From positions 1,369,529 through 1,433,528 of the forward strand of contig NZ_JAGGKR010000001.1 of assembly GCF_017873855.1 (NCBI RefSeq): DNA of 64,000 nt, read 5' to 3'. The notes beneath the pieces are model-generated. The model worked only from the letters and a program-made list of their open reading frames with translations. It was not told the origin of the DNA and made no database searches. The position numbers were made by a program, and so were the translations under genes. Origin of the DNA: Methanolinea mesophila (GTDB lineage: Archaea > Halobacteriota > Methanomicrobia > Methanomicrobiales > Methanospirillaceae). This document shows positions 1 through 64,000 of the stretch, in pieces. Every line of letters starts with the position of its first letter. Positions within the stretch are counted from its first letter, which is position 1.

Positions 1-676
1 CGGCAGCGGTCGCCCCGGTCCCGCACGAGAGGGTCTCTCCCTCGATCCCCCGCTCGAAGGTCCGTATCTTCAGGGAGTTCTTCCCGGTGATCTGCACAAA
101 GTTGACGTTCGCCCCCTTCGGGAAGCTCGCATGGTTCCTGATGGAAGGGGCCAGCCCTTCCAGGTCGACCGCGTCCACATCTTCCGCAAAAACGATCGCA
201 TGGGGTACCCCCGTGTTCACCGCCCGGACATCGTATCCCAGCACGTTCTCCAGGTATTCCCCCTCGCCGGTGGCCGGTATGTCCTTCCGGTCGAATTTCG
301 GGTCGGGCATTGAAATAACGGCCATGAACGTGTCTTCTTCGTAGGCCATCTCCACCCCGATCACTCCCGCGAGGGTCTCCACCCGGCACTTCTCCTTCAC
401 GTATCCCTGGTCGAACGCATACTTGGCAAAACAGCGGATCCCGTTCCCACACATCTCGGCCTCGCTCTCGTCCTCCTGGAAGAGGCGCATCCCGAGGTCC
501 GCGCGCTCCGAAGGGGTGAGAAAGAGTACCCCGTCGCCGCCGATCCCGAACCTGCGGTCGCAGAAGAGACGGGCAAACTGGCTTTTCATCTCGTCGGGGA
601 TGACCGTGCCCTTGTATTCGTCCACAAGGATGAAGTCGTTCCCGTTTCCCTGCAGCTTAGTGAAATCGATCTCCAT
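1..676 (-). CDS. dapF: Diaminopimelate epimerase DapF (3' end cut by window edge)
   Basis: Interconverts LL- and meso-diaminopimelate in cytoplasmic lysine biosynthesis. The reading frame runs off the left edge; about 225 of the usual 270-290 residues are visible. The N-terminus reads MEIDFTKLQGNGNDF, typical of the family. Both catalytic cysteines are visible: one in EMCGNGIRC (about residue 75) and one in LSCGTGATAA near the truncation. The start at 676 has an AGGTG Shine-Dalgarno site 5 bases upstream. It lies 8 bases after the RuBisCO stop codon on the same strand, so it is probably the third gene of that operon; no metabolic link is obvious. Confidence 0.95.
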   Translation of the reverse strand, partial: MEIDFTKLQGNGNDFILVDEYKGTVIPDEMKSQFARLFCDRRFGIGGDGVLFLTPSERADLGMRLFQEDESEAEMCGNGIRCFAKYAFDQGYVKEKCRVETLAGVIGVEMAYEEDTFMAVISMPDPKFDRKDIPATGEGEYLENVLGYDVRAVNTGVPHAIVFAEDVDAVDLEGLAPSIRNHASFPKGANVNFVQITGKNSLKIRTFERGIEGETLSCGTGATAA

Positions 677-684
677 GAGAACAC

Positions 685-1923
685 CTACGAATAGCCCCAG
701 AGTTTTAGCGCTCTTTTTAGTTCATAATGATGGTGTGCATAGTCGGTGACGCTGATCCCGGCCATATAGGCATCGACCGCCTGGCGCATCGCCCGGGCCC
801 CGGCAGCGGTCCCGTCGGGATGCCCGTGTATCCCGCCGCCTGCCTGGAGCACGACGTCGGTCCCGAGGATGGAGAGCTCCCCCGCGACGAGCCCCGGGTG
901 GAGCCCTCCGCTCGCGACGGGGAAGGTCCGCTTATGGCCGAAACTGGGCTCGGTAAGGGCCAGGTTGTCCGCCAGCACCTCGTCCCGGTCATGGTCCATC
1001 TTCCCGCTCACCGTTCCGGTGTGCAGTTGATCGGCCCCGAGCATCCTCGCCAGACGGGCGAACACCCGCATGGCGATGCCGTGCTCCCGGTTCCGGGTTA
1101 ACGCGGCATGCATCGCCCGGTGCACGTGGATGGGCACCTTGATCGAGGGATCCTCTCCGAGGGCCTGGAGGGCCCCGAAACCAGTCAGGAATACGTCCAC
1201 CATGATCATGTTCGCCCCGAGCTCGATCGCCTGCGTCGCCCGGTCGACGATCCGGTCCGGTCTGGTACTGACATTGACCGCATACAAAACCTGCCGGCCT
1301 GTCTCGCTCTTCGCCTCCTCGAGGCGAGCCATAACCGCAGGTACCCTCGCTTCCATCGGACAGAACGGCTGGTCGGTGAGTGTCTCGTCGTCTTTTATGA
1401 GGTCGACTCCCCCGATGGCGGCGTCATAGGCAACTGCACCGGTGTCATCCGGGGTAAGTCCGACCTTCGGCTTTATGATCGTCCCGATGTGAGGACGGTC
1501 GGTCGTGCCGATTATCCTCCTTACCCCGGAGATGCCGAATTTCGGACCGGGAAAGCTAATCAGCTCGTCGGTAAACTCCACGTCTACCAGTCGCACCGTT
1601 TCCAGGAGGCCGAGCCCGAAGAGGTTTCCCGCAACTACCGAGAGGTACTGGGACACGTTCCCCGGTTCGAACAGCTCCACGGGATAATGGATCCTGGTGA
1701 CATACCCGGACCCCGAAGGGAGCACCGATTCCACCGTCCCGTCCAGGCGCCGGATGTATTCCACCCTTGTGGTGACTCCCGTCCACGTCCCGGTACTCTC
1801 CTCTTCGGCGATGGCTCTTGCGGCCTCCCCCGGGTCGGTGCCATGTTTCGGCCTGAAATAATAGGTTGCAGTGACGTCTTTTCCCGGTGAACCCGGCGTT
1901 CCTGAAGATTCTTTACGCGTCAT
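685..1923 (-). CDS. rbcL: Form III (archaeal) ribulose-1,5-bisphosphate carboxylase/oxygenase
   Basis: 412 residues, somewhat shorter than plant-type large subunits and usual for archaeal form III. Fixes CO2 onto ribulose-1,5-bisphosphate, giving two 3-phosphoglycerates. The active-site set looks complete: E42/T46/W47 and N100 in the N-terminal domain; K151 and K153 in TIIKPKVG; the carbamylation motif GGVDLIKDDE with K177, D179, E180; H268/R269 in HVHRAMHA; loop-6 K308 in HTGTVSGKMD; S338 in VASGGLHPG; and the phosphate-binding QAGGGIHGHP. So it is a true RuBisCO rather than a RuBisCO-like protein. Its start overlaps the stop of the upstream R15P isomerase gene by an ATGA. In archaea it acts in nucleoside/AMP salvage or, with phosphoribulokinase, in the reductive hexulose-phosphate pathway; no phosphoribulokinase or AMP phosphorylase gene is in this window. 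Confidence 0.96.
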   Translation of the reverse strand: MTRKESSGTPGSPGKDVTATYYFRPKHGTDPGEAARAIAEEESTGTWTGVTTRVEYIRRLDGTVESVLPSGSGYVTRIHYPVELFEPGNVSQYLSVVAGNLFGLGLLETVRLVDVEFTDELISFPGPKFGISGVRRIIGTTDRPHIGTIIKPKVGLTPDDTGAVAYDAAIGGVDLIKDDETLTDQPFCPMEARVPAVMARLEEAKSETGRQVLYAVNVSTRPDRIVDRATQAIELGANMIMVDVFLTGFGALQALGEDPSIKVPIHVHRAMHAALTRNREHGIAMRVFARLARMLGADQLHTGTVSGKMDHDRDEVLADNLALTEPSFGHKRTFPVASGGLHPGLVAGELSILGTDVVLQAGGGIHGHPDGTAAGARAMRQAVDAYMAGISVTDYAHHHYELKRALKLWGYS

Positions 1924-2891
1924 ATGCAGAGCTCCGTTTCATTCCTGCGGCTCACGGATTCCCTGCTGAACTCTTCGAGATCCCAGCCAAGGTAGTCCCT
2001 GATGATGATATACGCCATCTGGGGCGGGATGGCACCCCGTTCGGTCACGATCAGGTCCACGTACTCCGCGGGGGTCACGTCGAACGCAGGGTTCCGGACC
2101 CGGACGTGAGGGAGGCCTTCCTGCAGTCCGGGAGACAATACCTCGGCAGGGTCTCGTTCCTCGATCGCAATCAACTCCCCGAGAATGGTACGGGGCGCAA
2201 ACTTGTACGTTTCCGCCGCCACCATGAACGGGGTCCGGGCCTCGTGTGCGGCCAGGGCGATTTGTGAGGTCCCGATCTTGTTCACCACCGCTCCGTTGAC
2301 CGTGACCGCGTCGGTGCCGACCACCACGAGGTCCACGTCGTTCATGAACGAACGCACCGCCGAGTCCACGATATAGCTGGTCCGGATGCCCGCATCGTTT
2401 AAGACCCGGATCGTGAGCAGCCCCTGGTTCCTCGGGCGGACCTCGGTCGCGAAGACCTCGAAATCTTTCCCATCCCTGGACGCCGCGAGGATGCATCCCA
2501 ATGCAGCCTCCGAATTGCAATGGGTGAGCACGATGTCCCCATCCCGGATATGGCGGGCCCCGATCGCCGCGATCCTATTTACAGCCTCGCCGGACGACCG
2601 GATGAACTCGTCTGCGGCCGCTCTTATCCGTTCCCTGGCGTCCTCAACGTCCCTTGCCCCGGCGAGCGCCGCCATGACGGAATGGACCGCATTCGGCAGG
2701 GAGACCGCGGTCGGCCGTGTCTCGAGGAGGATCTCCGCAGCCCGCTGCATCCCGGACACGAAGCCCGGAAGGTCGGAGGCGTCGATCTCCCCGGCATGGT
2801 CCCGCAGGGCCGCCGCCGCCGACCGGGCGATCCTCCCGGCCCCCCGGATCTCCATGGACCGGATCTTCTCTGCAGTCTCCGAAATCACCAT
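1920..2891 (-). CDS. Ribose-1,5-bisphosphate isomerase (eIF2B-alpha-like family)
   Basis: 323 residues. Member of the eIF2B alpha/beta/delta-like sugar isomerases; converts ribose-1,5-bisphosphate to ribulose-1,5-bisphosphate, the RuBisCO substrate. Family marks are visible: IVLTHCNSEAALG with the catalytic cysteine at about C125, VVVGTDAVTVNG with the catalytic aspartate at about D194, then NKIGTSQIALAAHE. The N-terminal 100 residues form the helical part typical of the family. I chose ATG at 2891 because a much longer open frame (to 3425) runs antisense through the next gene and has no family similarity there. The gene directly precedes and overlaps rbcL, which supports the R15P isomerase role over a translation-initiation or methylthioribose-phosphate isomerase role. 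Confidence 0.93.
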   Translation of the reverse strand: MVISETAEKIRSMEIRGAGRIARSAAAALRDHAGEIDASDLPGFVSGMQRAAEILLETRPTAVSLPNAVHSVMAALAGARDVEDARERIRAAADEFIRSSGEAVNRIAAIGARHIRDGDIVLTHCNSEAALGCILAASRDGKDFEVFATEVRPRNQGLLTIRVLNDAGIRTSYIVDSAVRSFMNDVDLVVVGTDAVTVNGAVVNKIGTSQIALAAHEARTPFMVAAETYKFAPRTILGELIAIEERDPAEVLSPGLQEGLPHVRVRNPAFDVTPAEYVDLIVTERGAIPPQMAYIIIRDYLGWDLEEFSRESVSRRNETELCI

Positions 2892-2948
2892 AACATTCCC
2901 AAGAGTAGATGAGGATACACTCCAAAGAACTTTCCGGGAGAGGCAGGG

Positions 2949-3761
2949 ATGTCGGTTGCCGTGGTATTTGACAGCGCAGGAACGCTCCTGCACACCTACC
3001 GGGTGGCAAAGGATGTGGTGAACCAGCACCTGCTGCCTGGGATCGAGACGGTCACCCTGACGTTCAGTTCGCCCGAACGGGTCCTGGTGGTTATTCACGT
3101 GCATTCCCGTGACATCATCGAGACCCCGGCAGACGTCCCCCTCGCGGAATACCTGGTCGACCACCAGGCCGGGTTCGGTATAAGCTGCACCAGGAAGGTC
3201 ATCACCGCCGAGGATGTGGGCACGGCCCTGTACAATGATACCCGTGCCAGGGTAGGCGACCTCCAGGACTGCATCCGGAACGTCTGGTCGGTGTGCAAGA
3301 GGGAATCGGTGGTCACCATGAATAGCGGGGTGATCCTGAACATGCTGCTCGGTGGCATAGAATTTACCGTTACCACCGGCGGGCGCCCGTTTGAAGGAGC
3401 CAGGGAGGCGATCACCGAACTGCACCGCATGGGTGTCCCCACGTATATCGCATCCGGGGACAGGGTGGCGAAACTCGAGAAGATGGCGGATTACCTCGGT
3501 ATCCCCCGGGACAGGGTGTACGGGGTGGCCACCCCCACCGTGAAGGCACAGATAGTCGCGGACCTCCAGGCGGAATACGACTCGGTGGTCATGGTGGGGG
3601 ACGGGATAAACGATCTCTGTGCCATGAAACGTGCCGACATCGCGGTCCTCACCGAGGAACAGGCCGGGGACAAACCCCAGGAATTATATCATACCGCCCA
3701 CTACGTGGTAAAAAACGTGAGAGGGGTCGTGGATATTGTTAGAAATCTTATTACTCCCTGA
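2949..3761 (+). CDS. HAD-superfamily protein resembling a soluble P-type ATPase phosphorylation domain
   Basis: 270 residues, divergent from the R15P isomerase gene and just upstream of atwA. Motif I is VVFDSAGT: D8 is the presumed nucleophile, but the +2 position is alanine rather than the aspartate of ordinary HAD phosphatases. P-type ATPases (DKTGT) also lack that acid. The C-terminal part reads like a P-domain: IASGDR, then a lysine in TVKAQIVADL, then VVMVGDGINDLCAMKRADIAV. No membrane segments are visible, so it is not a pump. The substrate is unknown. Position before the MCR activation genes is suggestive only; a TATA box lies between the two. Confidence 0.8.
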   Translation: MSVAVVFDSAGTLLHTYRVAKDVVNQHLLPGIETVTLTFSSPERVLVVIHVHSRDIIETPADVPLAEYLVDHQAGFGISCTRKVITAEDVGTALYNDTRARVGDLQDCIRNVWSVCKRESVVTMNSGVILNMLLGGIEFTVTTGGRPFEGAREAITELHRMGVPTYIASGDRVAKLEKMADYLGIPRDRVYGVATPTVKAQIVADLQAEYDSVVMVGDGINDLCAMKRADIAVLTEEQAGDKPQELYHTAHYVVKNVRGVVDIVRNLITP

Positions 3762-3776
3762 ATCTTCATTTATCGA

Positions 3777-3787
3777 GATATAAAAGG
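3777..3787 (+). promoter_or_regulatory. TATA box for the atwA-mmp operon
   Basis: The sequence GATATAAAAGG lies about 45 bases before the atwA start codon, giving a predicted leader of roughly 20 nucleotides that includes the GAGAGG Shine-Dalgarno site. It sits in a short AT-rich gap after the HAD stop codon. Confidence 0.65.
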
Positions 3788-3829
3788 TAATATGTTTTCA
3801 GTTCAACTATACCTACAGAGAGGTTCGTC

Positions 3830-5452
3830 ATGCCCCCCCTGATCACCGTGGATTCTTTATGCATGGACTTCGATGGAAAGCGAGTCCTTGACAATATTTC
3901 TTTTACCCTCGAAGAAGGAGAGATCCTGGGAATTATAGGCCGAAGCGGCGCAGGCAAAACTGTGTTGATGCACCTGATGAGGGGGGTCGACCAACCCCCC
4001 ACCTCGGGAAAGATCATCTACCATGTCGCCTCCTGCAGCGGGTGCGACTATCTCGACCTGCCGGGATCGTCCGGTAAAGCGTGCCCGGTCTGCGGAGGCA
4101 CCCTGAAACCGGAGGAAGTGGATTTCTGGAACCCTGCCTACGAGGAGAAAAAACGAAGAGTCATGCGCCGGACGGCGATCATGTTCCAGCGGACCTTTGC
4201 ACTCTACGGAAACGACAGGGTCATCGAGAACGTCCTGCACGCACTTGACGATATCAATTATCCCCAGGACCAGGCGATCAACCGGGCCGCGGACCTGATC
4301 GACCAGGTACGCCTTTCCCACCGGATGATGCATATCGCCCGAGACCTCTCCGGCGGGGAGAAGCAGCGGGTGGTGCTGGCCAGGCAACTTGCGAAGGATC
4401 CGTTTCTTCTCTTCGCAGACGAGCCCACGGGGACGCTCGACCCTGAAACCGCCACCCTCGTGCACGATATGCTGGTCGACGCGGCCAAGACGAACCACAT
4501 GGGGATGGTGGTCACCTCGCACTTCTCGAAAGTGGTCCAGGACGTCGCATCGAGGGCCATCCTCCTTGAGGAAGGAAAAATACTCAAGATTGGAAAACCT
4601 GCCGAGGTCATCCACCGGTTCATGGAAGACTTGAGCGACACCGAGGCCTACGAACCGATCGAGATCGGCGAGCGGATCCTGACTGCCAGGGACGTCTATA
4701 AACGCTATATTTCCGTAGATCGGGGAGTGGTACGGGCGGTTAACGGGGTCACATTCGACGTGCATTCGAAGGAGATCTTCGGGATCATAGGAAAGAGCGG
4801 TGCGGGGAAAACGACGCTTTCACGGATAATCTCCGGGATCATAGAACCCACCAGCGGGGAGATGCTGATTCGGATCGGTGAGGACTGCGTGGACATGACC
4901 AAACCCGGTATCGAGAACCGCGGGCGGGCAAAGTCCTACATCGGGCTGCTCCACCAGGAGTACGACCTCTTCCCCCACCGGACCATCCTGGACAACCTCA
5001 CCGATGCAATAGGTCTGGAGTTCCCGAAGGAACTTGCGATGCGAAAGGCGATACTCACCCTTCGCATGGCGGGATTCTCGGAAACGAAGAGCAGGGAAGT
5101 GCTCGACCGCTATCCTTCACAGCTCTCCGAGGGTGAGCGGCACCGCGTGGCCCTGGCCCAGGTGCTGATTCGCGAACCAAGGCTGGTCATCCTCGATGAA
5201 CCGACCGGCACCATGGACCCCCTCACGAAGATCGATGTGAAGCATTCGATCCTCCACGCCAGGGACGACATGGAGGAGACATTCATCGTGGTCTCCCACG
5301 ACATGGAGTTTGTCCGGGATATCTGCGACCGGATCGCCCTGATGAGAGGCGGGAAGATCGTGGAGATCGGCAAAACGTCCGAAGTACTCGGCAGCCTGAC
5401 CGATGAGGAACGCGAAGTCATGGGGAAGGGTGAAGCGACGGGTGGGGAATGA
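3830..5452 (+). CDS. atwA: Methyl-coenzyme M reductase activation component A2 (AtwA), double ABC ATPase
   Basis: 540 residues with two ABC nucleotide-binding domains and no membrane domain. Uses ATP in the reductive activation of the Ni-F430 cofactor of MCR. Domain 1: Walker A IGRSGAGKT (37-44) and LSGGEKQRVVLA, then FADEPTGTLDP. Domain 2: Walker A IGKSGAGKT, the variant signature LSEGERHRVALA, then ILDEPTGTMDP. Domain 1 carries an insertion with four cysteines, C69/C72 and C85/C88 (CSGC and CPVC), a likely metal-binding knuckle typical of A2. It opens a run of seven coupled genes and overlaps mmp3 by ATGA. Confidence 0.95.
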   Translation: MPPLITVDSLCMDFDGKRVLDNISFTLEEGEILGIIGRSGAGKTVLMHLMRGVDQPPTSGKIIYHVASCSGCDYLDLPGSSGKACPVCGGTLKPEEVDFWNPAYEEKKRRVMRRTAIMFQRTFALYGNDRVIENVLHALDDINYPQDQAINRAADLIDQVRLSHRMMHIARDLSGGEKQRVVLARQLAKDPFLLFADEPTGTLDPETATLVHDMLVDAAKTNHMGMVVTSHFSKVVQDVASRAILLEEGKILKIGKPAEVIHRFMEDLSDTEAYEPIEIGERILTARDVYKRYISVDRGVVRAVNGVTFDVHSKEIFGIIGKSGAGKTTLSRIISGIIEPTSGEMLIRIGEDCVDMTKPGIENRGRAKSYIGLLHQEYDLFPHRTILDNLTDAIGLEFPKELAMRKAILTLRMAGFSETKSREVLDRYPSQLSEGERHRVALAQVLIREPRLVILDEPTGTMDPLTKIDVKHSILHARDDMEETFIVVSHDMEFVRDICDRIALMRGGKIVEIGKTSEVLGSLTDEEREVMGKGEATGGE

Positions 5453-6978
5453 TCACCGTCCAGGTCGACGGGGAGTTCCGGAAGGTTCCGAAAGGCAGCA
5501 CGCTTGCTGATATCATCCCCTCCCCGGACCCCGATTGCGTGGTGGCGGTCATCAGGCCCGGCGCACAGGAATCTGCGACCACCAGGAGTTTTCGTATCCT
5601 GACCACTGCGGGGGAGGTGGTGGTGGAAGCGCTTCCCTCGGGAAACGAGGTCTTCTCCCTCCCTGCACTCGGCGAGGGAGCCGGGCTCCACTGGACTGAC
5701 CGGTACGCTGCTGCGTTCGGTCCTTTTCCGCAGCAGTTCGCTCCCGCGAGGAAACCGTTCCTCTACGAGCGGGGGGATGTTATCCTCGGGTGCGGAGGGT
5801 ACGACCCTACCCGTTCCTACCTCATTTTTGCAAAGATGCGCCATTCTTCCGACCTCGGCGCTCCCGAGGGCGGAGGAGTGCTGGGAAAGGTGACCAGCGG
5901 GAGGGGCGTGATCGACCGGTGGGCCACCGGCGACCGGATAACCGGGATCGCCCCGGTAATCAGCTGGGCCGATACCACGCAGTCCTTTACCACCCGGGAG
6001 ATGGCCACGCCCCTGGAAGAAGGGATGCAGGTGGTGACCTTCGCGGCGATCAATGCGGACGGATACAGGGATGATGAGATCGACACCGGCAGCGCGTCGA
6101 GCGTCGAGAAGATGCTCCTGGCCCTAAAAGACGGGCACTTCATCGTTGAACGGGCCGCGAGCACCTACATCGAGGACCAGAGGAGCGCGGGGACCGATGT
6201 CCCCGAGGAGAACCCGGTGGGCCGGATGGAGGGGAGCGTGACCCTCCGCACCAGGGGGAAGTCGCGGGGAAGCGTATACATCTATACCACGGACATCCCC
6301 TCCGTGCCGAGTCATACCGTCGCAGGCCAGGTCGTCCACGGGATCGAACTGGCAAAGCTCGCCCGGCAGGGGGACACTCTCTGCGTAAGGGTTATGCCGG
6401 ACCGGTTCGATCTCATCGGAGTGCCGCTGGACGAGGCGATCCGGATTGCGGAAACACGGGGAATAGCTCTTGAATATGAGCCCGCCAACCACCCCCGTGT
6501 GGTGGTGGACCAGGATCCCGGAACTACCCTCGAATGCCTCGCCGCCCGGGCGGCCGCACTTACCGCTATCCCGGAGGAACATGTGATCGATATCCGCCTG
6601 GACGACGCGAATGCCCCCGAATCGTGCGAGATCTTCCGAAGGATCACCGGTCTCGACCTCCACGGGGTCGGGAGGATCCCGTTCCTGTTCAATTTCGAGG
6701 AGGTATATTTATTCAAGCCCTCCTTACCCCATGGAACGAGGATTAATCCGGAGAATGCACCGAAAGAGGTTGTTCCCGCGGGGAGCCTTGCCATCACTAA
6801 CGATTCGAGGAAAGGCGCCGGCCTTGTAGGGGTCCGGCTTGCGGAAAACCGGGAGTTCGGGCCCACCTCCGAGCCGTTCGAGGGGACGAACCTTATCGGG
6901 TGGGTGATCGATACGGAGAAACTGAAAGGACTGAAAGAGAATGAAACGGTGTACATCCGGGAGGTTGTGAATGGCTGA
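5449..6978 (+). CDS. mmp3: Methanogenesis marker protein 3 (UPF0288), MCR activation complex subunit
   Basis: 509 residues, full length for the family. The N-terminus (MITVQVDGEFRKVPKGSTL) looks like a small beta-grasp/ThiS-like module and is followed by the long conserved core. Biochemistry on other methanogens places Mmp3 in the MCR activation complex with McrC, Mmp7, Mmp17 and component A2. The gene starts inside the atwA stop (ATGA) and overlaps mmp6 by 8 bases, so expression is translationally coupled. No other function is supported from sequence alone. Confidence 0.93.
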   Translation: MITVQVDGEFRKVPKGSTLADIIPSPDPDCVVAVIRPGAQESATTRSFRILTTAGEVVVEALPSGNEVFSLPALGEGAGLHWTDRYAAAFGPFPQQFAPARKPFLYERGDVILGCGGYDPTRSYLIFAKMRHSSDLGAPEGGGVLGKVTSGRGVIDRWATGDRITGIAPVISWADTTQSFTTREMATPLEEGMQVVTFAAINADGYRDDEIDTGSASSVEKMLLALKDGHFIVERAASTYIEDQRSAGTDVPEENPVGRMEGSVTLRTRGKSRGSVYIYTTDIPSVPSHTVAGQVVHGIELAKLARQGDTLCVRVMPDRFDLIGVPLDEAIRIAETRGIALEYEPANHPRVVVDQDPGTTLECLAARAAALTAIPEEHVIDIRLDDANAPESCEIFRRITGLDLHGVGRIPFLFNFEEVYLFKPSLPHGTRINPENAPKEVVPAGSLAITNDSRKGAGLVGVRLAENREFGPTSEPFEGTNLIGWVIDTEKLKGLKENETVYIREVVNG

Positions 6979-7429
6979 GTACAAACCCCGCTATGTAGGG
7001 ACAGTGACCAAATATGTCTTTGTCGATTCCCCGGACATGACCCCCTCCGACCTGGCACTCCGTGCATACGAGATCTCCCTTGGGGTGATGATCAAGGAGA
7101 CCTGCTTCGGGCTGCAGATTACCGGGAAAGAATCCGAGGTAGACGAGATCATCAACCGGCTCAGGTCGCTCGACCCCGTCCACATATTTGTAAAAGACCG
7201 CGGGTTCCCTCCGGGGGACCCCCGCAGGTGCAGGGCAAATCTCGGAGGGGCCCGGCCCGGATACTACGGGCACGAGTACGAGTTGACCCTGATAAAAAAT
7301 GTCTCGAAGGGGCTGGAAAAACTCCCCTCCAGGCCGCCCGGTGCAGTGCCGGAACCTCCCGTGCCGAAGACCGAGAAAAAACTGGATGTCCATACATTGA
7401 AGAAGATCATCGAATCCCAGGAGTCCTGA
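6971..7429 (+). CDS. mmp6: Methanogenesis marker protein 6
   Basis: 152 residues. Recognised by its N-terminal YVGTVTKYVFVDSPDMTPSD and the conserved stretch VKDRGFPPGDPRRCRANLGG. A proline-rich linker (around residues 120-132) leads to a short helical tail. Only known from methanogens and some anaerobic methane/alkane oxidisers; biochemical role not established. Embedded between mmp3 (8-base overlap) and mmp5 (starts 1 base after the stop), so it probably belongs to MCR maturation or activation. Confidence 0.92.
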   Translation: MAEYKPRYVGTVTKYVFVDSPDMTPSDLALRAYEISLGVMIKETCFGLQITGKESEVDEIINRLRSLDPVHIFVKDRGFPPGDPRRCRANLGGARPGYYGHEYELTLIKNVSKGLEKLPSRPPGAVPEPPVPKTEKKLDVHTLKKIIESQES

Positions 7430-7430
7430 A

Positions 7431-7874
7431 ATGGCAAAAGTGTTCATATATCCCGTAACGAGCCTGATCCTCTCCGACCTGGTGGCCAGGTTCGGCCATA
7501 AACCGCTGAGTGCGGCGATGCAGATACGGGAACGCATCCAGACGGCCGGCCTGGAGTCCCCTCCTTTGCAGGTTACCCCGGAAGACCCCAAGAAAGGACT
7601 GAAATATGCCGCGGTCGAAGTCCCGTCGGGCGTCCGGGGGAGGATGGCGCTCTTCGGCCCCATGGTCGAGGACGCCGATGCCGCGATCGTGGTGAACGAT
7701 GCGGACTTTTCCTTCGGGTGCATGGGATGCGCAAGGACCAACGAGCTGCTCGCGTTCCTTATCCGCACCCGGGGGATCCCCGTTCTGGACCTGGTCTATC
7801 CCCGTACTGAAGAGGAAGGTATCGAATTCGTGGCTGCCATAAGGGATTTCCTTGCCGGCCTGGAGGGTAAATGA
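7431..7874 (+). CDS. mmp5: Methanogenesis marker protein 5
   Basis: 147 residues. Conserved N-terminus [20 protein letters not shown] and a CxxC-containing centre, [14 protein letters not shown], which may bind metal or act in redox. Function unknown beyond its restriction to MCR-bearing archaea. Overlaps mmp15 by ATGA. Confidence 0.92.
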
Positions 7875-9109
7875 CTACGAAGGTGAGGATAGCCCAGCTC
7901 TCCTGCGGGCCTGAGTACAGCGGGGTGCAGAAGGAGATCGAGGAGGCGGCGGGCGCGGTGGACGCCGAGATCTTCTTCCCTGACCTTAAACTCTCGGATA
8001 TCCAGAGGGATAACGCCCTGTTCGGGCTCGACGTCCGGAGCCCCGACCTGAAGCTCTCCATCGCCCGGGCCAGGGCCCTGGTGGACGGGCGGGTCGAGGC
8101 CGACGCGGTGTTCATCGCCACGTGCTTCCGGTGTGCCGAGGCCGCCATCGTTCGGAACGAGCTCCGCCGCTATATCCACGAGAACTCGAACCTCCCGGTG
8201 GTGAGCTATTCGTTTACCGAACGGACCACGGCGGGAACCCTTCTCACCCGTATGGAGGCCCTCACCACCATCGCACGACGCAGGGCGCTCCTCGCGAGGG
8301 AGGTGCAGGAGGGGATCACCATGGGGGTGGACAGTGGTTCGTCTACCACCAAGGCAGTCGTGATGCAGGACAACAGGATCGTCGGTACCGGCTGGCTCCC
8401 CACCACCGAGGTGCTCAAGAGCGCCGAGCAGGTCATCGAGCTCGCGCTCCAGGAATCGGGGATTTCCAGGGATCAGATCCAGGCAATAGGAACGACCGGA
8501 TATGGGAGGTTCCTGGTGGGGCAGCATATCGGCGCCGACCTCATCCAGGAGGAACTCACGGTCAACTCCAAGGGTGCGGTATACCTTGCCGACGCCCAGC
8601 ACGGCCCCTCGACGGTCATCGACATCGGTGGGATGGACAACAAGGCCATCAGCGTCCAGGACGGGATCCCGGGCACGTTCACCATGGGCGGGATCTGCGC
8701 CGGTGCGAGCGGGAGGTTCCTGGAGATGACCGCGAAGCGCCTGGGGGTGGACATCACTGAGCTCGGCCCCCTTGCGATGAAGGGGATGTCCCGGGAGGTG
8801 CCGATGAACAGTTATTGTATCGTGTTCGGGACCCAGAGCCTGGTGAACGCTCTCGCCGCGGGAAGCTCGAGGGAGGACGTGGCCGCCGCCGCCTGCCACA
8901 GCGTTGCCGAGCAGGTATTCGAGCAGCAGTTGCAGGAGGTGGATATCAAGGACCCGGTGATCATGGTGGGAGGGACCTCGCTGATCAAGGGCCTTGTCAG
9001 GGCCATGGGAGACCTGCTCCAGACCGAGATCGTGGTCCCGCACCACTCCCAGTACATCGGGGCGGTGGGATCGGCCCTTCTTGCCTCAGGGTACATCAAA
9101 GGAGAATGA
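7871..9109 (+). CDS. mmp15: Methanogenesis marker protein 15, BcrA/BadF-type ATPase
   Basis: 412 residues. N-terminal marker-specific region of about 150 residues with a CFRC motif, then an ASKHA-fold ATPase of the BcrA/BadF/HgdC activase type: [13 protein letters not shown] (phosphate 1), [11 protein letters not shown] (phosphate 2), [14 protein letters not shown] with the cysteine that in activases ligates a subunit-bridging [4Fe-4S] cluster, a second candidate in [13 protein letters not shown], and the C-terminal VGGTSLIKG. By analogy it could couple ATP hydrolysis to low-potential electron delivery, a sensible job near MCR activation; this is inference. Its stop is immediately followed by the mmp17 start (TGAATG). 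Confidence 0.93.
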
Positions 9110-9691
9110 ATGGATTCGGTGGAGTATTTCGAGGTCGAGTGTCCCGAGGCCGCAGGGAAGGAGTACTACCGGAAGATCGCGGACATCGTCCTTCTCGATC
9201 ATAACCTGATCAGGGTCATCCGGAAACTTCACATCTTCATCGATCCCCGGGTGCCCCTGTTCATTGCCGTGGGGGTCACCAAGAAACTTCCCGGCCCGGT
9301 GAAGGTCAGGGATTTTGCCGACGTCAATATCCAGGACCGCCAGGTGACCATCACCATCGGGGACGAGGCGTACCTCGCGGCCCTGTTACACCTCCTCTGG
9401 GAGAAGTTCGGAAAGGAACGGGTCGATCAGCCCGACCGGTTTACTATCCTGCTGGACCTCGCTCCCGAAGAACAGGCCGGGCTCGAGGATCTCGTGGTAA
9501 TGGACCCGAGTGTTACCCTCTACAAGGACCTGATCTACGCGCTGCAGGTGATACAGCCCGAGGGGTTCAAGGTCCGGAGGCAATATTACGCGGGGGGTAA
9601 GTTCTACCTTGTCGCGAGCGAGGATACGCTCCCCGAGGATATCGAGGACCTCGTTCGTCGGAAATTTGCGCTCATGGGGGAGCAACTATGA
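9110..9691 (+). CDS. mmp17: Methanogenesis marker protein 17, MCR activation complex subunit
   Basis: 193 residues. N-terminus MDSVEYFEVECPEAAGKEYY and the central GVTKKLPGPVKVRDFADVN are typical. Identified in other methanogens as part of the MCR activation complex with McrC, Mmp3 and Mmp7. No recognised catalytic motif. Start codon abuts the mmp15 stop; its own stop overlaps mmp7 by ATGA. Confidence 0.92.
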   Translation: MDSVEYFEVECPEAAGKEYYRKIADIVLLDHNLIRVIRKLHIFIDPRVPLFIAVGVTKKLPGPVKVRDFADVNIQDRQVTITIGDEAYLAALLHLLWEKFGKERVDQPDRFTILLDLAPEEQAGLEDLVVMDPSVTLYKDLIYALQVIQPEGFKVRRQYYAGGKFYLVASEDTLPEDIEDLVRRKFALMGEQL

Positions 9692-10626
9692 TTCTCGAGC
9701 CGGTGACCTACAAGGGCGGCCTTTACCGGAACGACGAGATCGTGGACCTGATCGAGGACGTGGGAGGGTACATCATCCAGAAGCAGATGGTCGCAACGGA
9801 GGTGGTGATCCAGGCCCTTGTACCCCGGGACGATATCGCGCTCATCCGGGAAGTGGCCAAACCTCTCGCCGGGGAGATCACGCCCTCACCCCTGGTAGGG
9901 ACCGAGATTGCGGTGGTCACTCCCAGCCTCGAGATCCACCATCTTCCCCACGCATCCTGCGATGTCGCAGAGTACATCCGCCGGTTCGGTGCCAAGACCA
10001 ACATGGTAGGGCTTGCCCGGGGTTTTGGGAAACGGATCGCGCAACTGAACGACGAGGAACGGGACGTAATCAACGAGCACGACCTCGCGATTTATCTGCT
10101 CGGCGATTTCGAGGAATGTATCCGGCACAAGTTCCCGGTGCTGCGGAGGGGGATCGAGGTCCCCATCGTGGTATCGGGAGGACCCTCGAAGGAGACCCTG
10201 CAGAAGATCATCGACCCTCCGGTGGACGGGTATGTAGGTGAAGTGGGGAGGTTCATGCACCGTACCAAGGAGTCGGAGGAGATCGACAAGCTGGAAGAGG
10301 TGGTTGCGGAGATCACCCGGGTCGTCTCGAAAAAGAGGGAGGAGATCGCAAAGGACCCCCTCTCCGTATCCCCCGCCAGGCTTATGGATATTATCCGGGA
10401 GCAGGTGGAAGAGATCCACCGGGTGCTCTCCCCAACCCCGATCACGGTCCAGATGACCGGTCTCCGGGTAAAACTCCCGTACGACACCTTCTCAACAGTC
10501 CTGAAAAAACTGGAGATCGAACGGGGGGTTACCATCGGGGACCTCGCGGATATCAGGCCTTCCAGGATGAGGGATTATATCCTCCTTAAAATTCGCCCGT
10601 TCTCCGACACGAACATCATGATCTGA
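9688..10626 (+). CDS. mmp7: Methanogenesis marker protein 7, MCR activation complex subunit
   Basis: 312 residues, last gene of the atwA operon. Core features: VTYKGGLYRNDEIVDLIEDVGGYI at the N-terminus, PHASCDVAEYIRRFGAKTNM in the middle, and a charged helical region (about 190-240) before the C-terminal domain. Conserved cysteines (C91 region and the FEECIRHKF segment) are candidate metal ligands, compatible with reported metalloclusters in the purified activation complex. A run of seven T residues 14 bases after the stop probably ends the transcript. Confidence 0.92.
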   Translation: MILEPVTYKGGLYRNDEIVDLIEDVGGYIIQKQMVATEVVIQALVPRDDIALIREVAKPLAGEITPSPLVGTEIAVVTPSLEIHHLPHASCDVAEYIRRFGAKTNMVGLARGFGKRIAQLNDEERDVINEHDLAIYLLGDFEECIRHKFPVLRRGIEVPIVVSGGPSKETLQKIIDPPVDGYVGEVGRFMHRTKESEEIDKLEEVVAEITRVVSKKREEIAKDPLSVSPARLMDIIREQVEEIHRVLSPTPITVQMTGLRVKLPYDTFSTVLKKLEIERGVTIGDLADIRPSRMRDYILLKIRPFSDTNIMI

Positions 10627-10639
10627 TGGAGCTCAAGTC

Positions 10640-10646
10640 TTTTTTT
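10640..10646 (+). terminator. T-run terminator after the MCR activation operon
   Basis: Seven consecutive T residues on the coding strand, 13 bases downstream of mmp7. Archaeal RNA polymerase terminates at such tracts without a hairpin. Confidence 0.5.
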
Positions 10647-10834
10647 GTAACGTTCGCGAATCGCGGCTTAATTTTACCGGTGACCTGATGATAACCCTGT
10701 GAGTGAACCAAGGAATACTCCCTCAGGCGGAAGTTGGAGAACATCCGCTCAGGGATGTGCTCCTGGCGCTGCCGGAAACGACACAAAATGGAGCCTTAAC
10801 CGAATCGGTGTGCCGACAGAGCCGGTCAAAAAAA

Positions 10835-11362
10835 TTATGCGGTAAAGATGTCTGCCAGTTCATTGAACTGGTACCCGCTCGCATCGAAACTGTTGGTCCG
10901 GAATACCCAGGTCTTTCCGGCGGGGAGGAAATAGGCGCTTGCGACCGCGTTTCCAATGAGCGCCCCATTCGCATTGAAGAGATTAAAAGTCACTTCGATA
11001 TATTCGACCGTATACTCGCTGTCGTTCTTGATCCTTCCGGTAAGGTAGAGTCTGCCTGAACTATCCGTCTCTACCCTGGTCTCCTGGAGCGTGGCATGGA
11101 GTGCCGGGTTGGGAACAAACTTTTCGTAGCCCCATGGCCTGGTCACGAACATCTCGCTCCCCTCGGGGAGCACTATCACACCTTCGGGAGCGGTCCCCGT
11201 TCGGGTCGTTTCGGTTCCGACCGGGCTGATGGTGGGGGTCTCTGTCGCCTGTGCCGGACCGCCCGGGACTCCGGGGGCCAGGCATCCGCACACGAGGAGC
11301 GTGAAGCTCAGTATCATAATCGCGGAGAATATTCCGGCCCATTTTGTTCTGGCTGAGTTCAT
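10835..11362 (-). CDS. Secreted lipoprotein with FxLYD-type domain
   Basis: 175 residues. The signal peptide (residues 1-26) ends in a lipobox-like LLVCGC, so the protein is probably lipid-anchored outside the membrane. A Thr/Pro/Gly-rich linker (about 30-60) follows. The C-terminal half is a small beta domain with the FxLYD-like pattern: YLTGRIKNDSEYTVEYIEV, then FNLFNANGALIG and FLPAGKTWVFR. Such domains occur in many archaeal surface lipoproteins, with unknown ligands. Start supported by AGGAGG 8 bases upstream. Solitary gene; an A7 tract just after the stop (10828-10834) is a T-run on this strand. Confidence 0.8.
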   Translation of the reverse strand: MNSARTKWAGIFSAIMILSFTLLVCGCLAPGVPGGPAQATETPTISPVGTETTRTGTAPEGVIVLPEGSEMFVTRPWGYEKFVPNPALHATLQETRVETDSSGRLYLTGRIKNDSEYTVEYIEVTFNLFNANGALIGNAVASAYFLPAGKTWVFRTNSFDASGYQFNELADIFTA

Positions 11363-11468
11363 TCTAGATTCCTCCTGATGAACACATTCGGAGAGCGTGC
11401 TATTTAAGGTATTTCGTGAAATTCTAAAAAAAGCCCGGCCGGGGGGTTTTTAGTTGCCCCCGCGCCGG

Positions 11469-11810
11469 TTACCGGAAAAGTATCTGGAGTTTCCTGTTTA
11501 CATGGTCTGAGACCGGAATCGCATCGGACTCGATATGATCGGGACATTCGCGGACTGCCACCATGATATCATGCTCTGTGATACCGAGCAGTTCGTGATC
11601 CACCACCTCCGACAGGTAACGGGATTCGGATTCAAGGCATCGAAGGAGAACAGGTTCTCCGTTTCGGTGCCCGATGAAGTACCGGTACGATCCGAGCTGC
11701 AGCCCCGGGGGTTCGGTGAGCTGATCTGAGCCCTCCTGGCCCTCCTGAAATGGAGGGGTTCGCGGGGTGATTTCATATACCATTCCCGGGGCCGGTCCTG
11801 CCCTTGTCAT
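11469..11810 (-). CDS. Hypothetical protein, about 113 residues
   Basis: Not recognised. I chose ATG at 11810 because GAGGTG lies 6 bases before it; a GTG three codons upstream (11819) is also open but lacks such a site. The protein is acidic/mixed, with a proline-rich first quarter and a C-terminal half (YRYFIGHRNGEPVLLRCLE, then VVDHELLGITEHDIMVAVRE) that looks like a folded alpha/beta domain. No membrane segment, no cysteine pair. The good ribosome site and plausible composition argue for a real gene. Confidence 0.5.
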   Translation of the reverse strand: MTRAGPAPGMVYEITPRTPPFQEGQEGSDQLTEPPGLQLGSYRYFIGHRNGEPVLLRCLESESRYLSEVVDHELLGITEHDIMVAVRECPDHIESDAIPVSDHVNRKLQILFR

Positions 11811-12071
11811 TCTTTTCACCTCTGAATCTGACTATTCGTAAGGATACGCGGGAATGCCGGGCCATCGAAATGCCCCGGCACGCCAGGATTCGCACAAATC
11901 TTCCCTTATGACCGCAGCACCTCCTGTCCCTATATTATGGACGGAAGGATTTATCCTTCTGAATTATTTAAAATTTTTTATAGCGGCATCGTGCATCGGC
12001 CCTGGTCTTGCGGAATCACTTTTTAAAATTCCCTGCAAGGGCCATCAATAAAGGTCTAATTTGCTTTGTAT

Positions 12072-12110
12072 AATGCTCCAGATGCCCTGCCCCGCCGCTT
12101 TTTCGCTCCT
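12072..12110 (+). repeat. Dispersed GC-rich repeat, copy 1
   Basis: Shares GCTCCAG, a GCCCCGCCGCT core and flanking bases with copies near 14.6, 53.9 and 61.3 kb, and inverted at 12.2 kb. Closest to the copy at 53850, with similarity extending a few bases upstream of GCTCCAG. Confidence 0.55.
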
Positions 12111-12202
12111 ACGAAATATGCCGGGACCATTTTTTAGTCTGGTATCCTTTACCGATGAGTTTTGCGATATCAGCCAGGGTTGAACTTTTCCAGAAACCAC
12201 CG

Positions 12203-12239
12203 CACCGCGCTGCCAGAGCGGCGGGGGCGAAGGGCCGGG
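12203..12239 (-). repeat. Dispersed GC-rich repeat, copy 2 (inverted)
   Basis: Read on the minus strand it contains CTTCGCCCCCGCCGCT followed by TGGCAGCGC, matching the core of the copies at 14592 and 53850. Confidence 0.5.
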
Positions 12240-12302
12240 AACATCAGGAATAAGGATCTCAACAAAGTCGAAAATATGAAAAAAAATAGCCGGGTAAAAA
12301 AA

Positions 12303-13907
12303 TTAATGAAGCGGGGGCGCCACGTCGTCCGGCGCATTCTCGCCGACGAGGGTGCCCAGCATCTCGATCAAGGGCTGCAGTGATTCCGGAACTCCGGTAT
12401 CCACGGAAGTGACGGTTTTTCCTTCATATGTCACCGTGTAGGTGAAATAATCCGCTCCGGGTGCCGCGGGAGGATATTCGGGCAGCAGCGTGCTGAACGC
12501 CGCGTCCTGCAGGAGTTGCCGTATCGTCGAGAGCTCCCCGGCAGACAGGGTAATCCCCCGGGTAAACTCCTTCCGGGTCACGGTTGCGGTCCCGTCCTGA
12601 TAGACGGTGAGCGCGTCATTGAATCCGGCAAACCCTCCGGTCCTGGTAAATTCGACGAGTATGGGTTTTTCTTCTCCGGCGTCGGGAGCTCCTCTCACGA
12701 AGTGGAGGATCTCAGTGCCCCTGGCATCGAAGACCTGGAGATCATCCCCCTGAACCCTGAACCCCGCGGCTGCCGAAAGGAGGTCCAGGTATGTGTCCTC
12801 CTGTTCCATTACACCGTCCGGGGTGCAGTACATTTCGGTCCTTCCCGCTGCTCCCACGGTCAGTGTGTCCCCCGAGACCAGGTATTCGGCAAAATAATGA
12901 TTACATCCGGCGGTCCCGGTGAGCCGGTTCTCGCTCCCGAATTCGGCCGAGACTGCAGTCCCGGGGACTACCGTACGCGGTGATCCGTCGGCAATGTACC
13001 AGACGAGTGTCCAGACGCCCGAAACGGGGGAGTTCCCCGCGGGTGTGTCGAGCGGCTCAACCGAGAGGAGCGTGACCGGGACTCCCCACATTGCAATTGT
13101 GGCGACATCCTCCTCCGTGGCGGTGAAGCGGATCCTCGCCCCGTCCGCGGCATACGCCGCGGGGAGGTTCAACGGATAGTAATGTGCCCCGTCATCCGCG
13201 ACAATCCCATAGAACCCGCCCTCGAGGTCGAAGTACCGCACCGTCCCGGAGGCAGAGATCCCGCTTCCGGAGGTGCACGGTTCGAGGGAGTTCAGGCGCA
13301 GCGGTGTTCCCCACATCCTGACATTGGCCGCGGGTTGTCCTGCGATCCCGGTAAAGGAGACCTTAAGTCCGTCGACCTGGTATTCTTCAGGCAGGGAATC
13401 CGGGAGGTAATGCGTACCGTCATCGGCGATGATCCCGAAAAATCCGTCCTCAAGGTCGATGAACCGGATCACCCCGGTTCCGGAGACCACAGTGAACGAG
13501 CCCGGGTTTGTTCCCGGCAGAAGGAGACCCGAGAGCCGATTCTCGACAAGCTCACGGAACGACGCTGTCTTACTGTCGCCCTGGAACGGTCCGAAGGACG
13601 AGAGTGCGGTGATCCTAAAGATCCCGGCAGTATCTCCATCTGAATTGTGGAAATACTTCACTATTGCCGAATTTCCGGAAAATTCCCGGTTGTTACCCTC
13701 ATCGAACCGGGAGATTAGGTCCGATGCGACGGTGCCCCGGGCAGCCCCCGTGTTCTGGTGGTATTCCTGAAGCGTTGCAGACGATATTTCGGTAAAAGAA
13801 CCGCCGCTCGATATAAGAGCCGCCTCTGCGGTGCCGGCGACTCCAAAACAACACGCCAGGACCAGCAGGAGGGCCATGGCGCGGCTGCCTGCGATGTGAT
13901 ATTTCAT
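12303..13907 (-). CDS. Secreted protein with two tandem repeats, META (HslJ-like) domain and emfourin-like C-terminus
   Basis: 534 residues from ATG 13907, chosen because a clear signal peptide starts there (residues 1-29, ending AGTAEA). Order: unique N-terminal region (30-138); repeat 1 (140-209) and repeat 2 (218-285), each with a FFGIIADDGTHY / FYGIVADDGAHY motif and ending MWG.P..L.SLE-like; a META/HslJ-type domain (294-404) with TGTAGCNHYFAEY; and a C-terminal segment (415-525) with RTGGFAGFND, YQDGTATVTR and LSAGELSTIRQLL, resembling emfourin-type M4 protease inhibitors. The last assignment is tentative. Probably extracellular; target unknown. No coupled neighbour. Confidence 0.75.
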   Translation of the reverse strand: MKYHIAGSRAMALLLVLACCFGVAGTAEAALISSGGSFTEISSATLQEYHQNTGAARGTVASDLISRFDEGNNREFSGNSAIVKYFHNSDGDTAGIFRITALSSFGPFQGDSKTASFRELVENRLSGLLLPGTNPGSFTVVSGTGVIRFIDLEDGFFGIIADDGTHYLPDSLPEEYQVDGLKVSFTGIAGQPAANVRMWGTPLRLNSLEPCTSGSGISASGTVRYFDLEGGFYGIVADDGAHYYPLNLPAAYAADGARIRFTATEEDVATIAMWGVPVTLLSVEPLDTPAGNSPVSGVWTLVWYIADGSPRTVVPGTAVSAEFGSENRLTGTAGCNHYFAEYLVSGDTLTVGAAGRTEMYCTPDGVMEQEDTYLDLLSAAAGFRVQGDDLQVFDARGTEILHFVRGAPDAGEEKPILVEFTRTGGFAGFNDALTVYQDGTATVTRKEFTRGITLSAGELSTIRQLLQDAAFSTLLPEYPPAAPGADYFTYTVTYEGKTVTSVDTGVPESLQPLIEMLGTLVGENAPDDVAPPLH

Positions 13908-14081
13908 ATTGATCCGATTCCTCGGTTCGCGTGGAACCACGCTTAGATATGAAAGCATTTTGATAAATATCCTTCTTATACTGCGAAAATTTTCGCAACT
14001 ACGGATCGCACGGTCCGGCCTTGCAGGATGACAAAGTTATGTCAGGGCGAAGAGAGAGATCTGGTACAGGTGAGATCGTCG

Positions 14082-14540
14082 ATGAAGGAGCTGGAAGACT
14101 TTGAAGAGACCCTGCACCAGATACTCGAAAAAGGCGGCGAAGATACCGCGGCCCAATGGATGCAGGACATAGAACGGGAATACGGGAGGACCCCCCTGAT
14201 ATTCCAGAGAATGTCGGAGCGTCCCGAGGTCCTTATCTCCCACCTCCTCTATAAGGGAGCGGTTACCAAGACCAGTTCCCTTGATCCCAAGTACGTGGAG
14301 CTTATCAGCCTGGCGGTTGGGGCGGCGCTCCGCTGCAAGCACTGCACGGGGTACCATATGCAGGCCGCGATGAAAAAAGGAGCGTCGTGGGAGGAAATTC
14401 TCGAGGTAATCCTCCTTGCAGGTCTGATATCGAACTCCTCGGTCCTGGCCAACGCCTACCGGATCATCGATGAAAAGATGTCCCGCTGCATCCCCTGCGC
14501 AAACGAGGGCGTGGACCTTCCGCCCTGTGACGACCTGTAA
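14082..14540 (+). CDS. Carboxymuconolactone decarboxylase / AhpD-like protein
   Basis: 152 residues from ATG 14082. I prefer this start because CAGGTGA ends 7 bases before it; the frame is open back to ATG 14028 (170 residues), which has a poorly spaced site. AhpD-type fold with the CxxC plus histidine signature LRCKHCTGYHMQAAMKKGAS, the peroxidatic/thiol redox motif of the family, and the following helix EEILEVILLAGLISNSS. Likely a thiol-dependent oxidoreductase for peroxide or disulfide stress; the substrate cannot be read. The C-terminus adds two cysteines in RCIPCANEG. Monocistronic; a T7 tract right after the stop (14544-14550) is a likely terminator. Confidence 0.8.
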   Translation: MKELEDFEETLHQILEKGGEDTAAQWMQDIEREYGRTPLIFQRMSERPEVLISHLLYKGAVTKTSSLDPKYVELISLAVGAALRCKHCTGYHMQAAMKKGASWEEILEVILLAGLISNSSVLANAYRIIDEKMSRCIPCANEGVDLPPCDDL

Positions 14541-14543
14541 ATA

Positions 14544-14550
14544 TTTTTTT
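14544..14550 (+). terminator. T-run terminator after the AhpD-like gene
   Basis: Seven T residues begin 3 bases past the stop codon. Confidence 0.4.
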
Positions 14551-14591
14551 GGAACTATGGCTTCTGTTGACATCCTTTCTTCCTAGACATT

Positions 14592-14631
14592 TCCGGGGGC
14601 TTCGCCCCCGCCGCTGCGGCGGCCCCGGCGC
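14592..14631 (+). repeat. Dispersed GC-rich repeat, copy 3 (hairpin-forming)
   Basis: Perfect inverted repeat CGGGGGC-ttc-GCCCCCG followed by CCGCTGCGGCGG, itself partly self-complementary. Shares CTTCGCCCCCGCCGCT with the inverted copy at 12203. Confidence 0.6.
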
Positions 14632-14875
14632 GATATCTCTGGCATATGGTTAACCATGACTGATATCGGTTCGATAGCAAAGATAAGAAGATCCCGGACC
14701 TGCGCCAGTCCGGGCATATCCCATATTCATCCTCCGATGGAGATCAAGGAATTCAACAGAGCCTGAATATCTACAGATACTTCCCCCGGGGCGCATGATG
14801 AGTCCGGTTTGACGTAAGTGCATCGCAGATTCGCATAACGATAAGAGAGAGAGGATCTCAGCATCAAAAAAAATC

Positions 14876-16711
14876 CTATTTCTTCGCTGTTTTCGATGTA
14901 CTTCGCCGGATCTTTGCTGTCCCGGGGATCAGGCAATCTGCACCCGGACCAATGAGATCCTCTCTCCCCGCACCCCGGAGCCCTTCCTCCACCAGTGCCC
15001 GGTTGGCCGGTTCGCGGTAATGGAGAATCGCTCGCTGGATCTTCTTCTCCCTTCCCCGGGGGATGTGGACCTCCTTCATGGTGAACGGGTTTATCCCCGT
15101 GTAGTACATGCAGGTGGAAGGGCTCATAGGGGTGGGGGTAAAATCCTGGACCTGCTCGGTATAGAGCCGGTGGTCCCGGATGTACTCCGCAAGTTCGATC
15201 ATGTCCTCTATGGTGCATCCCGGATGCCCCGACATGAAGTAGGGGAGAAGGTACTGCTTCTTCTTCCCGCTGCTTCCGATAGCGGAGAAGCGCGCCCTGA
15301 ACCGGTCGAACACTGCACGGTCCGGCTTGTTCATAAGTTCCAGCACGCGCTCCGAGACGTGTTCGGGCGCGACCTTGAGGTGCCCCGACACATGGTGCCT
15401 GCAGAGCTCCTCCAGGTAGGGAGCGGGATCGGCCATTACCAGGTCGAACCGTATTCCGGAACCGATAAAGACCCACCTGACCCCGGGGACCTCCCGCAGT
15501 TTCGCCAGGAGCTCCATCTGGGCCTGGTGGGAGAGCACCAGCCCGCCGCAGGCCGGGGAGCAGTGCCGGTCCGGACAGGTCCCGGCGGTTTCCCAGCGAC
15601 TGCACCGAGCCCCCCACATGTTCGCAGTCGGCCCCCCTACGTCGGTGATCACCCCGGAGAATCCGGGGAGTTTCGCGATCCTCCGGACTTCGCGTTCGAG
15701 AGACTCCACGCTCCGGGACTGGATGATCCTTCCCTGGTGATGGGTGAGAGCACAGAAGGCGCATTCCCCGAAACAGCCCCGGTGGCTGGTGACCGAGAAC
15801 TTTACCGGCTCGAGCGCCGGCACGGGTTCGCGGGATGCCGGGTGTGCCGCCCGGGTGTAAGGGAGTTCGTAGAGGTGGTCCAAACCGGAAGTGGAGAGCG
15901 GCCGGGCGGGAGGGTTCTGGATTACCACGGTCTTTGGGTGGACCTGGGCGACGGATCTCCCCCGGAACGGGTCCTGTTCCTGGTAATGCAGGGCGAATGC
16001 CCGGGCATACTCCCGCTTATCCCCAGATACCTGCTGGAAGTCGGGGATTGTGACGATATTTTCGTCTATTTGCCGCTTCCATTCATTGATAGCGACGCGA
16101 TACGCTGTACCGGGAATGTTCCTGATCTCCCCGGCCGCTTCGCCTGCGGCGAGCCTCTCTCCGATCTCGACCACCTGGCGTTCCCCCATCCCGAACACCA
16201 GCAGGTCGGCAGGGGCATCCGCAAGTATGGACTGTCTCACCCTGTCCGACCAGTAGTCGTAATGGGCGAACCGCCGGAGGCTGGCTTCGATCCCACCGAG
16301 AATAACGGGAACCCCCGGAAAGACGGCATGAAGGCGGTCGGTGTACACGATCGCCGCCCGGTCCGGTCGTTTTCCCGGATGCCCGCCCGCGGTATATACG
16401 TCGCGATTCCTTCTTTTCAGGTTCGCCGTATAGTGGTTCACCATCGAGTCCACGTTACCTGGTGCGACCAGGATCCCGAGTTCCGGCGGACCGAAGGTGA
16501 GCAGATCCCGGTCGGTCCTCCAGTCAGGCTGGGAAATTATCCCGACCGAGAACCCGGCATCCCAGAGCACCCTTCCGAGGAGTGCAGCGGCGAAAGAGGG
16601 ATGATCCACGTAGGCATCGCCGGTAACGATCAGGAAGTCCGGCCTGTCAATGCCAAGTCGATGAGCCTCTTTTATGGAGAGGGGAAGAAATGAGGGTTGT
16701 TCCATGGTCAT
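14876..16711 (-). CDS. YgiQ-family radical SAM protein
   Basis: 611 residues, normal for the family. The N-terminal domain (about 1-300) includes VAPGNVDSMVNHYTANLKRR and the GGIEASLRRFAHYDYWSDRVR block diagnostic for YgiQ. The radical SAM cluster motif is CFGECAFCAL (CxxxCxxC), followed by GGPTANMWG and a second cysteine-rich stretch (CSRW, CPDRHCSPAC). Further conserved: HLKVAPEHVSERVLELMNKP and YFMSGHPGCTIEDMIELAEY. Substrate unknown across the family. Overlaps the upstream PPC-domain gene by ATGA, so the two are co-translated. Confidence 0.92.
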   Translation of the reverse strand: MTMEQPSFLPLSIKEAHRLGIDRPDFLIVTGDAYVDHPSFAAALLGRVLWDAGFSVGIISQPDWRTDRDLLTFGPPELGILVAPGNVDSMVNHYTANLKRRNRDVYTAGGHPGKRPDRAAIVYTDRLHAVFPGVPVILGGIEASLRRFAHYDYWSDRVRQSILADAPADLLVFGMGERQVVEIGERLAAGEAAGEIRNIPGTAYRVAINEWKRQIDENIVTIPDFQQVSGDKREYARAFALHYQEQDPFRGRSVAQVHPKTVVIQNPPARPLSTSGLDHLYELPYTRAAHPASREPVPALEPVKFSVTSHRGCFGECAFCALTHHQGRIIQSRSVESLEREVRRIAKLPGFSGVITDVGGPTANMWGARCSRWETAGTCPDRHCSPACGGLVLSHQAQMELLAKLREVPGVRWVFIGSGIRFDLVMADPAPYLEELCRHHVSGHLKVAPEHVSERVLELMNKPDRAVFDRFRARFSAIGSSGKKKQYLLPYFMSGHPGCTIEDMIELAEYIRDHRLYTEQVQDFTPTPMSPSTCMYYTGINPFTMKEVHIPRGREKKIQRAILHYREPANRALVEEGLRGAGREDLIGPGADCLIPGTAKIRRSTSKTAKK

Positions 16712-17166
16712 AGCGGCGGGTGATGTTCCCCGCGGGGGTTCGGGAGGTCGAGCCCCGTGGCCTGGTCGAAGACCCGCTCCACCGTGCAGCCCCGAATTTC
16801 CTGGATAACCGCTTCAACCACGATATAGACTTCCGTTTTACCCCGGATGCACCCGGTAAGAACATTCGTCCCTCTTCCGACGGTACTGTGGAGATGGAGG
16901 TGAGGTCCTTCACCGGTCCATGAAACCGTGGCAATGCCGAGTATCTCCCACCCGCCGCTGAACGTATCCCAATGGGGGTCCGGGGGGAGGACAGGGTGTT
17001 CGGGGCCGGTCACCATGCTCCCCTCGAGGAGCGCACCAAGGAGCTGAATAACGGCGGAGCGTATATTGTGCGCTTTCACGAACGAAAGAAGCCCGGCGAC
17101 GAGATCCTCGCCGTGGTCGATCCTCAGATAAAAAATCCTGCCCGGGCGCCCTTCTGCGTACCGCAT
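16708..17166 (-). CDS. PPC (DUF296) domain protein
   Basis: 152 residues. Single PPC/DUF296 domain, found in plant AT-hook proteins and as stand-alone proteins in archaea: FYLRIDHGEDLVAGLLSFVK, then GEGPHLHLHSTVGRG with the conserved histidine cluster and GCIRGKTEVYIVVEAVI. The HLH pattern may bind metal. The archaeal stand-alone proteins are trimeric in known structures; role unclear. First gene of a two-gene operon with the YgiQ gene. Confidence 0.88.
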   Translation of the reverse strand: MRYAEGRPGRIFYLRIDHGEDLVAGLLSFVKAHNIRSAVIQLLGALLEGSMVTGPEHPVLPPDPHWDTFSGGWEILGIATVSWTGEGPHLHLHSTVGRGTNVLTGCIRGKTEVYIVVEAVIQEIRGCTVERVFDQATGLDLPNPRGEHHPPL

Positions 17167-17245
17167 ATTCTTATCCCTGCTATGCTATGGATTTCCGTGG
17201 AAATAAAAGGGAGGATAAGGGATCCAAGTTCAGGGGCACCGGACT

Positions 17246-19057
17246 TCAGCGCCCTCCTACGCCGCCGCCGCCGAAACCACCGCCGCCGCCGAAGGATCCT
17301 CCTCCGCCGAAACCGCCACCGCCGCCACCGCGTGACGGGGGGACAAAGAGTAATACCGGGACGAACGCGGTCCGAATCCCCAGGGGAACACCTGCCTCGG
17401 GGATATTCACGTCGAGCTCCTTCATTGCCTTCTCGACCCTGTCTCCCACACCGAGCGCGGTTCCGTAGACCAGCCATTCACCCCACATGGCGATATCTGC
17501 GGGCGCGTATTTGCGCATGAGCGCCAGGTCCGACAGGAACTTCGCGAACGCGTCCCACTGCAGCTTCTCCTGGTAGCCGTCCCCTTTCCAGTGCCCGAAA
17601 AGGGTAGAGGGGAAGGCGAGGGCCACCGCGGATTGTGCGAGGATCAGTGCCGAGAACAACACCGCGGGACCGAGGTATCCGGCCTGGAAGGGAGCAACGA
17701 TAAGCCCGATTATGCCTATCGCGGTGAATGCCACCCCCACGAACAGGAAGGGAAAGATATGGTCCCTTCCGTCCACGAGGTACCGGGCGATCAGGGCCGG
17801 GTCGGAACGGCGGGTCACATCCAGCAGTTCCCTCTGGTAGCGAAGGATCTGTTTCTCTGCAGTAAGATCCGATCTCGCTTTGGTTGCCAGGCGTTCAAGT
17901 ACGGCAGTGTCAACTACCCCGTCCTCGGATGCATCTTTCAGGAACTCAAGCACCCGTTTCTCGTACGGATCGTCGGTACGCCCTGAAAGAACGGTGATCC
18001 TGACCGGTGCCCCCTGGTCACCGCCCTCGATCCTGACCAGCCCCCTCCGGTGCAGGTCAAGCAAGGTAGCATAGTAACCGTCCTTATCGAAATCGACCGC
18101 ATCTCCCTTGAAGAGCAGGTTGACCTCCCAGGGTTTCATCGCCGGGTTGGGGGTAAAACTGAGATACCCTGGCACTGTAAATTTTTTCTCCCTCCCAAAG
18201 CGGTAATAGATGACGAGAAGGAGGAAGGGAGTCGCCAGCATGGCGATTAGGGAGATTACAAACCATGCCTGGGCAAAATAGTACGGCAGGACATCCCACC
18301 AGGGATTTGCAGCCTCGGTCTGTGCTTGTACGCCTTCCACGTAAGTGGGGAATCCCGGCGTGGTGTTCAGCGCCTGCTCCCGGAGCAGGAGCTCGATCCC
18401 TACCACCTCGTCGGTAGCTGCGCTCCCCGTGACCACGATCGTTTCATCGGACCGTGAGACCGAGAGCGATGCAGGGTGGGGATAGACTGCGACCACGTTC
18501 GCGGCAGGGTACGTGATCTCGAGAGCGCGGAACGGGACGTGCTGGTCGACCAGCCGTATGTTGAGGTGGGCATACTGCTCGTCGTACTCGATGGGAGGGT
18601 AGACGATATACTGGTACAGGACGGTATACTCCCCTGCCGCGTAGTACGCCGGGTTATAGATTCCCACCTCGTTCAGCTCGGCGAGCTGACGCACTACCGC
18701 GGCTGCCGCGGGATCGGTCGAGCCCACCAGGGTGACCGTCCCCTGGTAATCCTTCACGTACCCGATTACGCCAGAAGGTATGGTCATGTCCTGGTAGAGG
18801 ATGTACGGGAAGGCGAGCGGGGTGAGCGAGAGCGGGGCATTCCAGAAACGGAAGAGCATCCGGTATTGCCCGCTGTTCATGACCTGGTAGGTATAGGTCT
18901 CCGAAAGGGTCCCGTTTTGGCCGAAATCCGCGTGATACGAGTCCACTACCAGGTCACCCTCGAGGAGCCCGGGGATCGAGGCGCCTATCAGGATCCCAAG
19001 TGCGGCGACTCCTATCGCGACCACAAAAAGAAGGACGATCTGGCGTTCCTCCGACAT
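17246..19057 (-). CDS. DUF2207 membrane protein with glycine-rich C-terminal tail
   Basis: 603 residues. TM1 (about 7-29), then an extracytoplasmic beta-rich domain (30-245), TM2 (about 262-285) ending IYYRFGREKKF, a cytoplasmic winged-helix-like region (DKDGYYATLLDLHRRGLVRI), and a two-helix membrane hairpin (about 433-480). The tail from about 575 is almost only glycine and phenylalanine (GGGGGGFGGGG type), as in other DUF2207/YciQ-like proteins. Nine bases downstream of the LemA gene, with GAGGTG before its start; the LemA-DUF2207 pair is common in prokaryotes, but its function is not settled (envelope maintenance is suspected). Confidence 0.85.
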   Translation of the reverse strand: MSEERQIVLLFVVAIGVAALGILIGASIPGLLEGDLVVDSYHADFGQNGTLSETYTYQVMNSGQYRMLFRFWNAPLSLTPLAFPYILYQDMTIPSGVIGYVKDYQGTVTLVGSTDPAAAAVVRQLAELNEVGIYNPAYYAAGEYTVLYQYIVYPPIEYDEQYAHLNIRLVDQHVPFRALEITYPAANVVAVYPHPASLSVSRSDETIVVTGSAATDEVVGIELLLREQALNTTPGFPTYVEGVQAQTEAANPWWDVLPYYFAQAWFVISLIAMLATPFLLLVIYYRFGREKKFTVPGYLSFTPNPAMKPWEVNLLFKGDAVDFDKDGYYATLLDLHRRGLVRIEGGDQGAPVRITVLSGRTDDPYEKRVLEFLKDASEDGVVDTAVLERLATKARSDLTAEKQILRYQRELLDVTRRSDPALIARYLVDGRDHIFPFLFVGVAFTAIGIIGLIVAPFQAGYLGPAVLFSALILAQSAVALAFPSTLFGHWKGDGYQEKLQWDAFAKFLSDLALMRKYAPADIAMWGEWLVYGTALGVGDRVEKAMKELDVNIPEAGVPLGIRTAFVPVLLFVPPSRGGGGGGFGGGGSFGGGGGFGGGGVGGR

Positions 19058-19066
19058 TCGTACACC

Positions 19067-19639
19067 TCAGAACTCGATCTTCGGGGGGGTGGAGATCGCT
19101 TCTTCAAACTCCAGGTAGGTCAGTTTGGAGAGCCCCATCAGCCGGCCCACGAAGCTCGAGGGAATGACGTCGATCATGGTGTTGAACTGCTGGGAGATGT
19201 TGTTGTAGGTATACCGCTGCCGGGCGATCTCCTCTTCGACCCCTTTCACCGCCTCCATCAGGTTCGTCACGGTGGTGCTGGTCTTTAAGTCGGGGTAGTT
19301 CTCCGCTACCGCGAAGAGTCTTCCCAGCAGGGAACGGGACTCTTTCTCGATATCGTTCAGGTCGCCCGGTCCGGCCGAACCTACCCGGGCCCGCATGGCC
19401 GTGACGTTCTCAAAGGTCTCCCGTTCGAACTTTGCATAGCTCTTTACCGCACCCAGCAGCTGGTCGATCATATCCAGCCGCTTCTTCATCGCTACCCGGA
19501 TCTGTCCCAGTGTCGCCTCGGATGAGTTCTTCAGGGTATAGAACCGGTTGTAGATGGAGACAAAGTACAGGATCAGCACGACGATGATGAGGAGGATGAT
19601 TCCTCCCACAATCCAGGGAATGAGGTCTCCCAGTGCCAT
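19067..19639 (-). CDS. lemA: LemA family membrane protein
   Basis: 190 residues. One N-terminal TM helix (about 9-28) followed by a helical, coiled-coil domain: NRFYTLKNSSEATLGQIRVAM, ENYPDLKTSTTVTNLMEAVKG, EEEIARQRYTYNNISQQFNT. These are LemA hallmarks. Upstream partner of the DUF2207 gene on the same strand; both probably assemble at the membrane. Physiological role unknown. Confidence 0.93.
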   Translation of the reverse strand: MALGDLIPWIVGGIILLIIVVLILYFVSIYNRFYTLKNSSEATLGQIRVAMKKRLDMIDQLLGAVKSYAKFERETFENVTAMRARVGSAGPGDLNDIEKESRSLLGRLFAVAENYPDLKTSTTVTNLMEAVKGVEEEIARQRYTYNNISQQFNTMIDVIPSSFVGRLMGLSKLTYLEFEEAISTPPKIEF

Positions 19640-19816
19640 GGTTCACCACGTACTGATAGGGGCCTGCACGGATAAGCCCTCCCCTGCCCCGGGAACCCTG
19701 GCCGCGACGATGGTTCCGTATGCGTGCAGGGTCTGCCCCGCAGAGATGCGAACAACGGGACCCGGATGGAAAAAGGTATTCTGTTCTATTCCGGAAAAAT
19801 TAATCGCATTTCCGTT

Positions 19817-20785
19817 TCAGTCGATCCGGAGGGTCCCGACGATTCTCAGTTTTCCCCCTTCCAGGTAGTGGAGCAGGACCTCTGCTTTCGGGGGAAGGAC
19901 GAGTTCTTTCTCTGACCGAAGCGTCACCTCGGGACGCTTCCAGTCGCCCGCATTATTGACGTAAGCAATCCTCCCGGGGACGAACTGCATCCAGTGCCCG
20001 AGGTAGAGTATCATGCCCTCCTTCAGGGGGGTTGGCCAGTATTTCACCAGCGTCGCACGACCGTGAATTGTCCCGGAAGCGGTCAGTGACGGGTCGTTTG
20101 AGAGCACGTAACCCCGGTCGAGGGCCTCCACCTCCACGCCCTTCAGTGCGAGGCCGACACGGTCTCCCTCCCAGGCCGCGTCCACGTCGTCATCGTGCTT
20201 CTGAATGGACCTGACCAGCGCGGTATGTTCCGTGGGGAACACCTTCAGCGAATCGTGTTTTCTTATCGCCCCCCGGATGACGCCTCCAAGGACCACGACC
20301 CCCACACCCTTTACATTGAAGAAGTGGTCCACCGGGACCGCACCCGAGCGGGCGAGTTCCGCCGGGGCGGGGTCCTTCCGGGCGGCGGCTTCCGCAGTGA
20401 GATCTTCTCTTAACCGGAACCGGTCGTCTTCAGCGACCCGGTACCCCGCGACGACCGTGTCCCTGATCAGGGGCGCCACCTGGTCGGGGGTGATATAGTT
20501 GCGCAGGACCAGGACGCCGTCCTTCATCCCGGCACAGTCGAGCATCAGCACGCACTCCCCGAACTGGGCGTTGATCTCGTCGACTACCAGGACCGCCTTC
20601 TGCGCCATGGACACCGCAAAGAAGAGAGATGAGAGTTTCTCCGGGTATCGGCTCGGTTCGATGAACGTGACCGTCGTCTCGTCCTTTTTCAGATTGTAAA
20701 AGGTAATATCGGAAACGGTCCCCTTCTTCCCCAGCTCCTTTGCATATTCAATGGGACCGATAACTGCGACATTGAGGTTCGGCAT
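19817..20785 (-). CDS. SelB-like translational GTPase paralogue with a degenerate G domain (aSelBL)
   Basis: 322 residues. Domain order as in EF1A/SelB: a Rossmann-like G domain (1-165), then domain 2 (VPVDHFFNVKGVGVVVLGGVIRG) and a domain-3-like barrel (to 322). The G domain lacks a canonical P-loop: the N-terminus reads AVIGPIEYAKELGKKGT where GxxxxGK[ST] is expected, and the G3/G4 motifs (DxxG, NKxD) are not recognisable. This matches the described archaeal SelB-like family, which has lost GTPase residues and lacks the mRNA-binding extension. No selenocysteine genes are near. Function unknown; a GTP-independent tRNA or ribosome role is a guess. Confidence 0.8.
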   Translation of the reverse strand: MPNLNVAVIGPIEYAKELGKKGTVSDITFYNLKKDETTVTFIEPSRYPEKLSSLFFAVSMAQKAVLVVDEINAQFGECVLMLDCAGMKDGVLVLRNYITPDQVAPLIRDTVVAGYRVAEDDRFRLREDLTAEAAARKDPAPAELARSGAVPVDHFFNVKGVGVVVLGGVIRGAIRKHDSLKVFPTEHTALVRSIQKHDDDVDAAWEGDRVGLALKGVEVEALDRGYVLSNDPSLTASGTIHGRATLVKYWPTPLKEGMILYLGHWMQFVPGRIAYVNNAGDWKRPEVTLRSEKELVLPPKAEVLLHYLEGGKLRIVGTLRID

Positions 20786-21008
20786 CCAGAAAAGATGGGG
20801 TGGGATCGGATATGATGATTGGGGAGAGAACCCCTCGGCAGTCAGAGGGAACCGCGAAGGGAATCAGGACACCCTGATTCCGGTCAGGCATTCTCCCTGC
20901 CGGTCGGTCCTTCACGATCCCCGGAGATGCGGACGAAGTGATGGCCTTGCCCCCGGGTGAGTCCTGTTCGGAAAGGGTCTGTCCTTGCACCTCACCTTTT
21001 GTAAGAGA

Positions 21009-23237
21009 TCACGAGTGAACCCGGCCCCCGGCCGGAAAAAGGATTGCCTCCGCCTTTCTCCGGTATGCCAGCAGGGCGCATATCGCGAGGACCCCGGTGA
21101 TGGAAGAGATTATTCCGGCTTTGAAGTCCGGAGGGTCGAACCTGGCGATTGCCCTGTCCGAATCTGCGGGCAGCCTCCCGGTCACAAGGTTCCCAATAGC
21201 TTGTGCAGGATTCCCGTTTACGGACCAGCCGGGATAATACGATGTTTTTACCACGATTACGTCCCCGGCACGCAGGTCGCCGGTGACGATCACCTCGTCC
21301 GGGGTATACTTTTCAACCGCGACAGGGACGAACTGCTCGTTTCTCACCGCGAATACGTTGGGGAGTACGTCTAAGGGAGCGTATACCGGGACCCCGCCAA
21401 TGGTATCGTATATTTCCCCGAACGTCGGTGTCCCGCTTTCGAGGTATGCCGTATCCACGATATAATTCGCGGTGGTATAGGTGATGCCCTGGAGCGTGTA
21501 GGAGGGGGCCAGGTTGTTCTTCAGGAAATACGGGTAATACCCGTTCAAGGGCTGGATACCCGCTTCGAGGTATGCAACCGTGAAGTCCATGTGCGACCAT
21601 CCGGGCCCCGTATCGAGGATGAATACCTGGGGGTATCCGGCAGGAGGGATGCCAAGTTCCGTGGCGACATCCCGGGCAGGTCCGGAATCGAGCCCCGGAC
21701 TGGTATACACAAGGTAACTCATATTTCCGGCGAGAGAGACCAGAAGGGCGATCACAAACAGGAGCGTGAAGGTCCTTCGGGCCCCCCGCGCACTTCCCCG
21801 GCAGTAGTACCATGTGGCAGCCAGGATGAGCACGATCGCGATTCCCGCCTGTATCCAAAAATAAGGATTAATTGTTCCCGACAGGAACAGGAATACCCCG
21901 TTCACCAGGAGGGATACCAAAACCAGCGCGATGAACACGGAATCCGATATCTTATTTGTATAGAGTAACAGTATAAATACGAACAGAATAAGGACGGAAA
22001 CGACTGCCGGGAGCGATACCGTATCCTGGTAGGGGATTTCCAACAATTTTAGAAGAACGAGAACCCCGGTCCCCAGGAGTATTCTCTTCTTTTCCACCGG
22101 CCCTACCCTGAACAGATCGCTCTTTTCCGCCTGGTCCAGGAGAATGACAAACCCGTAGAGCGCCAGGAACAGCACCAGGGGGCCTATCGTCCCAAGTATT
22201 CTTCCAGGGCACCGGAAATTGGCGAACATCGGGAAGAAGTGCACGAACGAGAGCAGCGTATTTCCCCCGTCCGCCCATACGAATGCGAAGATCACCGCGA
22301 TGAAGGACGGGACCACGAGTTTCTTATCCCCGAACACGAACGCGGTTATCGCGAAAATGAGGGGGACTATCCCAATGAAGACCGCGCTCTCGTGCATCCC
22401 GAAGGTCGAATCGATGGGGACGCCGAAAGTATATGCACCGAGATTATTCTCCAGAAACCCTCCCCCCGCGAGGGGATCAATAGGGTCGATGCGAACGATG
22501 AACTGGTTGATGGAGAGTTCCGGGAGCAGCTTAATCGCACTGATAGCGATAAAAAAGGCAGCCACGAGCAGGAACACCGTGCCGACCTTCCTCCGGTCCT
22601 CGCCCGACAACAGATAATACCCGAAAAAAATCAGTAATACAATGAAATTGAAGACGAAGATGTAAAATCCTCCCGAAAAATACTGGAATACGAGGATGAA
22701 TACAAGAAAAAAGATGTTTATAACGGAGTATTCACGATACTGGAGGATTTTTAAGAGAAAATAATACATCAACGGCGTCCAGGCGAGGGCGAAGAGGATG
22801 ACCAGCTGCCCCGCCGCGATCCTGGTCAGCAATATCCCGGAGAACGCGTAGAAAAGGGCGCTGATGGTAAGCAGGAATTCCGACCTGCAGATGAGCGTGG
22901 CGAGTTTTCGGAAGGAGAAAAAAGCAATGAGAATGTGGAGAATAACCACGAAATTCAGGATGTATATCGAGTTGGAGAAATAGTAAAAAGGAAAAGAGAA
23001 CGGGTAAAACCTGGATGAGAGCGGATTTGCGACCTCGGGAAATCCCCCCGGCCAGAGGTTGTTCCACATCCCGAAGAGATTCTGATGCAGGTAGAAATAA
23101 TCCAGGGTATTGTTGAGGATATCATGGTAGTCTCCGATGAAATAGCCCTTCAATACCAAAACGGGAGTTATTATACCGAGGCACAAAAGGATCGGAATCG
23201 TGTAGGAATGACTCCAGAATTCACGAACCGACAGCAT
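21009..23237 (-). CDS. YfhO-like polytopic membrane protein (surface glycan GT-C type)
   Basis: 742 residues with an estimated 12-14 TM helices. The first extracellular loop (GDYHDILNNTLDYFYLHQNL) has acidic residues in the position typical of GT-C enzymes, and the C-terminal part (RAGDVIVVKTSYYPGWSVNGNPAQ) is the soluble domain seen in YfhO-like proteins. Likely involved in glycosylating surface polymers, probably with a lipid-linked sugar donor. It heads a block with GT2, GtrA and GT39 genes. A TATATATAT promoter element (23269-23280) lies about 35 bases upstream of the start. Confidence 0.8.
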   Translation of the reverse strand: MLSVREFWSHSYTIPILLCLGIITPVLVLKGYFIGDYHDILNNTLDYFYLHQNLFGMWNNLWPGGFPEVANPLSSRFYPFSFPFYYFSNSIYILNFVVILHILIAFFSFRKLATLICRSEFLLTISALFYAFSGILLTRIAAGQLVILFALAWTPLMYYFLLKILQYREYSVINIFFLVFILVFQYFSGGFYIFVFNFIVLLIFFGYYLLSGEDRRKVGTVFLLVAAFFIAISAIKLLPELSINQFIVRIDPIDPLAGGGFLENNLGAYTFGVPIDSTFGMHESAVFIGIVPLIFAITAFVFGDKKLVVPSFIAVIFAFVWADGGNTLLSFVHFFPMFANFRCPGRILGTIGPLVLFLALYGFVILLDQAEKSDLFRVGPVEKKRILLGTGVLVLLKLLEIPYQDTVSLPAVVSVLILFVFILLLYTNKISDSVFIALVLVSLLVNGVFLFLSGTINPYFWIQAGIAIVLILAATWYYCRGSARGARRTFTLLFVIALLVSLAGNMSYLVYTSPGLDSGPARDVATELGIPPAGYPQVFILDTGPGWSHMDFTVAYLEAGIQPLNGYYPYFLKNNLAPSYTLQGITYTTANYIVDTAYLESGTPTFGEIYDTIGGVPVYAPLDVLPNVFAVRNEQFVPVAVEKYTPDEVIVTGDLRAGDVIVVKTSYYPGWSVNGNPAQAIGNLVTGRLPADSDRAIARFDPPDFKAGIISSITGVLAICALLAYRRKAEAILFPAGGRVHS

Positions 23238-23268
23238 AACGGGAGTTCACTACATCGGTATCGGGAAG

Positions 23269-23280
23269 AGTATATATATC
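23269..23280 (-). promoter_or_regulatory. TATA box for the YfhO-like gene
   Basis: AGTATATATATC in plus orientation, i.e. GATATATATACT on the coding strand. Spacing predicts a leader of only about 10-15 nucleotides. Confidence 0.55.
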
Positions 23281-23396
23281 TGTTATCATTTTTGTTTCCG
23301 GTTAAAATCCGGGATCGCTGCCCGTATCTTCCTGGGATCGGATCCGCCCTGTCCCTGCGCCAAACTATAAGATTTCCCGCGGAGATATACCTTTAA

Positions 23397-24194
23397 GTGG
23401 CCATTCAATCAACGGAAGGGGCAGAACCCTACGATCTCACCGTAGTGATCCCGACCTTCAATGAAAAGGAAAATATCGGTCCGATGATCCGGGCAGTTCA
23501 CGAAATCTGCACGGAACACAAAATTTTCGAAGAGATACTGGTGGTAGATGACGATTCACCCGACGGCACCGCCGGGATCGTGAGATCTCTCCAGGAGTCC
23601 ATGAATAACCTGGAGCTCCTGGTCCGCCATTCCAATCACGGTCTTTCTCCTTCCCTGTACGATGGAATTCTCGCAGCCGGCGCCCCCCTGGTCCAGTGCA
23701 TCGATTGCGATTTCTCGCACCCTCCCGAAAAGATCCCCCGTTTTTACCGGTGCCTGCGGGAGAACGGGTGCGATATGGTCATAGGAAGCCGGTATGTAAG
23801 GGGAGGGGAGGTCCGGAACTGGGCATTCCACCGGGAAATTCTTTCTTTTGGTGCAGCAACCCTGGGAAGGGTGCTTATTCCCCATGTCCATGATTCGGGG
23901 AGCGGTTTTTTTGCGATAAAAAAGGCGATCCTTGACGAGGTCACTCTTACCCCCCGGGGGTTCCGGATGGGGTTCGAGATCCTCGGGAAAGCAGGCTGGG
24001 CAAGGGTTGCGGAGATCCCCATCACCTTCAAGGACCGGGAGATGGGGGAGAGCAAGTTACGATGGAGGATCCTCCTCCAGTACCTTGTCCAGTGCCTGAG
24101 TATCCTTGAATACAACCTCGTGCAGCGGAGAAGCAATGCCATCGCCCGCTCCTGGCGGATCTACCTCGCCCGCGAGGTACCGGAACGGTGCTGA
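23397..24194 (+). CDS. GT2 glycosyltransferase, polyprenyl/dolichyl-phosphate mannose synthase type
   Basis: 265 residues from a GTG start (GGAG 12 bases upstream). Transfers a hexose from a nucleotide sugar to a polyprenyl phosphate. Intact GT-A signature: VVIPTFNEKENI, VVDDDSPDGTA, the metal-binding CIDCDFSHPPEKIPRF, VIGSRYVRGGEV, DSGSGFFAIKK. No C-terminal membrane domain, unlike many archaeal homologues. It ends one base before the convergent GT2-GtrA fusion gene, which carries exactly the membrane domain this protein lacks. Confidence 0.88.
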   Translation: MAIQSTEGAEPYDLTVVIPTFNEKENIGPMIRAVHEICTEHKIFEEILVVDDDSPDGTAGIVRSLQESMNNLELLVRHSNHGLSPSLYDGILAAGAPLVQCIDCDFSHPPEKIPRFYRCLRENGCDMVIGSRYVRGGEVRNWAFHREILSFGAATLGRVLIPHVHDSGSGFFAIKKAILDEVTLTPRGFRMGFEILGKAGWARVAEIPITFKDREMGESKLRWRILLQYLVQCLSILEYNLVQRRSNAIARSWRIYLAREVPERC

Positions 24195-25232
24195 TCACCT
24201 CCAGGTGATGTTCCGGTTGGTCAGGTAGTTCCATAAGAAACCGAAGAGGATCCCGATGATATTTGCCGTGAGGTAATAGACGCCGAACCCAGCCGTGAGG
24301 CCGTAGAGCACAACCATGTTCACTGCCATCCCGCCCAGGGCAAGGAAATTATAACTGGCAAGCCTCTTCCATCTGCGCCGGATCAGCCCCGACCTGCTCT
24401 TAAACGTCCAGAACTCGTTGAGAAAGAAATTCGATATGATCGAGAGCTCGATCGCGATCGCACTGGATGCGAGATAAAAGAGCCCTCCCACCTCGGTGAA
24501 CAGGTATAAAAATCCGGTATTGACGAGGATCCCGGAGAGCCCCACCAGGGCGAAACGGAGTATCTTCCCCATCTCGGTCCGTAACGGGCTGCTCTTCTCG
24601 GTAAGGGCATAATACAGGATCTGGCCGAGCCCGGGGAACCAGGAGGTCGCCGGGTAACGATGGCGACTGCCGGGACTATCCGTCGCCGGGACGTCGACCT
24701 CCCGAACTCCGTTCCACGGAACCCGGGAGAGAAAGTGGGCGAGCAGGGGGCCCTGGAGTCCGGGCGACGCATAATCCGTGAATGCGCTGTGCCTGACCGC
24801 AAATAGACCGGAGAATGGGTCTTTCCACTCCGGAAAGACCACCATCGCCGGGATCTTCTCCCGCAGGGGAACCGATGGCCTGACCGCTATGACGAGGTCG
24901 TTTCCGGCATCCAGACCTTTCCAAATCTCCCCGACCAGCGACGGCATTTCCATGAACCGCTGCGGGTCATCGACCCACCAGAGGGACCGGGTCTCTATCT
25001 TCCCGGCGGAGACCATCGAACAGAGATCTCCCAGGGTTCCGGCACCCGCGATGTGTTCAGACGCGTCCGCAGGCGGGGTCCCCGGTTTCTCCCCTCCCCC
25101 CAAGGGAGCCAGGAATATTCCTGCAGCAAGACGATTGCGGTCGAACAGGGCGACCATCTCGCTGAGGAGTTCGCCGGTATCCGCACATCCCCCGGGAATG
25201 ATCAGCAGGGCGTCGTACATCGACCTGATCAT
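24195..25232 (-). CDS. GtrA-type membrane protein with degenerate GT2 N-terminal domain
   Basis: 345 residues. The C-terminal 120 residues are a GtrA domain with four TM helices: FALVGLSGILVNTGFLYLFTE, then NFFLNEFWTFKSRSGL and NIIGILFGFLWNYLTNRNITW. The N-terminal 220 residues align by layout with polyprenyl-phosphate mannose synthases (GNDLVIAVRPSV like ADLVIGSRY; WKDPFSGLFAVRHSAF like DPTSGFFAVRR), but the PTYNE and DxD motifs are absent, so it should be catalytically dead or use another chemistry. Overlaps the upstream GT39 gene by ATGA. Likely flips or presents a lipid-linked sugar for GT39. Confidence 0.78.
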   Translation of the reverse strand: MIRSMYDALLIIPGGCADTGELLSEMVALFDRNRLAAGIFLAPLGGGEKPGTPPADASEHIAGAGTLGDLCSMVSAGKIETRSLWWVDDPQRFMEMPSLVGEIWKGLDAGNDLVIAVRPSVPLREKIPAMVVFPEWKDPFSGLFAVRHSAFTDYASPGLQGPLLAHFLSRVPWNGVREVDVPATDSPGSRHRYPATSWFPGLGQILYYALTEKSSPLRTEMGKILRFALVGLSGILVNTGFLYLFTEVGGLFYLASSAIAIELSIISNFFLNEFWTFKSRSGLIRRRWKRLASYNFLALGGMAVNMVVLYGLTAGFGVYYLTANIIGILFGFLWNYLTNRNITWR

Positions 25233-26743
25233 CCTCGGGTACTCGAGGCAAATACGAAAATACCGCCCTGGTTTGCGATATACATGGTATTCTGGTCGAG
25301 CCAGTTGAACGATGCACCGCTCGGGTCCGCCGCGGATATATCGGACGTTACGAGATAGATGATCGTGGTACCGGGATATTTATCCGGGATTGCCTGAAGC
25401 TCCCCAAGGCTCGATGCTCCTACGAGGATAGTCCCGTCGGTGGCGTTGGAGTAATAATACTCGAGCGGCATCCTCACGTAGGAGGGAACCGCAACCACGA
25501 CGTCTCCCGGCTGGGTCGCCCCGGCCAGGTTCATTCCAAGGCCCCGCCAGTCCTCCTTCGACGGGACGGTATAGTAGTGATACAGTTGCGGGATATTGAT
25601 CGCCAGGATCACGATTATCAGGATATATACGATCTTCGGGGTCTTCGTTATCCGGAAGAAGATATGGTATGACGCGGCGATGGGGACGAAGAAGAAGGGG
25701 AGCAGAAAGATGAGATACCGGGGGATCATCGGCATCACGAACGAGAGGACATAGCTGGCCGCGAGGGTGCCCAGAACGGCGAGGACCGAGATGGTAAACG
25801 TGTCTTTTTTCACCTTGAAAAGCTGGATCAGTCCCATTACAAAGAGTACCAGGTAGATAATGGTGACATAGAGGGTGAACCCTGAAAACTGGATGAAGGT
25901 GAGCTCCAGGGAAGTGAGCCCCTGTGCCCCGTAGGTCGGCGGCGACCCCGTCCTGACGAGGAACAGGTGTACGGTGACCGCAAGGAGGGGAAGCGTGGCG
26001 ATCAAAAAGACCGCCGCGGAGAGGATCCATTCGGAAAATCCTTTTATATTCCAGCCTTTCTTCTTTCCGACCACATAGAGGGCATATGCATAGAGAATCA
26101 CCACCCCGATGAATACGTAAAAATGGGTCCAGAACGAGAGGGCCGAAAAGATCCCGAACAAGATCCAGTCTGACCTCTTCCCGGTCTTCAACCCGGACAG
26201 GAAGAAGAACAGGGCGATAGTGAAGAAGAAGAGCACGGTGGTGTATGCCCGTGCATCCTGCGAGTAGAGCACATGAAACGGGGAGAACGCGAGAATGGCT
26301 GCGGCGATGATCCCGGCATTCCTGTCGTACATCTCCTTCCCAATCAGGTAGAAGAGGGGAATGGTGAAGGCACCGAGCAGCGCGGGGATGAAACGGAGGG
26401 TGAATTCCGAGTTTCCGAAGAAAAGCATGACGTGCTCAATCCAGTGGAAGAGGGGCGGGTTGAACTCGCCGTTCGCGGTGATATTCCAGATCTCGAGGAA
26501 CGAATCGCGGGAGAAATTATAGGTGGCCGCTTCGTCGAGCCAGATGGAATTGAACGTGAGATTGTAGAACCGCAGGAATATGCCTGCAGCGGTGAGAAGA
26601 ATGAGGAGCTGGATGTATCTGCTCGAAAGTGCCCGGCGCAGTCCCGGACCCGAGAGGAAGGGAACGGATTCCGTGCCCTTCGGCAAAGGCCGGTCCAACG
26701 TGCATCGGGTGCTCCAGGATCGTTCCGTCTTTTTCTTCTCCAT
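25229..26743 (-). CDS. GT39-family (PMT/ArnT-like) membrane glycosyltransferase
   Basis: 504 residues, about 11 TM helices. The first extracytoplasmic loop holds the catalytic WLDEAATYNFSRDS motif of GT39/ArnT-like GT-C enzymes, followed by NPPLFHWIEHVM and YSQDARAYT. Transfers a sugar from a polyprenyl-phosphate donor to a surface acceptor, probably S-layer protein, lipid or exopolymer. Coupled to the GT2-GtrA gene; the basic N-terminal 35 residues are cytoplasmic. A TATA-like CCTTAAATATTT (plus orientation, 26767-26778) precedes it. Confidence 0.85.
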   Translation of the reverse strand: MEKKKTERSWSTRCTLDRPLPKGTESVPFLSGPGLRRALSSRYIQLLILLTAAGIFLRFYNLTFNSIWLDEAATYNFSRDSFLEIWNITANGEFNPPLFHWIEHVMLFFGNSEFTLRFIPALLGAFTIPLFYLIGKEMYDRNAGIIAAAILAFSPFHVLYSQDARAYTTVLFFFTIALFFFLSGLKTGKRSDWILFGIFSALSFWTHFYVFIGVVILYAYALYVVGKKKGWNIKGFSEWILSAAVFLIATLPLLAVTVHLFLVRTGSPPTYGAQGLTSLELTFIQFSGFTLYVTIIYLVLFVMGLIQLFKVKKDTFTISVLAVLGTLAASYVLSFVMPMIPRYLIFLLPFFFVPIAASYHIFFRITKTPKIVYILIIVILAINIPQLYHYYTVPSKEDWRGLGMNLAGATQPGDVVVAVPSYVRMPLEYYYSNATDGTILVGASSLGELQAIPDKYPGTTIIYLVTSDISAADPSGASFNWLDQNTMYIANQGGIFVFASSTRG

Positions 26744-26766
26744 TAATCACCATTTACCGCTTTTGA

Positions 26767-26778
26767 CCTTAAATATTT
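26767..26778 (-). promoter_or_regulatory. TATA-like element for the GT39 gene
   Basis: AAATATTTAAGG on the coding strand, about 30 bases before the start codon. GGTGATT lies just before the ATG, so either a very short leader or leaderless start is possible. Confidence 0.45.
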
Positions 26779-26801
26779 GCAGAATACCACGTGCACGGCG
26801 A

Positions 26802-27692
26802 TTACGGGGCGGTTTCATGTCCGGCAGCCGAATACTTGCGGGGCCTGAGTGCCCCCGGCATATCAAGCGCGGAAAGCAGTTCCCCGATCGATCCTGCCAC
26901 CGTCGCGGATTGTTCGAGCATGAGGTTCACGTGCTCGCACCTCCCCGCCATCCTGAAATCCGTCCTTAACGCGAAAACCGGGATTCCCCTCGCAGATGCA
27001 TATCCCATCTCCCATGCCGTGCCGGAGTCCGCATCTGCCCCGTCGACCACCGCGATGACGGCATCAACGGAACGAAGCGCCTCGACATGGCTCCGGTAGA
27101 TCTCGCGATGCGATTCGAGGCCCCGGGAGCAACTGTCATCCCCGGTTTCCTGGGGAAGGTAGACCTCGAAAAATCGGGAGGCCAGGATCCCGGATAGTTT
27201 CCGGTTGAAATCGCGCTCGGCTTCGGAGAACAGCGGTGCAGCGAGATAGATCCGGTAGCGGGCGAACACCTGCACGTCTATCGCCGGAATCTCAGGAAAC
27301 CGGCTTAAAAACACACCCCTTTCCGGTTTTTTTCCCCGGGAGCCTGCCGTGCCCGGGCCGTGGTAGGTGGTGTCCACCCCGCAGGTCGGAGACGAGTTCA
27401 CCCCGAGGATCCCAAACGGAGGCCCACGCTCGCGAATAACCTCCCTGGTCCCCTTCTCCATGCTGTCCAGGAGCGCTTCGAACTCCGGGGTGTCAAGCCG
27501 GTCAAGGAAGGTCGCAGGCTCCCGATCCCTGCCCAGGTAGTTCGTTTCCGGGCACGGCAGGGGGACGATCTCGAGGCCGAACCTGCGGCACCGGTCCAAT
27601 GCCCGTGAGAACGATTCAAGGTCCCGCGGAGTCGTGATACCCCTGGCCCGGAGTCCGGGATCGAGGATACAGGGGCATACCAGTATATACAT
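26802..27692 (-). CDS. DUF523-like domain fused to nucleoside 2-deoxyribosyltransferase-like domain
   Basis: 296 residues. Residues 1-125 resemble small cysteine-containing DUF523-type proteins: YILVCPCILDPGLRARG, PLPCPETNYLG, and GVNSSPTCGVDTTYHG. Residues 144-285 are a nucleoside 2-deoxyribosyltransferase-like domain: YRIYLAAPLFSEAER, SVDAVIAVVDGADADSGTAW, E228 in EMGYASARGIPVFAL, the family's nucleophile position. The second part could cleave or exchange deoxyribonucleoside (5'-monophosphate) bases; the first is unassigned. No Shine-Dalgarno site is visible. Divergent from tsr3, 32 bases apart. Confidence 0.75.
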   Translation of the reverse strand: MYILVCPCILDPGLRARGITTPRDLESFSRALDRCRRFGLEIVPLPCPETNYLGRDREPATFLDRLDTPEFEALLDSMEKGTREVIRERGPPFGILGVNSSPTCGVDTTYHGPGTAGSRGKKPERGVFLSRFPEIPAIDVQVFARYRIYLAAPLFSEAERDFNRKLSGILASRFFEVYLPQETGDDSCSRGLESHREIYRSHVEALRSVDAVIAVVDGADADSGTAWEMGYASARGIPVFALRTDFRMAGRCEHVNLMLEQSATVAGSIGELLSALDMPGALRPRKYSAAGHETAP

Positions 27693-27724
27693 CGGTTAGG
27701 AAATTGGATACTCATTGGAGATAG

Positions 27725-28216
27725 ATGATCCCCCTCTACGCGTACCGGGACAATAGTTGCGACCCCCGCAAATGCACGGTAAAGCGCCTGGAAAAGGCGG
27801 GGCTTATCAGGATCGTCCCGAAGATCGCTGCCATCCCACGGAATTCGCTGATCCTCGATCCGACCGCCGAACAAGCACTATCCCCGGCAGATCGCCCCGT
27901 CCGGTCCATAACCGCACTGGACTGTTCCTGGGAGGTGCTCGATACGGGGATGATCCGGGGTTGGAGGCTCCGGAGGGCTCTTCCATTCCTCGTTGCCGCA
28001 AATCCGGTGAATTTCGGGAGGCCATGGAAGCTCACCTCGGTGGAGGCTCTCGCCGCAGCACTGGTGATCCTGGGGGAGCGTGATCAGGCGGTACTTGTCG
28101 TCTCCTCGTGCACCTGGGGAAACAGGTTCCTCGAGCTGAACGAGGAGCCTTTGGGATTCTACGCGGATGCCAGGGACAGCACCGAGGTCCTGGAGATCCA
28201 GAACATGTACCTCTAG
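27725..28216 (+). CDS. tsr3: rRNA aminocarboxypropyltransferase Tsr3 (DUF367)
   Basis: 163 residues. Transfers the 3-amino-3-carboxypropyl group from SAM to a hypermodified uridine of small-subunit rRNA; the archaeal enzyme is thought to modify the equivalent 16S position. Diagnostic: ALDCSWEV, RALPFLVAANPVNFGRPWKL and SVEALAAALVILG. The N-terminus has a CDPRKCTVKRL block (metal-like RLI/Tsr3 N-terminal motif). GGAG lies 4 bases before ATG. Ends in a 4-base tail-to-tail overlap with the HTH-PAS gene. Confidence 0.93.
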   Translation: MIPLYAYRDNSCDPRKCTVKRLEKAGLIRIVPKIAAIPRNSLILDPTAEQALSPADRPVRSITALDCSWEVLDTGMIRGWRLRRALPFLVAANPVNFGRPWKLTSVEALAAALVILGERDQAVLVVSSCTWGNRFLELNEEPLGFYADARDSTEVLEIQNMYL

Positions 28217-30765
28217 GAGACTGCTTCCCTGAGCACGAGCATAAACGATCGCTCCCGTTTCCCTCCTACGGGTATCGCAATCCCCTCAACCGGCAGCCGG
28301 CTGCCCACCCGCAGGAGTGATGCGGAGAATTGGATCGATCGGTCCGGACCGGCTTTTTTTATCCATTCCAACATCGGCTTTCTCTCTTCGGGTGCACAGA
28401 ACATGGCGATGTTATTCCCGTCGGGTTCCGCATCCACGCCGACCATCCGGCAGAACGAGCGGCTGCATCTGATGATCCGCCCGGACCGGTCTATCAGGAC
28501 CAGCGGGTCCACCACATCGGAAAATGCTTCTTCCAGGGGCCTCGCGGCGTTCAGTTTCGCGATCAGCTCTTCTATCTCTTCTTTAGAGGACACAAGGGAA
28601 GACTCGAGTTCTTTCACCCGGTCCTCAGGCACGTTCCCCTCGTTCGCCCCGACGGAAAGAATTGACTGGTGCGCTCGTTTCCACTCGGTAATGTCGCGCA
28701 GGGACTCGATCGCCCCGATGATATTTCCCTCCCGGTCGATGAGAGGTGAGGCCTTTCCCCAAAGACATGCACCCTGTCCTTCATTCGCACCGGGGATGAA
28801 CGCTTCCACGTAGATGCTGTCGCCGAATCTCCGCACCGACGGATAGCTGTTCGCAAGTTTATGCGCCGGGAGATCAAGGATATCGATCAGGACCGGGCGA
28901 ATTTCCCGGAAGAGGGAAAATGCGTGCTGGTAATCACTTCTTCCCAGCACCTCCTCCTTCTTGGTATTCGTGAGGGCTTCGAGCGCGCTGTTCCACGCGA
29001 TGACTCGTTTGTTCCTATCCACCACGAAGGTGGGGTCTGGCATGAACTCAATGGTATCCTGGAGCTTCTCGACCGTACTCTTCAGGGTTTGCTCAATCAT
29101 CTTCTGGCCGGTGATATCCAAAAACGAGACCATCCAGCAGAGGAGCGCCTCCCCGGCATCCTGTACCAGGCTAACGGACACGAGAAGGTACAGAAGGTCC
29201 CCGTCCACCTTCCTGGTACGGAATTCCCCTATCCACCGGCCTTCTTTTTGGAGGGTCTCCTTGAGTTGGTCAAGGACCGGCTGTTGCACATCGTATCCCG
29301 CGACAAAGCCGTCCCAGCTCGTCCCCTGGACCTCGTCATGCGAAGAAAAGCCGAATATGGAGAGGAAGGATTGATTGGCATAAATGATTTTCCGGTCCGC
29401 GGAAACGATTGCAATCCCGGTGATCGAGGATTCTATCGCGGTATCCTTTATCATCATCTCCCGTTCGGCCTCTTTTTTTGCGGTGATGTCGACGAACGAG
29501 GCCATCATGCAGAGCGGCGTTCCTGCTTCGTCGCGGACCAGCGTGGCCGACAACTGGGCGAAAAATGAGGTCCCGTCCTTCTTTTGGGCTTTCACCTCGC
29601 CGACCCAGCTGCCCTTTTCCGAGATCGCAGCCATCACCTGCATGATATCCCGCATGGCATCCACGCTCCCGTGTGCACACTGATCAAGGGGCATACCCAG
29701 GACCTCTGCAAGGTCCCGGTATCCGAACAATTCGGTGAATGCCTGATTGGCGTAGGTAATCTTTCGGTCAAGTCCCGCGATCCCTATCCCGTTGACCGAT
29801 GAATCGATGGCGAGGTTCTTGATCAGGAGTTCTTCCTCTGCCTTCTTCCTGGCGGTGATATCCCTCCCCACCCCCTGGTATTCCACCACCTCTCCCCGGT
29901 CATTAAGAATAGCCCGGTTCGTCCACTGGTGCCATAGAATCTCCCCGGAAGGACTGATGAAACGGTGTTCGATGGTGTCCACGGGGTGATCCTTCGAGAG
30001 GGACAGGATCCGCTCCTTTATCCATATCCGGTCTTCTGCCGGGATATAGTTCCAGAAGTCTTTTCCTATCAGTTCTTCCCTGGTCTTTCCGAGCGACTGG
30101 CACGCCTCGGTATTTACAAATCGTATAAGGAAGTCGGGACCGAAACGGGTGATCATCTCGGTCTGGTCTTCAACTATCCCCCTGTACCGGGCCTCGTTGA
30201 TCCGGAGCTGCTCTTCGAACTGTTTCGGGAGGGTAATGTCCTCCATGATGATGGTGGTCCCGTCACCTCCGTCCTCGAAGACCGTCGGGATAATCTTGAA
30301 TCTGAGGTATTTTTCCCCCTCATGGTGGGTAAACCTGGCCTCTGACGAGACCTCGCCCTGTACAGCAGCCTTCTGCAGGAGGGTCTGGGGCGAGAGTTCC
30401 CGGAAGGGTGGGAAATCGAGTGATTGTATCCCGTTTCCGACAAGGTCGTCCCTTTTTCTTCCAAAGAAGTCGAGGAAATTATCGTTCACCTCGGTGATCC
30501 TCCCCTCGAAATCGAGTACCAGGATCAGTTCCGAGGCGAACCGGAGCATCGAGGAGATGGGGACCCGCGATGAGAGATAATACACCTTTGCATTCCCGAA
30601 GATCTTGACCTCGACCTGGCCGGTAATGAGCAGGATCTCCAGATATTTCGCCACAGAATTACGGTTTATCTTCAGTGCCGAGGAGATATCCGAGATGGTC
30701 AGCCCTTTCGGCCTTGACTTGAGAAACCTTTTGATCCGGGTTATCTTCTCCTGGTCGAGGATCAT
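28213..30765 (-). CDS. HTH plus multi-PAS sensor-regulator without kinase domain
   Basis: 850 residues. A winged-HTH domain (about 1-65: GLTISDISSALKINRNSVAK) then six PAS-like domains at roughly 72-185, 190-310, 315-435, 440-560, 570-690 and 740-850, with a short coiled coil near 715-745. Several end in the PAC motif (e.g. YQGVGRDITARKKAEEELL). There is no HisKA, HATPase or GGDEF domain, so it looks like a one-component regulator that binds DNA and senses redox, ligands or partners through PAS domains. The second PAS is close to the PAS of the divergent histidine kinase. A TTTAAG-containing element lies about 20 bases upstream of the start. Confidence 0.85.
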   Translation of the reverse strand: MILDQEKITRIKRFLKSRPKGLTISDISSALKINRNSVAKYLEILLITGQVEVKIFGNAKVYYLSSRVPISSMLRFASELILVLDFEGRITEVNDNFLDFFGRKRDDLVGNGIQSLDFPPFRELSPQTLLQKAAVQGEVSSEARFTHHEGEKYLRFKIIPTVFEDGGDGTTIIMEDITLPKQFEEQLRINEARYRGIVEDQTEMITRFGPDFLIRFVNTEACQSLGKTREELIGKDFWNYIPAEDRIWIKERILSLSKDHPVDTIEHRFISPSGEILWHQWTNRAILNDRGEVVEYQGVGRDITARKKAEEELLIKNLAIDSSVNGIGIAGLDRKITYANQAFTELFGYRDLAEVLGMPLDQCAHGSVDAMRDIMQVMAAISEKGSWVGEVKAQKKDGTSFFAQLSATLVRDEAGTPLCMMASFVDITAKKEAEREMMIKDTAIESSITGIAIVSADRKIIYANQSFLSIFGFSSHDEVQGTSWDGFVAGYDVQQPVLDQLKETLQKEGRWIGEFRTRKVDGDLLYLLVSVSLVQDAGEALLCWMVSFLDITGQKMIEQTLKSTVEKLQDTIEFMPDPTFVVDRNKRVIAWNSALEALTNTKKEEVLGRSDYQHAFSLFREIRPVLIDILDLPAHKLANSYPSVRRFGDSIYVEAFIPGANEGQGACLWGKASPLIDREGNIIGAIESLRDITEWKRAHQSILSVGANEGNVPEDRVKELESSLVSSKEEIEELIAKLNAARPLEEAFSDVVDPLVLIDRSGRIIRCSRSFCRMVGVDAEPDGNNIAMFCAPEERKPMLEWIKKAGPDRSIQFSASLLRVGSRLPVEGIAIPVGGKRERSFMLVLREAVS

Positions 30766-30941
30766 GCCTAGGTACTCATCTCGGACGGGTGGTTCTTAAA
30801 CGTTCTTCCCGGGGGGTCTAGGAGAGAACACTACGCCTCCCGGAAATGTTTCTACCACAACTTTAATCATCAGTCTGAAAAGAGACTTGCATAACCGGGA
30901 TCGAAAAATTCTGTGTCGCTCGGGAGTCTTGTGGAAAGAAT

Positions 30942-33227
30942 ATGCCAAAACAGAGGAAAAACCGGCCGTTTTCTTATTATCTTTTTCTTTCCATACTCAC
31001 GCTTATCGTAATACTCGTTGTCGGAATCACTATCGGCGATTATTTCATCGCCGAAAAAAATTTTGAGGATAATGCGAACCTGCTCAAGAACGAGACAGAG
31101 CATAACGTCCGGGAGAACGTCAAGACCATCGACAACGGCCTCAAGATGTTCGACAACACCCTGAACCGCCAGATGGAAGAGGCATTTGAGATTTTCCGCC
31201 AGGCGTACCGCGATTCCGGAGGAGATCCCGCCTCGATGGATCTTGCCGCCCTGAAACGGCAACTCGGGGGGAAGATGGATCTCTATGTCATCAACGAATC
31301 GGGCGTGGTGGAGTACACCACCTTCCCCCCGGACCAGGGTCTCGATTTCAAGACCACAGTTCCATATTTTTACGATTATCTCAACGAAATCCGTTATGCC
31401 GACGGGGTCTTCAATGATCGCGTCGTCCAGGAGATCTCCACGGGGAATCTCAGGAAATTTGCGTATGCCCCCTCCTACGACCACAAGTACGTACTTGAAC
31501 TGGGCCTCGCCGCAGAGTCGTTCAAGTCCCAGAGGAATTCTCTGAAATATACCGATTCCATCGAAGCGACGGTGAGCAAGAATCCCCTTGTCAAGGATTT
31601 CCGTATCTTCACCACATCAAAACGGCTTGTCCGGAACAAGAGCTATATCCCGGATTCCGAACTTTCAGCGATACTGGACAGGGCTTTTTCTGAACAGACC
31701 GATATCGTCATCGACGACCCGGTCAACCATACCTCCCTCAAGTATCTTTATGTCGATCTCAGGGACCCCGATTACGGGGCGGATATGAGCCTCGTGGTGG
31801 AATTAAACTACGACAATACGTTCATCACCGATTCCGTAAACCAACTGGTGATCTTCCACCTGTCCGTGGCAGTGATCGCGCTTCTCGCGGGATTGATCAT
31901 GGTGGTCGGGATATCCCGCTACCTGACCCGGCCTATCCAGTCCATATCCAGGGATATGGATATTATCGCAAAAGGGAACCTCGACCATCCGATTGCTCCG
32001 GTCATGGGGACCGAGATCTCCGCACTGGCCGGGGGGATCGACAGGATGGTCGAGGAGCTGAAGGGAATAATCGTGCAGCTTCAGGAGAGCCAGCAGAACC
32101 TGTCGAGATCCGAAGAACGGTACAGGACCGTTGTCCAGAGCCAGACCGAATATATCACCCGTTTTCTCCCGGACGGGACCATCACCTTCGCAAACGACGC
32201 GTATTGCCGGGCGTTCGGATTGGACTGCGAGAACGCCCGGGGCAGGAAGTTCAGGCCGAACCTTCCTGAGGAGGATAAAAAACTGGTCGCCGGATATTTC
32301 TCCCGGCTCACCCCCGACCACCCGGTGGATTTCATCGAGCACCGGGTGATAATGCCGGACGGAACTGTGCACTGGCAGCAATGGAGCGACAGGGCGATTT
32401 TCGACCCGGAAGGACACGTAACGGAGTATCAGTCGGTGGGCAGGGACATCACCGAGAAAAAGAGAATCGAGGAGGAGTTGCTGGCTTTCAATGAAAAACT
32501 GGAGCAGATGGTATACGAGCGGACTTCGCAACTCGAGAGTGCGAACAGAGAACTGGAATCGTTCAGTTACTCGGTGTCCCACGACCTGCGATCCCCTCTC
32601 CGGGCCATAGACGGATATTCCACGATCATCCTCAACGAGTTCGGAGAGGCGCTCACCCCTGCGACCCAGCGGTATCTCTCAAAAATACGGGAGAACGTCC
32701 GCCAGATGAACCGTTTGATCGAGGACCTGCTCGGTTTCTCGCGTGCGAGCAGGCAGGAACTGCATATTATCGATGTTGACCCGGAGATTATCGCCCGCGA
32801 CGCCTACGGTGAGCTCCGCCAGGAGTGGGACGGACGGGAAGTGGAGTTCGTGGCCGGGCCTATGCCCCACTGCAGGGCAGACCCGATGCTCCTTCGTCTG
32901 GTTTATATGAACCTCCTGAGCAATGCCCTGAAATTCACCCGGCCGAGATCAGTCGCGAAGATCGAAGTCGGGTCCCTCCCCCCGGAGGACGACCCTGTCT
33001 ATTATGTCAAGGACAACGGAGTAGGCTTCGACATGGAGTACTCCCACAAGATCTTCGGGGTGTTCCAGAGGCTCCATACCGACGAACAGTTCGAGGGGAC
33101 CGGTGTCGGGCTCGCCATCGTGCAGAGGATCATCCAGAAACACGGGGGAAAAATATGGGTCCAATCGCTGCAGGATAAAGGCACAACCTTTTTCTTTACT
33201 CTGGGTGGAGATCAAGGTAATGAGTAA
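30942..33227 (+). CDS. Membrane sensor histidine kinase (extracellular sensor, HAMP, PAS, HisKA, HATPase)
   Basis: 761 residues. TM1 (about 12-33), extracytoplasmic sensing domain of Cache-like size (34-303), TM2 (about 304-326), HAMP (327-380), coiled linker, PAS with PAC (about 392-512: EHRVIMPDGTVHWQQWSDRA), HisKA with phospho-histidine in SYSVSHDLRSPLRAIDGYS, and a HATPase domain with YMNLLSNALKF (N box), KDNGVGFDMEY (G1) and GTGVGLAIVQRII (G2). Autophosphorylates and passes phosphate to the response regulator whose gene overlaps its end. Ligand unknown. Confidence 0.92.
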   Translation: MPKQRKNRPFSYYLFLSILTLIVILVVGITIGDYFIAEKNFEDNANLLKNETEHNVRENVKTIDNGLKMFDNTLNRQMEEAFEIFRQAYRDSGGDPASMDLAALKRQLGGKMDLYVINESGVVEYTTFPPDQGLDFKTTVPYFYDYLNEIRYADGVFNDRVVQEISTGNLRKFAYAPSYDHKYVLELGLAAESFKSQRNSLKYTDSIEATVSKNPLVKDFRIFTTSKRLVRNKSYIPDSELSAILDRAFSEQTDIVIDDPVNHTSLKYLYVDLRDPDYGADMSLVVELNYDNTFITDSVNQLVIFHLSVAVIALLAGLIMVVGISRYLTRPIQSISRDMDIIAKGNLDHPIAPVMGTEISALAGGIDRMVEELKGIIVQLQESQQNLSRSEERYRTVVQSQTEYITRFLPDGTITFANDAYCRAFGLDCENARGRKFRPNLPEEDKKLVAGYFSRLTPDHPVDFIEHRVIMPDGTVHWQQWSDRAIFDPEGHVTEYQSVGRDITEKKRIEEELLAFNEKLEQMVYERTSQLESANRELESFSYSVSHDLRSPLRAIDGYSTIILNEFGEALTPATQRYLSKIRENVRQMNRLIEDLLGFSRASRQELHIIDVDPEIIARDAYGELRQEWDGREVEFVAGPMPHCRADPMLLRLVYMNLLSNALKFTRPRSVAKIEVGSLPPEDDPVYYVKDNGVGFDMEYSHKIFGVFQRLHTDEQFEGTGVGLAIVQRIIQKHGGKIWVQSLQDKGTTFFFTLGGDQGNE

Positions 33228-33687
33228 TGGGGGGAAGAACGCCGATATCCTTCTCGTGGAGGATAACCCGAACGACGTGGAACTGATACTTCACGTGTTC
33301 CAGTGGTGTAACCTGAGCGACAAGGTCCAGGTGGCATGGAACGGTGAGGAGGCACTCGATTATATCTTCGGTAAGGGTTCGTTTTCAGGGCGTGACCCGA
33401 AGGCCAGGCCCAAGGTGATCCTCCTGGACCTGAAACTACCCAAGGTGGACGGTCTCGAAGTACTCAGATCCCTCCGCCGAAACCCCGAAACCCGGACCAT
33501 CCCCGTGGTGGTCCTCACCTCCTCGAGGGAGGAGCGCGACATCATCGAGAGTTATGACCTGGGCGTGAACAGTTACATCGTAAAACCCGTCCAGTTCGAT
33601 GAATTTGCAAACGTTATCCGTGAGCTCGGCCTCTACTGGAAGACGATCAACCAGCCCCCGGTCGATCCTGCCGACAAAACCGGGTAA
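33220..33687 (+). CDS. Single-domain response regulator (Rcp1-like receiver)
   Basis: 155 residues from ATG 33220, which overlaps the kinase stop by 8 bases; upstream in-frame codons lie in the kinase and are not used. Receiver domain only: LLVEDNPNDVELI (acidic pair), the phospho-acceptor in ILLDLKLPKVDGLEVL, VVVLTSS, and the conserved lysine in SYIVKPVQFDEF. No DNA-binding output domain, so it works by protein contact or as a phosphate relay/sink for the kinase. Confidence 0.93.
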   Translation: MSNGGKNADILLVEDNPNDVELILHVFQWCNLSDKVQVAWNGEEALDYIFGKGSFSGRDPKARPKVILLDLKLPKVDGLEVLRSLRRNPETRTIPVVVLTSSREERDIIESYDLGVNSYIVKPVQFDEFANVIRELGLYWKTINQPPVDPADKTG

Positions 33688-33771
33688 CCCCACGCGCTGC
33701 CTCCGGGCGGCACAAGGGGCAACGAATATAAAACATAAGAAGAGAGATTTTTTGAGGTTGATTTTTTCCGG

Positions 33772-35085
33772 ATGGGGCTGTTTGACAGAATTTTCGGCAC
33801 TGTTGAAGACCCTTCCCGGAAGCTTCTTGCAGAGGGGTGCAGCTGTTACCAGAAAGAGCAGTACGAAGATGCGCTGGAATGCCTGGACCAGGCCCTGCAG
33901 GAGGACCCGGGATCGTGCGAGGCCTGGAACCAGCGGGGGCTGGTCTGTCTTGCCCTCGGGAGGGTCGAAGACTCCCGGCATTCCTACGACCGGGCGCTCG
34001 AGATACGTCCCGCGTATCCCGAGGCATTGGTGAACAAAGGATCACTGCTCCGCCAGATCGCCTGGAAAAGAAGGGAGATGGGCCTGCTCCTCGAGGCGAT
34101 GATGCTCTTCGATAACGCGCTCGAAAATTCTCCGGATTATGTGCCCGCGCTTCATGAAAAAGGACTCTTGATCTTTGGCATGGGCAAGAAGGATGAGGCA
34201 CTGATCTACTTCGACCGGGCGTTGTCGGCCGATCCGGGGTATGAATATCCCTGGGCATGGAAAGGGCAGGTGCTGTTCCTCCAGCGGGATTATGAAGGTG
34301 CACTTGAGTGTTACGTGCAGGCACTTGAAAAAAACCCGAAGAACGTGACGTTCATCGTTTCAAAGGGTCTCTGCCTCATTCAGCTGGGGAGGCTCGACCA
34401 GGCGGAGACCTCCTTCCGTGCGGCGCTCCGGCATGAGCCGGAACATTTCAGGGCGCTCCTGCACCTCGGAGAGGTGAAAAAGCGGCAGAAAAGGTATGCG
34501 GAAGCCCTTGACTGTTTTGACCGTGCCGCCCTCTACGTCCCGGACGATCCCCGGTTGAGAAAGAAGCGAGCGGATACGTGGTACGCCATGGGGAACCTGG
34601 CCCTTTTCCAGGCCGGGCGGTACGAAGACGCGGAGGGCTACTACGCGAATACCGTCGAACTCATGCCCCGTCACCTCCAGGCATGGTATTGCCGTGCGCT
34701 CGCCCTCAAAAAGCTCGGACGCTACGAAGATGCAATCCCCTGTTACCAGAAAGTAATCGAGATCGACCCCGGATTTATCGATGCATGGTTCGACCTTGCC
34801 GGCGTAATGGAACGCCTGGGCAGGACCGAAAAGGCGGCCGGCTGCTATCTCCGTGTAACACGGATCGATCCCAGCCACATCGAGGCCCATTACCATGCCG
34901 GGATGTGCATGCTCGGGCAGTCCCGGTATCGCGACGCGGTCTCCTGTTTCAACGCGGTGCTCCGGCTCGACCCGGGATATACCCTGGCGTGGTACCACCG
35001 CGGCGAAGCGATGAAGCACCTGGACGAACCTGACGAAGCGGATTTCTGTTTTATCAGGGTCTCCGAACTCATGGGACGGGTGTAA
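33772..35085 (+). CDS. TPR-repeat protein
   Basis: 437 residues made almost wholly of about 11-12 tetratricopeptide repeats (for example YEDALECLDQALQEDPGSCE, YEGALECYVQALEKNPKNV, YEDAIPCYQKVIEIDPGFID). No signal peptide; cytoplasmic scaffold for protein contacts. It starts 84 bases after the response regulator gene and could belong to the same signalling unit; this is inference. Confidence 0.9.
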   Translation: MGLFDRIFGTVEDPSRKLLAEGCSCYQKEQYEDALECLDQALQEDPGSCEAWNQRGLVCLALGRVEDSRHSYDRALEIRPAYPEALVNKGSLLRQIAWKRREMGLLLEAMMLFDNALENSPDYVPALHEKGLLIFGMGKKDEALIYFDRALSADPGYEYPWAWKGQVLFLQRDYEGALECYVQALEKNPKNVTFIVSKGLCLIQLGRLDQAETSFRAALRHEPEHFRALLHLGEVKKRQKRYAEALDCFDRAALYVPDDPRLRKKRADTWYAMGNLALFQAGRYEDAEGYYANTVELMPRHLQAWYCRALALKKLGRYEDAIPCYQKVIEIDPGFIDAWFDLAGVMERLGRTEKAAGCYLRVTRIDPSHIEAHYHAGMCMLGQSRYRDAVSCFNAVLRLDPGYTLAWYHRGEAMKHLDEPDEADFCFIRVSELMGRV

Positions 35086-35194
35086 AACCGGGTTCCACCA
35101 CGCATCCCTGGTGATGTGCAGTTACCAGGGAATGGCGTGAACTTCGCGATGACCAGATCCTAGCGCGCCACGGCGGATTTTTACCCGAAAGGGA

Positions 35195-35207
35195 TCATTA
35201 AAATATC
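35195..35207 (+). promoter_or_regulatory. TATA box for the 82-residue ORF
   Basis: CATTAAAATATCT about 25-30 bases before ATG 35230, with no Shine-Dalgarno site in between; suggests a leaderless mRNA and supports the gene. Confidence 0.5.
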
Positions 35208-35229
35208 TCGCCGCCCTCAGTACGAGCGT

Positions 35230-35478
35230 ATGGTGAACCGGGAATTACAGGAGGAGATGGTCCGGAAAATGGAGGGAATATTCTCGTCGTACGGACCTGA
35301 ACAGTCCGATCTGATACTTGGGGAGCTCGCCTCGCTTGGTTTTGTCAGGGTGGGGGGAAACCCCTCTGCCGTCAGCATGGAGAACAAGGTAATGGAACTC
35401 TTCGTGGTGATGGGGCTCGATGAGAAGGGTGCCCTGGTGAGCCATGAGATCCTCCGGTTCGACCAGATCCGGAAATAA
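35230..35478 (+). CDS. Small hypothetical protein, 82 residues
   Basis: Not recognised. Begins with a helical stretch (VNRELQEEMVRKMEGIFSSY) and has a basic/hydrophobic C-terminal half (MELFVVMGLDEKGALVSHEI). No membrane segment or cysteine. A well placed TATA box argues for expression. Balanced composition like the neighbours. Confidence 0.5.
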   Translation: MVNRELQEEMVRKMEGIFSSYGPEQSDLILGELASLGFVRVGGNPSAVSMENKVMELFVVMGLDEKGALVSHEILRFDQIRK

Positions 35479-35556
35479 AAATTACCCGGAAAGTACTCTG
35501 TTCGTAACGGGGGAGAAGGCGAAAAAACCCGCGAAAGTGACGAGGGATAGACGGGA

Positions 35557-35835
35557 TTACTTCTTCTCTTCCTCCATGTACTTCTGGATCTTCTTCTCCT
35601 CCCATTCCCGGGAGAAGACGCGATCGTGGAGAATGACGCTCGAACCGTGCCAGATGACGCCGATTCCCCAGAATACCGTAACCCAGTAGAACCACCAGAT
35701 ACCCGGCGAGGTGAGATAGTTTATGGTAAAGAGAAGGAGGTTGACGACTATGTAAATCCCCAGGTGGGTGTAGAACCCTTTCAGTGCATCGACCCGTGCC
35801 TTCGCCCGCCGGTAACTCTCTTCGTCAGTGTCCAT
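35557..35835 (-). CDS. Two-TM (2TM) domain membrane protein
   Basis: 92 residues from ATG 35835; the frame is open farther upstream but that part is not protein-like. Typical 2TM domain: a charged N-terminus (RRAKARVDALKGFYTHLGIY), TM1 (about 21-42), TM2 (about 48-68), then DRVFSREWEEKKIQKYMEEE. In bacteria such domains are often fused to LytTR or kinases; stand-alone copies have no known role. Confidence 0.75.
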   Translation of the reverse strand: MDTDEESYRRAKARVDALKGFYTHLGIYIVVNLLLFTINYLTSPGIWWFYWVTVFWGIGVIWHGSSVILHDRVFSREWEEKKIQKYMEEEKK

Positions 35836-36013
35836 ATGAGTCTGTTCCCGTCCGGGATTATTTCTTTTTCCAACGACTGACTCCCGGGCTTCGCACATTC
35901 TTCCGGCATTTCGCAGTGCGGGTACTGGCCGTACAAACTGCGGTTCATGATTTCCGACCCGTAAAACCTGAATTTCATACCGTTTCTCCGTGCCTGGCGG
36001 GAATTGCGGGGAT

Positions 36014-36682
36014 TTACGACCGAAAGAGTTCCCGGCGGGACGACATACTGACTCCTGCGGAGGATTCCTTACCTGGTTCATTGCATCCGGGAGCGGGTTC
36101 ATCGGTCAGGATCCCATAAATCTCGATATCCACGAATTTTCCATTTTTATACACATGCTCCTTCATTGTTCCTTCATGGGAGAAGCCGCATTTTTCAAGT
36201 ACTTTCGCCGATCCGCGGTTACCACTCATGATCCTGGCGTAGATCCGGTGAAGATCAAGCGTTGAAAATCCGTAGGTAACTACCGCGGCAACCGCTTCGG
36301 TCCCGAACCCGCGGTTCCAGAAGGGCACACCGATCCAATACCCAATCTCCGCATGGAAGAACTCCCGGTGTATCTTCTCCAGCCCAACCGCCCCGATGAG
36401 TGATTCCGTGTCCTTTTGGGAGACCGCGAAAATCGCGTGCTCCCGGCGTGCCCACCCCCCCGCGTGAGTGGAGATCCATTCACGGGCCATCTCTTCTTGG
36501 TAGGGGTGTGGAATCCGTGTGGTACACCTCGCGATCTCCCGAGCGCCTGCAAGCCCGGCGACCGCCGGTGCGTCCTCCATGACGAAAGGCCGGAGCCGGA
36601 GCCGTTCCGAAATGAGGACCGTGCCGGATGGGTCCATATGCATCCCTTCTGCACCGGTCCCGTTATGGTTTTTCATCCGCAC
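36014..36682 (-). CDS. GNAT N-acetyltransferase (RimJ/RimL-like)
   Basis: 222 residues. Acetyl-CoA dependent transferase of the RimJ/RimL type: SERLRLRPFVMEDAPAVAGL at the N-terminus, IGYWIGVPFWNRGFGTEAV for acetyl-CoA binding, and NRGSAKVLEKCGFSHEGTMK at the C-terminal part. Acceptor may be a ribosomal protein N-terminus, another peptide or a small molecule. ATG 36682 could be replaced by later in-frame ATGs (residue 14 or 16). The last 20 residues are family-external. Confidence 0.85.
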   Translation of the reverse strand: MRMKNHNGTGAEGMHMDPSGTVLISERLRLRPFVMEDAPAVAGLAGAREIARCTTRIPHPYQEEMAREWISTHAGGWARREHAIFAVSQKDTESLIGAVGLEKIHREFFHAEIGYWIGVPFWNRGFGTEAVAAVVTYGFSTLDLHRIYARIMSGNRGSAKVLEKCGFSHEGTMKEHVYKNGKFVDIEIYGILTDEPAPGCNEPGKESSAGVSMSSRRELFRS

Positions 36683-36821
36683 GAACAGTTACACGTCCAG
36701 ATGTCCACGACCGGTGATCCATCCGGAATATGATCACGAAACAATCAGGATGTCCTCTTCAACCACGCGGATACCTGAAGGAAACCGATGAAAAAATTGG
36801 AACGGAGAAGTGCGTTTATCC

Positions 36822-37760
36822 TCACAACGGCTTGTGCCCCGGAGGCGAAATACCCGACCACCCGGCAATTATCAGGTAAAACGCGGCAAGGCCCTTCCAC
36901 CTCCCCCACCGTTTTGCGATACCCCGCGCTTCCTCTCCGGTGATATCATCGCCGTCCCGGTAAAAACGGGAGATAAGTTTCCTGATGCCGAGATCGTCCG
37001 CCGGGATCGCCTCGACGCGGTGCATCCCCCGGAGCACGGTGAGTTCCGCCGTCCATCTCCCTATTCCCCGTATTTCCATCAGTTTTCCGATGATCACGTC
37101 GATGTCCTCGTATTCCCGCAACCCCTCCAGATCGAGAGTTCCCTCGGCGATAAGGCGGGATGTATCCCGGATGTATTCTCCCTTGCGGGTGGAGAGCCCG
37201 CACGCCCTGAACCGTTCAGGGGTCCCCGCCGCGAGCGTTCCCGGAGAGGGATAACAGAAGAACTCCTCACCGTCGAGAACGAAACTGGCCCCGAACTCCT
37301 TCACCAGTTTATCTTCCATTTTGCGGGCCGCGGCGAGGGAGATCTGCTGCTCGATGATGGAGTCCGCCAGGGCCTCGAAGACGGTAGGGGTGGTGGGGGA
37401 TTTCAGCCCTCTCAGCCGCGTGCACAACTCCGTCATGATCGGGTCCTCATGCATTTCCGAGTAAAACGGGCGAAGATCATCCCTGATGTTCAGGATGTTC
37501 TCAATGCGGGTCTTCACAAGATCCACCGTGTCAGCCGCCAGCCGGGCGGGTGAGCGAATGGAGAGTTCGAGAAGAGGATCCTCGACGGACCCTCCAGGCC
37601 GGACTTCCGCGACCACCCGCAGCCGGTCTTCCAGGCAGAAGGCATGCGTGAAGATTCCGTCCCTGAAACTCCGGATAGCCGGATCTCCTTCTGAAAAGAT
37701 CCTCGCACTCAGCGGGAAGTCATAAGGAGGTGCGGGAAGAAGGGTGACGATTTTCTTCAT
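36822..37760 (-). CDS. AlkA-type DNA-3-methyladenine glycosylase (HhH-GPD)
   Basis: 312 residues from ATG 37760. Base-excision repair of alkylated purines. An N-terminal AlkA-like domain (1-110) then the HhH-GPD domain: ADSIIEQQISLAAARKMEDKL, the hairpin LMEIRGIGRWTAELTVLRG and the catalytic aspartate in AIPADDLGIRKL. No C-terminal Fe-S cluster cysteines, unlike Nth/MutY. A frame extending to 38864 is antisense to gap and not real. Divergent from gap. Confidence 0.87.
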   Translation of the reverse strand: MKKIVTLLPAPPYDFPLSARIFSEGDPAIRSFRDGIFTHAFCLEDRLRVVAEVRPGGSVEDPLLELSIRSPARLAADTVDLVKTRIENILNIRDDLRPFYSEMHEDPIMTELCTRLRGLKSPTTPTVFEALADSIIEQQISLAAARKMEDKLVKEFGASFVLDGEEFFCYPSPGTLAAGTPERFRACGLSTRKGEYIRDTSRLIAEGTLDLEGLREYEDIDVIIGKLMEIRGIGRWTAELTVLRGMHRVEAIPADDLGIRKLISRFYRDGDDITGEEARGIAKRWGRWKGLAAFYLIIAGWSGISPPGHKPL

Positions 37761-37836
37761 GGGATGCCCGAGTTGTGCTCCACGGGGATTTATATTTTTT
37801 CGGAGATACGGGCCGGCTCGGTCGTGCTCGCGATAT

Positions 37837-37872
37837 TTCCAGTGGAGATAAGTTCCAGTGGAAACATTGGGG
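37837..37872 (+). promoter_or_regulatory. Off-origin ORB-like pair between alkA-type gene and gap
   Basis: A half site TTCCAGTGGA (37837-37846) followed by a full ORB-like TTCCAGTGGAAACATTGGGG (37853-37872). These match the boxes at the 45-46 kb origin nearly exactly but lie 8 kb away, in a divergent promoter region. Confidence 0.6.
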
Positions 37873-37928
37873 ATAGATCGGGACTGGATCTCTCGAACAC
37901 TTTCCTGGGGGACATCATTCCGAAGGAT

Positions 37929-37940
37929 AACTTTTAATTC
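37929..37940 (+). promoter_or_regulatory. TATA box for gap
   Basis: AACTTTTAATTC, about 30 bases before the ATG and with no ribosome site in between; leaderless or nearly so. Confidence 0.5.
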
Positions 37941-37964
37941 CCTTCTGTACGACTCCTTCACCAT

Positions 37965-38984
37965 ATGATCAAAGTCGCTATCAACGGGTACGGCACCATC
38001 GGGAAGAGGGTGGCCGATGCGGTGGCCGCACAGCCGGACATGCAGCTGGTGGGCGTCTCCAAGACCAGGCCCAGCCATGAGGCCTACATCGCAAAATTCC
38101 GTGGGTATCCGCTCTATATCGCCGACATGGCAAAAAAAGACGCCTTTGAAAAGGCGGGAATCCCGGTTGCGGGCAGCGTTGAGGATATGCTCAATGCAGC
38201 GGACATCGTGGTTGACGCGACTCCCGGCGGGGTGGGGGCAAAGAACAGGCCACTCTACGAAAAACTCGGGATCAAGGCGATCTGGCAGGGAGGCGAGGAC
38301 CACGAGGTGGCGGGGTTCTCGTTCAACTCGGACTGCAACTACCGGGAGGCGATCGGGCGGCCGTTCACCCGGGTGGTCTCCTGCAACACCACAGGGCTCT
38401 GCAGGATCATCAAGGCCATGGACAATGAGTACGGGGTGGAGAAGGTCCGGGCGGTGATGGTCCGGAGGGGAGGAGATCCCGGTGATATCAAGAGAGGCCC
38501 GATCGACGCCGTGGTGCTCAATCCGGTGACAATTCCCAGCCACCACGGGCCCGATGTGCAGACCGTGCTCCCGCACATCAATATCGTCACCCTGGCCATG
38601 ATCGTCCCGGTTACAATGATGCACATGCACGTGGTCCAGATGGACCTCAAAAAAGAGGGGTCCAGGGAACGGGTCCTGGAGATCATCGAGAAACACCCCC
38701 GCATGGGGCTTGTACGGAAGTCTACCGGGATAACCAGCACCGCAGAACTCAAGGAGTACGCCATGGACCTCGGCAGGTGCAGGTCCGATCTCTGGGAGAA
38801 CGGGATCTTCGAAGAGTCCGTATCGGTACTCGGCCGCGACCTCTATCTCTTCCAGGCCATCCACCAGGAGGCGGACGTCGTGGTGGAGAACATCGACGCC
38901 ATCAGGGCTATGATGGGAACCGTCACCGACCCGGCACGATCCATCGAGATCACGAACGATGCCCTGAACTTCGTTCCGATCTGA
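37965..38984 (+). CDS. gap: Archaeal (type II) glyceraldehyde-3-phosphate dehydrogenase
   Basis: 339 residues. NAD(P)-dependent, phosphorylating; in methanogens it works mainly in gluconeogenesis. Rossmann motif VAINGYGTIGKRVADAV; catalytic cysteine C140 in VVSCNTTGLCR; conserved histidine in IPSHHGPDVQT; substrate region GDPGDIKRGPIDAVV. Full length. Likely leaderless mRNA. It shares its upstream gap with ORB-like sequences. Confidence 0.96.
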   Translation: MIKVAINGYGTIGKRVADAVAAQPDMQLVGVSKTRPSHEAYIAKFRGYPLYIADMAKKDAFEKAGIPVAGSVEDMLNAADIVVDATPGGVGAKNRPLYEKLGIKAIWQGGEDHEVAGFSFNSDCNYREAIGRPFTRVVSCNTTGLCRIIKAMDNEYGVEKVRAVMVRRGGDPGDIKRGPIDAVVLNPVTIPSHHGPDVQTVLPHINIVTLAMIVPVTMMHMHVVQMDLKKEGSRERVLEIIEKHPRMGLVRKSTGITSTAELKEYAMDLGRCRSDLWENGIFEESVSVLGRDLYLFQAIHQEADVVVENIDAIRAMMGTVTDPARSIEITNDALNFVPI

Positions 38985-39041
38985 TCGAATATTCTCCGAA
39001 TATTTTTTATTGTCCGAATATTTTTATAAAGGTCCGACGGT
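38985..39041 (+). promoter_or_regulatory. Direct repeats and TATA box downstream of gap
   Basis: Three copies of CGAATATT (each preceded by T, CTC or GTC) within 38986-39024, with T-rich tracts that may terminate gap, then a strong TTTTATAAAGG at 39022-39032. This promoter-like element lies about 190 bases before tyrS, far upstream of the nearer TATA. Confidence 0.4.
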
Positions 39042-39069
39042 ATGGAATCTCCGGAGGATCCATTCCATG
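39042..39069 (+). other. Inverted repeat in the tyrS upstream region
   Basis: ATGGAAT ... ATTCCAT stem enclosing the small palindrome CTCCGGAG. Lies just beyond the TTTTATAAAGG promoter element; may be a leader structure or an operator. Confidence 0.35.
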
Positions 39070-39186
39070 GGCCGTCAAATCTCCGTTTTTTCCTTCTTCC
39101 TTTCATTTCCCCGGCATTTTTCGTCTCCTTCGGGGGGGTCCTCCATGTGGGCCCGGGCACGGCGTTCCTCATGATCCGCACGCAAT

Positions 39187-39195
39187 CCTTAATCC
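39187..39195 (+). promoter_or_regulatory. TATA-like element for tyrS
   Basis: CCTTAATCC about 28 bases before ATG 39220, no Shine-Dalgarno site between; consistent with leaderless start. Confidence 0.35.
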
Positions 39196-39219
39196 ATCCG
39201 CATCGCCAAATTATTGCTG

Positions 39220-40161
39220 ATGGATGCCTACTCACTGGTGACGCGGAATACCGTCGAGGTCGTCACCGAGGACGAATTATCGAATCTCCTCGCAAAACCC
39301 CAGAAGAAAGTATATGCGGGGTATGAGCCGAGCGGCGAGATCCACCTGGGGCACCTGGTGACCATCAACAAACTGATGGACATGAAAGAGGCCGGGTTCG
39401 AGGTGATCGTCCTGCTCGCCGACCTCCACGCGTTCCTCAACAGGAAAGGGACCATGGAGCAGGTACGTGAACTCGCGGATTATAATCGCCGGTGTTTCGA
39501 GGGGCTGGGACTCTCCGGAGTCCGGTACGTGCTTGGTTCCGACCTCCAGCTTAATCCCGAGTACGAGTTAAACGTCCTCACCCTTTCGCAGGCGATCACC
39601 CTGAACCGGGCCAAAAGGAGCATGGACGAGGTGGGGAGGCAGATGGAGGCCCCCACCGTCTCCCAGATGATCTATCCCATCATGCAGATGGTCGATATCG
39701 CGAGCCTTGGAGTAGATGCCGCGGTCGGTGGGATCGACCAGCGCAAGATCCACATGCTGGCCCGGGAATACCTCGTCACGGCGGGATACCCGGCACCGGT
39801 CTGCATCCACACCCCCATTCTGAACGGCCTGGACGGAAAGAAGATGTCCTCCTCGAGTGGTAATTACATCTCGGTTGCCGACTCCGTGGAAGATATCGAG
39901 CGCAAATGCCAGAAGGCATTCTGCCCGCCGGAGTGCGAGGAAAATCCAGTACTGCAGATCCTGCAGTATCATATATTCCCCCGTGTCACTGAAGTGGTGG
40001 TCAGGCGCCCGGAGAAGTTCGGCGGGGATCGGACATTCGAAACCTACGGGGAGATGGAGGATGCATACCGGAAAGGGGAGATCCACCCCCTGGACCTGAA
40101 AAAGACCGTGGCAAGGTATCTTTCCGAGGTCCTGGCATGCGTGAGGGACTATATTAACTAA
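39220..40161 (+). CDS. tyrS: Tyrosyl-tRNA synthetase
   Basis: 313 residues from ATG 39220; a TTG two codons upstream is also open. Class I synthetase of the archaeal/eukaryotic TyrRS type: YAGYEPSGEIHLGHLVT (HIGH motif as HLGH), the tyrosine pocket QMIYPIMQMVDIASLGVDAAVGG and KMSSSSGNYI (KMSKS). Lacks a bacterial S4 domain, as expected. 15 bases before rio1 and probably co-transcribed with it. Confidence 0.95.
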   Translation: MDAYSLVTRNTVEVVTEDELSNLLAKPQKKVYAGYEPSGEIHLGHLVTINKLMDMKEAGFEVIVLLADLHAFLNRKGTMEQVRELADYNRRCFEGLGLSGVRYVLGSDLQLNPEYELNVLTLSQAITLNRAKRSMDEVGRQMEAPTVSQMIYPIMQMVDIASLGVDAAVGGIDQRKIHMLAREYLVTAGYPAPVCIHTPILNGLDGKKMSSSSGNYISVADSVEDIERKCQKAFCPPECEENPVLQILQYHIFPRVTEVVVRRPEKFGGDRTFETYGEMEDAYRKGEIHPLDLKKTVARYLSEVLACVRDYIN

Positions 40162-40176
40162 AATCCAGGGAGTGCA

Positions 40177-40977
40177 GTGAAAAAAGAACAGAACGAGGAC
40201 CGGTTCGACAGGAAGATCGAGGAGCTGGGTGTTCGGATCAAGGATGTCGATTCGCTGAAAGTGCGGGGCGAAGTATTTGACGAGGTCACCCTGCTCTCCC
40301 TGTACAAGCTCGTCCAGAAAAAATGGATCACCGCGATCGGCGGGCCTGTCAGCACCGGAAAAGAGGCGAACGTGTTCTATGCCGAACGGCAGGAACAGCC
40401 TGTCGCGATCAAGATCTACCGTATAAGAACCGCCAATTTCAATGCCATGACAGAGTACATCGTAGGCGACCGGCGGTTCTCGGGTATACGGAGGACGAGG
40501 AAGGACGTGGTGTTCACCTGGACCAGGAAAGAGTTCGCCAACCTGGCACGCGCACACGAGGTAGGTCTTCCGGTCCCCGAACCGCTCGTCTGGGACAGGA
40601 ACATCCTTATTATGCAGTTCCTGGGTGACCATGAAGTGGCGTACCCCCCGCTACGAAGCGTGAACCTGGAGGACCCCGCAGCGACCTACGAGGAACTCGT
40701 ATCCTTCATCAGGGACCTCTATCACAAAGCCCGGCTTGTTCACGCCGACCTGAGCGAGTTCAATGTCCTGATGGGGGACCGGATGTACGTGATCGATATG
40801 GGCCAGTCGGTGACCCTGGATCACCCGCGGGCCCTCCAGTTCCTCTTCCGGGACATATCGAATATCACCCGGTTCTTCCGGAGTAAATGTGAAGTGAAAA
40901 ATGAGAAAGAGCTTTTTTCCGATATCAGCGGAGTTGTTCCCGGAGAGGGAACGAGAGACAAGGTGACAAGAGCATGA
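40177..40977 (+). CDS. rio1: Rio1-family protein kinase/ATPase
   Basis: 266 residues from a GTG start. Works in late maturation of the small ribosomal subunit. Kinase motifs: ATP loop GGPVSTGKEANVFYA, lysine in VAIKIYRIR, catalytic LVHADLSEFNVLM, metal-binding VIDMGQSV. RIO kinases lack the usual activation and substrate-binding loops, as here. Overlaps the KH-domain gene by ATGA; a Rio1-Dim2 pair is conserved in archaea and both act in 30S biogenesis. Confidence 0.95.
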   Translation: MKKEQNEDRFDRKIEELGVRIKDVDSLKVRGEVFDEVTLLSLYKLVQKKWITAIGGPVSTGKEANVFYAERQEQPVAIKIYRIRTANFNAMTEYIVGDRRFSGIRRTRKDVVFTWTRKEFANLARAHEVGLPVPEPLVWDRNILIMQFLGDHEVAYPPLRSVNLEDPAATYEELVSFIRDLYHKARLVHADLSEFNVLMGDRMYVIDMGQSVTLDHPRALQFLFRDISNITRFFRSKCEVKNEKELFSDISGVVPGEGTRDKVTRA

Positions 40978-41513
40978 TGCAGGAGATCAAGATAGCCGCA
41001 AACCGGGTGGGAGTCCTTATCGGAAAAGGAGGCGCTACCAAACAGGAACTCGAGGAGAAGACCAGGACCAGGATCACTATAGACAGCACGGAAGGACTGG
41101 TCCGGGTAGAAGGGGACGATGCCGTGGGGGCGCTCCGGGCGGTCGAGGTAATTACCGCGATCAACCGCGGCTTTTCTCCGGAAAGGGCATTTTCATTACT
41201 GGAAGACGAAGACCTGCTCCTCGATGTGATGGACCTCTCCGGTATCGCGGACAACCCACGGCAGCTCGACAGAATCAGGGGAAGGATCATCGGACGCGAC
41301 GGGAAATCGAGAGAGCAGATCGAGCATATGACGAACACCATGATCTCGGTCTTTGGAAAAACAGTCGCGCTTATCGGGCTCCCCGAACAGATCAAGGTTG
41401 CGCGGGAAGCGGTGGAGATGATCCTGAACGGTATCCCCCATGAAGCGGTGTATTCGTTCCTGGAACGAAAAAAGAGAGAAGCAAAGCAGGAGATGCTGGA
41501 CTATTATTATTAA
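40974..41513 (+). CDS. KH-domain RNA-binding protein (archaeal Dim2/Pno1)
   Basis: 179 residues with two KH domains: RVGVLIGKGGATKQELEE (GKGG loop) and RGRIIGRDGKSREQIEHM (GRDG loop). Archaeal homologue of Dim2/Pno1, which binds the 3' end region of small-subunit rRNA during processing. Basic C-terminus (FLERKKREAKQEM). Translationally coupled to rio1. Confidence 0.93.
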   Translation: MMQEIKIAANRVGVLIGKGGATKQELEEKTRTRITIDSTEGLVRVEGDDAVGALRAVEVITAINRGFSPERAFSLLEDEDLLLDVMDLSGIADNPRQLDRIRGRIIGRDGKSREQIEHMTNTMISVFGKTVALIGLPEQIKVAREAVEMILNGIPHEAVYSFLERKKREAKQEMLDYYY

Positions 41514-41544
41514 GTCCCGGCCTCCGTCTCTCTGCCGGGCTCTA

Positions 41545-41566
41545 TTTCCAGTGGACAGAAATCCGG
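41545..41566 (+). promoter_or_regulatory. Partial ORB-like box upstream of hel308
   Basis: TTTCCAGTGGACAGAAATCC matches the left half of the ORB consensus but the G-rich right half is degenerate. Lies between the KH gene and hel308. Confidence 0.35.
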
Positions 41567-41631
41567 TTCAGATCGATCAGTTAAGCTAACGCATGAAAAT
41601 ATGAGGGCACTAGAATGGAAATGAGGGGGTT

Positions 41632-43800
41632 ATGGTAAAGGTTGCAGATCTTCCGCTGCCTGCGTCGTTGAAGGAATGTTACCTCCGGGCCGGTATACGG
41701 GAACTCTATCCACCCCAATCCGAATGTATAGAGAAGGGCATGTTCGAGGGGAAAAATCTTCTGGTCGCAATCCCCACCGCGAGCGGCAAGACTCTCATCG
41801 CCGAGATGGCCATGCATCACCATATCGCCAGGGGGGGAAAATGCCTCTATATCGTCCCCCTGAAAGCCCTCGCAAGCGAAAAATTTGAAGATTTTTCCGG
41901 GAAGGCGGTGAAGGTCGGGATTTCCACTGGAGACCTTGACCGCCGTGACGAGTACCTGGGAAGGAACGATATCATCGTCGCTACAAGCGAAAAGGTCGAC
42001 TCGCTCCTGCGGAATGCTGCCCCGTGGCTTCCGGAGATCACCCTCCTGGTAGTAGATGAGGTGCACCTGATCGACTCCCCCGATCGCGGGGCGACCCTGG
42101 AGATGGTCATCACCAAGATGCGAAGCAGGAACCCGGGGATACAGCTGATCGCGCTCTCGGCCACCATCGGAAACCCCGGCTCACTGGCCCAATGGCTCGA
42201 TGCATCCATGGTGACCAGCACCTGGCGCCCGGTCGACCTTCGGCAGGGAGTGTACTACGACGGGACAATACGCTTCCACGAAGGGGAACGCCCGGTCCGG
42301 GTCATCTCGAAGTACGAGGATCTGAACCTGATGATGGACACCATCGAGGAAGGCGGGCAGTGCCTGGCGTTCGTTTCTTCCCGGAAGAACTCCGAGGCAT
42401 TCGCCAAGAGGGCCGCGAAAGCGATTAAGGCGGATTCCCCGGAGCTCGAGAATTACCGGAAACAGCTTGAAAAACTGGCGGATACGGATGCGGATCGTGT
42501 GCTCGCGGTGTGCGTCGGTCAGGGGGCAGCGTTTCACCACGCCGGGCTCCGCAGAGAGGAACGGGCCGTGGTTGAGGAAGGGTTCAGGAAAGGACATATC
42601 AAGTGCATCGCCTCCACCCCGACACTCGCCGCAGGGCTCAACCTGCCTGCCAGGAGGGTGATCGTCCGCGACTACCGGAGATACTCCGGCGGAGAAGGGA
42701 TGGTTCCCATCCCCGCCAGGGAATACCACCAGATGGCCGGGCGGGCGGGGAGACCGCACCTTGACCCCTACGGGGAATCCGTGCTTATCGCAAAGGACGA
42801 ACAGGAGGTTGCGGCGCTCTTCGAGTATTACATCGACGCGGAGCCCGAGGACGTGAATTCCCAGTGCGCCTCCGAGGCGGCCCTCACCACCCACATCCTC
42901 TCCCTCATCGCGTCGAAGTTCACCCGCTCCAGGGTTGAACTCGGGCAGTTCATGGAGCAGACATTCTACCATCACCAGAGGAAGGGACAGCGTATCTTAA
43001 ACGCGGTGATCGATCGTTCTCTCAAGTTCCTGGAGGACACCGAGATGGTGGTGGAGAACGGCGGGCTGCTCTCCTCCACGGAGTTCGGCACCCTTGTCTC
43101 GCAGCTCTACGTTGACCCCCACAGCGCCGAACTGATCGTATCACAGCTGGGGAAGGCGGAGAACTACTCGGATATCGGGGTGCTTCAGACGGTGTGTGCC
43201 ACCCCGGACATGTATACGCTCTACGTGGCGAACAGGGACCTTCACTACCTTGAGAAGTTCGTTTTCGAACATGACCGTGAGCTGTGGATGGACCTCCCTA
43301 TCGATGACGAGGAAGAGTACTACCGCACCTTAAAGACCGCGATGGTCCTGAACGACTGGTCAATGGAGGTGCCGGAGGCCATGATCTGCGAACGGTATTC
43401 CATCGGACCGGGCGACCTCTACAACCTCGTGGAGAGTGTCAACTGGCTGCTGCATGCCACCGGGAGGCTCGCACAGCTCTTCGCCGCCAGGTATGCCCGG
43501 GAGGTCAGGGAATACGAGATCTGCATGAAGAACGGGGTCAGGAGGGAGCTGCTCCCCCTGGTCCGGATCCCCCAAATCGGCCGGGTCAGGGCTCGGCGGT
43601 TGTTCAATTCCGGTATTACCGGACCTGATGATCTCAGGGCAGCCGGTGAAGAACGGGTCTCGACCATCCTCGGCAGGGGAGTTGCACGACAGGTATTCCA
43701 GGCGCTCACCTCGAAAGAACACGCTTCTCCACGGAAAGATGAGAAGACCGTGAAAGGCCCGGGCAACGTGGATCTCTCCTACTTCGGGGTGGGTGAATGA
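41632..43800 (+). CDS. hel308: Hel308 superfamily 2 DNA helicase
   Basis: 722 residues, standard length. 3'-5' ATP-dependent helicase acting on stalled replication forks and recombination intermediates. Motifs: Q-type [12 protein letters not shown], Walker [20 protein letters not shown] box [14 protein letters not shown], motif [12 protein letters not shown], motif [17 protein letters not shown]-terminal helix-hairpin-helix [17 protein letters not shown] and the arginine-containing tail. GAGGGGG precedes the ATG closely. Overlaps cgi121 by ATGA. Confidence 0.95.
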
Positions 43801-44318
43801 GCGGGTGCGAATGCGATATCCGCCGGGTCTCCGTCGAGGTCTCCGACCCTGGGGCGTTCCTCAAGGCGATCCGCATGATCGGAGATCGTTGGTGCACACG
43901 CCTGATCTTCTTCAACGCTGAGCTCATGGCAGGTGAGGCGCATGTCATGTCCGCATTGTTGCACGCGTTCCGGGCGGAGGCTGCGGGATCCATGATCTCC
44001 TCGCGGGTGGAGATGGAGGCCCTCCTGTATGCCGCGGGCTCCCGCCAGTGCCAGACCGGCATGCGGTTCGGGTTGCATGAAGGTCTGAACCGGGCCTATC
44101 TCTGTATCTGCCCGCCGAGCTCCGGTGCCCTCGGGGAGCTTCTTCCCCAGGTCGTCGTGGCGGAAACGGGGGATGCCTGGGAGACGATCTCTCCCGAAAA
44201 GGCCGGGAAGCTCGCCGAAATTTTTGCGATCACTCCTGCCGAGCTCGAGGCCGCAGGCCCGGGCCGTCTGACCGAACTTGTCCTGGAAAGGGTCGCCCTT
44301 CTCGAAGTGTACCGTTAG
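43797..44318 (+). CDS. cgi121: KEOPS complex subunit Cgi121
   Basis: 173 residues. Binds tRNA and the Bud32 kinase within KEOPS, which makes N6-threonylcarbamoyladenosine at tRNA position 37. Recognised from [47 protein letters not shown] and the C-terminal [16 protein letters not shown]. Coupled to hel308, a link seen in several euryarchaea; whether it is functional is unknown. Confidence 0.88.
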
Positions 44319-44524
44319 CTACGTATTTCCGGGATTTTTTCTGGCCGGCACACCATTGAGTCCGGGGACTCCCCCCACGAACCCTGTCGTTATGTGACTC
44401 CCGTGTATCCCACATCTTTTCTCCTAATATTTGTCGAAAAAGATGGGGTACCTGATTGCCCGTATTGATGAGATGATGAAATGATGAAACGACTTACTGC
44501 CCGGGTATCATCTCAAACATGCTT

Positions 44525-45031
44525 TTACTTATTTGCGTGGGTGAGGATGTGCCGTATCTCGGGAAGGATGAGCGATCCTACCGCGAGCCTGACCGCCTTG
44601 GTCGATCCCGGGATACAGAAGATCACTTTCCCCCCGGTGATCCCTGCAATCGCTCTTGACAGCATTGAGGCGGTCCCGATCTCATCATAACTCTTCATTC
44701 TGAACAGCTCCCCGAATCCGTCGATCTTCTTTTCAAGGAGGGGGGTCACTGCTTCGATGGTACAGTCATCGTGCGTCAGTCCCGTCCCCCCGCTTAGCAC
44801 CACGCAGTTGCACGATTCCAGTGCGGTTATCACCGCTCCCCTGATGGCATCGATCCTGTCGGGAACGATAGTGTAGTACCGGAGGGGTATCCCGTCCGCG
44901 GCAAGGAGTTCGTTAATTAATGCCCCGCTCGTATCGTTCGACTCATTCCTCGAAGAAGAAACGGTGATTACCCCTGCAGCGATTGATAAGGGCTGAACGT
45001 GTGTGGGATCCATTATGTACAATGTGACCAT
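44525..45031 (-). CDS. moaB: MoaB/MogA-like molybdopterin biosynthesis protein
   Basis: 168 residues from ATG 45031 (ATG 45013 is an alternative, giving 162). MPT-binding fold: VITVSSSRNESNDTSG, CNCVVLSGGTGLTHDDCT (the GGTG loop) and VIFCIPGSTKAVRLAVGSLI. Adenylylates molybdopterin on the way to the molybdenum/tungsten cofactor needed by formylmethanofuran and formate dehydrogenases. Solitary, next to the origin. Confidence 0.9.
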   Translation of the reverse strand: MVTLYIMDPTHVQPLSIAAGVITVSSSRNESNDTSGALINELLAADGIPLRYYTIVPDRIDAIRGAVITALESCNCVVLSGGTGLTHDDCTIEAVTPLLEKKIDGFGELFRMKSYDEIGTASMLSRAIAGITGGKVIFCIPGSTKAVRLAVGSLILPEIRHILTHANK

Positions 45032-45109
45032 CGCGTAATATCAATTATGTACTCATGCGCGGTCCCTTGAATGTCCGCCCGGAGAGGGGCGGCCCATATA
45101 CCGGGAGGG

Positions 45110-45130
45110 ACCCCATCATTTCCACTGGAG
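45110..45130 (-). promoter_or_regulatory. Origin recognition box (ORB) 1
   Basis: Minus strand reads CTCCAGTGGAAATGATGGGG followed by T. Close to the archaeal ORB consensus TCCAGTGGAAACAAAGGGGT. It is the outermost left box. Confidence 0.75.
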
Positions 45131-45405
45131 CCTGTGGAGGATTCGCGGTATTTTAACAACCGGGGAAGGAGCGGGTGGTGCGTTCCCGTAGTTCCCTCCC
45201 TCGAAACCTATAGTGACAGGGCCGGCAAACATAGCTCTATTGAGGCCTGGAGCGGGGTTCTTTCTCCTTCAGGGATTCACGGGTCGGGTCGATCAAGGAT
45301 GAATACGAACAATCTGCTCCCGGTACATTCTCCTGGACTCCCTTCCCTTATCCGGGTGTACTACTCCCGGATATTGAGTTTTCAGCCCCTTGAGCGCACG
45401 GTCTA

Positions 45406-45426
45406 ACCCCTTTATTTCGTGTGGAA
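45406..45426 (-). promoter_or_regulatory. Origin recognition box 2 (divergent)
   Basis: Minus strand reads TTCCACACGAAATAAAGGGG then T; the G-rich half is perfect, the dyad half altered. Confidence 0.65.
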
Positions 45427-45676
45427 AAGTCATTTATAATGACTATTCTATTATTTCAGACCTTTTTTGAGTGTTACGTGACTCTATATCTTTACACGGA
45501 TAAGGACCTATTGTAGAGAGGTAGAATTGTTTATTGAGATCAAAAGATGGGGGTAATACGGTCTGTTCTGTGATATCACCGCGTTTTACAGGAATGATGG
45601 TCTTCAAATTTTAATACGGATTGAAATTAGGCAGCTTCCTCTCTCTATCTCTCACATGAGTGAGAAATGTGGGTAA

Positions 45677-45698
45677 ACCCCTTCATTTCCTATGGAAC
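45677..45698 (-). promoter_or_regulatory. Origin recognition box 3
   Basis: Minus strand reads GTTCCATAGGAAATGAAGGG then GT. Borders the left side of the AT-rich segment. Confidence 0.7.
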
Positions 45699-45914
45699 TA
45701 CTCATAATTAGCATGTATTATGAATTTTGAATGTAGTTTGCCGGGACATCACTCTCTATAGATTCTCTATCTAATTCATATTAATCCGGTATCTATCATG
45801 TGATTTGGCTATATCCCGGATCAATTCAATGCATTTTTATTGAAGAATATTTACAACATACAACAAGCTGCCTTTCCTAAAAAGGGACAAAATATCAAAA
45901 GTGCCTTTCCGGAT
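45699..45914. other. AT-rich duplex-unwinding element of the origin
   Basis: Visibly A+T-rich 216-base stretch between the inward-facing ORBs, with runs such as TAATTAGCATGTATTATGAA and TTTTTATTGAAGAATATTTA, in a GC-rich genome. Likely site of initial melting. Confidence 0.65.
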
Positions 45915-45936
45915 TCTCCAGTGGAAACAATGGGGT
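45915..45936 (+). promoter_or_regulatory. Origin recognition box 4
   Basis: TCTCCAGTGGAAACAATGGG then GT; one of the best matches. Lies right of the AT-rich segment. Confidence 0.8.
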
Positions 45937-46046
45937 CGGGGTGGTCCGAAACAGGAGGTTATTCTTCTAGCGGAAAGACCACAACAGCGCATGAAATGAA
46001 ATCTCTTCATTTTCATTAGATCTTCATGAAACGGAATCAACGTTGA

Positions 46047-46070
46047 TCCTCCAATGGAAACAAAGGGGTG
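46047..46070 (+). promoter_or_regulatory. Origin recognition box 5
   Basis: Core reads CCTCCAATGGAAACAAAGGG then GTG. It lies 68 bases before the orc1/cdc6 start, so binding could also regulate the initiator gene. Confidence 0.8.
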
Positions 46071-46137
46071 TTCGGCACCACAAAAGATCACGTTTTTTAG
46101 GGAAGTGTGCATATGATCCTCTCCTCAGGGGGTACCC

Positions 46138-47421
46138 ATGCCTGACGATCAGGAAACATCACTAGGACTTTTTAAACGATATCTTGCAAATAACAAGATC
46201 TTCAAAAACAGGGAAGTATTGAGACACTCCTACCGCCCCCAAATCCTTCCGCACAGGAGGCCTCAGATCGATCAGGTAGCCTCTATCCTCGCACCTGCGC
46301 TCAAGAACGAAACACCCTCGAACATTCTTATTTATGGAAAGACCGGTACCGGGAAGACCGCCTGCGTACGTTACGTCGGTACCGAACTGGAGAATGCGAG
46401 CGGTCACATGGGAACGACATGCCGCGTGGTGCACCTCAACTGCGAAGTCATCGATACCCAGTACAGGGTACTCGCCCAAATCTCAAAGAGCATGGTCGGA
46501 ACAGATGAACTGGCCAGCGATAAAGCACGCATACACATTCCCATGACCGGATGGCCTACCGACCAGGTGTACCAGGAATTAAAAAACCAGTTGGAATCAT
46601 CGGGAGGGGTCCTCATCATTGTGCTCGACGAGATCGACAAGCTGGTGAAAAAAAGCGGTGACGAGACCCTCTACAACCTCACGAGGATCAACACCGACCT
46701 TCGCCGGTCGAAGGTGAGTGTGATCGGGATCTCGAACGACCTGAGTTTCAAGGATTTCCTTGATCCCCGGGTTCTCTCATCCCTGTCCGAGGAAGAGCTG
46801 GTGTTTCCCCCATATAACGCCCCGCAGCTCTGCGATATTCTTCAGCAGAGGGCTGAAATGGCCTTCGCGGACGGGGCCCTCGATGAAGGGGTTATTCCCC
46901 TTTGCGCGGCCCTGGCGGCACAGGAACATGGGGATGCGAGGAGGGCGCTCGATCTCCTGCGCGTCTCCGGTGAGCTCGCGGACCGGGAGGACGGCGACAG
47001 GGTTACCGAGGCCAACGTGAAGATGGCGCAGGCGAAGATCGAGACGGACAGCATGATCGAGTGCATCGCCACGCTGCCGACACAGAGCAAAGTCGTGCTG
47101 TATTCCATGCTGCTCCTGGAGCAGATGGGCCAGATCATCTTCACCAGCGGGGAAGTGACCAGGATTTACAAGGAACTGGCCCCCGCGCTCGACCTGGACG
47201 TCCTCACCCACCGGAGGATCACCGACCTCATCTCCGAACTGAACATGCTCGGGGTGATCAATACCAGGGTGGTCTCCCGGGGGAGATACGGCAGGACAAA
47301 AGAAATGTGGTTCGACGCCAATACCAGTAAGATATGGGGAGTTATCCTCAACGACCCCCGCCTGAACAGCGACGAGCTGGCGGTCCGGGATCTTGAATGG
47401 GTAAAGTCCCTTTTCAGGTGA
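46138..47421 (+). CDS. cdc6: Orc1/Cdc6 replication initiator
   Basis: 427 residues. AAA+ ATPase that binds ORBs and loads MCM helicase. Walker A ILIYGKTGTGKTACVRY, Walker B VLDEIDKLVKK, sensor 1 VIGISNDLSF, sensor 2 region EHGDARRALDLLRVSGELA, and a C-terminal winged-helix domain (about 315-420) with MLGVINTRVVSRGRYGRTKE. Start supported by an AGGGGG site 6 bases upstream. It directly follows the origin and is followed 6 bases later by the Lrp gene. Confidence 0.96.
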   Translation: MPDDQETSLGLFKRYLANNKIFKNREVLRHSYRPQILPHRRPQIDQVASILAPALKNETPSNILIYGKTGTGKTACVRYVGTELENASGHMGTTCRVVHLNCEVIDTQYRVLAQISKSMVGTDELASDKARIHIPMTGWPTDQVYQELKNQLESSGGVLIIVLDEIDKLVKKSGDETLYNLTRINTDLRRSKVSVIGISNDLSFKDFLDPRVLSSLSEEELVFPPYNAPQLCDILQQRAEMAFADGALDEGVIPLCAALAAQEHGDARRALDLLRVSGELADREDGDRVTEANVKMAQAKIETDSMIECIATLPTQSKVVLYSMLLLEQMGQIIFTSGEVTRIYKELAPALDLDVLTHRRITDLISELNMLGVINTRVVSRGRYGRTKEMWFDANTSKIWGVILNDPRLNSDELAVRDLEWVKSLFR

Positions 47422-47427
47422 ACAAGA

Positions 47428-47919
47428 ATGGACGAGAAAGACCTCCTCCTCCTGCATCTGCTGGAGGACAACAGCCGGCTCTCCATCGGTGAGCTGGCGG
47501 TGATGACCGAGCTTGGGCCACAGGACGCAGAGTGCCGGATTGCCGCCCTTGAGGCAGCAGGGATCATCCGGGGCTACAACGCACTGGTGGACTGGGAGCG
47601 GGCAGGCACCGGGGAGGTCGCCGCAATCATCGAGCTCAAGGTCAACCCCGAGCGGGACTACGGTTACGATCGTATCGCCGAGCGGATCTCCCGGTTCCGC
47701 CAGGTCCGCTCCCTGCGGCTCATAACGGGGGCATATGATCTCCAGATAATCGTAACCGGTAAAAGCATGCAGGACATCGCCAGGTTCGTCTCCGAGTACA
47801 TCGCGCCTATGGACCGGATCCGGGAAACGGCCACCCATATTATCATGAAGTCCTATAAGGAAAACGGGCATGCATTCCTCGAAAAAGAGTCCGGTGAGCG
47901 GATTCCCTTCTCCCCGTAA
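47428..47919 (+). CDS. Lrp/AsnC family transcriptional regulator
   Basis: 163 residues. N-terminal winged HTH (about 3-50: LLHLLEDNSRLSIGELAVMT) and C-terminal RAM/AsnC ligand-binding domain (about 66-140: AAIIELKVNPERDYGYDRIAERIS, ITGAYDLQIIV). Probably binds an amino acid. Adjacent to and co-oriented with an aminotransferase gene (stop to start a few bases), so it may regulate that gene. Confidence 0.92.
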   Translation: MDEKDLLLLHLLEDNSRLSIGELAVMTELGPQDAECRIAALEAAGIIRGYNALVDWERAGTGEVAAIIELKVNPERDYGYDRIAERISRFRQVRSLRLITGAYDLQIIVTGKSMQDIARFVSEYIAPMDRIRETATHIIMKSYKENGHAFLEKESGERIPFSP

Positions 47920-47930
47920 CGGTGATGGCG

Positions 47931-49097
47931 ATGAGGGATTTTGTCTCAGGACGGGCCAGAACTATCCCCCCCTCGGGGATACGCAGGTTTTTCGATCTCG
48001 CGCTCACCATGGAGGATGTCATATCCCTGGGGGTGGGAGAACCTGATTTTTCCACGCCGTGGAACCTCTGCGAGGCGAGCATCTATTCAATCGAGCAGGG
48101 GGGGACCTCGTATACCTCGAACAGGGGGCTGCAGACGTTGCGTGAAGCACTCTCCCGGTGGCTCGCCCAGAGGTACGGGCTGACCTATAGCCCGGACCGG
48201 GAGATGGTAATCACCACCGGGGTCTCCGAAGGGCTCGACATTGCGGTCCGGGCGATCACCGACCCGGGAGACGAGATACTGGTGGGGGAACCCTGCTATG
48301 TCTCTTACGCACCCTGTGTCACTCTCGCCGGGGGTACGCCGGTGCCGGTCGCGTGCGGCGAGGAGGACCGCTTCCGTCTCAACCCTGACAGGGTGATGGA
48401 ACGTCTCTCCCCCCGCAGCAAAGCGCTGATCATGAATTTTCCCAATAATCCCACCGGGGCGGTGATGCGGCGTGAAGACCTGAAGGGGATCGCGGATATC
48501 GCCGTCGATCACGATCTCCTGGTGATAAGCGACGAGGTCTATTCGGAACTCACCTATGACGGGGAGCACGCATCCACGGCAACGGTGGGAGACCTCTGGG
48601 AACGGACCATTACCCTGAACGGGTTCTCCAAGGCGTACGCGATGACGGGGTGGAGGATAGGGTACCTCTGCGCACCCGAACCCATCTGCGATGCGGCACT
48701 CAAGATTCACCAGTATGTCATGCTCTGCGCCCCGGTGATGGGCCAGATCGCCGCACTCGAGGGGATCAGGAAGGGGGAGGCTGAGAAAGACCAGATGGTC
48801 CGGGAGTACCGGGTCAGGAGAAACCTGATCGTTGACGGGCTCAACAGGATAGGCCTCTCCTGTCATGTCCCCGAAGGGGCATTTTATGCATTCCCGTCAG
48901 TCGCATCGACCGGTATGTCGGACCACGAATTTGCCGAGAGGCTCCTCAAGGAAGAGCATGTAGGGGTCGTCCCGGGAAGCGTCTTCGGTGAGGGCGGAAA
49001 GGACCACCTCAGATGTGCCTACGCCGTCTCCCGGGAGGACTTAAAAGAGGCCCTGAAACGGATGGAGCGTTTCATCGCCGCCAACAGTTCTTCATGA
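47931..49097 (+). CDS. PLP-dependent aminotransferase, class I/II
   Basis: 388 residues from ATG 47931; GTG 47922 and ATG 47925 are also open and the GGTGAT ribosome site overlaps them. Fold type I transaminase: LGVGEPDFSTP, TSYTSNRGLQTLREAL, MNFPNNPTGAVM, ISDEVYSEL and the PLP lysine in TLNGFSKAYAMTGWRIGYL. Probably acts on aspartate, aromatic or branched amino acids; cannot be narrowed. Follows the Lrp gene, which suggests amino-acid control. Confidence 0.92.
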   Translation: MRDFVSGRARTIPPSGIRRFFDLALTMEDVISLGVGEPDFSTPWNLCEASIYSIEQGGTSYTSNRGLQTLREALSRWLAQRYGLTYSPDREMVITTGVSEGLDIAVRAITDPGDEILVGEPCYVSYAPCVTLAGGTPVPVACGEEDRFRLNPDRVMERLSPRSKALIMNFPNNPTGAVMRREDLKGIADIAVDHDLLVISDEVYSELTYDGEHASTATVGDLWERTITLNGFSKAYAMTGWRIGYLCAPEPICDAALKIHQYVMLCAPVMGQIAALEGIRKGEAEKDQMVREYRVRRNLIVDGLNRIGLSCHVPEGAFYAFPSVASTGMSDHEFAERLLKEEHVGVVPGSVFGEGGKDHLRCAYAVSREDLKEALKRMERFIAANSSS

Positions 49098-49165
49098 GCA
49101 TTCCTTCCCTCCCCACGTTATTTTGATCACAACCGTTATCACGCGCAATTGCCATCCACTACTCC

Positions 49166-49495
49166 ATGAGACTGGTCACTGTCAATGCCACCGTGGATCT
49201 TCTCGCCCTGATCGCATTCATTCCTACATTTATTACGGGTGCGGTGCTCCTGTGGGTCCTTCCCTCCGGAAACGGGGGATTTCTGGGCCAGGGAGGATTT
49301 TCAACAGGCGCAAACGTCTTCCTGGGAGTGAACCGCCAGATATGGGTAAACGTCCACGATGTCTGGTCGATGCTGTTCACGCTCCTCCTGGTCCTGCACC
49401 TTGTCCTGCACTGGAGGTACTTCCGAAACATCGACCGTTGTTTCCGGGCAAAAAACAAGGAAAAATGCCAGGTGGAGGACGAAACCGGCGGATAA
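49166..49495 (+). CDS. Small DUF4405-type membrane protein
   Basis: 109 residues. Two to three TM helices (about 8-33, 62-86) with histidines in WVNVHDVWSMLFTLLLVLHL and HWRYFRN; this spacing is typical of DUF4405, which resembles a cytochrome-b-like four-helix unit and may bind haem or act as a redox anchor. Charged C-terminal tail. No partner gene nearby. Confidence 0.75.
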   Translation: MRLVTVNATVDLLALIAFIPTFITGAVLLWVLPSGNGGFLGQGGFSTGANVFLGVNRQIWVNVHDVWSMLFTLLLVLHLVLHWRYFRNIDRCFRAKNKEKCQVEDETGG

Positions 49496-49519
49496 TTTCG
49501 AACGTGGACACGAGGATAT

Positions 49520-49539
49520 CAAAATCGCTCTGATTTTTG
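49520..49539 (+). terminator. Hairpin terminator after the DUF4405 gene
   Basis: CAAAATC - loop GCTCT - GATTTTTG, near-perfect short stem ending in T residues, 25 bases past the stop. Confidence 0.4.
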
Positions 49540-49827
49540 TATGCACATCGTGGGGGAGAGAATGTTCCGGGGCCACATCTCTCCCCAATTTCCCTAATGA
49601 CCATGCAATATCCGGGGCAGCGGATGGCTGCTCCTGCTCGCAATCAAACCCCGAAAATCCATGAATGGTTAATTACCCGGGACGGGAATGGTAAGGCTTT
49701 TTGCCCGGATACAGGATTTTGGAATTCAATTTCATGGGAATAGCATCACCCGGGCATCTCCCTGTTTCCGATAAAATCCAGGCATAAGTCCCTCCCCGGT
49801 ATGCTGCATTCTCCCGGGTGCGAGGGG

Positions 49828-49843
49828 GTGTATAATTTTATGG
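49828..49843 (+). promoter_or_regulatory. TATA box for purA
   Basis: GTGTATAATTTTATGG, about 40 bases before ATG 49875; no Shine-Dalgarno site is evident in the short leader. Confidence 0.55.
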
Positions 49844-49874
49844 CGTATCTCGTCTCATACTGTACGGTTGCACA

Positions 49875-50885
49875 ATGAGCTGTACGATCATAGTCGGCGG
49901 ATTTTTTGGGGATGAAGGAAAGGGCAAAATTGTAGCCCATATCGCACATCACGACAGGCCGACCATAATCTCACGCGGTGGAGTCGGCCCGAACGCGGGT
50001 CATACCGTCCAGGTGGGAGATAAGGAGTACGGGGTACGGATGGTACCGTCCGGCTTCATCTATCCGGATGCACGACTGTTCATCGGCACCGGGGTACTGG
50101 TGGACCCCCGGGTGTTCGCGCACGAGATAGACCTGCTCGGGGTGGGAGACCGGACGTTTGTCGACCACCGGTGCGGCATCATCGAGGAGGAGCACATCCG
50201 GAGGGATAAGGGCAGCGAACACCTGGCGAAGACGATCGGGAGCACCGGGAGCGGGTGCGGTCCGGCGAACTCGGACCGGGTACTGCGGACCTCCCGCCAG
50301 GCCAAGGACGTCCCGGAGCTGCAGCCTTATCTGATCGATGTTCCCCTGGAGCTGAACACCGCGATGGACCGGGGAGAGACGGTACTCCTCGAGGGGACCC
50401 AGGGGTTCGGCATCTCACTCTATTTCGGCACGTACCCCTTCGTGACCAGCAAAGACACATCCGCCTCCCAGATCGCGGCGGACAACGGGGTCGGGCCCAC
50501 CAGGATCGACGACGTGGTGGTGGTCTTCAAGGCGTTCCCCACCAGGGTCGGCGAAGGACCGTTCTCGACCGAGATGGCGAGATCCGTCTCCGACAGCATG
50601 GGGATCCAGGAGTTCGGGACCGTCACCCACCGCCAGCGTAGGATCGGCCAGTGGGACGGGGAGATGGCGCATTACTCAGCGATGATCAACGGCTGTACCC
50701 AGGCTGCCATCACCGGGATCGACCGGGTGGACAAGGCCTGCTACGGGATCAGGGAATACTCGAAACTGACCCCCAAGGCGAGGGAGTTCCTGGCGCAGGC
50801 CGAAGAGGATATCGGCCATCCCATCACCCTTATCTCCACGGGGCCGGAGATTACCCAGATCATCGATATCCGGGATCAGTCATGA
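49875..50885 (+). CDS. purA: Adenylosuccinate synthetase (archaeal short type)
   Basis: 336 residues, about 90 shorter than bacterial PurA, which is normal for archaea. Joins IMP and aspartate using GTP, first step of AMP synthesis. GGFFGDEGKGKIVAHI (P-loop and catalytic D), SRGGVGPNAGHTV, LLEGTQGFGISLYFGTYPFVTS and VTHRQRRIGQWD are visible. Overlaps the Trm112-like gene by ATGA. Confidence 0.95.
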   Translation: MSCTIIVGGFFGDEGKGKIVAHIAHHDRPTIISRGGVGPNAGHTVQVGDKEYGVRMVPSGFIYPDARLFIGTGVLVDPRVFAHEIDLLGVGDRTFVDHRCGIIEEEHIRRDKGSEHLAKTIGSTGSGCGPANSDRVLRTSRQAKDVPELQPYLIDVPLELNTAMDRGETVLLEGTQGFGISLYFGTYPFVTSKDTSASQIAADNGVGPTRIDDVVVVFKAFPTRVGEGPFSTEMARSVSDSMGIQEFGTVTHRQRRIGQWDGEMAHYSAMINGCTQAAITGIDRVDKACYGIREYSKLTPKAREFLAQAEEDIGHPITLISTGPEITQIIDIRDQS

Positions 50886-51076
50886 AGAGGAGCCTCCACG
50901 CCATACTCTGTTGCCCGGTATGCAAAGGGGACCTGACGCTTGCCGTAACCCAGGAGAACGACGATGAGATCCTCGAGGGTACGCTCACCTGCGCCTCTTG
51001 CCGGGTGTCTTACCCGATAGAGGACGGAATACCGGACCTTATCCCCAGGAACGCGGACGCAGGGTGCGTGGATTAA
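50882..51076 (+). CDS. Trm112-like zinc-binding protein
   Basis: 64 residues. Trm112 family: LHAILCCPVCKGDLTL, then a second knuckle LTCASCRVSYPIEDGIPDL, with CPVC and CASC forming the zinc site. Trm112 proteins activate several SAM methyltransferases acting on tRNA, rRNA and release factors. Coupled to purA, with no obvious functional link. Confidence 0.88.
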   Translation: MKRSLHAILCCPVCKGDLTLAVTQENDDEILEGTLTCASCRVSYPIEDGIPDLIPRNADAGCVD

Positions 51077-51140
51077 CCATAGAATATCGTAGAATGCCGG
51101 GATATCTCACCATTCCCTTTATCGTGCATTCTTCCCTCAT

Positions 51141-51150
51141 TTTTATAAGG
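51141..51150 (+). promoter_or_regulatory. TATA box upstream of cobD
   Basis: TTTTATAAGG about 90 bases before the GTG start, implying a leader of roughly 65 nucleotides. No known riboswitch is recognisable in it. Confidence 0.4.
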
Positions 51151-51238
51151 ACATGGCTTCGCCGGTTTCCTGCCCGGTATGCGTGCTACGGTGGGGATCC
51201 GGCGGTCTTTCACATCCGGACTGCGGGGTGCTTGACGC

Positions 51239-52180
51239 GTGGATAACGAGATTATACTGCTGTTTCTTCCGCTGGTCATTCCTCTGGCGCTTGTGGTAGA
51301 CCGGGTCCTGGGGGACCCGCATTCGGGGTTCCACCCGGTAGCGCTCCTCGGATCGTGCATCGGTGTCTGGGGACGGCCGGATCGTTATTCTCCCGGGTTC
51401 CAGCGTGCCGCCGGGGCGATCTTCTGGGTGATCACCGCGGTCGTCTTTGCCCTTCCCTTCTTTCTCGTCCAGTTCTATGCTCCCGCACTCGTGATTCTCA
51501 TCCTCGGCCCCTTTCTCCTCAAGGTCTGTTTTGCATGGCGATCCCTCGAGGAGCACCTTTATTCGGTGGTGGAGACCACTTCCTCCTCGCTCCAGGAGGC
51601 CAGGGGAAAAGCCGGACTCCTCGTGAGCAGGGATACCCTCGGACTCAACGAAGAGCAGGTTCTCTCCGCGGCGTACGAGTCAGTCACCGAGAACCTGGTG
51701 GACAGCATCGTCTCTCCGCTTTTCTATTACGGCCTTTTCGGGCTTACCGGGGCCGCGGTCTACCGGGCAGCGAACACCATGGATGCCATGCTCGGATACC
51801 GGGACGAACGTGCCCGGATCGGCTGGTGGTCCGCGAGAGCAGACGACATCGCGAATTATATCCCGGCGAGGGTTACGGGAGGGCTGCTTCTCCTCTATTT
51901 TGCGGCGAAAGGAAGGTTTGGACCCGCATGGCAGGCTTTTTTGAAGGACAGACATAAACGACCCGGATTCAACGGCGGGATATCCATGTCCATCATGGCG
52001 GGAGGAGTGGGGATCAGGTTCGAGAAGCCCGGGGTCTATACCATCGGTCCCGGGGAGCGGTCGCTTAAAGAGGCCGGGATTGAGATAATCAGGGCCGAAC
52101 GGGCGATAACCATCATATTCGCCACAATACTTACCACACTACTTTTATTGGGATCATTCGCCCAATATATAGGCGTATGA
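51239..52180 (+). CDS. cobD: Adenosylcobinamide-phosphate synthase CobD/CbiB
   Basis: 313 residues from a GTG start. Polytopic membrane protein that attaches aminopropanol phosphate to adenosylcobyric acid. Family marks: [66 protein letters not shown] and [11 protein letters not shown]. Cobamides are essential to methanogens (Mtr). Overlaps pdxS by ATGA; cofactor genes grouped. Confidence 0.93.
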
Positions 52181-53073
52181 GACTCGAGGAACTGAGGTTC
52201 GGCACCGAGTTGATAAAACGCGGTTTTGCGTCCATGCAGAAGGGAGGGGTGATCATGGACGTGGTCAATGCCGAACAGGCGACCATCGCCGAGCAGGCGG
52301 GGGCCGTGGCCGTCATGGCCCTGGAGCGGGTGCCGGCCGATATCAGGAAAGCGGGCGGGGTAGCCCGCATGGCGGACCCGGAGAAGATCCTGGAGATCAT
52401 GGATGCGGTCTCCATCCCGGTAATGGGAAAGGTCCGGATAGGCCATTTTGTTGAGGCTCAGGTTCTCGAGGCGCTGGGGGTGGATATGATCGATGAGAGC
52501 GAGGTGCTCACCCCTGCGGACGAGCAGTTCCATATCGAGAAGTCCAAATTCACCGTCCCCTTCGTGTGCGGCGCCCGGGACCTGGGAGAAGCGATGCGCC
52601 GTATCCACGAGGGAGCGGCCATGATCCGGACCAAAGGCGAGGCCGGCACCGGCAACGTGGTCGAGGCGGTCCGTCATATGCGGGCGATCATGGGCGAAAT
52701 CCGTGCCCTCCAGGGACGCTCCCCCCAGGAGATAGTTGACCGGGCGAGGGACCTGGAGGCCCCCGCAGAGATCCTTCTCGAGACGGTGAAACTAGGCAGG
52801 CTTCCGGTGGTGAACTTCTCCGCCGGCGGGATTGCCACCCCTGCAGACGCGGCAATGATGATGCAGCTCGGAGCAGACGGGGTCTTCGTGGGTTCAGGGA
52901 TCTTCCTCTCGGAAAATCCCGAAAGGATGGCCAGGGCGATCGTCGAGGCGGTAAACCACTACGATGAGCCAGGCATTGTCGCCGAGGTGAGCAAAGGCCT
53001 CGGAGATGCCATGCGTGGCCTTGACGTGCACACCCTTCGCGAAGATGAGGTGCTCCAGTACCGTGGACGTTAA
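52177..53073 (+). CDS. pdxS: Pyridoxal 5'-phosphate synthase lyase subunit PdxS
   Basis: 298 residues. Makes PLP from ribose 5-phosphate, glyceraldehyde 3-phosphate and ammonia. [22 protein letters not shown] (with catalytic D), [16 protein letters not shown] (Schiff-base lysine), [35 protein letters not shown]. Overlaps cobD upstream and pdxT downstream. Confidence 0.97.
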
Positions 53074-53650
53074 GATCGGGGTACTGGCCCTCCAGGGCAA
53101 TGTGAGCGAGCATATCAGGGCTTTCGAAGGAGCGCTCCAAGAGATGGGTTTTCCGGGGGAGAGGGTCGTCCCGCTCCGTAACGCGGACCAAATCCCCGAC
53201 CTCGATGCCATTGCGATTCCCGGCGGCGAATCGACCACGATATCCAGGCTGATCGATAAGAACGGGATGTATACCCCACTCACTGAGTTCGGGGGGGGGA
53301 TCTTCGCCACCTGCGCAGGGATGGTGATCATTGCCAGGGAGGTTGACGACCCCCGCGTTCACCCGCTCGGCCTCATCGGGATCGGGGTGCAGCGGAACGC
53401 GTTCGGCCGCCAGAAGGAATCGTTCGAGACAGACCTTCCTGTTAAAGGGCTGGAATTCCCGTTCCATGCGGTGTTCATCCGTGCTCCGGTAGCGGTGAGC
53501 CATGATCCCGGTGTAGACGTGCTGGCCCGCATCGATGCGGGAATCGTCGCGGTGACCAGCGGGAAGCATATGGCGCTCGCGTTCCACCCCGAGCTGGGGA
53601 CCGACTACCGACTCCACCGGCTGTTCCTTGAAAACCTGGGGATCTTTTAG
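53063..53650 (+). CDS. pdxT: Pyridoxal 5'-phosphate synthase glutaminase subunit PdxT
   Basis: 195 residues from GTG 53063, chosen because [17 protein letters not shown] starts the domain and GAGGTG lies 10 bases upstream; an ATG at 53045 is also open. Class I glutamine amidotransferase: nucleophile in FATCAGMVI, His/Glu in [14 protein letters not shown], and the oxyanion region PGGESTTI. Supplies ammonia to PdxS. Overlaps pdxS by 11 bases. Confidence 0.95.
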
Positions 53651-53660
53651 TTTTTTTTCC
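53651..53660 (+). terminator. T-run terminator after pdxT
   Basis: Eight or more T residues within the ten bases after the stop codon TAG, followed by CCCCCGGGG. Confidence 0.5.
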
Positions 53661-53849
53661 CCCGGGGTTCTTATCGCCAGTTGGACTGATATCTTTTCCA
53701 TCCAAAACGGAAGAAATCTCTCGAAATTCCTCTTTTTCAGTTAATCAAATTTTGTTTAGTTCTGTTGACAATCCCAATCTCCTTCATTTACGATCCGGTT
53801 CTCAAGGGCTTTGCCAGGGTAGTTGACGATTGCAAATTTATGTTGCATG

Positions 53850-53890
53850 ACGCTCCAGGGGCTGCCGCCCCGCCGCTATGGCGCCCCGCA
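53850..53890 (+). repeat. Dispersed GC-rich repeat, copy 4
   Basis: GCTCCAGGGGCTGCCGCCCC then GCCGCTATGGCGCCCC. Matches copy 1 at 12072 over its length, including the bases before GCTCCAG. Confidence 0.6.
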
Positions 53891-54036
53891 CAGGATACTC
53901 GTGGAAATTACCTGACTTGTCGAGTGCAGGCAGGTTCTCCGTAGCCAGGGAGGATCAAGTCGAAAGAGTCAGACTATGTTTTCACAAGCCTCTATCTTCA
54001 CTGAGTAAGATCACAAAATGTGTTCTTAAAAAGCGT

Positions 54037-54044
54037 AAAAAAAA
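54037..54044 (-). terminator. T-run terminator after hppA
   Basis: A8 on the plus strand, i.e. T8 on the coding strand, 3 bases past the hppA stop. Confidence 0.5.
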
Positions 54045-54046
54045 GA

Positions 54047-56071
54047 TTAGAGCAGGAAGATCGGTGCGAATACCACCGATACGATTGCCATAAGTTTTAA
54101 CAGGATATTCAGTGCCGGACCGGCGGTGTCCTTGAACGGGTCGCCGACGGTGTCACCGGTCACTGCAGCCTTGTGGGCGGGCGAACCCTTGCCCCCGCAG
54201 TGGCCCTGCTCGATGTACTTCTTGGCGTTGTCCCATGCTCCCCCGGCATTGGCCATCATGATGGCGAGCACGAACCCGCTCCCGATGGAACCCACCAGCA
54301 GGCCGGCGAGTGCCGACTTGCCGAGGACGATACCCACCACGAGGGGCGAGGCGATTGCCAGGAAGCCCGGGAGGATCATCTGCTTGAGTGCGGCATTGGT
54401 CGAGATGGTGATCGCCGCAGCATAGTCGGGCTCCGTTTTGCCCTCCATAAGCCCGGGGATCTCCTTGAACTGCCGGCGGACCTCGGTGACGATGTACCCT
54501 GCGGCCTTCCCCACCGCCGTCATTGCGAAACTGGAGAAGAGGAACGGCAGCATCGCACCGATCAGGATCCCCACAAAGGTCAGGTGGTCCAGCATGTTCA
54601 CGATATCGAGGTTGACCGCCTGCGAATATGCGGCGAACAGACCGAGTGCGGTCAGGGCGGCGCCGCCGATAGCGAACCCCTTCCCGATCGCAGCGGTAGT
54701 GTTCCCTACCGAGTCCAGGGTATCGGTGATCTGGCGGACCCCCGGTTCCTGGTGGGACATCTCCGCGATACCCCCAGCATTGTCTGCCACGGGGCCATAG
54801 GCGTCAACCGAGAGGGTGATCCCGAGCGTCGCAAGCATCCCGACGCCTGCGATGGCGATGCCGTAAAGGCCTCCCTCGAACGCGGCGATCAGGATTGCGA
54901 TCGCGATGATGATTACCGGCACAAACGTGCTCTCCATCCCCTTGGCCAGCCCGGCGATTATATCGGTCGCCGCACCGGTCTCACAGGACTTGACGATGGA
55001 GAGGGTTGGCGCCCGGTCGTACGAGGTATAGTACTCGGTGATCAGCCCTATGAGGAATCCTGCCACAAGACCCGTCACGGTGGCGATAAAGACTCCCAGG
55101 AACTGGGGCCCGAGGAGGGCATCCACCAGGAAGTATGACGCGATGACCGTGATGATCAGGCTCGCGAAGGTCCCCGCATTGAACGCTTTGTGGATCGCGC
55201 TGCTCTCGTTCTTCGAGGTCCTCACAAAGAATGACCCGATGATCGAGGCGATGATCCCTGCGGCAGAGATGAAGAGCGGCAGGAGGACCAGGTTGATGAT
55301 GCTGACTCCAAGGAACTGGGCCGCTGCCGCGGAGGTGACCCCGATAAGCATCGTTGCAACCATTGCGCCCACGTAGGACTCGTACAGGTCCGCGCCCATC
55401 CCGGCGATATCTCCCACGTTGTCTCCCACATTGTCCGCGATGACCGCGGGGTTGCGGGGGTCATCCTCGGGAATGCCCGCTTCGACTTTCCCTACCAGGT
55501 CGGCGCCCACATCGGCGGCCTTGGTAAAGATCCCTCCGCCGACACGGGCGAAGAGTGCGATCGAGCTGGCTCCTAGGGAGAACCCGGAAACAACGTTCAC
55601 GCTCGCCGCAAGGTCGAGCGTGGAGAAGGTGCTCACCGCATAGAGCGTGGTGGAGAGGCCGGCGAGGCCAAGGCCCACCACGGTGAGCCCCATGACCATC
55701 CCGCTCGAGAAGGAGACCTTGAACGCGGCGGCCATTCCTCTGCGGGCTGCATTGGTCGTCCGGACATTGGCACGGGTCGCGGCGTTCATCCCGATAAACC
55801 CTGCAGTTGCGGAGAGGACTGCTCCTACGATGTAACACACAGCAGTGAGGGGGTTGATCACCAGTGTGAGCACGATGGCAAACCCAATCACGAACACGGC
55901 AATATACGTATACTGCCGCTTCAGGTAGACCATGGCCCCCAGGTGGATTGCCGATGCGATCTTCTGCATCAGCTCGCTCCCTGTGCCCTCCTTCATCATC
56001 GTCCGAAACGAGATCGCGGCGAAGAGAAGCCCGATGAGTGCACAGATCGGTATTATGATAAACATGTCCAT
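54047..56071 (-). CDS. hppA: Membrane-bound ion-translocating pyrophosphatase (K+-dependent type)
   Basis: 674 residues from ATG 56071 (GGAGG 11 bases upstream), about 16 TM helices. Couples pyrophosphate hydrolysis to H+ and/or Na+ export. Catalytic loops: [20 protein letters not shown] and [17 protein letters not shown]-terminal DNAGGIAEM and [18 protein letters not shown]. The subfamily determinant reads [18 protein letters not shown], with alanine where K+-independent enzymes have lysine, so K+-dependence is expected. Whether it pumps Na+ or H+ I cannot tell. Confidence 0.95.
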
Positions 56072-56222
56072 TGAAAGACAAACCTCCAGAATATATCCAC
56101 ACACGGTTTTGTTGTGTTAAGGATTATTGTACGTATGACAAGGTTAAAAAATTCACGAATTTATTTTTGACCTCATATCTTTTTCCCCTGCCCCTGGTGC
56201 AATTCAGGGCGCATCGCGCTCT

Positions 56223-57620
56223 TCAGTTAAAATCCAGCACCTTTGTCTGGAGGTTCTCGAGATCGAGGAGCACTGCCTTTGCCGGGGTGGGATGAATATT
56301 CATCTGCTTCTGGAACGCCGTCTGGGACTGCCAGGTTCCGGAATTTATGGAGAGCGTGCCCCGGTATTCGGTGATCCCCATGATATGGATGTGTCCGGTG
56401 TGGAGCACCTCGGGAATGGGGTCGATAATCAGGCCGTCCTCCCGTGCCGCCGCGATGGGGGTCCTTCTCCCGTACGTGGGCGCGAGGTGCCTGCGCTGGA
56501 GCATTCCTTCGAGCATGGGTGCGGCGTGTTCGTAGGACGCACCCGGGATGAGGCTGATCAGGTCGTCGATGGACCGGCCGTGGTACATTTGGACTCGCAC
56601 ACCCTGGAGATTCACGAGTGCCGGGTTCTCCACGAACTCGCAGTTGGAGGGGAATTTTTTCGTGAACTCTTCAGGGATGGCCGGCTGGGGTTCCGCGCTC
56701 CGCACCACGTCGTGGTTCCCGGGGGAGACGATGATCCTGATCCGGGAGGGCAGGTCGGAGAGCATCTTCCCGAAGACCTCGTACTGCTCGTAAATATTGG
56801 GGATGGTGAGCTCGTGCTCCTGCCCGGGGTAAACCCCGATCCCGTCGACAAGGTCCCCCGCGATCAGGAGGTAAGAGGCATCCGCCCCGTCGAGCCAGTC
56901 GGCGAAGCGGTTCCATGCCTCTTCGAGAAAAGTATCGCTTCCCACGTGCACGTCCGAGATCAGCACTGCCTTACCCGGCTCATCGCTGGTGAACGGTGAA
57001 TGGGAGAGGGGGATGTCCGGCCTGAAGAGCTGGTCCGAGAAGAACAGCCTCCCGTCACCCGAGAGTGTCCCCCTGACTCCGACTACCTCGTCCGGGACCA
57101 GCAGCTCCGCATCCGAAAAGCCGGGCCGGTCCTTGTTGAACAATACCGGGATGGTCCCGGTTGCATCCTCGATCTCGGCCATGCGGTGCCCGTTTGTCGT
57201 CCCGCGGACATCCACGACGAGCCCGCTGATGGAACAGAGTTCCTGTTTGTACCGTCCGGTCTTCACGAGCGCCTCGATGGGTATGGGATCGATCCTGCTC
57301 TTGATCATCGAGCCCAGCCGCGTATACCTGTCCCTGAAGTAGTGAACATAATCGCCCACTACGCAGGGACCCGATGAGGTTCCCGACCTCCCCCGCACCA
57401 CCTCGCACCGCGGATCGGTGAGGAACCTGCTGCCGTCGCGGTCGTGGGAAAGGCCGGGGATATGGCGCGTCGAGACCACCACCGTATCGTCGGGGACGCT
57501 GGCCAGGATACGGTCTATCAACGCGGGATCGTCTTTCTCCGCCAGATACCTGACCACCTCGGGATGGACCTGCAGCCTTGTGTCGAGAAACCGCTGGACG
57601 ATGGTCTGGGTATCGAGCAT
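56223..57620 (-). CDS. dp1: DNA polymerase D small subunit (DP1)
   Basis: 465 residues. Euryarchaeal replicative polymerase small subunit with Mre11-like phosphoesterase/3'-5' proofreading fold. OB-fold region (about 125-205) then metal-binding motifs: LISDVHVGSDTF, IAGDLVDGIGV, SPGNHDVVR and LHTGHIHIMG. The N-terminal 60 residues are the helical domain (VVRYLAEKDDPALIDRIL). All metal ligands appear kept, so it should be active rather than structural. Solitary. Confidence 0.95.
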   Translation of the reverse strand: MLDTQTIVQRFLDTRLQVHPEVVRYLAEKDDPALIDRILASVPDDTVVVSTRHIPGLSHDRDGSRFLTDPRCEVVRGRSGTSSGPCVVGDYVHYFRDRYTRLGSMIKSRIDPIPIEALVKTGRYKQELCSISGLVVDVRGTTNGHRMAEIEDATGTIPVLFNKDRPGFSDAELLVPDEVVGVRGTLSGDGRLFFSDQLFRPDIPLSHSPFTSDEPGKAVLISDVHVGSDTFLEEAWNRFADWLDGADASYLLIAGDLVDGIGVYPGQEHELTIPNIYEQYEVFGKMLSDLPSRIRIIVSPGNHDVVRSAEPQPAIPEEFTKKFPSNCEFVENPALVNLQGVRVQMYHGRSIDDLISLIPGASYEHAAPMLEGMLQRRHLAPTYGRRTPIAAAREDGLIIDPIPEVLHTGHIHIMGITEYRGTLSINSGTWQSQTAFQKQMNIHPTPAKAVLLDLENLQTKVLDFN

Positions 57621-57754
57621 TGATCACATATTTCCCGATGCCGGATATAGGGCTTTACGATCCGGCACCCGGTTTATTGGGGGTGTCGTACCGGCCGGTC
57701 CGGAGGGGGACCGGAAAAGGTGTATTATAACCACGCGAATAGTGAAGGAGAACG

Positions 57755-58618
57755 ATGACGGCATCTGGCAAGGATAAAGGATCGCCATCCCTCCGGGAAC
57801 GCTTCAAAAGCGAAAGCAAAGCCGCGGGATGGGCGAGGGAGCTGCTCTGGGTGGTCCTTGTGGTAGGCGGGGTCGCGCTGGGGCTGTTCCTGGTCTCGGG
57901 GACCTGGCCCGCGGTGGTCACTATCGAATCGGAGAGCATGGTCCCCCACATGCAGGTGGGAGACCTCGTCTTCGTAGTGGCACAGGACCGGTTCGGACCT
58001 CTCCAGGACTGGACAGAGGGAAAAGAGAGCGGGTACATGAAATTCGGGGATTACGGGGACGTCCTCATCTACCGGCCGAACGGGGCGGACAACTCGGTCA
58101 TCCCCCTGATCAGCGGGGGTGTCCATCCCATCATCCACCGGGCCATGGTCACCACGGACGGGGGGGCGCCGATCCCCCAGTACATCAACCTGTACCGCGG
58201 GCTGGCCACCCCGCAGGTATACCTTCCGGCGACCATCGAGAATAACCAGCTGGTGCTCGAGAACGGCACGGTGATCAACGAGAGCACGGCAAACCCGGAG
58301 ATCGGGTATATCGTCCAGTCCTCCGTCATCGCTGCCAATTCGGGCTACATCACCAAAGGGGACAACAACCAGGTGAGCGACCAGGGAAGTTATCTCTCCA
58401 ACCGCGACCTTGGAATAATCCAGCCTGTCGAGAAGGAATGGATAGTGGGCAAAGCCCTGTTTACCATCCCGTTCCTGGGATATCTTCCCCTGAATATAGT
58501 CCCCGTGGCCATCGTGATCATCCTGATCATGATCGCCTGGGAGTACTATGTCCACCGGAAGAACGCGGAGAAGAAGTCAGGGGGAAAACCCGGAACCTCG
58601 AAGAAGAAGAAGAAATAA
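57755..58618 (+). CDS. Signal peptidase I (archaeal type)
   Basis: 287 residues. TM1 (about 28-50), then the catalytic serine in IESESMVPHMQVGD, the histidine in PIIHRAMV (archaeal/ER type replaces lysine by histidine) and the aspartates in KGDNNQVSDQGS. A C-terminal TM (about 241-264) and a lysine-rich tail. Contains an insert of about 60 residues between the H and D boxes. AAGGAG lies 4 bases before the ATG; a TATTATAA element lies only about 30 bases upstream. Ten bases before cofH1. Confidence 0.93.
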   Translation: MTASGKDKGSPSLRERFKSESKAAGWARELLWVVLVVGGVALGLFLVSGTWPAVVTIESESMVPHMQVGDLVFVVAQDRFGPLQDWTEGKESGYMKFGDYGDVLIYRPNGADNSVIPLISGGVHPIIHRAMVTTDGGAPIPQYINLYRGLATPQVYLPATIENNQLVLENGTVINESTANPEIGYIVQSSVIAANSGYITKGDNNQVSDQGSYLSNRDLGIIQPVEKEWIVGKALFTIPFLGYLPLNIVPVAIVIILIMIAWEYYVHRKNAEKKSGGKPGTSKKKKK

Positions 58619-58628
58619 TACTCCGGGT

Positions 58629-59720
58629 ATGAATCACCGCCAGTTACTGGACGACGTCCTCGCCGGCCACCGGCTCACTCCCGGCGAGGCGGAATACCTC
58701 TTCTCGCTCCGTGACCGGGAGGTCTTCTCCGTTTTCTCCGCTGCGGACCGGCTCCGGGAGGAGAAGGTAGGGGATGCGGTGACGTATGTCCGGAACCAGA
58801 ATATCCATATCACCAATATCTGCAAGAACCTCTGCGCGTTCTGCGGGTTCGGCCGGAGGGCGGAGGACGAGGGGGCCTTCTGTGACGACCAGGATACGCT
58901 CCGGGAGAAGGCGCGTCTCGCCCGCGAACGGAACGTGACTGAAATATGCCTCCTCTCGGGTGTCCACCCCGGGTTCACGGCCGACACGTACTTCGGAATC
59001 CTCGCGGCGGTCCGGGATGCCGCGCCCGGGGTCCACCTCCACGCGTTCTCACCCGACGAAGTGTCCCACGCGTCCTGCATGTCGGGCCTTTCCACCCGCG
59101 AGGTACTCCTGGGGATGAAGGATGCCGGGCTCGGGTCGCTCCAGGGAACGGCGGCGGAGATCCTGGTGGACAGGGTGAGGTCGGTGATCTGCCCGAGAAA
59201 ACTCTCCACCGCCGAATGGATCCGGATCATCGAGGAGGCGCACGGTCTCGGGATCAGGACCACCGCCACCATCATGTACGGCTCGTACGAAGGGGCCGCG
59301 GAATGGGTGGAACACCTGGCGATCCTCCGTGATATCCAGGACCGGACCGGTGGGTTCACCGAGCTGGTCCCGCTCTCCTATATTCATGCCAATACGCGGC
59401 TCTACCTTGCCGGTCTCGGAAAACCGGGGGCTACGGGAAGGGAAGATCTGCTCATGACCTCGGTCTCACGGCTCTTCCTCGACAATTTCGACAATATCCA
59501 GGTCTCATGGGGGAAACTCGGCCAGAAACTTTCTCAGATGGCACTGCTTGCCGGGGGGAACGACCTCGCGGGCACCATGTTTTCGGATGATGTCACCGTC
59601 GATGCGGGAGCGGAGGGCGCGGACTACCTCGATCCCCGGGCGATGAAAAGAATGGCGGAGAATATCGGGCGGCGTCTCTGCCAGCGCACGACGGATTACT
59701 CCCTGGTCCCTTCCTGCTGA
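58629..59720 (+). CDS. cofH: FO synthase subunit 2 CofH (copy 1)
   Basis: 363 residues from ATG 58629. Radical SAM enzyme that joins 5-amino-6-ribitylaminouracil to tyrosine, a step to FO and coenzyme F420. Cluster motif NICKNLCAFCGFGRR (CxxxCxxC), preceded by VTYVRNQNIHIT; GTAAEILVDRVRSVICP and NIQVSWGKLGQK are family blocks. A second, different cofH lies at 62341. Its end overlaps the convergent radical SAM gene by 25 bases. Confidence 0.9.
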   Translation: MNHRQLLDDVLAGHRLTPGEAEYLFSLRDREVFSVFSAADRLREEKVGDAVTYVRNQNIHITNICKNLCAFCGFGRRAEDEGAFCDDQDTLREKARLARERNVTEICLLSGVHPGFTADTYFGILAAVRDAAPGVHLHAFSPDEVSHASCMSGLSTREVLLGMKDAGLGSLQGTAAEILVDRVRSVICPRKLSTAEWIRIIEEAHGLGIRTTATIMYGSYEGAAEWVEHLAILRDIQDRTGGFTELVPLSYIHANTRLYLAGLGKPGATGREDLLMTSVSRLFLDNFDNIQVSWGKLGQKLSQMALLAGGNDLAGTMFSDDVTVDAGAEGADYLDPRAMKRMAENIGRRLCQRTTDYSLVPSC

Positions 59721-60655
59721 CCCCTGCAGGAGAAAAATATCCCCCGCTCCTCCCTTTTTGAGATTATCCGCCCCTCGATCTCGAATTCCCTTAAGAATTT
59801 GGCGATCTCCCGGCGGTGAAAGCCTGTCGCTGCGGCAATATCGTCGAGAGTACACGGCCTTCTTCTCAATACCGCCAGGATATGGTCGGCGATCTCACCG
59901 CAGGGGACCGCATGGGAGAATCCGTAGTGGATCGACTCCACGGCTTCGGTCCCGGGCAGGCCCAGAAACCGGGCGATACGGCTGAGTTCTGCCGGTGGGG
60001 CAGGGTTGACCCACTCTTCGGTCCCCGGCCGGTCCAGGGTGTTGAGCTGGATCCTGTCGGGATCGATCAATTGAATGGCCTTCCGCAGGGCGGCAAGTTC
60101 GACATCCGTAGTGTTGAGACCGGGGATGATGAACACCTCGAGCCAGATCTCTCCCGGGAATTCCTGCCGGAAGCGCGATAATCCGTCGATGATCTCCAGG
60201 ATGTCCTGCCCCTGCGCCGGCCGGTGGATCTTCGCGAAGGTTTCCGGGACCGCGGTGGAGAGCGTGGGGAGGACCATGTCGGCCCCGACAAGGTCGGCCC
60301 TGACCCCGGGGTCGTGGAGAAGGCCGCCGTTTGTCAGCACGGCGACCCTGTAACCCGGGAATCTGTCCTTGAGAAACCGGATGATCCTCCCGATCGAGAG
60401 GGAGAGGGTGGGTTCTCCCGATCCCGAGAAGGTAATGAAGTCGAGGTCAGGTCCTGCGGAAAGGTAATCGGTCAGTTCCGCGATCGCCTCTTCGAAGGGG
60501 AAAAAGTCCTGCCGCTCCAGGGTTTTCCTCGTCGTGGCCCCGCACTCGCAGTATACGCAGTCGAAGGTGCAGACTTTGAACGGTACCAGGTCGATACCGA
60601 GGGATCTTCCCAGCCGACGGGAGCACACGGGGCCGAAAAGGTGATGGTACTGCAT
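59696..60655 (-). CDS. Radical SAM protein with C-terminal helix-turn-helix
   Basis: 319 residues. Cluster motif CTFDCVYCECG (CxxxCxxC), SAM-binding SGSGEPTLS, and NTLDRPGTEEWVNPAP. The last 80 residues resemble a winged helix (CTLDDIAAATGFHRREIAKF). A conserved archaeal family with no assigned reaction. AGAGGT lies 8 bases before the ATG. Confidence 0.88.
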   Translation of the reverse strand: MQYHHLFGPVCSRRLGRSLGIDLVPFKVCTFDCVYCECGATTRKTLERQDFFPFEEAIAELTDYLSAGPDLDFITFSGSGEPTLSLSIGRIIRFLKDRFPGYRVAVLTNGGLLHDPGVRADLVGADMVLPTLSTAVPETFAKIHRPAQGQDILEIIDGLSRFRQEFPGEIWLEVFIIPGLNTTDVELAALRKAIQLIDPDRIQLNTLDRPGTEEWVNPAPPAELSRIARFLGLPGTEAVESIHYGFSHAVPCGEIADHILAVLRRRPCTLDDIAAATGFHRREIAKFLREFEIEGRIISKREERGIFFSCRGQQEGTRE

Positions 60656-60741
60656 TGCTGCATACCTCTTGGGCCCGGGCCGTTAAAGTAGTCCCGGAGA
60701 CTGCACCGGGCGGTCGTGTCGCCGGCCGGCGGACTTATGGG

Positions 60742-61044
60742 TCAGCAAAGGAGTTCCAGGGCCTGCATTCCGCTCATCCCCGGCGTAATTCCCAGTCCTG
60801 ACGCGGACGGGTTCGCTTCCCTGATCTCACCTTCAAGGAGGTCCCGGATAGTGGCGATCGAATCCCCCCTCGTCGGCCTCACCCTTGCCGCGGGATACCC
60901 GAACCGCTCCAGTGCCTGGACGTCGATGGCCCCGCAACCGACAATTCCCCGGGGGGCGACAGCCCCCACCAGGTTCACCGGCCCGAGAGGGATTACGAAA
61001 CCCCTCGCGGTCCCCCGGTCCAATGCGATCTGTTCTTCCTGCAT
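60742..61044 (-). CDS. DUF1805 (YunC-like) protein
   Basis: 100 residues. Family signature: VIPLGPVNLVGAVAPRGIVG, CGAIDVQALERFGYPAARVRP, then GITPGMSGMQALELL. Small alpha/beta protein, function unknown, widespread in archaea and Bacillus. GGTGGA lies 6 bases before ATG; a TTATAA element is near 61090-61098. Confidence 0.88.
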   Translation of the reverse strand: MQEEQIALDRGTARGFVIPLGPVNLVGAVAPRGIVGCGAIDVQALERFGYPAARVRPTRGDSIATIRDLLEGEIREANPSASGLGITPGMSGMQALELLC

Positions 61045-61504
61045 GTTTATCCACCATCCCGTCTCCGGGAGAGAAGAAAAGACCCGCGGTTATAACGAAT
61101 CGCCCCCGGTTCGGGATTGCACCGCCGGGAGGACCGCAGGGGGATACCTGCACGGAACGGCAGAGGGTGGGTGGAAGATGGATATTCGGGCTGGTAACCG
61201 GCTCCACAGCCAAAACCGGAAGGGTATTTAAAAAAATCTGCTCAGTTGACGCCCTCGATTTCATTCATGTATGTCCAGTCTAAGGGTTTCTTTAAGGCCA
61301 GTCTGAACACAATTCGTAGCATATGAGGCTCCAGGGGCGAAGCCCACAAGAGCGTCACGTGGTAAGGTTATCAACAAAGTAAAAAAAATTCAAACGAGGC
61401 AGGAATTTTACCGGGTCCGTGCCCTTCCGGGTATTCTGCATTTTCACGCCACACGACTACTTTTTTTGTATTTCACGGTGCCAGATACCTTCAGGAGCCT
61501 CTCC
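61045..61504. other. Intergenic region with dispersed repeat and promoter elements
   Basis: 460 bases between divergent genes. Contains promoter-like TTATAA (61090) and TATTTAAAAAAA (61225) elements and repeat copy 5 (61324-61355). No gene seen; the N-terminal extension of the next frame (61466-61504) lacks a ribosome site. Confidence 0.45.
61324..61355 (+). repeat. Dispersed GC-rich repeat, copy 5 (partial)
   Basis: TGAGGCTCCAGGGGCGAAGC then CCACAAGAGCG; keeps the GCTCCAGGGGC start but not the GCCGCT core. Confidence 0.4.
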
Positions 61505-62236
61505 ATGATCCCGGAAGTTATCATTCATACGGCAGTCAGCCTTGACGGGCGGATCACCAATTTTCCTGCAGATCTCGATCTCTATTATTCGCTTGCCGCC
61601 AAATGGGAACCGGATGCGGTCCTGTTCGGGAGTGAAACCGTCCTGGCCGCGGTCCGTGACAATCCAGCACTCCAGGTTCCCCCGGAGCATGACGCGATAT
61701 TTACACCTCCGGAAGGCGCCCCCGACACCCGTCCCCTGCTTGTCATTGCCGACAGTCGCGGAAGGGTGCGCTGCTGGGATGCGATCCGGAAGTGGCCGTA
61801 TATGAGGGACGTCATCGCAGTCTGTTCGGAGAACACGCCTCCGGAGTATCGGACATACCTGGCGGAGAGGAAGATAGGCACGATCGTTGCAGGGCAGGAT
61901 CGGATCGATATCCGTGCGGCACTGGAACTGCTGAACGGACGGTATGGTGTAACGAAAGTCCGGGTTGACAGCGGGGGGACGCTCAACAGCGTCCTTTTGC
62001 ATGCGGGCGTTGTGACCGAGGTGAGCGTGCTCATTCACCCGTACCTTGCCGGGGGCAGGCCGGAACCGACTCTGTTCGACCCGGATAGGGCTGGCTTCAA
62101 GGACTTTTTGGTCCCCCTCGTTCACCGATCCACCGAGATGATGAGGAATGGTATCGTCTGGGTCAGGTACGCGGTAACGGCATCGTGCGATGCACAAGAC
62201 CCGGAGAGGGGGGTATCGGTACCTGATCGGCCATAA
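61505..62236 (+). CDS. 2,5-diamino-6-ribosylamino-pyrimidinone 5'-phosphate reductase-like protein (RibD C-terminal family)
   Basis: 243 residues from ATG 61505, chosen for the AGGAG 7 bases upstream. Dihydrofolate-reductase fold of the RibD C-terminal/Rib7 family: IIHTAVSLDGRITNF, SETVLAAVRDNPAL, and VRVDSGGTLNSVLLHAGVV with the NADPH-binding GG. In archaea this family reduces the ribose of the riboflavin/F420 precursor. Near cofH2, whose substrate lies later in the same pathway. Confidence 0.85.
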   Translation: MIPEVIIHTAVSLDGRITNFPADLDLYYSLAAKWEPDAVLFGSETVLAAVRDNPALQVPPEHDAIFTPPEGAPDTRPLLVIADSRGRVRCWDAIRKWPYMRDVIAVCSENTPPEYRTYLAERKIGTIVAGQDRIDIRAALELLNGRYGVTKVRVDSGGTLNSVLLHAGVVTEVSVLIHPYLAGGRPEPTLFDPDRAGFKDFLVPLVHRSTEMMRNGIVWVRYAVTASCDAQDPERGVSVPDRP

Positions 62237-62340
62237 TGCCAGCGAATTATATATCACACGAAAATCTGCCGGTGGTTCAGATTGGGACCGCGGGCCTTCT
62301 CCACTGAATTTATCTCTCCTCCCACCGATTCAGATCTACC

Positions 62341-63465
62341 GTGTCAACCTTTAGCAAGGCAGATGCAGGGTCTCCCTCGGGCAGGACCATACGGGAAATT
62401 ATCGATACCGCGCGATCGGGCGGGCGATTGGAAGAGTCGGACCTTTTCGCGCTCATGCGCTGCAACGATCGTGATATCTGGGATATATGTGCGGCAGCAG
62501 ACGAGCTCCGATCGCGGACCGTCGGGAACGCGGTGACGTATGTCCGGAACCAGAACATCAACGTGACCAATATCTGCGTAAACAATTGCGGTTTTTGCGG
62601 GTTTTCCCGGAAAGCCGGCGATGAGGATGCATATTTTTACGGCGAGGACGTGATCCGGGAGCGGGCCGCCCAGGCCAGGGAACGCGGGGTCACCGAGATC
62701 TGCACCGTATCCGGGCTTCACCCGGAGTTCAACGCCCGGTCGTACGTGCAGGTCTATTCCTGGCTCTGCGATGAGGCCCCCGGAGTTCATATCCATGCAT
62801 CAAATCCCATGGAGGTCGCGTATGCCGCCCGGAGGTCCGGGATCTCTACCAAAGAGGTGATGGCGCAGTTCAGGGACGCGGGGCTTTCTTCAATGTGCGG
62901 AACCGCAGCGGAGATTCTCTCGGACCCGGTGCGGCAGGTGATCTGTCCCGGGAAAATTTCCACCGCGGAATGGATCCGCATCATCGAGGAGGCCCACCGG
63001 ATGGGCATTCCCACAACCGCGACCATCATGTACGGGCACTGCGAGACGGTCGGGGACCGGGTGCGGCACCTCTCCATTCTCCGGGATATACAGGACCGGA
63101 CCGGGGGGTTCACCGAGTTCGTGCCGCTCTCCTTTATCCACATGAACACCCCCCTCTACCGCGAGGGACGTGCCCGTGCGGGTGCGACCGGGAGGGAGGA
63201 CCTCCTGATGGTCGCCGGGTCCAGACTTTTCCTCGACAATATCCCGCATATCCAGGTCTCATGGGTCAAACTCGGGCAGAAGATGGCCCAAATCTGCCTC
63301 ATGGCGGGTGGGGACGACCTCGGGGGGACCATGTTCGAAGAGCGGATATCCCGGGGTGCAGGGGCGCAGAATACCGATTACCTCGATCCTGACGAGATGC
63401 GGAGGATGGCGGAGGATATCGGGAGGGACCTTGTCCAGCGGACCACCCTCTACGGGCGGGCCTGA
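62341..63465 (+). CDS. cofH: FO synthase subunit 2 CofH (copy 2)
   Basis: 374 residues from a GTG start; a TTTAT-type element about 30 bases before it suggests a leaderless mRNA. Same reaction family as copy 1: VTYVRNQNINVT, cluster NICVNNCGFCGFSRK (CxxxCxxC), GTAAEILSDPVRQVICPGK, HIQVSWVKLGQKMAQ. The two copies are clearly paralogous over their whole length but diverged. CofG-type (first-half) enzyme is absent from this window. Confidence 0.9.
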   Translation: MSTFSKADAGSPSGRTIREIIDTARSGGRLEESDLFALMRCNDRDIWDICAAADELRSRTVGNAVTYVRNQNINVTNICVNNCGFCGFSRKAGDEDAYFYGEDVIRERAAQARERGVTEICTVSGLHPEFNARSYVQVYSWLCDEAPGVHIHASNPMEVAYAARRSGISTKEVMAQFRDAGLSSMCGTAAEILSDPVRQVICPGKISTAEWIRIIEEAHRMGIPTTATIMYGHCETVGDRVRHLSILRDIQDRTGGFTEFVPLSFIHMNTPLYREGRARAGATGREDLLMVAGSRLFLDNIPHIQVSWVKLGQKMAQICLMAGGDDLGGTMFEERISRGAGAQNTDYLDPDEMRRMAEDIGRDLVQRTTLYGRA

Positions 63466-63503
63466 CACCCCGAAATCTAATTGTTTTCCGGACACCACCC
63501 TCC

Positions 63504-63962
63504 ATGATGAGAAGAGGCGAGAGGGAACGGAACGACCCCGCCTGGATCGCAGAAGTTCTCCGCGATGCCAGGGTCTGCAGGGTGGCGTTCGCCGGCCCCG
63601 AACCATATGTCGTACCGCTCTGTTTCGGGTACGAAGAGAACCGGATTTATCTCCATTCAGCGCCGGAAGGAAAGAAGATGGACCTTTTTTCCGGGAACCC
63701 GAAGGTCTGCGTGGAGTTCGAAACGGGAGTGGAACTCGTCACGGGAGGTCCTCCCTGCGACTGGGGAATGAAGTACAGGACCGTGATCTCGTCCGGGACG
63801 GCGCGGCTTGTGGAGGACGAGGACGAGAAACTCCGGGCGCTCTCCCTAATCGCAAAACATTACGGGGCGAAAGGGACCATCACTCCCGGGATGGCCGGGA
63901 AGGTGGCGGTGATCCGAATCGACCTTGAAGAGGTCTCCGGCAAGACCGCAGGCTATTCCTGA
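63504..63962 (+). CDS. Pyridoxamine 5'-phosphate oxidase-like flavin-binding protein
   Basis: 152 residues. Split-barrel fold typical of FMN/F420-binding oxidases: VCRVAFAGPEPYVVPLCFGYE, IYLHSAPEGKKMDLF, VCVEFETGVELVTG, and YRTVISSGTARLVED. Often called nitroimidazole-reductase (Nim)-like or PNPOx-like; whether it binds FMN or F420 is not decided. No ribosome site is seen at ATG 63504. Located 38 bases after cofH2. Confidence 0.85.
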   Translation: MMRRGERERNDPAWIAEVLRDARVCRVAFAGPEPYVVPLCFGYEENRIYLHSAPEGKKMDLFSGNPKVCVEFETGVELVTGGPPCDWGMKYRTVISSGTARLVEDEDEKLRALSLIAKHYGAKGTITPGMAGKVAVIRIDLEEVSGKTAGYS

Positions 63963-64000
63963 TTCCGGGATACTTACTTGAGATCGGGAGTGCATGGCAA

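Follow-up and report, generated by a model that had tools for sequence, protein, structure and literature searches.

The window under study, a stretch of 64,000 nucleotides from the methanogen Methanolinea mesophila, contains on its minus strand an open reading frame at positions 12303-13907 that encodes a protein of 534 residues from an ATG at position 13907. This frame, first proposed from the sequence alone, was confirmed. An in-frame ATG at 13958 provides a second possible start, which would lengthen the protein by 17 residues. Divergent from the gene is a plus-strand neighbor (14028-14540) encoding a member of the carboxymuconolactone decarboxylase family (AhpD-like; PF02627, 59 bits). 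On the downstream side lies a minus-strand gene for a small lipoprotein (10835-11362), the lipobox of which was assigned by eye and the DUF3426 match of which falls below the cut-off. The ∼940 bases between these two minus-strand genes (11363-12302) hold only a doubtful open reading frame of 116 residues; the corresponding gap in four relatives (L043, L086, L091, and L115) measures roughly 160-375 bases. Matches to the AhpD-like gene are retained in 31 of 141 loci and matches to the small lipoprotein gene in 27 of 141, with same-genome copies entered more than once in both counts. The kept neighbors speak for an old, vertically inherited gene rather than a recent import.

The overall architecture of the protein is that of a chain of modules. 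Residues 1-29 (13821-13907, minus strand, as are all features of the protein given below) form a likely Sec signal peptide. In the full model a hydrophobic helix extends from residue 2 to 24, and Ala 29 is nearly invariant in an alignment of 20 rows; cleavage after this alanine, between TAEA and AL, was assigned by eye. A variable linker, delineated by residues 30-137 (13497-13820), shows little conservation among relatives and is predicted to be probably disordered, with pLDDT values below 50 at residues 25-136. There follow two repeats, modeled as OB-folds and formed by residues 142-210 (13278-13484) and 218-285 (13053-13256), a META (HslJ-like) domain at residues 309-403 (12699-12983), and an emfourin-like tail at residues 413-534 (12306-12671). 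For the first repeat, the full model displays five strands within residues 139-210. The layout described in the sequence-only reading, namely a tandem duplicated domain, a META domain, and an emfourin-like tail in a secreted protein, is borne out, with secretion indicated by the likely signal peptide. The whole-protein model (pTM 0.31) provides no prediction of the domain-to-domain arrangement.

The strongest domain match in the protein is that to the META family (PF03724), which scores 68.4 bits (cut-off 24). Residues 291-411 of the model superimpose onto HslJ (2kts) with a Z score of 12.1 and an rmsd of 2.9 over 113 residues, and residues 309-403 are clearly a member of the META/HslJ family (PF03724; 2kts, 2la7). 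Whereas HslJ is a single domain, the META domain in this case is one module among several. HslJ and Leishmania META1 have been associated with heat induction, novobiocin resistance, and secretion, and not with proteases (PMC3270026).

The C-terminal tail matches the emfourin profile (PF20242) with 33.6 bits, above the cut-off of 27, in agreement with its earlier assignment as emfourin-like; DUF6438 ranks second, below its own cut-off. The tails of two close relatives lie under the PF20242 cut-off, with 22.6 bits for L115 and no match for L084. Comparison by hhalign of the tail with an emfourin that adjoins an M4 gene (L128:1163-1474) gave a probability of 98.6 and an E value of 1.1e-15, and the match to the solved emfourin 6zyg is weak (E 0.086). 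In 16 rows from relatives the tail is conserved at 36-55% identity to that of the window protein. Both the tail and emfourin (PF20242; protealysin-associated 6zyg) start with R-(T/S)-G-G-F, and on the basis of these sequence comparisons the tail is an emfourin homologue. It differs from emfourin in being secreted and fused, in carrying ∼14 extra residues, and in belonging to a genome without an M4 match. In a fold search with the whole model 6zyg is not among the matches listed, which is no evidence against the kinship. In the model, residues 413-533 also fit Mago nashi, an exon-junction protein, with Z scores of 8.6-10.6, large rmsd values of 3.5-5.3, and identities of 6-12%.

Emfourin is described as an inhibitor of protealysin and thermolysin that shares one operon with protealysin (PMC9505478). 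The sequence-only reading had accordingly implied an M4 protease as the target. This did not survive: the C-terminal domain profile of M4 peptidases (PF02868) has no match in the source genome, nor in 230 of the 232 genomes searched in the class, some of which are incomplete. Because of these 230 genomes, a plain M4 inhibitor was rejected as the likely function. Emfourin-type matches occur in 28 of the 232 genomes and M4 matches in two, and both are present together only in genome G001. There, an emfourin-protealysin pair of a related methanogen is located on contig 2 (L128:1160-2577). The emfourin, of 104 residues and 78.8 bits, is encoded by a gene that shares 4 bases with the end of the M4 gene, and both the emfourin and the protease appear by eye to be without signal peptides. 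The source genome additionally contains a standalone emfourin-like lipoprotein of 170 residues (L120:1456-1965, minus strand), which scores 23.6 bits against the cut-off of 27.

The two repeats are identical at 33 of 69 positions (48%; 75.5 bits), and the motif reported for them, (F/Y)(F/Y)GI(I/V)ADDG(T/A)HY, reads FFGIIADDGTHY and FYGIVADDGAHY. Neither matched any Pfam or NCBIfam family, and when 95 related repeats were scanned singly against both collections, none gave a match at E ≤0.001. The best stray matches among the 95 were, for one repeat, to the NigD OB domain in Pfam (E 0.0046) and to the NigD family in NCBIfam, where two repeats matched NigD1/NigD2, the better at E 0.0012. Five repeats strayed to DUF1344 (E 0.005) and one to CspA, a cold shock family of the same broad fold (E 0.083). 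In a profile search of the PDB, the cold-shock protein 5o6f reached E 1.3 to the repeat-family profile. A search of a literature library, by motif strings among other means, listed no paper on the repeat family. The module is therefore, as judged by sequence, a family absent from the Pfam and NCBIfam copies searched; the earlier statement that it belongs to no recognized family holds at the level of sequence families, and at the level of the fold it is an OB-fold. A viral or plasmid origin was also considered and rejected: PHROGs gave no match at E 0.1, and no plasmid match was found with a query that was flawed.

For repeat 2 modeled alone with AlphaFold2 from a 95-row alignment, the pLDDT is 94.2. 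The model is characterized by strands at positions 2-9, 15-20, 25-28, 41-48, and 59-67 of the repeat and by a short helical turn at 33-35, and it is confidently predicted to be a five-stranded OB-fold. A Foldseek search with this model placed potempin A at the top (E 0.011, probability 1.00), with no match below 0.001. Potempins A and D are OB-fold metallopeptidase inhibitors of Tannerella forsythia. With VIA-align 2, three potempin A entries superimpose onto repeat 2 with Z scores of 9.3, 9.2, and 9.0 and rmsd values of 1.9-2.0 over 67 residues. Six Bacteroidales proteins follow at 7.0-8.5, including 3k6o and 5bmt (both 8.5) and two titled NigD-like (4pqx at 8.4 and another at 7.3). Potempin D lies at 7.8, and other OB proteins lie at or below 5.9, potempin C among them at 5.8. 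By the rule of the program, rows within one Z unit are tied, and models without a clear match often show a best Z score of 7-8. The lead of potempin A over 3k6o, 5bmt, and 4pqx is less than one unit, and it is therefore formally tied with the NigD-type proteins. Repeat 1, taken from the whole-protein model, gave a Z score of 10.8 with potempin A (rmsd 1.9, 75 residues), 9.1 with potempin D, and 8.5 with a NigD-like protein. Potempin A was also first in the PDB by the family sequence profile, a weak match (E 0.045) confined to 35 positions and covering a Y-P-x-N-L...V-F stretch.

The OB-fold is thus common to the module and the potempins (8b2m, 8b2n, 8b2q; 8ehb) over nearly its whole length, at 18-24% identity in the structural alignments. 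The same fold is found in the N-terminal OB domain of NigD-like lipoproteins (PF12667), to which the window protein gives no match and one relative (L101) gives 15.9 bits against a cut-off of 24.3. NigD proteins have a second, different domain. We know of no inhibitor role for the six Bacteroidales fold relatives, the NigD-like ones included, and to our knowledge the OB-fold protease inhibitors described are the TIMPs of animals and the potempins of one oral bacterium. A common fold does not show a common function. Potempins are small lipoproteins encoded directly before protease genes (PMC7296668); unlike them, the window gene adjoins no recognized peptidase gene, and the loops of the module are conserved.

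This conservation is pronounced. At least 90% of the 95 rows retain Gly 4, Asp 10, Leu 11, Glu 12, Gly 13, Gly 14, Phe 15, Gly 17, Gly 23, Tyr 26, Leu 31, Asp 38, Gly 39, Phe 44, Trp 57, and Gly 58, and Pro 28 is kept in all of them. By the borders of the repeat-2 model, DLEGG forms the loop between the first and second strands, and WG ends the loop between the fourth and fifth; from OB topology, rather than from coordinates, we take both loops to lie at one end of the barrel. Archaeal and bacterial copies alike contribute to the 95 rows, at least 90% of which keep DLEGGF and WG. Inhibitors acting on many targets would be expected to have variable loops. The constancy seen here is more in keeping with a fixed partner or a structural need than with an arms race, and it is the chief argument against every copy being a target-specific inhibitor.

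The protein was described at first as unusual for a methanogen. That description has to be given up, since a two-row profile built from both repeats finds the module in 126 of the 232 genomes of the class. A 95-row profile finds it in 74 of 392 genomes sampled from the phylum. Among GTDB contigs, 138 candidate sites were confirmed, of which the best 80 were retained; 11 of these 80 are named as bacteria (Bipolaricaulota, Rhodothermales, Bacteroidetes, Neomarinimicrobiota, Atribacteria, and Actinomycetes). Among the matches listed, the bacterial modules are encoded in short frames, most of which resemble lipoproteins by eye. Since most of the eleven are metagenome bins, individual assignments to bacteria could reflect errors of binning. 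Across 118 loci there are 226 module copies in 114 open frames, with one to four copies per frame and with same-genome copies entered more than once. Contig 2 of the source genome holds a third copy (65612-65809), and the protein to which it belongs shows, by eye, a lipobox. At two places in other genomes (G132:C7:52739-52954 and G087:C3:270904-271113) the match crosses an in-frame TGA; these copies are perhaps decayed, or the match perhaps runs past the end of the gene.

Sorting of 82 distinct proteins by partner (loci L003, L007, and L039-L118; by short motifs rather than profiles) placed the module with DUF333 in 27 and alone or with an unrecognized partner in 26. It occurs with META plus the emfourin-like tail in 16, with I42 in seven, with META in four, and with the emfourin-like tail in two. 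The distinct frames number 89 once the remaining loci are added. In example proteins, Pfam confirmed the I42, META, and DUF333 partners as well as a Cache domain, and in 16 module-carrying proteins searched with Pfam no catalytic domain fused to the module scored above cut-off. The Cache-type sensor domain accompanies the module at L110, as identified with Pfam, and at L092, as judged by likeness; at both loci a nearby frame with an HESGH motif may encode a plausible membrane metalloprotease.

The fusions to I42 (PF09394), a chagasin-type domain of methanogens that inhibits cysteine proteases, take two arrangements. In group g73 of family f8, which we infer to be Methanosarcina, one open frame encodes I42 and, after it, the OB module in all 17 module-carrying genomes listed. 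The I42 match there is complete, beginning at profile position 3 or 4 and ending at 90 or 91; NPSTG replaces NPTTG in one of the 17. In 13 of 19 other OB-positive genomes, hand-chosen and including the source genome, the OB module comes directly after I42 position 78-80 of 91. In the proteins read, the end of the chain beyond it carries a short stretch that resembles, by eye, the missing last I42 strand. In these relatives, to go by the profile borders, the OB module seems to be inserted into I42 just after the RPW motif. I42 is Ig-like (PMC3901451) and not an OB-fold. With Pfam, no I42 domain was found in the window protein, and none of the seven I42 matches in the source genome is joined to an OB module. 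The two I42-fusion groups are separate in a quick tree; independent origins were nonetheless set aside, as a test of one clade did not reject a single origin (p-AU 0.349).

A tree of 175 repeats unites 20 first repeats, including that of the window protein, with a single second repeat (L019) at a support of 96/92 (bootstrap/SH-aLRT). The quick tree, with 86 rows, places neither of the window repeats, and each of the two trees is based on 66 columns. The grouping speaks for a doubling that predates these genera. A recent doubling is not supported, with repeat 1 of the window protein falling, in the larger tree, among the first repeats of its relatives.

The source genome contains two C1 and two S8 peptidase matches, one of each being in an exported-looking protein. 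A single frame of 2289 residues (L121, contig 1, 942706-944388) carries S8 (subtilisin) and C1 (papain) domains in tandem, followed by a lectin-like domain. Beside the window gene no peptidase was recognized, its neighbors being the AhpD-like and small lipoprotein genes. Within the 118 loci, four of which are META loci without the module, frames of at least 150 residues were scanned for the HExxH, S8, C1, and S1 motifs and for one additional signature. The scan revealed one S8 gene adjoining a module (L118) and no C1 gene; HExxH gave 18 matches, most of them apparently in wrong reading frames. Gene pairs in the style of the potempins were rejected, the scan having revealed no steady pattern of them. 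The one potempin-like neighborhood in the scan is that of L118 (1515-3219), from a Neomarinimicrobiota strain, in which ∼105 bases separate the end of the S8 gene from the likely start of the gene that follows, which encodes a single-module OB lipoprotein.

Taken as a whole, the window protein is tentatively regarded here as a secreted, compound protease-control protein with inhibition as its presumed activity, a reading to which we assign slightly less than an even chance. Protease control is nevertheless the best reading, because two unrelated inhibitor families occur in one protein with the module and because an inhibitor tops the fold list. The phrase of the sequence-only reading, a multi-domain extracellular binding or protease-control protein, is in this respect the best supported, through the position of potempin A, tied as it is with NigD-type proteins, and through the I42 fusions; rarity in methanogens and an M4 target have dropped out of it. 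In the mechanism envisaged, a flexible linker would carry four folded modules after export: the two OB modules, the META barrel, and the emfourin-like domain. These modules would bind and block extracellular peptidases, or keep them at a distance, with the emfourin-like tail and the OB modules serving as the binding heads. The targets would be either the archaeon's own C1 and S8 peptidases or those of fermenting neighbors. Protease binding, the identity of the targets, and the binding surface are all parts of the proposal that we infer. The conserved loops and the absent gene linkage to peptidases weigh against this reading and argue for caution, and the many copies of the module that stand with DUF333 or alone were likewise counted against it. 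On the same side stand the tie of potempin A with other fold relatives, its Foldseek E value of no better than 0.011, the lack of an M4 match in the source genome, and the lack of an I42 domain in the window protein. Broader still, and somewhat unlikely in our estimation, is the proposal that the repeat defines a widespread and novel OB-fold family of protease inhibitors, an archaeal and environmental counterpart of the potempins, which would make the window protein a multi-headed inhibitor built of unrelated folds. On this proposal, the OB module set in I42 behind the RPW motif in relatives would yield a two-class inhibitor made by insertion.

The same loops, with residues kept across archaeal and bacterial copies, would suit one fixed partner. 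They agree with a role for the OB module in docking or ligand binding, at the cell surface, S-layer, a glycan, or a peptide, whereby it would place other domains, inhibitors included. The unlike partners joined to the module (META, emfourin-like, I42, DUF333, and Cache) would also be in keeping with docking, as would the NigD-like and four other Bacteroidales proteins, in which the likeness of fold is about equal to that of the potempins. That an inhibitor occupies the top three rows of the fold list and that two of the partner families are inhibitors count on the other side, however, and the bacterial copies, short lipoproteins by eye, have nothing else to place. Docking is accordingly held to be possible, if doubtful. 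General envelope stress or secretion support of the HslJ type, with the tail and OB modules having lost an anti-protease activity or never having had one, is considered improbable. It would accord with META being the strongest domain match, with the associations of HslJ and META1 described above, and with neighbors among which no protease gene was recognized, but it leaves both the OB-I42 fusions and the conserved emfourin-like tail unexplained. We give very little credence to the tail acting as a classical emfourin on an M4 metallopeptidase of the protealysin or thermolysin type. The PF20242 score above cut-off and the profile match to an emfourin adjoining an M4 gene would suggest as much, yet the source genome has no M4 gene match, and any target would need to be a peptidase of another organism. 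Moreover, the emfourin of the G001 pair, with its 78.8 bits, its gene overlap, and its apparent lack of a signal peptide, contrasts with the secreted, longer tail observed here.

If protease control is the correct reading, a domain present in over half of the searched genomes of the class would gain a testable function, namely the control of extracellular proteolysis by archaea living among protein-degrading bacteria. Under the same reading, an archaeal set of OB-fold inhibitors, some of it integrated into a second kind of inhibitor domain, would likewise be new.
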